Positions 1-29,669 of a stretch of 29,669 nucleotides of DNA are shown in pieces. The stretch is taken from positions 1 through 29,669 of the IMG/VR virus record IMGVR_UViG_3300023174_000499; one strand, given 5' to 3'. The translations under genes and the position numbers were made by a program. Numbering within the stretch: position 1 is the stretch's first letter; each line of letters opens with the position of its first letter. The notes beneath the pieces are model-generated. The model was not told where the DNA came from, made no database searches, and was given only the letters and a program-made list of their open reading frames with translations. The stretch comes from a virus.

Positions 1-1
1 A

Positions 2-3000
2 ACAACCTTCGCTGGTGCAGCTGTCACAACAACTTTCGCAGGTGATGTGGCTGTTAACGGCGGAGACATGACCTCCACAGCGGCGACGTTCAACCTCGTC
101 AACTCAGGCGTCACCTCGCTCAACCTCGGCGGCGCAGCCACCGCGATCGAGATCGGTGCAGCCACAGGAACGACATCAATCAATAACTCGCTCACAGTTG
201 ATGGCAACACGACGCTCGGCAATGCTTCTTCTGATACATTGTCAGTCAATGGTTTGGCAACCTTTAACAACGGACTCATTGGTTCTCTCACGAGCAGCAA
301 TGTTACATCAGGTCAGGTTGTTGTTGGTGGCACCGGAGGTCTTATAAGCGGAAGCAATCAACTCTTCTGGCACAACACGAGCGGAAGCCTCGGCATCGGA
401 ACGACACAGCCAACAGGCAAGCTAGAAGTAGCTGGCACAAACGGCTCGCTCTTCGTCGTCACCGACAGCGTGTCTGGATCACTTCTCTCTGTCAACAACG
501 TCTCGGGTCTTGCAATCTTCGAGGTCACGTCAGACAATAGAGTGATCGCAGGTTCTCCTGGTGCGAACGCCCTCGTCGTTTCAGGGTCAAGAGTTGCAGT
601 TGGAACTACACCGAACAACACAACAGAGCTTCTCATCTCTGGGTCTTCAACATCTTCTGATAAGGTTCTCCTAGTCAAGGCAGGTGTTGCAGGTCAGACG
701 GGCGCACTTGTTGATGTTCAGAACAGTGCAGGTTCTTCTGTGTTCCTCGTTTCCAACACAGGAATCAGTGGATCTCTCACGAAGCTCACAGACGGAACAT
801 CTTATCTCGTAGCAGGTAGCAACGTTACCGTCACAACTGGATCAAACGGAGCAGTCACGATCGCGGCTTCAATGAATGCAAGCTCCCTCGTCGGCGGCGC
901 TGACACTCAGCTCCAGTTCAATGATGCTGGTTCGTTCGGCGGAGATTCTGGTCTTACCTACAACAAGACGACCGACACCCTCACAGGTGTCACAGGATCG
1001 TTCTACCGCCTGACAACTGCAGACAACATGACAGTCAACGGAAACCTCACTGTTGCAGGAATATCTGCAGTCAACGGAAATGTCACCGTCGGTGATGCAT
1101 CTGCTGACACAGTCACAGTGAACGGAACAACAACCTTTGCAGGATCTGGTGTCACAACGACATTCGCCGGTGACGTAGCTGTCAACGGTGGCGACATGAC
1201 ATCGTCCGCTGCCACCTTTAACCTTGTCAACTCAGGCGTCACAACCCTTAACCTCGGTGGTGCAGCTACAGCGGTTGCAATTGGTGCGGCCACAGGTACA
1301 ACAACGGTCAACAACGGGCTCACAGTTACAGGTGCAGCATCACTCAATGGAAATGTAACCGTTGGCGACGCATCTGCTGACACAGTCACAGTCAATGGTA
1401 CGACAACCTTCGCAGGTTCAGGCGTTACGACAACCTTCGCAGGTGATGTGGCTGTTAATGGCGGAGATGTTACCTCATCGGCAACAACCTTCAACCTCCT
1501 CAATGCAACCGTGACAACTCTCAACCTCGGTGGAGCGGCAACGGCAATTGAGATCGGTGCTGCCACAGGTACAACCTCGATCAACAATAACCTCACGGTT
1601 GATGGCAACACAACCCTCGGCAACGCGGCCTCCGATAGCCTCACGGTTAACGGTGCAGCAACGTTCAATCAGGGACTCAGCGGCTCCCTCACGAAGCTTG
1701 CAGATGGCAGCAGCTACCTCATCGGTGGCAGCAACGTCTCCATCGTGACAGGATCCAACGGAGCAATCACGATCAGCACACAGGCTGATATCACAAGTGT
1801 TACAGCTGGAAACGGCCTCACTGGTGGTGGAAGCAACGGTGATCTCACGCTCACGGTAGACGACAGCAAGGTTGCAATGATCAGTGGATCGACCTTCACA
1901 GGTGCGGTCAAGTTCAACGCCGGCCTCAGCGGCTCGCTCACCAAGCTCACGGACGGCTCTAGTGCCTTCATCGCCGGAACCAACGTCTCGGTCACGACAG
2001 GTTCAAACGGAGCGATCACAATCTCCGCAGCAATGGACGCTGCTGCACTCGTCGCAGGATCGGACACACAGATCCAGTTCAACGACGGTGGAGCATTCGG
2101 AGCTGACAGCGGTCTCACATACAACAAGACGACCGACACCCTCACAGGTGTCACAGGATCGTTCTATCGTCTTTCAACATCTGACAATGCTACAGTCGGC
2201 GGCGGACTCACTGTTACAGGTGCAGCTACCCTCAACGGCAACGTCACAGTTGGCGACGCATCTGCTGACACAGTCACAGTGAACGGAACAACAACCTTTG
2301 CCGGTGCAGCAGTCACAACGACCTTTGCTGGAAACGCAACGGTCAATGGAAACACAACACTCGGTGATGCAGCTGCTGATACAGTTACCGTCAACGGTAC
2401 AACGACCTTTGCAGGTGCAGGAGTCACAACGACATTCACAGGCAACTCTCAGGTTGGTGGCGTCCTCGGTGTCACTGGATCAGCTGGGTTCAACGGAAAC
2501 GTCATCCTCGGCGACGCCTCCGCTGACACAGTTACCGTCAATGGCACCACGACCTTTGCCGGTGCAGCAGTTACCACAACCTTCGAAGGTGACATGGCTG
2601 TCAACGGCGGAGACATGACATCATCGGCAACGACATTCAATCTTCTCAATGCAAACGTCACGACGCTCAACGTCGGCGGCGCTGCAACGACGGTTGAGAT
2701 CGGAGCTGCAACAGGCACGACATCTGTCAACAACAACCTCACAGTCGACGGTAACACCACGCTCGGTAACGCAAGTTCCGACACAGTGACGTTCACGTCG
2801 AGAGTGAACTCTGACGTTCTTCCGTCCGCGGATGTAACCTACTCGCTAGGTTCATCATCGAACAGATGGGCAAACATCTACACCGGTGACTTACATCTCA
2901 AGAACGAACGCGGCGACTATACCTTGATTGAGGAAGAGGACTTCTTGACAATCCGCTTCAACAAGTCGGGCAAGCGCTACAAGTTCATGCTTGAGGCTGT

Positions 3001-3058
3001 GCCAGAGCTTGACGAGGAAATTGGAAGCTTCTCCAAGGGACCTAAATCAAGCATCTAA
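2..3058 (+). CDS. Repeat-rich tail fibre / virion structural protein (5' end outside window)
   Basis: The frame is open from base 2 with no start, and the first codons already match the internal repeat (TTFAGAAVTTTFAGDVAVN), so this is the 3' part of a longer gene. More than 1000 residues are visible, rich in T, G, V, A and N. Two kinds of repeat alternate: a GDASADTVTVNGTTTFAG unit and a longer unit from VNGGDMTSSAATFN through LGGAATAIEIGAATGTTS to NTTLGNASSD. Such short beta-rich repeats are typical of phage fibre shafts. The last ~70 residues differ: charged, with RWANIYTGDLHLKNERGDY and SGKRYKFML, resembling a C-terminal domain common in marine phage fibre proteins. There is no recognisable S74 chaperone. 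It is likely part of the same fibre operon as the gene at 3097. Role as a fibre is inferred from composition, repeats and neighbours; the receptor is unknown. Confidence 0.8.
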   Translation, partial: TTFAGAAVTTTFAGDVAVNGGDMTSTAATFNLVNSGVTSLNLGGAATAIEIGAATGTTSINNSLTVDGNTTLGNASSDTLSVNGLATFNNGLIGSLTSSNVTSGQVVVGGTGGLISGSNQLFWHNTSGSLGIGTTQPTGKLEVAGTNGSLFVVTDSVSGSLLSVNNVSGLAIFEVTSDNRVIAGSPGANALVVSGSRVAVGTTPNNTTELLISGSSTSSDKVLLVKAGVAGQTGALVDVQNSAGSSVFLVSNTGISGSLTKLTDGTSYLVAGSNVTVTTGSNGAVTIAASMNASSLVGGADTQLQFNDAGSFGGDSGLTYNKTTDTLTGVTGSFYRLTTADNMTVNGNLTVAGISAVNGNVTVGDASADTVTVNGTTTFAGSGVTTTFAGDVAVNGGDMTSSAATFNLVNSGVTTLNLGGAATAVAIGAATGTTTVNNGLTVTGAASLNGNVTVGDASADTVTVNGTTTFAGSGVTTTFAGDVAVNGGDVTSSATTFNLLNATVTTLNLGGAATAIEIGAATGTTSINNNLTVDGNTTLGNAASDSLTVNGAATFNQGLSGSLTKLADGSSYLIGGSNVSIVTGSNGAITISTQADITSVTAGNGLTGGGSNGDLTLTVDDSKVAMISGSTFTGAVKFNAGLSGSLTKLTDGSSAFIAGTNVSVTTGSNGAITISAAMDAAALVAGSDTQIQFNDGGAFGADSGLTYNKTTDTLTGVTGSFYRLSTSDNATVGGGLTVTGAATLNGNVTVGDASADTVTVNGTTTFAGAAVTTTFAGNATVNGNTTLGDAAADTVTVNGTTTFAGAGVTTTFTGNSQVGGVLGVTGSAGFNGNVILGDASADTVTVNGTTTFAGAAVTTTFEGDMAVNGGDMTSSATTFNLLNANVTTLNVGGAATTVEIGAATGTTSVNNNLTVDGNTTLGNASSDTVTFTSRVNSDVLPSADVTYSLGSSSNRWANIYTGDLHLKNERGDYTLIEEEDFLTIRFNKSGKRYKFMLEAVPELDEEIGSFSKGPKSSI
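959..1005 (+). repeat. 47-bp exact direct repeat, copy 1 (within fibre gene)
   Basis: These 47 bases recur without mismatch at 2120-2166. They encode the segment YNKTTDTLTGVTGSF, and the flanks on both sides are also similar at protein level (DTQxQFND upstream). The exact copy within one gene points to recent duplication or gene conversion between fibre repeats. Confidence 0.9.
2120..2166 (+). repeat. 47-bp exact direct repeat, copy 2 (within fibre gene)
   Basis: Second exact copy of the 47-base segment at 959-1005. Recombination between the two would delete or duplicate about 1161 bp, which is an exact multiple of three (387 codons), so the reading frame would survive. Confidence 0.9.
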
Positions 3059-3065
3059 AGAACGC

Positions 3066-3072
3066 ATAATTA
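3066..3072 (+). promoter_or_regulatory. Candidate late promoter box ATAATTA
   Basis: ATAATTA lies in the 38-bp gap between two fibre genes, 24 nt ahead of the GTG start at 3097. It matches the (T)ATA(A/G)TTA motif found before many other genes in the window. No -35 element is obvious. Confidence 0.4.
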
Positions 3073-3096
3073 GGTAAAAAAGGGGCTGGGTAATCT

Positions 3097-4719
3097 GTGC
3101 CGATAATAACAAGTAATATTTCTGGCTACGGAAGCAATTCCGTGATTGGTATATCTGGAAGTATTGTCTTTCAAAATCCACAGATACCTGGCTCCGATAC
3201 CGTATTCTTCGTCTCGGGATCGAACTCGGCGAGAGCAGTCTTTGCTGGAACCATGGTAGTTTCAGGAAGCCTGGTCACGTCGGGTTCGATCTTTTTAGGA
3301 GACAGCACAAATGAAGACATTCTACAGGTAAAAGCAACTTCTTTCTTGTTAGGACCCACGGCCGTAGGAACGACATCAACATCTTCTTTGTTGACTGTCT
3401 CAGGTTCTTCAACACCTTCGACACCCACGATGGTTGTCAGAGAGGGTGTTGCATCTCCTACAGAAGGTGTTGGTGTTTTCAACGTTCAGAACTCCGCAGG
3501 AACGTCACTCCTCTTTGTCAGTGGAAGCGGCTTTGTCGGAATCGGAACGAACGCCCAATCTTCTGCACTGGGAAGCATTTTCTGCGTCTCGAGCAGCCTC
3601 ACAGGAAATGCTGCAGCATCTTTTGAGATAGGCTCCCAAGCACTCGGTGCTTCAGTCAACGTATCCAAAGCATTTACTCACGTTTTTCAAGGCGTCGCCG
3701 CCGCTTCTAACGAATACATGAGGATAAACAACTTAGGAAACGTCGGCATTGGAACAGGAGCATACACAGGACGTCTCTTCGTCTCCGGTTCTTCCGCTTC
3801 CACGACACCTACAATGGTTGTCAAGGAGGGCATTGCATCTCCTACAGGTGGTGCAGGAACCTTCGACGTCCAGAACTCCGCAGGAATTTCACTCTTCTTC
3901 GTTAGCGGAAGCGGAAACATAGGAATCGGAACCACAACACCTGGTGAAAAGCTTTCTGTCCATGACGGAGGTCCTGACAGGATAGGCCTCGGAGTGGTTA
4001 ATGCTACAGCAACAACGACTCTCTACCTCGGATCAAAAAATTCAGGCGCAGGGTACAGGACACTACAGTTCAACAGGACTACAGGCAACCTCGACTTGTA
4101 CTACGGTAACGTCGGATCTGCAATGACGTCTGCACTTACTGTAGACCTTAATGGTAAAATTGGGATAGGAACTTCTGGTCTAACGGCCCCTTTAAATATT
4201 TTTGGCACTTCTACAACTACACCTTCAAGCACTGTAGGTATGGTCAGATTTCTTGGGTCAGCAACCAATGCTCTCATCTTTGGTACATTAACAGAAAGCC
4301 CTTTTTCATCATATGTGCAGTCTGGTGGATCTGGTACTTATCCTCTTTCTCTAAACCCATTAGGTGGTAACGTAGGTATAGGTACGACTACTAACCTCTC
4401 CACTCTCTCAGTCAACGGATCATTTTCTGCGAAGTCACCCAGCACTATTAGTGCGGCAACATATACAGTCGCTGCAACAGATTACTCACTCCGATTTACG
4501 ACAACTAATTGCACTGTTACCCTTCCTGCTGCATCAAGCTTTCCAGGAAGGATTCTTATCATGAACACGATTACGGCAAACAGTGTCACAAGTAATACCT
4601 CCAATGTGATACCTCTCGGAAGCGACACTGCAGGCACAGCAATTCTCGCTGCGACTCTGGGAAAGTTCACGATGATACAGTCCAACGGAACAAACTGGGT
4701 CACACTTATGTCGAACTAA
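3097..4719 (+). CDS. Tail fibre protein with GIGT repeats
   Basis: 540 residues starting at GTG, preceded by AGGGG about 10 nt upstream. The body contains repeated GxVGIGT / GNIGIGTTTP motifs and paired blocks such as TPTMVVREGVASPT and TPTMVVKEGIASPT, each followed by VQNSAG and FVSGSG. These are hallmarks of phage fibre shafts. The C-terminal ~100 residues hold TVTLPAASSFPGRILIMN and QSNGTNWVTL, a beta-rich terminal module seen in many phage and bacterial surface proteins. No S74 autoprotease is visible. It shares VQNSAGxSxxxVS motifs with the upstream fibre gene, so the two probably arose from a common module. Likely a structural component of a tail fibre; receptor unknown. Confidence 0.78.
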   Translation: MPIITSNISGYGSNSVIGISGSIVFQNPQIPGSDTVFFVSGSNSARAVFAGTMVVSGSLVTSGSIFLGDSTNEDILQVKATSFLLGPTAVGTTSTSSLLTVSGSSTPSTPTMVVREGVASPTEGVGVFNVQNSAGTSLLFVSGSGFVGIGTNAQSSALGSIFCVSSSLTGNAAASFEIGSQALGASVNVSKAFTHVFQGVAAASNEYMRINNLGNVGIGTGAYTGRLFVSGSSASTTPTMVVKEGIASPTGGAGTFDVQNSAGISLFFVSGSGNIGIGTTTPGEKLSVHDGGPDRIGLGVVNATATTTLYLGSKNSGAGYRTLQFNRTTGNLDLYYGNVGSAMTSALTVDLNGKIGIGTSGLTAPLNIFGTSTTTPSSTVGMVRFLGSATNALIFGTLTESPFSSYVQSGGSGTYPLSLNPLGGNVGIGTTTNLSTLSVNGSFSAKSPSTISAATYTVAATDYSLRFTTTNCTVTLPAASSFPGRILIMNTITANSVTSNTSNVIPLGSDTAGTAILAATLGKFTMIQSNGTNWVTLMSN

Positions 4720-4731
4720 GAAAGAGAAGAG

Positions 4732-5046
4732 ATGTCAAGTCAAGCAACGTGGTCAATCGAAAAACTCTGGGTGCAGTCACAAGTGGGCGACTTAGACAAT
4801 GTCGTCATAACTGCAGAATGGAGATGCGTCGCAGAAAATGGAAACATGATATCAGGAAATTCAACATTTTCAGCACCTGCGTCCACTGAATTTATACCTT
4901 ATGATCATGTAACAGAGGTGCAAGTTCTTTCGTGGTGCTGGTCCGGATCGATCCAAAAAGAGGCTGTAGAAATGTCAATATTGACTCCTACAGATTCAGT
5001 TCAAGAATTGGCACCCCCTCCACTTCCGTGGAATCGCACCGTGTAA
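4732..5046 (+). CDS. Small conserved phage protein, fibre-associated (unknown function)
   Basis: 104 residues with a purine-rich ribosome site (AAGAGAAGAG) directly before ATG, 12 bp after the fibre gene. It begins with a WSIEKLWVQSQVG segment and has VVITAEWRC, STEFIPYDHVTEVQVLSW and a C-terminal proline-rich tail (APPPLPW). The alternating hydrophobic pattern suggests a small beta protein. Similar short proteins with a TxFxPYxxVTExQVxxW core accompany fibre genes in marine phages. This is recollection of the family pattern, not a search. It may be a fibre accessory or attachment protein. Last gene of the plus-strand fibre block, convergent with the gene ending at 5071. Confidence 0.6.
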   Translation: MSSQATWSIEKLWVQSQVGDLDNVVITAEWRCVAENGNMISGNSTFSAPASTEFIPYDHVTEVQVLSWCWSGSIQKEAVEMSILTPTDSVQELAPPPLPWNRTV

Positions 5047-5070
5047 TCTTGTCTTAATTTTTTCTGTTTC

Positions 5071-5751
5071 TCAGTGAGACTTCTTATACTTTAAGGAGAA
5101 CTTCTCTCCATCTTTCAATCCCTCATTGAACATCTTTTCTGCTACTTCTTCAGAAGGAATTGCAATTGTATAGCTGTCGAAGAGCACTGACGGTTGCGGT
5201 CTAATGTCTGACCCAAAAGACAGTGGCCATGCAGATATTCGAAGAGTGTTGTGGTGCCTTGCAGGCTGGTTGCACAGGAGACCCGCATCCATGTGAAGAT
5301 GTCTATTTTTAAATCGAAGCATGTCATTCATCAGCGGTATAGATGTGCTTGCCTTCAGAGAATTAAACATGTCTCGCTTTGTGTGAAACTCATCAATCAT
5401 TTCATAATTCACACTGAAAGGCCACAATGAGACTCGAGTGTAGCATATGACAAGACGCCCTGTTGTGTGAATATCGTCGGGTGCTTCTTTTTCCATTAGA
5501 TCCACAGCTATCGTAACAGTTCTGCGAGGTTTATCTGTCTTTACAATGTTGGCTATATTAATTGCTCTCTTAAAACCCTCATAGCCATCAAGACCTGATA
5601 AGAAGTGAATTGCTGCACCACCTCCTGCGGACGCTGTGATCCATTCTACCCTGTTGAGATCTATTAGACGATGTTCAGCTAGCTTCTGAATGACTCCATA
5701 GTACCAGAATACTTTCCATCCACAACCACTAAGAGATACTCGAGTGAACAT
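5071..5751 (-). CDS. Patatin-like phospholipase/acyl hydrolase
   Basis: 226 residues, about the size of one patatin (PNPLA) domain. Visible motifs in family order: an N-terminal glycine-containing loop LSGCGWKVFWYYGVIQKL (residues 7-24), the nucleophile elbow ITASAGGG with Ser41, the ASTSIPL segment (134-140) and MDAGLLCNQP with Asp155. Patatins use a Ser-Asp dyad in GxSxG and DG(G/A). Here the first Gly of GxSxG is Ala/Thr (TASAG) and the Asp motif is DAG, so both are slightly divergent but the catalytic residues remain. There is no signal peptide or membrane segment, so it is probably cytoplasmic. It lies on the minus strand between fibre genes and has its own TATAATTA box six nt from ATG with no Shine-Dalgarno sequence. 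A membrane lipid target is inferred; a role in lysis, host takeover or defence is open. Confidence 0.75.
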   Translation of the reverse strand: MFTRVSLSGCGWKVFWYYGVIQKLAEHRLIDLNRVEWITASAGGGAAIHFLSGLDGYEGFKRAINIANIVKTDKPRRTVTIAVDLMEKEAPDDIHTTGRLVICYTRVSLWPFSVNYEMIDEFHTKRDMFNSLKASTSIPLMNDMLRFKNRHLHMDAGLLCNQPARHHNTLRISAWPLSFGSDIRPQPSVLFDSYTIAIPSEEVAEKMFNEGLKDGEKFSLKYKKSH

Positions 5752-5757
5752 CTTTGA

Positions 5758-5765
5758 TAATTATA
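5758..5765 (-). promoter_or_regulatory. Candidate late promoter TATAATTA for the patatin-like gene
   Basis: On the minus strand TATAATTA is followed by TCAAAG and then the ATG at 5751. A -10 type box this close would place the transcript start at or next to the start codon. No Shine-Dalgarno sequence is present. Confidence 0.5.
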
Positions 5766-5899
5766 GACCAGATGATTGACAATTTCTTGCCACTGAAAGA
5801 CTTTTCTAATTTGTTACTAATTAGATCCTGCTTGTGAGCTTATGACTTAACGCACTAGAGAAGAATTTTTTGCATGATAATCTCTAAGATTTAGATGAC

Positions 5900-6613
5900 T
5901 CACACAATGCCGAAGCGTGTCTTGTGGACGTTGAAGTTGTTTAGGACGTCAGATTCCGACAATGCCGCAGTGTAGTACCTGAATATGGACATACGACCGT
6001 TCAATCTTTCAGCCGAGTTTATGGGATTGACGGCAAGACGAGGACTCGTGCTCGCAAAAGAAGTTGTAACAGCTCCTGAAGACTTCAACACTCCGTTGAC
6101 GTACAGTGAAGCAAAGTTCGAAGCGTTCCTCGTAGCCACAACGTGATTCCAAACTCCCGTTATTGAAGTACCAGATCCAAGTCCTGGTCTAGTCGTGCCG
6201 TTGTATGTGCTAAAAAAATATCCACCGCTATTGCTTCCGAGTCCCCACCAACCCGTCGTGTTCGAACCTTGCGATGAGAATAGTATTCCCACTGTGGGTT
6301 GAGTGATTTGATAAGCCCAAATCTCCATTGTGAATGCAGTGCTATTGAAGATCGATGTCGGAAGAGTAATGTATTTCGTTCCTGCATCAAAAGTGAAATA
6401 CCCACCCCCAGACGATGTATAAGCAGGTGATCCTACTGTCGTACCTGTTCGACCATTTCCGCTTAGATCAGTTATCGTCGTTCCTGACCCTGAATAAGAT
6501 CCATTAGCAAAATCGTAATGCAATGCCAGCCCTGTTGTTACTAAAACGGGAGCAAATCCACCCATTGTCGTCACACTATTAATTACGACTGAACTATTTA
6601 TTTTTATTGACAT
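5900..6613 (-). CDS. LamG/concanavalin-like adhesin, tail-associated
   Basis: 237 residues. After a short N-terminal segment (MSIKINSSVVINSVT) comes a LamG-type jelly roll (Laminin_G_3-like, about residues 28-215): LHYDFANGSYSGSGTTITDLSGNG, YITLP, FTMEIWAY, WNHVVATRN, LYVNGVLKSSG and GRMSIFRYYTAALSESDVLNNF. It ends NFNVHKTRFGIV, a tail shared with the other LamG genes here. Such proteins are common in marine phages as carbohydrate-binding tips of fibres. It follows the LamG gene at 6619-7347 by only five bases and is probably translated from the same mRNA; a GGAG sits inside the end of that gene. Sugar specificity cannot be read from the sequence. Confidence 0.75.
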   Translation of the reverse strand: MSIKINSSVVINSVTTMGGFAPVLVTTGLALHYDFANGSYSGSGTTITDLSGNGRTGTTVGSPAYTSSGGGYFTFDAGTKYITLPTSIFNSTAFTMEIWAYQITQPTVGILFSSQGSNTTGWWGLGSNSGGYFFSTYNGTTRPGLGSGTSITGVWNHVVATRNASNFASLYVNGVLKSSGAVTTSFASTSPRLAVNPINSAERLNGRMSIFRYYTAALSESDVLNNFNVHKTRFGIV

Positions 6614-6618
6614 TGCTT

Positions 6619-7347
6619 TTAAACTCCGTAACGACCTCTTGTCTGACTGAAAACTTCTTTCACTTGATCGTCGTTGAGAGAGACTGAATTATATATCAAT
6701 ATTTGACCTATCTCACCATTAAAATAGTTGTAAGCATCTATCGAGCTGTGCGAGTTTCTACCGATGTAGGAGGTTGAAGCGCCTCCTGTTGTGTAGTAGT
6801 AATAGTTATAGAATTCACCAGAGCTTACCTGCAATCCGTTTACAAATATCTTTGCAGTCCAGGATGCAGTGTTAAATTCTGATCCGGATTTCTGTACGGC
6901 ACACAAGTGATACCACTTATTCGATTCTATTCCGTTCCACGTTATATATCCTCCATTTCCCCATGTGGTGAGCGTGAGAGTGGCTCCTTGTACTCCGAAC
7001 CCAATTCCAAGTCCTGCACCATCTCCTGTTGTTGCAACCCATCCTCCTCCCACTATCCATCCAGTGCTCGTCGTGTTTGCCTTCTTCACCCATGCAGAGA
7101 TTGTGAAGCTTCCGTTAAGGCCAAGTTCAGACAGCGCTCCGTATTGATTTGTTCCGTTTAAATTAATCTGACCTGCCCCGTACGAGTTTCGAGTGAATGC
7201 AGGAGAGTTGAACAGATTTGCACTGTTAGATCGAGAAGAAAGATCGGTCCACATGGACCCTCCGGAATAGCTCTCGGGTATGGAACCGTCCAGAAGCAAC
7301 GAGTAACCACTTGGCAGATTTAACTTTCTTCCTATTTGAATCGTCAT
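6619..7347 (-). CDS. LamG/concanavalin-like adhesin, tail-associated
   Basis: 242 residues with a GGAG ribosome site five bases before ATG. A LamG jelly roll covers nearly the whole protein: YSLLLDGSIPESYSGGSMWTD, DLSSRSNSANL, LNGTNQYGAL, FTISAWVKK, WYHLCAVQK, KIFVNGLQVSSG, NGEIGQILIYNSVSL, and a terminal GRYGV. It is paralogous to the gene just downstream. The start codon overlaps the stop (TAATG) of a decayed LamG remnant immediately upstream, suggesting the operon once held a further complete copy. Likely a host-recognition protein displayed on the tail. Confidence 0.75.
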   Translation of the reverse strand: MTIQIGRKLNLPSGYSLLLDGSIPESYSGGSMWTDLSSRSNSANLFNSPAFTRNSYGAGQINLNGTNQYGALSELGLNGSFTISAWVKKANTTSTGWIVGGGWVATTGDGAGLGIGFGVQGATLTLTTWGNGGYITWNGIESNKWYHLCAVQKSGSEFNTASWTAKIFVNGLQVSSGEFYNYYYYTTGGASTSYIGRNSHSSIDAYNYFNGEIGQILIYNSVSLNDDQVKEVFSQTRGRYGV

Positions 7348-7433
7348 TACACTCCAAACCGTTCTCTGTGTACGTTAAAGTTTTGTGAAACCTCGCTTAA
7401 TGACAGTGTTCTGTTCTCAATTAGAAGCAACGG
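7347..7433 (-). pseudogene. Remnant C-terminus of a third LamG adhesin
   Basis: Directly upstream of the LamG gene at 7347, minus-strand codons 7433 to 7347 read PLLLIENRTLSLSEVSQNF followed by NVHRERFGV and TAA. This matches the last ~27 residues of the intact LamG proteins in this window (ILIYNSVSLNDDQV..., ALSESDVLNNFNVHKTRFGIV). An in-frame TGA at 7434-7436 closes the frame, and no lectin body remains upstream. The TAA overlaps the ATG of the next gene. It is best read as the stump left by deletion of a LamG gene. A TTG at 7430-7428 could in principle start a 27-aa peptide, but no ribosome site precedes it. Confidence 0.7.
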
Positions 7434-7566
7434 TCAGTGAGGAGTCGAGACATGGTTTAATAAATATAGCAAATGACGGAATGAAATCATAAATTAGTCT
7501 TGCTTATTTACAAATAGCATCGGCGCTTTAGATTTGCAATGCATATCGTTGCACAGGTGAGATAAC
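7434..7566. other. Divergent intergenic region
   Basis: This 133-bp AT-rich stretch separates the minus-strand adhesin island from the plus-strand gene at 7567. It contains AT-rich segments that could serve as promoters (TTTAATAAATATAG near 7456, ATAAATTAG near 7489), but none matches the window's box motif exactly. No ORF is apparent. Confidence 0.4.
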
Positions 7567-7758
7567 ATGGAAAATGAACTCGTAGAAAGACAAAATAGGG
7601 CTCTTAGTGTACTTGTTGAAGCTGCAAGACTTGCTCAGTCGAGGGGTGCGTTCTCTCTTGAGCAGGCATCTCTCGTTGCAGATGCAATATCTGTTTTTCA
7701 ACCTCCGAAGCAGCAGGAAGTTGATCCTCAGCAGGTCTCACCTGAACAGCCTGTTTAA
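7567..7758 (+). CDS. Small conserved phage protein, unknown function
   Basis: 63 residues with an AGGTGAG ribosome site before ATG. The N-terminal two thirds is predicted helical (NELVERQNRALSVLVEAARLAQSRGAFSLEQASLVADAI), and the C-terminus is proline/glutamine-rich (PPKQQEVDPQQVSPEQP). Small proteins of this helix-plus-disordered-tail type occur in marine T4-like phages without assigned function. A 13-bp hairpin follows the stop codon by 15 bases and probably ends the transcript. Confidence 0.65.
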   Translation: MENELVERQNRALSVLVEAARLAQSRGAFSLEQASLVADAISVFQPPKQQEVDPQQVSPEQPV

Positions 7759-7773
7759 TGTAAACCAATTCCA

Positions 7774-7803
7774 AATGTGCACAGACGAAAGTCTGTGCAC
7801 ATT
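7774..7803 (+). terminator. 13-bp hairpin with GAAA tetraloop
   Basis: AATGTGCACAGAC (7774-7786) pairs perfectly with GTCTGTGCACATT (7791-7803) around a GAAA loop of the stable GNRA class. An AT-rich, T-containing tract (AATTTATTT) follows. It lies between the stop at 7758 and the next gene's promoter box at 7834. It probably acts as a terminator or 3'-end stabiliser. The U-tract is imperfect. Confidence 0.6.
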
Positions 7804-7833
7804 AATTTATTTGAACTTGATCGTCTAGCTGAC

Positions 7834-7841
7834 TATAATTT
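7834..7841 (+). promoter_or_regulatory. Candidate late promoter TATAATTT
   Basis: TATAATTT sits four bases before the ATG at 7846, after the hairpin at 7774-7803. No Shine-Dalgarno sequence lies between box and start, so a transcript from here would be leaderless or nearly so. Confidence 0.45.
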
Positions 7842-7845
7842 ACAA

Positions 7846-8316
7846 ATGCCTCAAAAGCTTTTAAGTGTTAATTTCGGCAAATTGAAAGCCGATGCAGTTG
7901 GTGTCAATGGAGTCGGCTATAAGTTGCTTGACCAAGAAGGGACTGTCATTACAGCCAGGACGACAGCGGGGGTGTACCAGGCGGCTCCTGGGATATACGC
8001 TGCATTAATAACATTTTCTAATGATTTTGTCGGACAAGTGATTTGGGATACTGGTGCTCACTTCTTTGATACCACGTCTTATGCCTCAGAAGACTTAAAT
8101 GGAATCGAAAAGCTTAATGATCTCTATAGTGTTGTCACTGCAATGGACGAGAGGATACAGGGAATTTACGACATCCAGTTCGGAAGATGGAAGATCATCA
8201 ACAATCAGATGATCTTTTACAAGGATGACAATGTGACTGAGGTTGTTCGCTTCAACCTACTTGATGATGCAGGAAATCCATCGATCGATGCAGTCTTCGA
8301 AAGACTAAAGGCATAA
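7846..8316 (+). CDS. Conserved phage virion/fibre-associated protein
   Basis: 156 residues from ATG (MPQKLLSVNFGKL). A longer frame could begin at GTG 7777, but that codon lies within a terminator-like hairpin and upstream of a TATAATTT box, so ATG 7846 is chosen. The N-terminal part is beta-rich (VGYKLLDQEGTVITART, GIYAALITF, GQVIWDTG). The C-terminal part has GRWKIINNQMIFYKDDNVTEVVRFNLLDDAGNP, a pattern I associate with small phage tail/fibre proteins whose precise role is unknown. It is followed after one base by the next gene, so the two are co-transcribed. Confidence 0.65.
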   Translation: MPQKLLSVNFGKLKADAVGVNGVGYKLLDQEGTVITARTTAGVYQAAPGIYAALITFSNDFVGQVIWDTGAHFFDTTSYASEDLNGIEKLNDLYSVVTAMDERIQGIYDIQFGRWKIINNQMIFYKDDNVTEVVRFNLLDDAGNPSIDAVFERLKA

Positions 8317-8317
8317 T

Positions 8318-8728
8318 ATGGCCAGAATACCAGTCGGATCGCCAGGAAGAACTCGGATTCCCGGCGGAGGTGGGTCGTCTCCTTCACGTTCCCGAGGGAT
8401 GACGATGGTCACTCGTGGTTTTGGAAGAAACCAAAATATGGTTGCTCAAGGTTTCAGTATCATGTCTTTCGTTAGTGAAGCTGTTCTGAGATTCATTGAA
8501 TTAGGTCAGTCAGGTGCAAAAAGAGCCCTGAAAGAGATCCAAGACGTAGTAGTTTGGGCAAAACTCATCAGAATAAACGACGAAATTCTCCCTAGACCAA
8601 TTCAGGGCTCTGTAAAAGTGAAACTAACCGATGCCTCACAATTTGCCGTGAGGGCAGTGAGAAAAGTTTCCGTTAAAGTGAGATCTATTTACGATGACAT
8701 AAAGATCTCAGTCAACAGAATAAAGTGA
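8318..8728 (+). CDS. Basic small protein, unknown function
   Basis: 136 residues starting one base after the previous stop (TAATATGG); an AAAGG in the end of the upstream gene can serve as ribosome site. The first ~35 residues are Gly/Ser/Arg/Pro-rich (SPGRTRIPGGGGSSPSRSRG) and likely disordered. The rest is predicted helical, then beta, with a strong positive charge (VKVKLTDASQFAVRAVRKVSVKVRSI). No catalytic motif or known domain was recognised. Its place between virion genes suggests a structural or assembly role, which is inference only. Confidence 0.55.
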   Translation: MARIPVGSPGRTRIPGGGGSSPSRSRGMTMVTRGFGRNQNMVAQGFSIMSFVSEAVLRFIELGQSGAKRALKEIQDVVVWAKLIRINDEILPRPIQGSVKVKLTDASQFAVRAVRKVSVKVRSIYDDIKISVNRIK

Positions 8729-8744
8729 AAGATATGTATCTGCG

Positions 8745-9308
8745 ATGGAACCTCTGACAGAAACCGTAGATTTGGATCTTGAAGAATCGAATGATCTTAC
8801 TTTTAAGATTAAGATGGAAGGAGCTGCAATGTCTCCTGCAAAGGTGAGGCTCGTCTGTGAAAACGATGACTTTGCTTATATGTTCAATGGATACGGAACT
8901 GGCGAAGACGAAGTAGTGCAGTTCACTCTACCAAGAATGGACAAGAGGATTTCAGAGGGTTTGTATAACGCAAGAGTAGAAGTTTTGGTTGACAACAGGT
9001 ATTTTGCTCCTCTTCAATTTCAGATAAACTTTAAAAAGACTCTCTCTGTTGTTGCAGAAGCCATACAAGTTATAAAGAAAGTTTCAAAACCAGAGATTAC
9101 AGTAACTGCAACTCCTTTCGTAGCAGTTAAGCCTGCAGCAACCACCATAAAGTTCGAGCAGCGACCAGTTTCAGCAAAGCCTGTTACAGAATCACCTGTA
9201 CCTCAAGGGGTTCAATTTGAGCAGCAGCCTTCGCTCGGTTCATTGAAAGATACATTCCTCAAGAAGAATGCTCTTTCTTCGTCCCTCAAAGACAAGTTTA
9301 AGAAATGA
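8745..9308 (+). CDS. Conserved phage protein, possible virion/assembly factor
   Basis: 187 residues. The first ~100 look like a beta domain (DLDLEESNDLTFKIKMEG, AKVRLVCENDDFAYMFNG, LYNARVEVLVDNRYFAPLQF). A Pro/Val/Ala-rich linker follows, then two short lysine-rich repeats at the end, SLKDTFLKK and SLKDKFKK. The linker-plus-basic-tail layout resembles scaffold or internal head proteins, but I do not recognise a family. The stop overlaps the next gene's start (ATGA), so translation is coupled. The ribosome site is weak. Confidence 0.55.
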   Translation: MEPLTETVDLDLEESNDLTFKIKMEGAAMSPAKVRLVCENDDFAYMFNGYGTGEDEVVQFTLPRMDKRISEGLYNARVEVLVDNRYFAPLQFQINFKKTLSVVAEAIQVIKKVSKPEITVTATPFVAVKPAATTIKFEQRPVSAKPVTESPVPQGVQFEQQPSLGSLKDTFLKKNALSSSLKDKFKK

Positions 9309-9484
9309 GCGAAGAAGAATTGATTCTCAGAGAGATGATCTCTGAGATCATCAGAAAATGTGGAGACAAATGGTGCCTCTACACAAAAGGCAAGAAAGAT
9401 GGACGCCGGCGCCGACTTGGATCTCATGAATCAAGATCTGATGCTGAACGTCAGGAACGGGCCATAAAGGCTCACGGTGGGTGA
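9305..9484 (+). CDS. 59-aa conserved phage protein with KWCLYTKxGKKxG motif
   Basis: Short ORF overlapping the previous stop by ATGA. The protein starts MSEEELILREMISEIIRKCG and continues DKWCLYTKGKKDGRRRRLGS, then SDAERQERAIKAHGG. The pattern 'helix, KW-x-(V/L)-Y-(S/T)-K-x-G-x-x-LG(S/T), then AExQERAI' is a recurrent small phage domain that I recognise from other T4-like and marine phages; its function is unknown. It is probably co-translated with the gene at 8745 and ends the cluster. Confidence 0.65.
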   Translation: MSEEELILREMISEIIRKCGDKWCLYTKGKKDGRRRRLGSHESRSDAERQERAIKAHGG

Positions 9485-9531
9485 TTCTTCATAGAAGTTT
9501 ATTTGTAAGTTGAAGTTGCCTGAAGAAATGC

Positions 9532-9538
9532 ATAGTTA
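9532..9538 (+). promoter_or_regulatory. Candidate late promoter ATAGTTA for neck operon
   Basis: ATAGTTA is five bases ahead of the ATG at 9544. The same heptamer precedes the genes at 12697, 15793, 16636 and 21986. No Shine-Dalgarno sequence is present at 9544. Confidence 0.55.
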
Positions 9539-9543
9539 GAAGC

Positions 9544-10719
9544 ATGCCTTCTTTTATTGAAACTATCAATCCAACACCATTTTCATTCTTCGATAGCGAC
9601 ACAGACTTCCAGACAGAGGCCGATTCCATGGTCACATACGTGAAGCGCAAGATGGGCGACGACGTACTCTCCGTCGAGTTGACGAAGAAGGAGATCTGGG
9701 CGTGTTTCGAGGAGGCGACCTGTGAATACTCACGCCTCATCCACGAGACGAAGATCGTGTCAGAGTTGACGAACGTCCTCGGCGCGCAGACCGGTTCCTC
9801 CAACCTCACGAACAAGTATACACAACGTTCCCTGGAGTACCTCCTCAGGATGGCGGAGCCCTACGCCACCAACGCCTTCGTGGGAGGTTCGTCCAACTCG
9901 GTATTCGGGTACTTCGACTTAGTAGGCGGCCAGCAGGACTACGATATCTACAAGGACCTCAAAGACGTTGTTAGTGGAAGCAACGTTTATAACAGTCTAA
10001 CGGGTCAGAAGGGAAAGCTCCGCGTCGTGGAACTCTTCCACATGGAACCCCTCGCCGCGCAGCACTTCCTCCTCAACGCCTCGAACATCACCAACTTCAT
10101 GGCCACCAACTTCAACTACGAGTCGTACGTGAACTCCTCCATCTTCTACGTCCTCCCCATCTTCGAGGACGTCCTCAGGAGAGGCATGCTCGAGTCCGCG
10201 TTCAGGGTGAGGAGGTCCCACTACTCCTACGAGATCATGGGCAGTAAATTACGAATATATCCCATACCTGTCACTGACCTGCAAATCGGTAAATTATTCT
10301 GTAAGGTCCTGCCACCCCAGGACGTGCTGAATCCCAGTGCCTATGGCGACCAGACGATCTACGGCGTGTCGGGAGCACAGAACATGCCACTGGGAAACAT
10401 TCCATTCGCCACGATCAACCAGCCCGGGCGCCAGTGGATCCGCCAGTACACACTCGCCCTCGCGAGAGAACTCCTCGGACTGATCAGGTCGAAGTTTCAG
10501 AACATCCCCATTCCCAACGCGGATCTTCAACTGAACGGCGAGGCGCTGGTCACGCAGGGGCGAGAGGACAAGGACAAACTCCAGACACAGATGAAGGAGT
10601 TCCTCGCCCAACTCACGCACCAGAAACTCCTCGAGGCGGACGCTGCGGCATCTGAATCACTCAACAAGCAACTCAAGTACGTTCCCATGCCCAAGGGGCA
10701 CACCATCACGATAGGTTAA
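9544..10719 (+). CDS. Neck / head-tail connector protein (T4 gp13-like by position)
   Basis: 391 residues starting MPSFIETINPTPFSFFDSD. The middle includes MVTYVKRKMGDD, LSVELTKKEIWACFEEAT and LEYLLRMAEPYA. The distal part has LRIYPIP, then WIRQYTLALARELLGLIRSKF (298-318) and ending helices. The layout recalls head-completion/neck proteins of T4-like marine phages. T4 gp13 is shorter (309 aa). Assignment rests mainly on gene order: this, the next two genes and the sheath line up with T4 13-14-15-18. Base composition is patchy: most of the gene uses C/G-ending codons, with AT-richer islands near 9960-10010 and 10240-10300. It begins the neck operon downstream of an ATAGTTA box. Confidence 0.6.
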   Translation: MPSFIETINPTPFSFFDSDTDFQTEADSMVTYVKRKMGDDVLSVELTKKEIWACFEEATCEYSRLIHETKIVSELTNVLGAQTGSSNLTNKYTQRSLEYLLRMAEPYATNAFVGGSSNSVFGYFDLVGGQQDYDIYKDLKDVVSGSNVYNSLTGQKGKLRVVELFHMEPLAAQHFLLNASNITNFMATNFNYESYVNSSIFYVLPIFEDVLRRGMLESAFRVRRSHYSYEIMGSKLRIYPIPVTDLQIGKLFCKVLPPQDVLNPSAYGDQTIYGVSGAQNMPLGNIPFATINQPGRQWIRQYTLALARELLGLIRSKFQNIPIPNADLQLNGEALVTQGREDKDKLQTQMKEFLAQLTHQKLLEADAAASESLNKQLKYVPMPKGHTITIG

Positions 10720-10722
10720 TCC

Positions 10723-11391
10723 ATGGCCCGTCTTTTCATCACACCCCGCGAACTCAACTTCATCAGCGATATTACAAAGGAAATTGTCAAGGACGTCATA
10801 GGTCAAAAAATATTCCTGTACCCAATCTCCGAAATTAAGACGAAGACTCACGGCGTCTATAGTGAAGCACTTCGCAAGGTGTATGACAATCCCATATCTC
10901 TCGACGCTATTGTTGACACGAACTTTCAGAACGACACCAAGATCGACAAGTTCGGTATTGATGCTCAGTTCAAGATCGAAGTCTACGTCCAGCACCGTGA
11001 TCTCATCGACAAAGGAATACGTGTTTCCATTGGAGACTTCTTCTCCTTTTCTGACATCTTTTATGAAATATCAGAGAGGACATTCATGAGAAACATCTAT
11101 GGTCTGCCTGAGCATAAAGACGGTGTCAAATTGGTCGGTGTCAAAGCCCGCGCCGGCCTCTTCGATTCTCCTATTATTGGGCCTACTGACATCTCCTATT
11201 CAGATGTCGATGCAGTTCAAAATGAATTCAATCAACAAAGAGGTGAGTCTACAGATTCTTCTGGGCAACCTACCGGAGACAAGAGGGATTTAATTGAATC
11301 AGGTGTGCTTGATAAACCACTTACTGGACCAAAAGAGGTCTCGCAAAATGGCGACCCTAATAATGTTGGTTCGGCATTTTATGACGAGTGA
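10723..11391 (+). CDS. Neck protein (T4 gp14-like by position)
   Basis: 222 residues, three bases after the previous stop. N-terminal half: RLFITPRELNFISDITKEIV, an IGQKIFLYPIS segment, then HGVYSEALRKVYDNPISLDA and a beta-rich part (FGIDAQFKIEVYVQHRDLIDKGIRVSIGDFFSF...). The C-terminal ~70 residues are polar and likely disordered. The YxEAxxKVYxxPI pattern resembles head-closure/neck proteins of T4-like phages. By position it matches T4 gp14, which binds gp13 to form the neck. The stop overlaps the next gene's GTG start (GTGA), so translation is coupled. Confidence 0.55.
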   Translation: MARLFITPRELNFISDITKEIVKDVIGQKIFLYPISEIKTKTHGVYSEALRKVYDNPISLDAIVDTNFQNDTKIDKFGIDAQFKIEVYVQHRDLIDKGIRVSIGDFFSFSDIFYEISERTFMRNIYGLPEHKDGVKLVGVKARAGLFDSPIIGPTDISYSDVDAVQNEFNQQRGESTDSSGQPTGDKRDLIESGVLDKPLTGPKEVSQNGDPNNVGSAFYDE

Positions 11392-12635
11392 GCGAGACAA
11401 TGTCTACAAGATTTAAGACCAATTCGAAAAAGAACTATAATCAGTCTCCTCTTGTCACAGGATATGAGGCAACTGCAGGTGCTCCTGATCTTTACATCCC
11501 TTCATGTGGAATTGAAGACGTCGACGTCTCTATTTTTAATTTATTTGACAAAGAAATAGTTGCTTCGTGTGGAGGAAAAGACGGTGCAGAAATAAAAAAA
11601 GTTCCCGTCATTTTTGCTGCCGGAGAAAAATGGGCAATGCTCAAGAACGGTCGCCTCATAAGAGACAAAAACGGTACTTTGATCATACCTCTTATCACCA
11701 TTATGAGGACCGAAATAAACCAAAATGCTGGTGATGATGTTGTCGGTAGAGGAATAAACCAACAGTTAGGCGAGATTGTTGTCAAGAGAAGGCTTGACAA
11801 AACGGACAGGAGATACCAGTCTTTAATTAACAGGCTATTAATACCGAACCAAGACAACCTCTCCTCGATTCCTTCAGGAGAATCGGTTTCTTCTGATAGA
11901 AATGTCGGAGAGCTTTCAAATACTAAGTTGGCTCGTGATGGTGCTTATCTTGCACAGAATAGGATGAACAACATCTATGAAACTATTGTAGTTCCTACTC
12001 CACAGTTCTATACTTCAAAATATCAGGTGACAGTCTGGACGCAATACATGCAGCATGCAAACCAAATAATGGAAAAGATATTCAGCTCTTTTCTTCCGCA
12101 AGGACAGTGCTGGAGACTTGATACTCCTAAAGGATATTGGTTCATTGCGCGCGTCGAAGCAGGCAGCATCTCAACTGAGACAAACTTTGATGACATGTCT
12201 CAGCAGGAGAGGTACATTAAACATACTTTTAACGTCGATGTACCTGCATACTTTTTTGCCACGGAGATACCGGGAGGACCAGTTGCAATAAAGCGCTACG
12301 TTTCTTCTCCTAATGTGACATTTGATGTTGCAGACACAAATGATTCACATGATCAGCCCGAGGACCCATATGTTCTCGGATCTGACGATCCGACACTTCC
12401 ACTAGATGTTCATGAAAACACCAGAGAAGACCAACGGACCCCGGGGTGGCGCAGACAGAAAGTCTATCCCGTCACTCAAGATCCACAGGGGCAAGACGTT
12501 GCCTCCCTTGAAGATCCGGCCTCTTCGACTTTGCCGAGAGGACAATACGTCAAAGCAGTTTCTTACAATTCAAAGGGAGAAACTGTATACAAAGGTACGT
12601 CGCTTGACAGTCTAGAAATTGTAATCACAAAATAA
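11388..12635 (+). CDS. Tail terminator / sheath stabiliser (T4 gp15-like)
   Basis: 415 residues if GTG 11388 is used; ATG 11400 is an alternative four codons in. The core at about 200-300 has PTPQFYTSKYQVTVWTQYM, a QIMEKIFSSF segment, GYWFIARVE and QQERYIKHTFNVDVPAYFF. This is the pattern I associate with T4 gp15-type proteins, which cap the tail tube and stabilise the sheath end before joining to the neck. T4 gp15 is 272 aa. This protein carries an extra N-terminal domain (LYIPSCGIEDVDVSIFNLFD) and a long polar C-terminus. It lies directly before the sheath gene, as expected once genes 16 and 17 (terminase) are absent from this spot. Confidence 0.6.
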   Translation: MSETMSTRFKTNSKKNYNQSPLVTGYEATAGAPDLYIPSCGIEDVDVSIFNLFDKEIVASCGGKDGAEIKKVPVIFAAGEKWAMLKNGRLIRDKNGTLIIPLITIMRTEINQNAGDDVVGRGINQQLGEIVVKRRLDKTDRRYQSLINRLLIPNQDNLSSIPSGESVSSDRNVGELSNTKLARDGAYLAQNRMNNIYETIVVPTPQFYTSKYQVTVWTQYMQHANQIMEKIFSSFLPQGQCWRLDTPKGYWFIARVEAGSISTETNFDDMSQQERYIKHTFNVDVPAYFFATEIPGGPVAIKRYVSSPNVTFDVADTNDSHDQPEDPYVLGSDDPTLPLDVHENTREDQRTPGWRRQKVYPVTQDPQGQDVASLEDPASSTLPRGQYVKAVSYNSKGETVYKGTSLDSLEIVITK

Positions 12636-12655
12636 GATTCCTGACTTTGTGCGTG

Positions 12656-12662
12656 ATAGTTA
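12656..12662 (+). promoter_or_regulatory. Candidate late promoter ATAGTTA for sheath 1
   Basis: ATAGTTA lies 34 bases before the sheath start at 12697. The intervening leader contains a strong AAGGAG ribosome site. Sheath proteins are made in high amounts late in infection, so a dedicated late promoter fits. Confidence 0.55.
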
Positions 12663-12696
12663 TGCAAAGAATCACTGAATTTAAGGAGATTAGATA

Positions 12697-15600
12697 ATGG
12701 CCGAGCAGACATTCAAGTCGCCCAATTTTTACGAGAGAGAGATTGACCTCTCATCGCCAACAGTCGCTGGCCCATCAGGCGTTCCCGCACTTGTGATCGG
12801 TACTTCGAACAAGGGACCTGCATTCGTTCCTTCGACTGTGGCAAACTTCAGCGAGTTCACAACGTCTTTCGGTGGTCTTGATGTCAAGTACTTTGGACCA
12901 TATGCAGTGAACGAGTTCTTAAAGCACAGAAGTGCATTGACCTACATGAGAGTCCTTGGCTCCGGTGCAAATTCATCGGATTCAGATTTAAATCGAACTC
13001 TCACTTATGGGACTGTTCTCAATGCTGGATTTAGGCTTAAGGGACAGGCTACAAACCAATCAGGCGACGGAAGATATAACGGGGTTATGCAGTTCATCTC
13101 TGCAAAACACGTATATTCAACTGTCGGTTCGACAGGTTTCCCCGTATTTGACAATAATTCAACTTTTGCAGGGTCTAATTATGCAAACCTTGTAAGGGCT
13201 GCAATCATGACACCCAACACATCAAGGGTGATGATTCTCACTTCTTCGGGTGGCGCATCTTCTGTCGGTGCTTCACTTAATGACTCCACAGTTGCCTCTC
13301 ATGAAGGCAAATTCAATGTCGTCATTTCTTCGTCTCTGGGGTCTGACTTCTATACGACAGACGGTACCACCGGTGTGAAGATCTTCTCGGTCTCTCTCGA
13401 TCCTTCAAGCAAGGACTACGTCGGAAAAGTCCTCAACAGAGATCCTGACAAGTTCGTACAAGAGCAGCACTATTTGCATGCGGATTTTCCAGTCGATGTC
13501 AATGTTGCATATGTCAGCGGTACATGCCCCATTGCAATCATGTCTGGTTCACAGAATGTATCTTCAAATGGAGATTCATCGAGGAATTTCCTTCAGGTTT
13601 TCGGTTCATACGATGCAAGATTCCAAGCTCCACAGACGAGCTACTTCATATCACAGCCCTTTGGTACAACCGAGTATGATCTCTTTAAATTTGAGGCGCT
13701 TGACGACGGTGAGTACGCCAACAAGCTCTACAAGATCTCGATCAGCAACATTAAGGCTTCAGTCAATGATGCAAACAAGTACGGCACATTCAGCGTCCAG
13801 GTCCGTGACTGGAATGACACTGACACTTCGCTGAACATCATTGAGCAGTTCACAAACTGCACACTCGACCCTAATTCAGACAATTATATTGCTAAGCTCA
13901 TCGGAGACAGAAAGGTATTCTACAACTTCGATGCTGTCAATAGCTCTGAGAAGAGATTGGTTGCTACAGGCAAATATAACAACAACTCAAGATACATAAG
14001 GGTTGTCATGAATGCAGAGATTGAGGGCGGAAATGTTCCTCAAGAGTCTTTGCCTTTTGGATTTAGAGGCCCAGATCTCATCAATGTCAATCCATCATCT
14101 AAGTACAATGATGTGCTTTCTGTTTCAAATTCAAGGCTTACTGGAAAGCTTGGTTCTTACACTGAGCTCAGCAGCTCTTTCCTTCCCCCAGTCCCACACA
14201 GATACAAGGTGACCAGAGGAGAACTATCTGGCGCAGGTTTTGATGGATCACCAGGACCATCAGAACAGGCAAACACTGCCTATTATTGGGGAGTTAAGTT
14301 TGAAAGAACGAGCACTTCTTCTGACCCAATGTCGTCAGACATTCTTAATTCGAATGTCGTCAATGAGAAGAATGGTCTTCTTGAGTCATATACCAAATTT
14401 ATGGGAATCAAGAAGCTTGACGCTCTTGTGACCGGATCAACCAAAGACACATTGAATAGCAACAAATTTAGCCTTTCAAAAGTTGCTCTTTATAACACGT
14501 CGTTCGATCATCTCACGAGCTCAATCAACAACCACATGAAGGAAGCTGCTTATATTAGGGATGCTTCTCTTGATACAACAGATTATACGTGGAACGAGAA
14601 CAACCGAAGAAGAATTACTTTTGCGACCCTTCTCTCGTCAGGATCAGCTGCTCTTTTCAACAGATTTTCAGCCTACTCGAAGTTCACAAGCTTCATGTAT
14701 GGTGGATTTGATGGAACAAACTTCCTCAACAGAGACGCTCGACGTCTTAATGACAAGTCTGTTTCTTTTGACTCTGATGCAGGTGGATCAGGCGGTGCTT
14801 CTTCTGGGTTCATTCCGGAAGGATTCCCTGCTGGCTACAATCCCTCAGGCGAGGACGTCAAGAACAATGGAGTTGCTTCTTATCTTACTGCTGTCGAAGT
14901 GGCAACAGACCCACTTAAGGCAAACAACAACATCCTTGCAATCCCAGGAATTCGTGAGTCATACATCACCGATCAGGCCTCAGCCAAAGTCCGAGAATAT
15001 GGTCTTTCAATGTACGTCATGGACATCCCCTCCTATGACGACAATGGATACAGAATGTACGACGACGCTACGGTCAAACCAAATGTCAATCGCACTACAA
15101 CAAACTTTGACAACAGAGTCATTGACAACAACTACACAGCAGTCTACTATCCCGACATCTTTATTGATGATGCAACAAACCGTCGCAAGGTGAAGGTTCC
15201 TGCTTCTGTTGCCGCACTGGGTGCATTGGCCTTCAATGACAGGGTTGAATATCCTTGGTTTGCACCTGCAGGATTCAATAGAGCGTCCCTTGACTTCGTC
15301 ACAAATATTGCAGTTCGCCTCGGAAGCGCTGACAGAGACCGCCTTTACGAGTCACGCATTAATCCGATCGCTTCATTCCCGAGGCTCGGATATGTGATCT
15401 ACGGACAGAAGACACTTCAGATCAATAAATCGGCACTCGACCGCGTCAATGTACGCAGATTGATGCTAGAGATCAAGAGAATAATCATTGGAATTGCACA
15501 AAGGATTGTATTTGAACAGAATACTGCTTCGGTCAGAAACAAGTTCGTTGCAGATACATCATTCCAGCTTGGCCTTATCCAAGCCCAGGCTGGAGTCGAG

Positions 15601-15753
15601 GCATTCCAGGTTGTAATGAATGAGTCGAATAACACCCAAGAGGATGTCGATCTCAACCGTCTTAACGGAAGAATTGTCGTTGTTCCGACCCGCGTGGTGG
15701 AATACATCGCGATCGACTTCATCGTGACTAACAGCGGAGTTAGCTTTGTATAA
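12697..15753 (+). CDS. Tail sheath protein, copy 1 (gp18-like)
   Basis: 1018 residues with a strong AAGGAG ribosome site. It forms the contractile sheath around the tail tube. Family signs: the N-terminal NFYEREIDLS, GVPALVIGTSNKGPAFVP and FGPYAVNEFL; C-terminal YPWFAPAGFNR (about 852), DRLYESRINPI, IYGQKTLQ, then SALDRVNVRRLMLEIKR (about 912) and VVPTRVVEYIAIDFIV at the end. These match the phage sheath core domains. T4 gp18 is 659 aa; the extra ~350 residues lie in the middle, as in sheaths of other large marine myophages, and would form outward-facing domains. It is followed by a homing endonuclease and then a second full sheath gene. Which copy dominates in virions is unknown. Confidence 0.93.
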   Translation: MAEQTFKSPNFYEREIDLSSPTVAGPSGVPALVIGTSNKGPAFVPSTVANFSEFTTSFGGLDVKYFGPYAVNEFLKHRSALTYMRVLGSGANSSDSDLNRTLTYGTVLNAGFRLKGQATNQSGDGRYNGVMQFISAKHVYSTVGSTGFPVFDNNSTFAGSNYANLVRAAIMTPNTSRVMILTSSGGASSVGASLNDSTVASHEGKFNVVISSSLGSDFYTTDGTTGVKIFSVSLDPSSKDYVGKVLNRDPDKFVQEQHYLHADFPVDVNVAYVSGTCPIAIMSGSQNVSSNGDSSRNFLQVFGSYDARFQAPQTSYFISQPFGTTEYDLFKFEALDDGEYANKLYKISISNIKASVNDANKYGTFSVQVRDWNDTDTSLNIIEQFTNCTLDPNSDNYIAKLIGDRKVFYNFDAVNSSEKRLVATGKYNNNSRYIRVVMNAEIEGGNVPQESLPFGFRGPDLINVNPSSKYNDVLSVSNSRLTGKLGSYTELSSSFLPPVPHRYKVTRGELSGAGFDGSPGPSEQANTAYYWGVKFERTSTSSDPMSSDILNSNVVNEKNGLLESYTKFMGIKKLDALVTGSTKDTLNSNKFSLSKVALYNTSFDHLTSSINNHMKEAAYIRDASLDTTDYTWNENNRRRITFATLLSSGSAALFNRFSAYSKFTSFMYGGFDGTNFLNRDARRLNDKSVSFDSDAGGSGGASSGFIPEGFPAGYNPSGEDVKNNGVASYLTAVEVATDPLKANNNILAIPGIRESYITDQASAKVREYGLSMYVMDIPSYDDNGYRMYDDATVKPNVNRTTTNFDNRVIDNNYTAVYYPDIFIDDATNRRKVKVPASVAALGALAFNDRVEYPWFAPAGFNRASLDFVTNIAVRLGSADRDRLYESRINPIASFPRLGYVIYGQKTLQINKSALDRVNVRRLMLEIKRIIIGIAQRIVFEQNTASVRNKFVADTSFQLGLIQAQAGVEAFQVVMNESNNTQEDVDLNRLNGRIVVVPTRVVEYIAIDFIVTNSGVSFV

Positions 15754-15779
15754 TTCTGGTATTGAGTTTATTTGACTAC

Positions 15780-15786
15780 ATAGTTA
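15780..15786 (+). promoter_or_regulatory. Candidate late promoter ATAGTTA for GIY-YIG gene
   Basis: ATAGTTA ends six bases before the ATG at 15793. No Shine-Dalgarno sequence is present. An in-frame TAG at 15781 rules out a start further upstream. Confidence 0.5.
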
Positions 15787-15792
15787 ATTCAT

Positions 15793-16578
15793 ATGCAACA
15801 GTGGCACGTATACGAAGACTGGACGCTAGAAGAAGCTCCGAGATGCTTTTATGTCGGAAAAGGTAATGATGATCGTGTCGAAAAACTGAAACGATCCAAT
15901 TGTTATCATAGAGAAATTTCCAGTGAATTAGGTCAATGTCGTGTCGTTGTTGCATCAAGTTCAAACGAAGATCAGATTTTAGAGATCGAAAGAAAAATAA
16001 TTTCTGAACGTCACACATACGTAAAAGATCCTGAATACAACGGCATTGGTTGTAATTTAACAAAAGGCGGCCAAGGGAACTCAGGTAGAGTTGTTACCCT
16101 GGAAACACGTCAAAAAATTTCCCAAAGCAAACTCGGTAAAACACCAAATAGAATTTGGACGCAAGAAGATCGGAATGCCGTATCTGAGAGGATGAGCCGT
16201 CTTCATAAAGGTAAAAAGTTGACTGATAATCATCTAAATATTTTAAAAGAAAGAATGGCTAACCCTGACATCAAAAAAGAAATGATTAACAATGTTTCTC
16301 ATTCAATTAAAGAAAAATACAAGAATGATCTTGAATTTAAGGATCGAATAATTCAAACAAGAGTTCGCGGAGAGGATAGCAGAAGCCCATTTACGAACGA
16401 AGAAGTTTTAAGAATGAGATCTGAGTGGGAGCAGTTGGACAGAACAACAAAGGGAAATAAATGGAGTGGTCCGTCACCATCTCAAAAGTTTTGTCAAGAT
16501 TGGGCAGAATTAAAAAGGACTTCTGTTCAGTCAATTTATGCAATTGTAACTCGCAAAACGTGGAGACATCTTCCTTAA
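15793..16578 (+). CDS. GIY-YIG homing endonuclease with NUMOD3-like region
   Basis: 261 residues. The N-terminal ~95 residues form a GIY-YIG nuclease of the variant seen in phages: WHVYED (position of GIY), CFYVGKGNDDRV (19-29; Arg28 a likely catalytic residue), ILEIERKIISE (62-72; Glu64/66 candidate metal ligand), and NLTKGGQG (88-95). Around 105-125 ISQSKLGKTPN matches the NUMOD3 DNA-binding motif, and the C-terminal SxQKFCQDWAELKRTSVQSIYAIVTRKTW may be a helix-turn-helix. It is free-standing between two complete sheath genes, not within an intron. It is AT-richer than the sheaths, consistent with separate mobility. The target site is unknown; by precedent it could be near its own insertion point. 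Confidence 0.88.
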   Translation: MQQWHVYEDWTLEEAPRCFYVGKGNDDRVEKLKRSNCYHREISSELGQCRVVVASSSNEDQILEIERKIISERHTYVKDPEYNGIGCNLTKGGQGNSGRVVTLETRQKISQSKLGKTPNRIWTQEDRNAVSERMSRLHKGKKLTDNHLNILKERMANPDIKKEMINNVSHSIKEKYKNDLEFKDRIIQTRVRGEDSRSPFTNEEVLRMRSEWEQLDRTTKGNKWSGPSPSQKFCQDWAELKRTSVQSIYAIVTRKTWRHLP

Positions 16579-16603
16579 ATTCGTCTGAAATTAGCCCAGG
16601 CAC

Positions 16604-16610
16604 ATAGTTA
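16604..16610 (+). promoter_or_regulatory. Candidate late promoter ATAGTTA for sheath 2
   Basis: ATAGTTA is 25 bases before the ATG at 16636, with TTGGAG as ribosome site in between. It duplicates the arrangement ahead of sheath 1. Confidence 0.55.
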
Positions 16611-16635
16611 GTAACAAATTAATTGGAGCAGATAA

Positions 16636-19600
16636 ATGGCACAACTGAAATTCGGAAGCGCAGGCGTAACGGCAAGAGAGATTGACATCTCAGGCCCGAC
16701 TACACGTCAACCTGCTGGTATACCTGCAGGAATAGTTGGTACTTCACTTAAAGGCCCAGCTTTCGTTCCGGTCACCGTCGGCAACACTTCTGACTGGTTT
16801 TCAAAGTTTGGTAATACAGACGGCAAGAAGTTTGGTCCTCTTGCCGTCGTTGAATGGCTTCGCAATGCACAGTCAGTTACTTATCTTAAGGTCCTCGGTG
16901 CCGGTGATGGCCTCAAGAGAGATACTTCTGCCAATGATGCTCCTGGCAAGGTCACAAGCGCCGGCTTTGTCGTCGGAGAAGAGCTTCCTAACAGAGCCGA
17001 TCCTTCCACAGACACCGGCGTGATTGCTCCTAACTACTATGCAGTCGCCGGAGGAGATGAAGGTCGTATATATTTCCTTGGATGTTTCATGTCTGAGTCT
17101 GTTGGGTCCACGGTGTTCAGCGATGCAGGCCTTCAAGGAGCAGGTTCTTCTACCCTAAGCTCTTCAGGGTCAATTCCTATCGTCAGAGGCGTCTTAATGG
17201 CTCCTTCGGGTGTTCTCCTCACTCTTTCTTCTTCTGCATTCGGAACTAACAACACAGTTCAGTCTCCTGCAGTCGCCGGAGTCTCGGCGAATGCAAGGGG
17301 TGACAGCCTTGGAACAGTTGTTCTTTCTCAGACCGTCGGGTCAGCCGTTGTCCCAAAGCAAGAGTTCGTTATGATCCTTAACGGTCACAAGGGAACAGAT
17401 GCAAAGTATCCCAATGTCCTCACAGCATCATTCGACGTTACTTCAAAGTCGACGTACTTTTCCAATGTTTTCAACACAGACCCTCAGAAGATTGAAGAAG
17501 CAGGCCACTACCTCTATGCAAACTGGGACATCCATCCGTCGCTTGGTGTTGTGACAGGTTCTGGAACCATTCATCCTGTCAGCGGAGCAGGAGCAAACAA
17601 CGGCAAAGAGACATGTGCATTCCTTTTGACTGGAGCGAACAACAGAAATGTAGGAACCACTACGTCACCTAACTACGAGAACTTCGAGGATCGATTCGGT
17701 CACTCAGTTTCTCCTTGGGTCGTCTCACAAAAGTTTGGTGGAAAAGCTCAGAACCTCTTTAGACTGCATGCCCTCGACGACGGTGCTGGAGTCTCTACAA
17801 ACTTTAAGGTATCCATTGAGAATCTCACAGTCTCTAATGACCCACTTAACAAGTATGGTTCATTCAACATTGTCCTTCGGTATTGGGACGACAGAGACCA
17901 AGACAGGAGAAACATCCCCAAGGAAGTCTACAGTGGTGTAAACCTTGACCCATCATCTGATCGATACATTGGCAAGGTGATAGGAGATGTCCATGCATAC
18001 TTTGACTTTGACCGTGATGAGTCTGAGCAGAAGCTCGTCGTCGAAGGAAACTACGAGAACCGCTCCAACTACGTGAGGGTTGAGATCCACCCAGACGTGG
18101 AGAACGGTTTTGTCGACCCCAGCGCAATGCCTATGGGCTTTAGAGGAGTCGATCACCTCGTCACCTCGGGATCTGCACCTCTTAGTGGTTTTGGTTCAAA
18201 CGCCACGGGAGCCCTCTTGGCGGCAGCATCCAACTTCTCGAAGAGGTCTGTCACTCCTCCTGTTCCTTTCAGACATAAGCTCACAACTGGGTCTGAATGG
18301 TCAGTGAAGGAGCAAGTAAACTCTCTCTTCTACTGGGGAGTTCAGTTCGAGCACCCAGAGTCGGTTGCAAAGAAGAATGGAAGCATACTCCCAAATGCCT
18401 CTCTCAAGTCCTTTGCAAAATACTTCCCGGGCTTCGTCACTGGCGACGCTAAATTCTCCACAGGAAGCAACGTCGGGCAACAAGACACAGCAGATTGGGG
18501 TATCATCGACGCCGATAGGTTCTGCAACAACTTCTTCTCTCTTGAGAACATCCAAGTCGTCACCGGTTCAAATGGACTTGCAGATTCATCCAAGTGGGCA
18601 AAGGCAGTGTACGTTAGAAAAGGCAACGTCGGAACGTATGCCTCCTCTTCATTTGCCGACAACGACGACGACGACATCCTCAAGGTCAGAGCGTTCAAGG
18701 CAGAGGACATCAATACAAACAAGCAATTTGCCAAGTTCTCCTTCTTGATGCAAGGTGGGTTCAACGGCGTCAACATCTTCGACCCAGATGAGTCGGAGAT
18801 CAATAACAATGCAGTGTCTGCCGACATGAATGTCGCCGCCGGAAGAGGCATTGAGATGGGACCGAACGTCCGGGCATACATTAAGGCACTCGATGTCATG
18901 AAAAACACGTCGAATGTTGACATTCAGCTCCTCGCCATCCCAGGCATCCGTGAGACAATTGTTACAGACTCTGCTACACTCGCAGTCGAAGAGAGGTTCG
19001 ATGCCCTCTACATCATGGACGTCGAGCAGCTTGATGAGAATGGCAATGATGTCACAACAGATTCTCAGCTTCCTTCGGTCATTAAGACGGTCGACAACTT
19101 CACGAACCGTTCGGTTGACTCCTCGTTCGCTGCAGCTTACTTCCCGGACGTCCTCTACCGTGACCCAATCGGTAGCAACTTGTTCGTCCCACCGTCGGTC
19201 GTTGTCCTCGGTGCATTGTCTCTTAACGACTCGCTCGGCCACCCATGGTTCGCCCCCGCTGGTTTCAGCCGCGGTGCTCTCCCAGACGTCGCCCTCGAAC
19301 CACGCGTAGGACTAAGCCAGAACGACATGGACAGGCTCTACGACTTCTCGATCAACCCAATAGTTGCTTTCCCGGGCAATGTTCAGTCGGGAACAAACCC
19401 ACGGGGTGGAATCGTCGTCTGGGGACAGAAGACACTTCAAGTCGCTGCCTCAGCTCTCGACAGAGTCAATGTCCGTCGACTTCTCATCGACATCCGCCGT
19501 CAGGTCCGCGACATCGCGCAGACGATCCTCTTTGAACCGAACCGTGAGGCGACTCTCGCCCGCTTCTCTGCCGCAGTCACACCGCGTCTCCAGAGAATTC

Positions 19601-19773
19601 AGTCTCTTTCCGGACTTGAGAGGTTCAAGGTCGTGATTGATTCTTCGACAACGACACAAGATGACGTACTGAATAACACGATACGTGGTAAGATATTCGT
19701 GCAGCCCACGAAGAGCATTGAATTCGTCTCGCTCGACTTCGTGGTCGCCAACAACCTCACCCAGGTTCAGTGA
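16636..19773 (+). CDS. Tail sheath protein, copy 2 (gp18-like)
   Basis: 1045 residues, paralogous to the sheath at 12697. Shared landmarks: AREIDISGPT, GIPAGIVGTSLKGPAFVPVTV, FGPLAVVEWL; late ones HPWFAPAGFSRGALPDV (about 870), DRLYDFSINPI, VWGQKTLQ, ALDRVNVRRLLIDIRRQ (about 940), and VQPTKSIEFVSLDFVV at the end. Both termini are well conserved between the copies while the middle (about 200-800) diverges strongly. All core sheath elements are intact, so it is likely functional. The last third is richer in C/G-ending codons than sheath 1, so the copies are not a recent duplication. It has its own promoter box and ribosome site and is flanked by a homing endonuclease on each side, with a small gene between it and the downstream one. 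Confidence 0.92.
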   Translation: MAQLKFGSAGVTAREIDISGPTTRQPAGIPAGIVGTSLKGPAFVPVTVGNTSDWFSKFGNTDGKKFGPLAVVEWLRNAQSVTYLKVLGAGDGLKRDTSANDAPGKVTSAGFVVGEELPNRADPSTDTGVIAPNYYAVAGGDEGRIYFLGCFMSESVGSTVFSDAGLQGAGSSTLSSSGSIPIVRGVLMAPSGVLLTLSSSAFGTNNTVQSPAVAGVSANARGDSLGTVVLSQTVGSAVVPKQEFVMILNGHKGTDAKYPNVLTASFDVTSKSTYFSNVFNTDPQKIEEAGHYLYANWDIHPSLGVVTGSGTIHPVSGAGANNGKETCAFLLTGANNRNVGTTTSPNYENFEDRFGHSVSPWVVSQKFGGKAQNLFRLHALDDGAGVSTNFKVSIENLTVSNDPLNKYGSFNIVLRYWDDRDQDRRNIPKEVYSGVNLDPSSDRYIGKVIGDVHAYFDFDRDESEQKLVVEGNYENRSNYVRVEIHPDVENGFVDPSAMPMGFRGVDHLVTSGSAPLSGFGSNATGALLAAASNFSKRSVTPPVPFRHKLTTGSEWSVKEQVNSLFYWGVQFEHPESVAKKNGSILPNASLKSFAKYFPGFVTGDAKFSTGSNVGQQDTADWGIIDADRFCNNFFSLENIQVVTGSNGLADSSKWAKAVYVRKGNVGTYASSSFADNDDDDILKVRAFKAEDINTNKQFAKFSFLMQGGFNGVNIFDPDESEINNNAVSADMNVAAGRGIEMGPNVRAYIKALDVMKNTSNVDIQLLAIPGIRETIVTDSATLAVEERFDALYIMDVEQLDENGNDVTTDSQLPSVIKTVDNFTNRSVDSSFAAAYFPDVLYRDPIGSNLFVPPSVVVLGALSLNDSLGHPWFAPAGFSRGALPDVALEPRVGLSQNDMDRLYDFSINPIVAFPGNVQSGTNPRGGIVVWGQKTLQVAASALDRVNVRRLLIDIRRQVRDIAQTILFEPNREATLARFSAAVTPRLQRIQSLSGLERFKVVIDSSTTTQDDVLNNTIRGKIFVQPTKSIEFVSLDFVVANNLTQVQ

Positions 19774-19780
19774 GAAATAA

Positions 19781-20140
19781 ATGAGAATAACACGAAATCA
19801 GTTAACCGATCTTATTAACGAAGAGATTTCCTCGGCCCTCCTGGAGCGTCAGAACAGGCGACTCCTGGAGGACAACAGTCTCGACGATATGTCAGATACT
19901 CAAAAATCACTCGACGGATGCTCACTCGACGACGTGATGGACTTTGCAATAGCTTACAGCGAGCTACCTATAGAGCTTAGACAAATTCTAAGCAGAGTAA
20001 TGGACGGGTCGGTCAGAGGCTATACCACCGAAGACATCGAAGACATTCAGCTTGCGGTGGGAAATTACAGTACAGATCTCGACCAATACCTCGAGGATGC
20101 TCACAAGGCCCGTGCGACGAGGACGACGGCACCTATGTAG
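19781..20140 (+). CDS. Small acidic protein with MRITRxQLxxLIxEE N-terminus, unknown
   Basis: 119 residues, seven bases after sheath 2, with only a weak ribosome site, so probably translated with it. The N-terminus MRITRNQLTDLINEE belongs to a short recurrent leader (MKITRxQLRxxIxEE) that I recognise at the start of many otherwise unrelated small marine phage proteins. The remainder is acidic and helical (LDDVMDFAIAYSELPIELRQ, YTTEDIEDIQLAVGNYS) with no known domain. The transcript ends at the hairpin at 20187-20217. Role unknown. Confidence 0.6.
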   Translation: MRITRNQLTDLINEEISSALLERQNRRLLEDNSLDDMSDTQKSLDGCSLDDVMDFAIAYSELPIELRQILSRVMDGSVRGYTTEDIEDIQLAVGNYSTDLDQYLEDAHKARATRTTAPM

Positions 20141-20186
20141 CAGCCGTACGAGCCAATCGCCGATTAAATCGAAAAAACAAAGAAGG

Positions 20187-20217
20187 AGGACAGGATGAGA
20201 GATTCCTGTCCTTTTTT
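20187..20217. terminator. Rho-independent terminator, probably bidirectional
   Basis: AGGACAGGA (20187-20195) pairs perfectly with TCCTGTCCT (20204-20212) around an 8-nt loop, followed by TTTTTT. On the opposite strand the hairpin is followed by a T-rich tract (from AAAAAACAAAGAAGG upstream). It lies between convergent genes and would stop both the sheath-operon transcript and the endonuclease transcript, whose TGA overlaps the T-run. Confidence 0.88.
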
Positions 20218-21875
20218 CATAGGTTCATCTCGTACACAACATTCTCACATCCCCATATCTTGACGACACCTGCAGCTTCTGCCACATCGGATTCCGTTAG
20301 TCCGTTCTTTGAGTCCGCTCTGTACTTAAATCTATTGAACCTGTTTTTAAAGTCTGTCCACCAAAACCTTGGAGGAGTCTTGCTTGTTGCCTTGAATCCT
20401 GAGGACGCATAACCTTCACCTACTCCACCGAGACGAGTGTCAACATATGTCATCAGCATCCTGATTCCTTCTTTTCTATATTCGTCTGACACTGTCTTCA
20501 CGAGCCTACTGAGACCTCCTTGTACATTGCATCCTTTTTTGGGGCAGCAGCGTGCAATTTCCATTGTCGATTCTTTCTTGTGGAAAGGCTTCCTGACGGA
20601 GATGGCATACACAATTGTTTCGTCGTACACTAGTCCCCATGACTTCGAAGACGCCGTATCGCCGTCTATGTGATTATCTTCAAAGAACGATTTTCTCTCC
20701 TGCGGAGACAGCTCTCTTATCGAACACTTACGAGCACCTATCTTGTTAGGCGACATCCCTATGCGGGAGAGGATCATCGACTTGACTATCTCCGATTTGT
20801 CTCTCCATTCGTCTTCGAACACGTGCATCATGCTTATTCCTGCCCTTCCTGCCGCCGCCGTCTTGTTGGAATGGTAGAGCGCAGAACGATTCACGTGGGA
20901 ATGCCAATACAGGCCGTTGTACTCCACTGCAAAATCGAGATTTTTGACGTGTATGTCTAGTTCGAGCCCGTTGTCGAGCACAGATCGGTCATTCCTCTTT
21001 ATCTCGACGCCCATCTTTTCGATCCATCTTGCCAATTTCTCTTGTGCCGCAGATCCTCCGGGAGAACACTTGAAGCACTTACCATACTGGAGCGACCTAA
21101 GGGATCCGGTGAACTGTTCTCCGCAACCAGAGCACTCCACTTGTATCACTTTCTGTGCGTCGTTGACATACTCCTCGAGCCCTCCTACGACCTTCAGTGT
21201 TCCCAGGTCTTCGATCCTTGTTCTTATTTCTTCGACAGGAAGCCTCTTCATTGCATCGAGCCTCCGCCTGATGTTTTCCTGTCGCATCGTCAGAGACACC
21301 CTCGATGCCATCGCAGCTATCCTCTCGTCCGAGTCCTTTGACAACCCCTTTGCCCACGGAATTATTTCCCCTGCGGCATAGGCGCTCTTTAGGTTCTCTG
21401 CCGCTGCAGCGATTCGCTCGTCGGTCGTTGCCGTCTTGCCCTTGTTCCAAGACACTATTTCTTTTCGATTGAAAGCTGCCTTTCTGCCTTCTGATGTCGC
21501 TGCTCCTCGGGCCGCTATCCTCTCGTCCGTCTCCTTTCTGAGGCCTTTTGCCCACGACGTCTTTCCCCTAAGAGACTCCGAACGTTTCCTCGATATTTCT
21601 GCAGCTTCTTCTGGAGAGCAGACCGAGTATATCGACGCATTGTGACCATTTGCGACTCTCGAGTATCCTGCCCACCATCCGTTCCACCTCGTCTCTGTGC
21701 CGCATCCGCATGCACACCGGGCAGGACCTCCGTTCGTTGAATCCCACAGCTCCTTTGCAGTTGTTCCGTGTGATTCTTTTAGATGGTCTTCGAATGTCGT
21801 CAATTTCTTGCTGCTGAACTGCGAGCAGAGCGGGCATTCTACCCTTCTCATTTCTTTGCCTTTAATAGCACCCAT
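20217..21875 (-). CDS. EDxHD/VSR-like homing endonuclease with zinc fingers (I-Bth0305I-type)
   Basis: 552 residues. Order: a C2H2-like finger (C14, C17, H31, H36); a CACGCGTETRW...NGH segment (54-78); three spaced repeats of the form (S/P)WxKGxxxxxDERIAA at 107, 142 and 173; a CxxC...CxxC zinc ribbon (248, 251, 267, 270); and a nuclease core with ELDIHVKNLDFAVEYNGLYWH (from 305) and HVFEDEW (351-357). The ExDxH plus YNGLYWHS signature is that of EDxHD homing endonucleases related to VSR/PD-(D/E)XK enzymes. The C-terminal ~180 residues (ARKCSIRELS, NHIDGD, PPRFWW) match the extension usual in this family. It lies against the late genes, between sheath 2 and tail tube. Its start codon is within a hairpin behind a TATAAT box. 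Confidence 0.85.
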   Translation of the reverse strand: MGAIKGKEMRRVECPLCSQFSSKKLTTFEDHLKESHGTTAKELWDSTNGGPARCACGCGTETRWNGWWAGYSRVANGHNASIYSVCSPEEAAEISRKRSESLRGKTSWAKGLRKETDERIAARGAATSEGRKAAFNRKEIVSWNKGKTATTDERIAAAAENLKSAYAAGEIIPWAKGLSKDSDERIAAMASRVSLTMRQENIRRRLDAMKRLPVEEIRTRIEDLGTLKVVGGLEEYVNDAQKVIQVECSGCGEQFTGSLRSLQYGKCFKCSPGGSAAQEKLARWIEKMGVEIKRNDRSVLDNGLELDIHVKNLDFAVEYNGLYWHSHVNRSALYHSNKTAAAGRAGISMMHVFEDEWRDKSEIVKSMILSRIGMSPNKIGARKCSIRELSPQERKSFFEDNHIDGDTASSKSWGLVYDETIVYAISVRKPFHKKESTMEIARCCPKKGCNVQGGLSRLVKTVSDEYRKEGIRMLMTYVDTRLGGVGEGYASSGFKATSKTPPRFWWTDFKNRFNRFKYRADSKNGLTESDVAEAAGVVKIWGCENVVYEMNL

Positions 21876-21896
21876 GCGTTCTTGCTCCTACGCATG
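21873..21896 (-). promoter_or_regulatory. RNA hairpin hiding the endonuclease start codon
   Basis: On the minus strand CATGCGT (21896-21890) pairs perfectly with ACGCATG (21879-21873). The second arm contains the ATG start at 21875, and the 10-nt loop holds the ribosome site AGGAG. In read-through RNA the start codon would be paired. A TATAAT box lies immediately upstream, so RNA begun there would lack most of the first arm. Confidence 0.6.
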
Positions 21897-21897
21897 A

Positions 21898-21903
21898 ATT
21901 ATA
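21898..21903 (-). promoter_or_regulatory. TATAAT box ahead of the endonuclease gene
   Basis: Minus-strand TATAATTC directly precedes the start-codon hairpin. A transcript start six to eight bases downstream would fall within the first hairpin arm. Confidence 0.5.
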
Positions 21904-21940
21904 TTCTCTAAACAAAAAAAGATAAAAAATGCGACTAAAT

Positions 21941-21948
21941 TATAGTTA
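21941..21948 (+). promoter_or_regulatory. Candidate late promoter TATAGTTA for tail tube
   Basis: TATAGTTA lies 37 bases before the tail tube start; a strong AAAGGAG ribosome site follows. It is the same motif as ahead of both sheath genes. Confidence 0.6.
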
Positions 21949-21985
21949 ATCGTCGATCACACCTTCAAGATCAAAGGAGAAAAAC

Positions 21986-22477
21986 ATGGCTGCTGAGACG
22001 CTCGACGTTACATCAATGATTCCTGCAAAATTCGAACCCAAGCGTAAAAACAGATGGGTGCTTATGATCGAGGGCATCGACGCCTACATCATCAAGACCA
22101 CGGCACGTCCCACGATCACGACGGAAGAAGTTGAAGTTCCCTTCATCAACAGCCGCCGTTACCTCGCCGGAAAGACCACCTTCGGTACAATGGCCGTCAC
22201 CCTCCACGACCCGATCGCCCCGTCGGGCGCTCAGCAGGTCATGGAATGGGTCCGCACCCACTTTGAGTCGGTCTCAGGCCGCAGCGGCTACGCCGACTTC
22301 TACAAGCGCGACATACAGCTCAAGCTCCTCGATCCTGTAGGAACAGTGGTCGAACTCTGGGATATAAAGGGAGCTTTTATAACAGAGGCCAACTTCGGTG
22401 AAGTTACCTACGAAGACGGTGGACCGACTGAAATATCTCTCACGCTTCGCTTCGACAACTGTGTTCTGCAGTTCTAA
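21986..22477 (+). CDS. Tail tube protein (gp19-like)
   Basis: 163 residues, exactly the length of T4 gp19, with strong ribosome site AAAGGAG. It forms the hexameric rings of the inner tail tube. Features: IPAKFEPKRKNRWVLMIEGIDAY near the N-terminus, a VEVPFINSRRYLAGKTTFGTM segment, MAVTLHDPIAPSGAQQVMEW, then LDPVGTVVELWDIKGAFI, and the closing YEDGGPTEISLTLRFDNCVLQF. This beta-barrel layout is characteristic of T4-like tube proteins. It lies downstream of the sheaths as in T4 (18-19) but is separated from them by an endonuclease. Codons are GC-biased, as expected for an abundant virion protein. Confidence 0.93.
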   Translation: MAAETLDVTSMIPAKFEPKRKNRWVLMIEGIDAYIIKTTARPTITTEEVEVPFINSRRYLAGKTTFGTMAVTLHDPIAPSGAQQVMEWVRTHFESVSGRSGYADFYKRDIQLKLLDPVGTVVELWDIKGAFITEANFGEVTYEDGGPTEISLTLRFDNCVLQF

Positions 22478-22510
22478 TTCAAATAAAGTCCTTACTGAAT
22501 TAAACAACTT

Positions 22511-22544
22511 CATAGGCTGTGGTGCATTTGTTCCATGGCCTATG
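22511..22544 (+). other. 12-bp hairpin downstream of the tail tube gene
   Basis: CATAGGCTGTGG (22511-22522) can pair with CCATGGCCTATG (22533-22544), including two G-U wobbles, around a 10-nt loop. No U-tract follows. It may stabilise the 3' end of the tube mRNA or mark a processing site. No function is shown. Confidence 0.5.
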
Positions 22545-22599
22545 AACGCATTAAGTGACCGAAATGTGAGCTTAATTTTGGACAAGAAGTCCAGGTTTT

Positions 22600-22776
22600 A
22601 TGAGCACCTTGGCACCACACACGACGAACCAGACCCTCTCTTCTCTGGAAGACTACAGGCATCGCCGCATAGAAAGACTCAAATTCGTCTGTGTTAACTG
22701 TGATGCAGAACAGATGAAGAGCCTTGCCATGCTTGAAGAATCCCCGTCTGTTTCTCCTGTGCACAGAAATAAATAG
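22600..22776 (+). CDS. Possible 58-aa protein, unknown
   Basis: ATG-TAG frame in the gap after the tail tube gene. The peptide has a helical basic stretch (SLEDYRHRRIERLKFVCVNC) with a CVNC pair, then AEQMKSLAMLEESPS. Codon use looks like that of neighbouring genes, and a hairpin terminator follows about 70 bases later. The ribosome site is weak (AGG four bases upstream), so the call is uncertain. If not a gene, the whole 22478-22912 stretch contains only the two hairpins described here. Confidence 0.4.
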   Translation: MSTLAPHTTNQTLSSLEDYRHRRIERLKFVCVNCDAEQMKSLAMLEESPSVSPVHRNK

Positions 22777-22849
22777 TCATATGATGGATTAATAGAAGAA
22801 TTAACCTGCTGGGCCGTATGTTCTAAAATTGTTTGATGTTCTCACACAA

Positions 22850-22891
22850 AGAGGCCCGTTGGTTAAGCCTCAAAAAAACCAACGGGCCTCT
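22850..22891. terminator. 15-bp perfect hairpin between convergent genes
   Basis: AGAGGCCCGTTGGTT (22850-22864) pairs without mismatch with AACCAACGGGCCTCT (22877-22891) around a 12-nt loop containing an A-run. It lies between plus-strand RNA from the tail tube and the minus-strand adhesin operon. The plus side has no U-run; the minus side continues TTTGTG. It is most likely a bidirectional terminator, though weak by the U-tract rule. Confidence 0.65.
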
Positions 22892-22912
22892 GTAGGTATT
22901 AATCAGCGTCTA

Positions 22913-23275
22913 TTAAACTGCAACTTGTGACCAACCAAGCGATGATTCATCCCATGCATAGACATTGCCATCCGCCGGACAAGAAGTAGGTGCGCCCCAC
23001 ATGCAAGTTGCCTCATCGAGGACCCACGAATCGAAAGGTTTTGGCGGTATGAATGCATCACGAATGTCGTCATACACATAGTCTTTGGATGCATAGTTTT
23101 TTCTGAACGTCGAGTTGTAGCTCGTCTGCTTCCATGAATCATGACCCGTGACCGTCTTCAAGAAGGCGACTCCTGCTGCCTCTGACTCCGCTCCGTTGAC
23201 CGTGACGACTGCGTTGTTGACAACACACACTTCGAGCACTACATTGTTTTGATCTAATTTTGCAAAATGTGCCAT
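22913..23275 (-). CDS. Conserved phage protein (MAHFAKxDxNNxV family), fibre-associated
   Basis: 120 residues with GGAG five bases before ATG. It belongs to a very widespread small marine phage family recognised by MAHFAKLDQNNVVLEVCVV, GHDSWKQTSYN, FRKNYA, YDDIRDAFIPPKPFDSWVLD and the end YAWDESSLGW. The function is not known to me. Members typically sit beside fibre genes, as here directly after the glycine-rich adhesin (gap of two bases), so a role in fibre assembly or as a tip protein is likely but inferred. Tryptophan/tyrosine spacing suggests a compact beta fold. Last gene of the minus-strand adhesin island. Confidence 0.7.
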   Translation of the reverse strand: MAHFAKLDQNNVVLEVCVVNNAVVTVNGAESEAAGVAFLKTVTGHDSWKQTSYNSTFRKNYASKDYVYDDIRDAFIPPKPFDSWVLDEATCMWGAPTSCPADGNVYAWDESSLGWSQVAV

Positions 23276-23277
23276 GT

Positions 23278-24180
23278 TCAGCTCCAGCTAATTGTTCCTG
23301 TTCCTGTGAACTTGTAGACGATGTATCCACCTGACGTTGTTATTGTCGGACTTCCCGTGGTAGTCGCCTGGCTGTAGGTATCTGGGTGTCTGACTATGAT
23401 CACTCCGCTTCCGCCTGCACCGCTCATTCCGTTTCCTGAGCCACCGCCACCAGCACCACCACCGCCACCGCCCGTGTTTACAGTTGCACTACTCGCAACG
23501 TTGTTTTGTGTCGAACCTGCTCCTCCACCACCGAGACCGCCAGCTCCGTTCACACCAGACCCATTGTAGGCACCTGATCCACCGCCGCCCGCATAGTACG
23601 TTGCGGCCCCCGAGATTGAGCTCTGTAAACCTATGCCACCAGCCTGATATGCACCACCACCTGCAGCTCCCGCTCCACCGCCGGCTCCACCAGTGTATGT
23701 TCCTCCACCGTCGCCGCCGTTGTATCCTTGACGCGGCGGACCGGCTGTTCCGCTACCTCCTGCACCGGCCGGGTTATAACCTGCACCACCGCCGCCGCTG
23801 CCTCCGTTTCCACCTGCTTCTCCTGAGCGAGCTCCGTATCCACCGCCCGTGCAAGTTACCGTGGTTAGCCCCGTCCCAGCTATTGACGAGCTTCCTCCGA
23901 CGCCTCCCCTGCCGCTTGATCCATAGCCCAGCGCCCTCGCATCGTATGCTGATCCTCCACCACCGATGGTTACTGTATATGAGTTTCCTTGCGCGGGAGC
24001 AAAGCTTCCCGAGAGGAGACCACCAGCTCCACCGCCACCACCGTGCCGAGCTCCGCCTCCGGCACCGCCTGCAACCACGAGATACTCGAGAGATAGCGGT
24101 ACTGATCCGCCTCCACCTGAGGCAGAACCTATTCTTGTTGATCCATTGATGCGTGTAGAAGTTTTTATTGATATCGACAT
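23278..24180 (-). CDS. Glycine-rich tail adhesin
   Basis: 300 residues, very rich in glycine. N-terminus MSISIKTSTRINGSTRIGS, then EYLVVAGGAGGGARHGGGGG, long GGGG-rich stretches (AGGNGGSGGGGAGYNPAG, GGGGGGAGGGGSG) and the closing GVIIVRHPD, then SPTITTSGGYIVYKFTGTGTISW. This is the Gly_rich type found at phage fibre tips; glycine stretches may form polyglycine-II helices as in the gp38 adhesin of phage S16, with variable loops touching the receptor. Such regions evolve quickly by repeat slippage. It has a GGGGA ribosome site. The N-terminal MSIxI...IN..T segment resembles that of the LamG protein at 5900-6613. Confidence 0.82.
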   Translation of the reverse strand: MSISIKTSTRINGSTRIGSASGGGGSVPLSLEYLVVAGGAGGGARHGGGGGAGGLLSGSFAPAQGNSYTVTIGGGGSAYDARALGYGSSGRGGVGGSSSIAGTGLTTVTCTGGGYGARSGEAGGNGGSGGGGAGYNPAGAGGSGTAGPPRQGYNGGDGGGTYTGGAGGGAGAAGGGAYQAGGIGLQSSISGAATYYAGGGGSGAYNGSGVNGAGGLGGGGAGSTQNNVASSATVNTGGGGGGAGGGGSGNGMSGAGGSGVIIVRHPDTYSQATTTGSPTITTSGGYIVYKFTGTGTISWS

Positions 24181-24192
24181 ATCTGTCCCCGG

Positions 24193-24199
24193 TTAATTA
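24193..24199 (-). promoter_or_regulatory. Candidate promoter box ATAATTA for glycine-rich adhesin
   Basis: ATAATTA on the minus strand, 12 bases before the ATG at 24180, in the 55-bp gap after the upstream LamG gene. Confidence 0.35.
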
Positions 24200-24214
24200 T
24201 TTTTATCTAGGAAT

Positions 24215-24231
24215 TGAAGCAAACAATGCTT
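24215..24231 (-). terminator. Small hairpin after LamG gene
   Basis: GAAGCA and TGCTTC pair around a 5-nt loop just past the LamG stop on the minus strand. Followed by AATTCC rather than a U-run, so it would be a weak terminator or attenuator between the two adhesin genes. Confidence 0.3.
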
Positions 24232-24235
24232 CTGA

Positions 24236-24979
24236 TTATATCCCGTATGTTGCACGAGAAGCATTAAAATTTTGCGTGACTTGTTGCGCTCCGAGCGCCA
24301 CGTTGTACACCTGGAATTGGCCCAACCGCATGCTTGTGTAAGTGCCATCACCCATGTTGGTGCCATCTGTTGCTGCAATTGCATAGTAGATCCCAGCGCC
24401 GCCCTCGATGGGGTTCTGCCTCGCGAATGTATTGGTGCCAGCCGCCGCGCCATTAACGTAGGCACGCAGTGTGGTGCCATCATACACAATCATGAAGTGG
24501 TACCAGTTGTTCAGGGGAGTGGCAATTGTGGAAGTGATGCTGCCTATTGATGTTCCATTCCACATACCAAACTTCATTGTGCCGGCCACCATCTCCATGG
24601 TGGAATTATGCCACCCTGCAGCGTTAGGAAGTGATGAAGTTCCAATCTCTGAGAGAAGCACACCGTTATCCATTGGGTAAGCCCACATTGAGATCGAAGT
24701 GATATCTGATGTGACTTTCGCGGACAGAGACGTGTTCATGATCAGAGCATCGTTTGTACCATCGAAGCCGAGGTATCCGCTGCTGTAGGTAGGGCCGTTG
24801 TAGAGCGTAGCATTGCTATTGCCCCTCAGGTCGGTCACTGTAGCTCCGCTTCCTGGGTAGGATGCAATGTTGCCGATGTCATAGTGAAGCACGGGCAAAT
24901 AGCTGGCTCGAGGACCACTGAAGCCGCTACCGAACCCATCACCACCTAGGTTGCTGCCAAATCCGCTAGATGTTGCCAT
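24236..24979 (-). CDS. LamG/concanavalin-like adhesin, tail-associated
   Basis: 247 residues. A short Gly/Ser/Phe N-terminus (SSGFGSNLGGDGFGSGF) precedes a LamG jelly roll: LPVLHYDIGN, YPGSGATVTDLRGNSNATL, LGFDGTNDALIM, ITSISMWAYPM, LNNWYHFMIVYDG, LRAYVNGAAAG, MRLGQFQVYNVALGAQQVTQNF and the end ASRATYGI. It belongs with the two LamG genes at 5900-7347, carrying the same C-terminal tail pattern. There is no clear ribosome site; the start lies eight bases after the upstream stop, so translational coupling is likely. Probably a host-surface binding protein; ligand unknown. Confidence 0.77.
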   Translation of the reverse strand: MATSSGFGSNLGGDGFGSGFSGPRASYLPVLHYDIGNIASYPGSGATVTDLRGNSNATLYNGPTYSSGYLGFDGTNDALIMNTSLSAKVTSDITSISMWAYPMDNGVLLSEIGTSSLPNAAGWHNSTMEMVAGTMKFGMWNGTSIGSITSTIATPLNNWYHFMIVYDGTTLRAYVNGAAAGTNTFARQNPIEGGAGIYYAIAATDGTNMGDGTYTSMRLGQFQVYNVALGAQQVTQNFNASRATYGI

Positions 24980-24986
24980 ATTTAAT

Positions 24987-25382
24987 TTAACCGACGCCCT
25001 GGAAACCGTTCGACCCTGTGATTGGAGTCAGCATCTTTGCGGGAATAAAAGTAAGACCTGCTAGGAGCGTGAATGCGCTCGTGGCCCCGCTGCTACCAGA
25101 GATGAATATTCTGTCAGTCCTTAGCTCACCTGAGAACGACTCAGAACCGCTGAGGACGAAATAGTTGGAGTTTGACGGTGTCAGTCCCGCACTTGTGAAA
25201 GAAACTGCGATCGTGCTCGTCGACGTGCTCATGTTCTTTAATGTGATGAACCTTGTTATCTGCGGAAAGACTATTTCTCTCACAGCACCAAGCGAGACTG
25301 TTGACGACGTGACGAACGGAGTTGCTGATATCTGGTATGCTGGGCCGAAGCTTTCGCCTTGTACGGGATGATTTAATGCCAT
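24987..25382 (-). CDS. Conserved small phage virion protein (MALNHP family), unknown
   Basis: 131 residues with AAAGGTGA ribosome site. It begins MALNHPVQGESFGPAYQIS, a start I recognise from small proteins next to fibre genes in marine phages. A beta-rich, Ser/Thr-rich body follows: ITRFITLKNMSTSTSTIAVSF, NYFVLSGSESFSGELR, DRIFISGSSG, then AFTLLAGLTFIP. It may be a beta-sandwich that anchors or decorates a fibre. First gene of the minus-strand adhesin island and divergent from the gp26-like gene. Confidence 0.6.
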   Translation of the reverse strand: MALNHPVQGESFGPAYQISATPFVTSSTVSLGAVREIVFPQITRFITLKNMSTSTSTIAVSFTSAGLTPSNSNYFVLSGSESFSGELRTDRIFISGSSGATSAFTLLAGLTFIPAKMLTPITGSNGFQGVG

Positions 25383-25410
25383 TGATTCACCTTTGACTAA
25401 TTATCATACT

Positions 25411-25418
25411 AAATTATA
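25411..25418 (-). promoter_or_regulatory. Candidate late promoter TATAATTT for adhesin island
   Basis: Minus-strand TATAATTT, 28 bases ahead of ATG 25382, with the ribosome site in between. It forms a divergent pair with the plus-strand box at 25463. Confidence 0.5.
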
Positions 25419-25462
25419 GGCTGAAGTTGACAATAAAAACAATTTACTTCACTGCAAAGTAT

Positions 25463-25469
25463 TATAATG
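25463..25469 (+). promoter_or_regulatory. Candidate promoter box TATAATG for gp26-like operon
   Basis: TATAATG lies 26 bases before ATG 25496, with AGGAG in the leader. It differs from the (T)ATA(A/G)TTA motif in the last positions. Confidence 0.4.
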
Positions 25470-25495
25470 ACTAAAAGCAGGAGAAAATCAAACAC

Positions 25496-26368
25496 ATGTC
25501 CGACGATAGAGAGCAGAAGAACGCCATATTTGCACAGCAAGGCCCGACAGGAATTGACCCACGCATGCCCAAGATATCCCAGGTCGACAAGATGAAGGCA
25601 GACTTCGGGATCGAGGTTCCTCACGAGATCGTTCCTCTTCCTTCGAACGGTAAAGTGTATCCTCCCGACTCAGCTCTCCATGGGTCAGAAGTCGTCGAAA
25701 TCAAGGCCATGACTGCAAAGGAAGAAGACATCCTCACGTCACGTGCACTCCTCAAGAAGGGCACGGTCATCTCTGAGCTCATCAAGTCGTGTCTTATCGA
25801 CAGATCTGTGAATCCGCTCGACATGCTCAGCGGAGACAGAAATGCACTCATGGTCGCCATACGCATCACAGGGTACGGTCCTGAGTACATGGTTGAGATG
25901 GAGTGCCCAGAGTGCAACGTCAAGTCTCCTCATGAGTTTAATCTTGCAGCCCTTCCGATCAAGAGGCTCGAGATCGAACCGACAGCACCAGGGTCTAACC
26001 TCTTCGAGTTCGTCCTTCCGATGAGCAAGAAGAATGTCAAGTTCAAGTTCATGACAGGCCGAGACGAAGAAGAGATTGCAGCCCTCGGAGAGAAGCAGAA
26101 GAAGCTTGGACTTCCGACTGACTCTGCCGTCACGACGAACCTTCTGTACTCTATCGTGTCGGTCGACGGTACAGAAGACAGAGGTAAGATCTCAAACTTC
26201 GTCAAGAATATGCCTGCCAGAGACTCGCTGTACCTCCGAAACTACATGCGAGACAATGAACCTGGGATCATCATGAAGCAGGACACGACATGCAACGCCT
26301 GCGGACACTCAGAGGAGGTGAGCATGCCGCTCGGCGTCACCTTTCTTTGGCCTTCGGCCGGACGATAG
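25496..26368 (+). CDS. Baseplate hub/tail-assembly protein (T4 gp26-like, T4_baseplate family)
   Basis: 290 residues. The centre has KAMTAKEEDILTSRALLKKG, an ISELIKSCLID segment and ALMVAIRITGYG, typical of the T4_baseplate (gp26) family. Two CxxC pairs, C137/C140 (CPEC) and C266/C269 (CNAC), can form a zinc ribbon split by an insert. It ends with VTFLWPSAGR. T4 gp26 is 208 aa and acts in baseplate hub assembly. The position just before a small ORF and the tape measure is where phages keep the tail-assembly chaperone. The next ORF is open in the +1 frame over the last 47 bases of this gene, and a TTT-CTT-TGG stretch near the end suggests programmed frameshifting. An AGGAG ribosome site lies 13 bases before ATG. 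Confidence 0.8.
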   Translation: MSDDREQKNAIFAQQGPTGIDPRMPKISQVDKMKADFGIEVPHEIVPLPSNGKVYPPDSALHGSEVVEIKAMTAKEEDILTSRALLKKGTVISELIKSCLIDRSVNPLDMLSGDRNALMVAIRITGYGPEYMVEMECPECNVKSPHEFNLAALPIKRLEIEPTAPGSNLFEFVLPMSKKNVKFKFMTGRDEEEIAALGEKQKKLGLPTDSAVTTNLLYSIVSVDGTEDRGKISNFVKNMPARDSLYLRNYMRDNEPGIIMKQDTTCNACGHSEEVSMPLGVTFLWPSAGR

Positions 26369-26615
26369 AGAATTACTGATATTAGAGCCCACGTTCCTTC
26401 TGATGTATTATGGAGGATTTACGTGGACGGAAGCTCAGACGATTCCCGTCTCTTATAAGCGTTGGTTCATAGAGAGAATCAACAAAGAGTTTAAGAGGTC
26501 GTCTGAGTCTGGACAAACTCAAAGCAGGGCAGCGCACCAAAACACTCCTGACATCAGAGCGTTGCAAGGCAAGACGCGGGCGGAGACGCCATCCAGGCTT
26601 AGACGATTCACTTAA
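26322..26615 (+). CDS. gp51/TAC-like extension, probably made by frameshift from gp26-like gene
   Basis: The frame is open from 26322 (after TGA 26319) to TAA 26615. The only ATG is at 26403 (70 aa, starting MYYGGFTWTEAQTIPVSYKRWF), but no ribosome site precedes it and no ATG, GTG or TTG occurs upstream. The upstream in-frame codons read DDRELLILEPTFLL, leading smoothly into MYYGGFTW, so they look coding. The protein resembles the short T4 gp51-type/tail-assembly partner (xYYGGFTxxEAxxLPVxYRRWFI). It would be reached from the gp26-like frame by a +1 (or -2) shift near 26342-26348, giving a product of about 372 aa. The C-terminal part is basic and polar. If no shift occurs, only the 70-aa form from 26403 would be made. 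Confidence 0.6.
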   Translation, partial: ACRSASPFFGLRPDDRELLILEPTFLLMYYGGFTWTEAQTIPVSYKRWFIERINKEFKRSSESGQTQSRAAHQNTPDIRALQGKTRAETPSRLRRFT

Positions 26616-26668
26616 ATTGTTAGCATCTTTTTTGTCTTCTTGTTATTTACTGCTCGACAGGGAGATGC

Positions 26669-26962
26669 ATGGAGTCCATGGAAACAAAGAGACCTCTTGG
26701 TGAACTACATTTAAATCTTACCGGCAAGCTTCTTCTTGCCTCAATAGGTTCTTGGCTCGTCGGAAAGGCAGTCAACACGAGCATAAGAGGAACAGTCGAC
26801 GAAGTGGAGTCTGTCAAGAAGGCGATGATTGCGACCAAAATATTGCATGAGGAGCTTCGTCGTCCCGGTGCCTCTGTTGAGTCTATCGTCTCCAAGATGA
26901 AAGACAAGAATTCGGCGGCTCAAGATTTCGAGAACCTCTTCGGCATCCCCTGGCCGCTCTGA
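26669..26962 (+). CDS. 97-aa protein between TAC-like gene and tape measure, unknown
   Basis: Start at ATG 26669 after AGGGAG (a second ATG three codons in has its own GGAG). One hydrophobic segment (KLLLASIGSWLVGKAV) is followed by a helical, charged region (VDEVESVKKAMIATKILHEELRRP) and the end FENLFGIPWPL. No known domain. It lies 10 bases before the tape measure start, so the two are co-transcribed. A role in tail assembly with the tape measure is plausible from position only. Confidence 0.6.
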   Translation: MESMETKRPLGELHLNLTGKLLLASIGSWLVGKAVNTSIRGTVDEVESVKKAMIATKILHEELRRPGASVESIVSKMKDKNSAAQDFENLFGIPWPL

Positions 26963-26972
26963 TTGAAATACC

Positions 26973-29669
26973 ATGGCCGACCCGAATGATCCTAAAGTAG
27001 CCAAGGAGCTAGCCGAAGCCATGAAGGCTGTCGGAGAGTATGCCGAAGATGCAACTGGTGCATTTGAGCAACAACTAAAGATCGTCTCTCAGATGAGGGA
27101 CGCAATGGAAGAAGTTGCCAAGGTGATGTATGCCTTGTGCCAGCAGGACTGCAAGGCCCTTAATCCTGACGTCTGGAAATCTGTAACAAAAGAGATCCTT
27201 AAAAAAGAGAAGGCAGTCAAGAGCACAACCAAGTCCATCAAGGAGCTGGCCAGGACGCTTGAGAAGGATTTTGCCAAAGCAGCCTACGTTGCAGCGGGAG
27301 CCATAGGAGGTTTGGCCCAAGGATTTAAAAACGTCTTTGCGCTAGGAAAGAGCTTCTTGGGCCTTGCAGGCAGTGTTGCCGGTGCCGTGTGGGAAATAGG
27401 AAAATCAATCCTGTCCATACCTTTAAAGATTATGGAGGGTTTGTTCTCCATGGCATCGAAGGGAGGCAGCAATGAGCTCGACACAGCCCTGCAAGGCATC
27501 GTCAAGAAGTTTGGTGACCTCGAGGGGCCCGCAGCCCGCGCGATAACGCACACCGCCAGAAGCTTTGCAAAGGTAAATGAAGGCGGAATCGACATGTACC
27601 GCGTCTTCGGAAACCTGGCTGAAAGAGTCAAAGCCGTCCAAGAGATGGCCGAAGGTATGGGCGCCACCTATTCCGTCTTTACAGACGAAGTGAATAAAAA
27701 CGGTGTCGCCCTTGCCATATATCAGAAGGGCCTTGGAATATCCAAGGAAGAAATGGAGGGACTTGCAAGGACGGCCCTCAGGACCGACAGGTCCATGTCT
27801 GACGTTGCAAAGAACATGACGAAATACTCGCAAGAGCTGTCTAAGTCATTTGCAGTGCCTGCCAAAGTCATCTCTGCAGACATGGCAAAGGCAATGAAGG
27901 ATCTTGCACACTTCGGTCACCTTGCCGACAATGAGTTGGCAGTCACTGCTGCATTTGCCAACAAGCTCGGAGTGTCTGTCGACAAGTTGACGACCATCAT
28001 GGACGCCACGAAGACATACGACCAGACTTCAGAGTCTGTATCAAAGCTCAACGAGACCTTAAACACAAACATCGACGCCACAAAGCTCATGATGTTGGCG
28101 GAAAAAGGTGGAGGAGCTCAGCTCGAGTACCTCAGGTCTGAACTTAAGGCGGCGGGAAAAGATCTAGGAAACCTCGACTATTTCCAAAGAAATCTCATCA
28201 AGTCTACAAATTTGCTCTCTGACGACCTGATCAACTCAGCACTTGCAAACAAGAACAATGCCGTCTCCATGCAGAAGATGAGCGAGGCTGCCAACAAGGT
28301 CACAAACAAGACATACGAGCAGAAAGATGCCCTCAAAGACCTTAAGAAGGAAATTGAGAAGCGTCCCATGGAAGGCATGCTTGGTGAGGGCGGAATATTC
28401 GACAGACTCATGCAAGGATTTTCGATGGGCATTGAACGATCGCCCATCTTCATGAAACTGATGATGAACCTGAGGCAGATCTTCAGGGACGTCTATTGGG
28501 CAGGATACAGGATGGGTCAGATGTTCGTCGATTTCTTCCCGGGTGTCAAGGACATCATCGAAGGACTTGCCGGCATATTCGATCCTTCAAGGTTCAAGAA
28601 GTTCTTCTCAGAGATTGAAAAGATATTTAAGGATTTCTCTGCCGAAGGAGGAAAAGACGTAAACGGTCTCCTCAAGAATCTTCAGGAAAACTTCTTGAAT
28701 TTCTTTGACAAATCGTCTCCTGCAGGCCAAAAGGTCATCAGCGGATTTGAGAAGTTCTGGTCTGTCATCGCCGGCGTGCTCAACAAGGTCCTTGAGATCG
28801 TCATCGGAAAGATGGCAGACATCGTCAATGCAATAACAGACTTCCTCGTGAACCCAAGGATACCGTCAGGTGCAACAGGAGTCTTGAACGCTGTCGCCTC
28901 GCCCTTCCAGGACGCATTCAACGCCCTCGCCGACAAGCTTTGGCCGGCCGTCCAGAAGTTCTTTGGCGTCTTGTGGGACAAGGTGTCGGACTTTCTGATG
29001 AACGACCCGATGGGGCAGAAGATTGTATCCGGAGCGATTGCGCTCGTGCTCGCACCTGCGATTCTCGGCGGCCTCGCCAACGCCGCCGCGTCAGGCCTTT
29101 TCAAGAGCTTCTCGACGAAATTTTTTGAGGGACTCGCAACTTCGATAGCAAGCAACCAAGCAGGGCACCAAGCCGTCGGTGCTGCTACTGTTCATGCCAC
29201 CGAAGGAGGACTCAATATCGAGCGCTTTCCGCGCCGCCCGAATCCTTCACCTGTTCCCCCAGGCGGAGACGTGCAAGGCCCAGCAAATCAAATGGCCAGC
29301 CAAGGAGCGGCCATCGGTGAGAAAATTAAACCGATGGAAGCTTTTCAAATGAATTTCGCCAAAATTGGTGCAAATTTAATCGGACTCTTTGGGGCTGTTG
29401 CCATTGGATTGGGTGCATTTAAAATTGCCCTCGAAATGGTGAAAGATGTTCCCCCACAGCAAGTAATTAGTGCAGGGATAGTCTTCGGTGCGGTCTCTTT
29501 GATGATGCTTCCCGCCTCCGCCATGGTGACTGCAATGAGCCTTGTCACACCTGCAGCTGTTGGTAATGCCCTCCTCGTCGCAGCCGCCCTCGGCGCATTC
29601 ATGTTGGGTGGTTTAGGTGCTGCACTTGCAGGAATTGCAATTGTTGCCGCAGCCAAACCCAAGACAGAA
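26973..29669 (+). CDS. Tail tape measure protein (3' end outside window)
   Basis: The frame is open from ATG 26973 to the last base (899 codons, no stop). The N-terminal ~100 residues are helical and coiled-coil-like (MKAVGEYAEDATGAFEQ, KSTTKSIKELARTLEKDF). Hydrophobic stretches follow (AAYVAAGAIGGLAQGF, FLGLAGSVAGAVWEIG). The middle is long and helical with sparse Cys/Trp, and the distal part has membrane-like segments (AIALVLAPAILGGLANAAAS, LIGLFGAVAIGLGAFK, GNALLVAAALGAFMLGGLG). This mix of long helices with hydrophobic patches is typical of tape measure proteins, which set tail length and help deliver DNA. The position after the chaperone-like pair supports it. No clear ribosome site precedes ATG. 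T4 gp29 (590 aa) would be the functional counterpart, but no motif similarity was recognised. Confidence 0.75.
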   Translation, partial: MADPNDPKVAKELAEAMKAVGEYAEDATGAFEQQLKIVSQMRDAMEEVAKVMYALCQQDCKALNPDVWKSVTKEILKKEKAVKSTTKSIKELARTLEKDFAKAAYVAAGAIGGLAQGFKNVFALGKSFLGLAGSVAGAVWEIGKSILSIPLKIMEGLFSMASKGGSNELDTALQGIVKKFGDLEGPAARAITHTARSFAKVNEGGIDMYRVFGNLAERVKAVQEMAEGMGATYSVFTDEVNKNGVALAIYQKGLGISKEEMEGLARTALRTDRSMSDVAKNMTKYSQELSKSFAVPAKVISADMAKAMKDLAHFGHLADNELAVTAAFANKLGVSVDKLTTIMDATKTYDQTSESVSKLNETLNTNIDATKLMMLAEKGGGAQLEYLRSELKAAGKDLGNLDYFQRNLIKSTNLLSDDLINSALANKNNAVSMQKMSEAANKVTNKTYEQKDALKDLKKEIEKRPMEGMLGEGGIFDRLMQGFSMGIERSPIFMKLMMNLRQIFRDVYWAGYRMGQMFVDFFPGVKDIIEGLAGIFDPSRFKKFFSEIEKIFKDFSAEGGKDVNGLLKNLQENFLNFFDKSSPAGQKVISGFEKFWSVIAGVLNKVLEIVIGKMADIVNAITDFLVNPRIPSGATGVLNAVASPFQDAFNALADKLWPAVQKFFGVLWDKVSDFLMNDPMGQKIVSGAIALVLAPAILGGLANAAASGLFKSFSTKFFEGLATSIASNQAGHQAVGAATVHATEGGLNIERFPRRPNPSPVPPGGDVQGPANQMASQGAAIGEKIKPMEAFQMNFAKIGANLIGLFGAVAIGLGAFKIALEMVKDVPPQQVISAGIVFGAVSLMMLPASAMVTAMSLVTPAAVGNALLVAAALGAFMLGGLGAALAGIAIVAAAKPKTE

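What the first reader, a model, noticed from the sequence alone, without database searches (positions are those of the whole stretch)
26311..26615. Likely +1 (or -2) programmed frameshift joining the gp26-like protein to a gp51/TAC-like ORF before the tape measure
The downstream ORF is open through the last 47 bases of the gp26-like gene, in the +1 frame. The upstream codons read like protein (DDRELLILEPTFLL) running into the conserved-looking MYYGGFTW. No usable start codon or ribosome site precedes ATG 26403. Near the end of the gp26-like gene lies ACC TTT CTT TGG. A Phe-tRNA on TTT can slip +1 onto TTC without mismatch, and CTT-T resembles the prfB shift site. A purine-rich AGAGGAGG lies further upstream (26311-26318). 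Tail-assembly chaperone pairs directly upstream of the tape measure are known to use frameshifting in many phages, usually -1 and sometimes -2, so a +1 shift would be unusual.
Basis: partly seen in the sequence, partly recalled or inferred. Interest (0 to 1): 0.7.

Follow-up and report, generated by a model that had tools for sequence, protein, structure and literature searches.

The report
Conserved +1 frameshift in phage tail chaperone
In a large group of mostly uncultured T4-like viruses, ribosomes appear to skip one base at an almost invariant TTTYTTTGGCCT sequence to make a longer second form of a tail-building chaperone, a job for which T4 itself is reported to use two separate genes.

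Summary
The gp26-like gene (25496-26368; PF12322) is a tail assembly chaperone (TAC-N). Its last codons carry ACC TTT CTT TGG CCT (26339-26353). The +1 frame is open from 26322 to 26615.

In 249 unique relatives the site reads TTT TTT TGG (186), TTT CTT TGG/TAC (53), TTC TTT TGG (6) or TTT CTA TGG (4). The +1 frame always stays open (at least 54 codons wherever its end is held). Beyond the zero-frame stop and upstream of the window's ATG, that frame is under strong purifying selection (dN/dS about 0.06). Most relatives have no usable start codon there.

Every variant offers UUU followed by a pyrimidine, so tRNA-Phe can re-pair at +1; re-pairing at -2 fails in 63. An upstream Shine-Dalgarno-like GGAGG is also selected, at an unusual 17-23 nt spacing. 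Twelve large genomes hold one TAC-N; eleven hold exactly one C-domain, directly after it in the +1 frame, and none has a detectable second copy.

The fusion aligns collinearly with T4 gp51. T4 is reported to make the short and long forms from separate genes. Here one gene plus a +1 shift does it: a new variant of a known kind. No peptide or reporter evidence exists.

The parts
25496..26368 (+). TAC-N: gp26-like tail assembly chaperone, zero frame, 290 aa, stop TAG 26366-26368
   Evidence: PF12322 T4_baseplate E 6.1e-16; phrog_150 baseplate hub 1.4e-18
26313..26318 (+). SD-like AGGAGG, 23 nt upstream of the slip codon; proposed stimulator
   Evidence: SD-like pentamer within 40 nt upstream in 221/249 relatives against 14% of control windows; Glu codon -7 is GAG in 90/92 (27/27 dereplicated) against 27% expected before GT
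26319..26321 (+). TGA, upstream limit of the open +1 frame
   Evidence: sequence
26342..26353 (+). shift site TTT CTT TGG CCT; proposed slip of tRNA-Phe from TTT 26342-26344 to TTC 26343-26345
   Evidence: tabulated in 249 relatives, all with UUU followed by a pyrimidine at codon 1 or 2
26346..26615 (+). +1-frame TAC C-terminal (T) domain, 89 aa, begins FGLRPDDRELLILEPTFLLMYYGGF, stop TAA 26613-26615
   Evidence: dN/dS 0.057 upstream of the window-ATG column; C-domain alignment of 44 diverse members
25496..26615 (+). TAC-NC fusion, 372 aa if base C26345 is skipped
   Evidence: translation with one four-base step; collinear hhalign match to T4 gp51, E 1.8e-5
26403..26405 (+). ATG inside the C-domain, not a conserved start
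   Evidence: M in 25/190 at this column; no SD
26973..29669 (+). tape measure protein gene (runs off the window)
   Evidence: phrog_4200 tape measure, E 1.5e-4; position
21986..22477 (+). tail tube gene upstream of the TAC
   Evidence: phrog_4542 tail tube, 6.8e-31

Best explanation
One gene makes two tail assembly chaperones. Most ribosomes read the zero frame and stop at TAG 26366, giving TAC-N (290 aa). A minority carry peptidyl-tRNA-Phe on UUU (26342-26344). It slips one base forward onto UUC (26343-26345), and reading resumes at UUU GGC CUU, giving TAC-NC (372 aa) with a C-terminal domain. By analogy with lambda gpG/gpGT, TAC-N would coat the tape measure protein and the C-domain of the rarer TAC-NC would recruit the tail tube protein. 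SHOWN here (comparative): the shift site, the coding +1 frame, the absence of an independent start, the single-copy arrangement, and synonymous selection on the site and on an SD-like element. INFERRED: ribosomal +1 slippage as the mechanism, the exact slip codon, the stimulatory role of the SD-like element and of the waiting UGG codon, the product ratio and the assembly function.
For: (a) Site: TTT TTT TGG 186, TTT CTT TGG/TAC 53, TTC TTT TGG 6, TTT CTA TGG 4 of 249 unique loci. (b) UUU followed by a pyrimidine at codon 1 or 2 in 249/249; UUU_Ynn is reported as especially +1-prone in bacteria (PMC5009743). (c) Codon 1 is TTT in 198/201 against 133 +/- 6 expected from each gene's own Phe usage; the window's gene otherwise prefers TTC (1 TTT, 5 TTC). 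(d) The +1 frame is open in all loci. (e) dN/dS 0.057 over 883 codons in 77 disjoint pairs, strictly after the zero-frame stop and before the window-ATG column. (f) No ATG/GTG/TTG between slip and the conserved Glu column in 144/190, and no start anywhere in the open stretch with an SD-like tetramer upstream in 158/190. (g) Twelve large genomes, among them immuto and Mel-JY01 (both labelled complete genomes): one TAC-N each; in eleven, one C-domain beginning one base after it; RM378's C-domain is too divergent for the model. (h) 8 of 44 C-domains hit phrog_634 (gp51 C-terminal part) and 4 hit phrog_32580 'tail assembly chaperone'; the fusion aligns end to end with gp51. (i) SD-like element under synonymous selection.
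Against: No peptides, reporters or ribosome profiling. Positions 5-12 of the site are constrained in both frames, so part of the invariance is dual coding rather than slippage. The SD-like spacing (16-27 nt) is longer than in characterised cases, so its role is unclear. No conserved downstream RNA structure was found (mean z -0.3 to -0.5). The C-domain model gave no significant fold match. C-domain homology to gp51 taken alone is weak (P 0.0056; no support with a single gp51 sequence).
Confidence: 0.92

Rival explanations
1. -2 ribosomal frameshift, as in phage Mu: the ribosome slips back two bases at the same T-rich site and enters the same frame.
For: Reaches the same frame; the T7 run allows it in 186/249; -2 is known for tail genes of Mu (PMC5009743).
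Against: In 63/249 (CTT, CTA or TCT-forming variants, including the window) the P-site tRNA cannot re-pair two bases back, while +1 re-pairing works in all 249.
Confidence: 0.05
2. The downstream ORF is an independent gene started at ATG 26403 or at an upstream GTG/TTG, with coupled translation.
For: Deposited annotation of some relatives treats it so (Mel-JY01 overlapping CDS; immuto short CDS). In the window clade AGGAGG sits 5 nt before ATG 26324.
Against: No conserved start; the +1 frame is under purifying selection upstream of ATG 26403. ATG 26324 is in the zero frame and would itself need the shift to reach the C-domain.
Confidence: 0.02
3. Transcriptional slippage on the T run changes the mRNA length and fuses the frames.
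For: A run of 7 T in 186/249 loci.
Against: 63/249 loci, the window included, have no run longer than 4 T, yet the same arrangement.
Confidence: 0.01

Closest known systems
Lambda-type gpG/gpGT tail assembly chaperone frameshift (Xu, Hendrix and Duda 2004, cited in PMC3711429; described in PMC5009743)
   Same: Overlapping ORFs directly before the tape measure; [quoted passage not shown] a C-domain without a start of its own.
   Different: Usually -1 on a heptamer. Here the frame is +1, at UUU_Y with a following UGG, in the PF12322 family.
T4 gp26/gp51 (Vladimirov, Gautam and Davidson 2022; known here only through PMC10885494 and PMC12846349)
   Same: Same protein family (PF12322); gp51 matches the fusion end to end.
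   Different: T4 encodes the short and long forms as two separate genes and is described as not frameshifting; here there is one gene.
HSTV-2 (archaeal myovirus) G-T frameshift, 'very likely +1' (PMC5009743)
   Same: +1 direction in a tail chaperone pair.
   Different: Single archaeal virus; its site was not compared here.
Pakpunavirus/Vandenendeviridae TAC -1 shift at GTTTTT (PMC12846349)
   Same: Poly-T site, conserved overlap, downstream part misannotated as a separate gene.
   Different: -1 direction.
prfB (RF2) +1 frameshift, SD + CUU_UGA
   Same: +1 re-pairing at a U-rich codon, with an SD-like element upstream.
   Different: Sense UGG instead of a stop codon; SD 17-23 nt away instead of about 3; CUU in only 53/249.

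Membership tests
Tail assembly chaperone pair expressed by programmed frameshift (TAC-N/TAC-NC) | Two overlapping ORFs between tail tube and tape measure genes | tested here: met
   Tube 21986-22477, TAC 25496-26368, +1 ORF to 26615, tape measure 26973+
[quoted passage not shown]
   249 unique loci
Tail assembly chaperone pair expressed by programmed frameshift (TAC-N/TAC-NC) | Downstream domain translated from the shift, not from its own start | tested here: met
   dN/dS 0.057 upstream of the ATG column; no conserved start
Tail assembly chaperone pair expressed by programmed frameshift (TAC-N/TAC-NC) | Both products seen, minority fusion, needed for tail assembly | not testable with these tools
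   Needs mass spectrometry, reporter or genetics
Lambda-type -1 heptamer frameshift (X XXY YYZ) | Shift into the -1 frame | tested here: not met
   C-domain is in the +1 frame; -1 frame median 12 codons
T4 gp26/gp51 protein family (PF12322) | Sequence membership above the Pfam cut-off | tested here: met
   59.2 bits against a cut-off of 24.5; T4 gp26 and gp51 both hit the same model
T4-type expression by two separate genes (gp26 short, gp51 long) | Two gene copies, the long one in frame | tested here: not met
   One TAC-N in each of 12 large relative genomes and no in-frame copy found; the window itself is a fragment, so this is by relatives
prfB-type +1 site | CUU followed by a stop codon with SD about 3 nt upstream | tested here: not met
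   Second codon CUU in only 53/249, followed by UGG (UAC once), not a stop; SD 16-27 nt away

The most novel reading that the evidence does not exclude
The frameshifting single gene is the ancestral state of the T4-type chaperone and T4's gp26/gp51 pair is a derived duplication; and the far SD-like element (17-23 nt from the slip codon, selected at synonymous sites) is a new kind of +1 stimulator acting outside the spacing so far described, with UGG as the waiting A-site codon.
Probability: 0.35. Interest if true: 0.78.

Novelty: new variant of a known kind. Interest (0 to 1): 0.62.

Why it matters
A major review says G-T frameshifting is conserved in long-tailed phages 'except T4' (PMC5009743), and the T4 group is described as using two genes. 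The data here indicate that a wide, mostly uncultured part of the same protein family uses a +1 shift at an exceptionally conserved site. That supplies more than 200 natural variants for dissecting bacterial +1 frameshifting, a suggestion of how T4 could have lost the shift by duplication, and an annotation error to correct: in the annotated relatives seen, the C-domain is truncated to a short hypothetical ORF or called a separate gene.

Tried and rejected
- Independent start for the +1 ORF: rejected by selection upstream of any shared start.
- -2 shift and transcriptional slippage: rejected by the site variants.
- CUU_U (prfB-like) as the sole slip codon: rejected, since CTA, TTT and TTC-TTT variants exist.
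- Downstream stimulatory RNA structure: no signal in 52 diverse relatives.
- Fold of the C-domain: a helical model (mean pLDDT 77) gave no significant match in PDB or the viral library; best PDB E 3.7, best viral E 0.18.
- Single-sequence hhalign of the C-domain against gp51 gave no support; the profile of gp51 relatives was needed.
- One SP-15 scan returned only SP-15 itself.
- L347 was excluded from the counts because my anchor for it was wrong.
- The 2022 Virology paper on T4-like TACs is not held, so whether it mentions this group could not be checked.

Full report
WHAT IS THERE. The window is a 29.7-kb viral contig fragment with a contractile-tail module: sheath stabiliser (PF16724), two tail-sheath paralogues, tail tube, a gp26-like protein, a small ORF and the tape measure. 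The gp26-like ORF 25496-26368 belongs to PF12322 (59.2 bits, cut-off 24.5). T4 gp26 and T4 gp51 both hit this same model, so they are paralogues, and gp51 has about 50 extra C-terminal residues. The zero frame ends GTC ACC TTT CTT TGG CCT TCG GCC GGA CGA TAG. The +1 frame is open from 26322 to 26615.

IS IT MORE THAN CHANCE. A search with the +1 ORF found 18 viral contigs in which it is 50-78% identical, always after the same site. Searches with the upstream protein from several subclades, plus 15 loci on bacterial and archaeal MAG contigs, gave 249 unique loci with a TGG- or TAC-type site. Three more read TTT TTT TTC, TTC TTT CAT and TTT TTT TAC; each also has an open +1 frame of at least 69 codons. 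In all 249 the +1 frame continues past the zero-frame stop; where its end is held the minimum is 54 codons (median 77), and 11 run off the contig end. The -1 frame has a median of 12 codons. Dereplicated at 60% amino-acid identity, 73 lineages remain: 63 TTTTTTTGG, 7 TTTCTTTGG, 3 TTCTTTTGG.

THE +1 FRAME IS TRANSLATED, AND NOT FROM ITS OWN START. Between the zero-frame stop and the column of the window's ATG 26403, the +1 reading shows 337 third-position differences against 130 first- and 65 second-position ones (77 disjoint pairs, 883 codons), dN/dS about 0.06. That stretch contains no ATG/GTG/TTG up to the conserved Glu column in 144 of 190 loci. Half (95 of 190) have no ATG at all up to the ATG column, and 158 of 190 have no start codon with an SD-like tetramer in front. 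The window against L082 shows it directly: DDRELLILEPTFLL and EDRELLILEPTFLL differ mostly at third positions.

THE SLIP SITE. Codon 1 is TTT in 198 of 201, where the genes' own usage predicts 133 +/- 6. A TTC there would be synonymous in the zero frame, and the +1 frame is not yet being read, so this position has no coding reason to be fixed. Loci are related by descent, so the number is not a probability. All 249 sites hold UUU followed by a pyrimidine, at codon 1 (243) or only at codon 2 (6, TTC TTT TGG). This is the single feature common to all, and it lets tRNA-Phe re-pair one base on without a mismatch. The reviewed literature names UUU_Ynn as especially +1-prone in bacteria (PMC5009743). 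CUU at codon 2 occurs in only 53, and CUA occurs in 4 where a Leu-tRNA could not slip. A -2 slip of the second codon fails in 63. More distant phages with +1 overlap keep the rule: LR756508 TTT CTA TTC, SP-15 TTT TTT CAC, LIS04 TTT TTT AGT, GXN1 TTC TTT CGT, RM378 TTT TTT TGG. Caution: positions 5-12 are read in both frames (Phe/Tyr-Gly-Leu in +1; Phe/Leu-Trp-Pro in zero), which explains part of the invariance.

AN UPSTREAM SD-LIKE ELEMENT. It sits 16-17 nt upstream of the slip codon in the largest marine clade and 22-27 nt upstream in the window's clade. The choice is synonymous: the Glu at codon -7 is GAG in 90 of 92 (27 of 27 dereplicated), whereas GAG before GT is 27% elsewhere in the same genes. 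In the window the +1 frame has a stop right there, so dual coding does not explain it. The spacing is longer than in prfB (about 3 nt) or the -1 cases (about 10 nt; both from general knowledge), so its action is an open question. No conserved downstream RNA structure was found.

WHAT THE PRODUCT IS. The fusion is 372 aa. A profile of 44 diverse fusions aligns with the gp51 family in one collinear alignment across the junction (E 1.8e-5). The C-domain alone matches gp51's C-terminus with P 0.0056, and 8 of 44 C-domains hit phrog_634 (baseplate hub assembly catalyst, which covers the C-terminal part of gp51), 4 hit phrog_32580 'tail assembly chaperone'. In 12 large relative genomes, including immuto and Mel-JY01, there is one TAC-N. 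In eleven of them there is one C-domain, starting one base after it, and nothing else. RM378 has the site, but its C-domain is too divergent for the model. So these viruses show no separate gp51-like gene and would need the shift to make the long form.

RELATION TO WHAT IS KNOWN. Frameshifted tail chaperones are a known kind: -1 in lambda and most phages, -2 in Mu, probable +1 in the archaeal virus HSTV-2 (PMC5009743). T4 is the stated exception; the T4 group is described as carrying a short gene and a long fusion gene (Vladimirov et al. 2022, via PMC10885494). A 2025 paper cites the same work for poly-T signals in TAC-N genes of T4-like phages (PMC12846349), so some awareness of such sites may exist; the original could not be read. 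No held paper describing this +1 site was found. Only a small number of the 50,697 deposited phage records match: 51 records of PF12322-like relatives in all for the window's protein, and 12-14 for two other members of the group, which would explain why it was missed. The annotations seen in Mel-JY01 and immuto treat the C-domain as a separate or truncated ORF.

VERDICT. Mechanistic certainty awaits a junction peptide or a reporter.

Noticed in passing
L104, L109, L110, L374 (Xanthomonas phage XacN1, Serratia phage BF, Pseudomonas phage Paride, Stenotrophomonas phage RAS14): Jumbo-phage members of the same TAC family have the downstream ORF in the -1 frame, with T-rich runs such as AGT TTT TTC or GCT TTT TTT ATT, so the family may use both directions.
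   Followed up: partly
A1 members (C-domains): 14 of 44 C-domains weakly match Pfam DUF6760 (PF20546, best E 5.7e-4); a tail-chaperone C-domain role for that unknown family is a lead. The one search for it elsewhere rang nowhere.
   Followed up: partly
25496-26365 and relatives: TGG is almost absent from TAC-N upstream of the shift site (20 of 48,231 codons over 201 loci), so the Trp codon at the site is nearly the only one in the gene.
   Followed up: no
15793-16578 (+) and 20217-21875 (-): Two homing-endonuclease-like genes (phrog_314 2.9e-8; phrog_3339 4.9e-71) inserted in the tail module, one between the two sheath genes.
   Followed up: no
12697-15753 and 16636-19773: Two different tail-sheath-like proteins of more than 1000 aa in tandem.
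   Followed up: no
5071-5751 (-): A patatin-like phospholipase-like ORF just below the Pfam cut-off.
   Followed up: no
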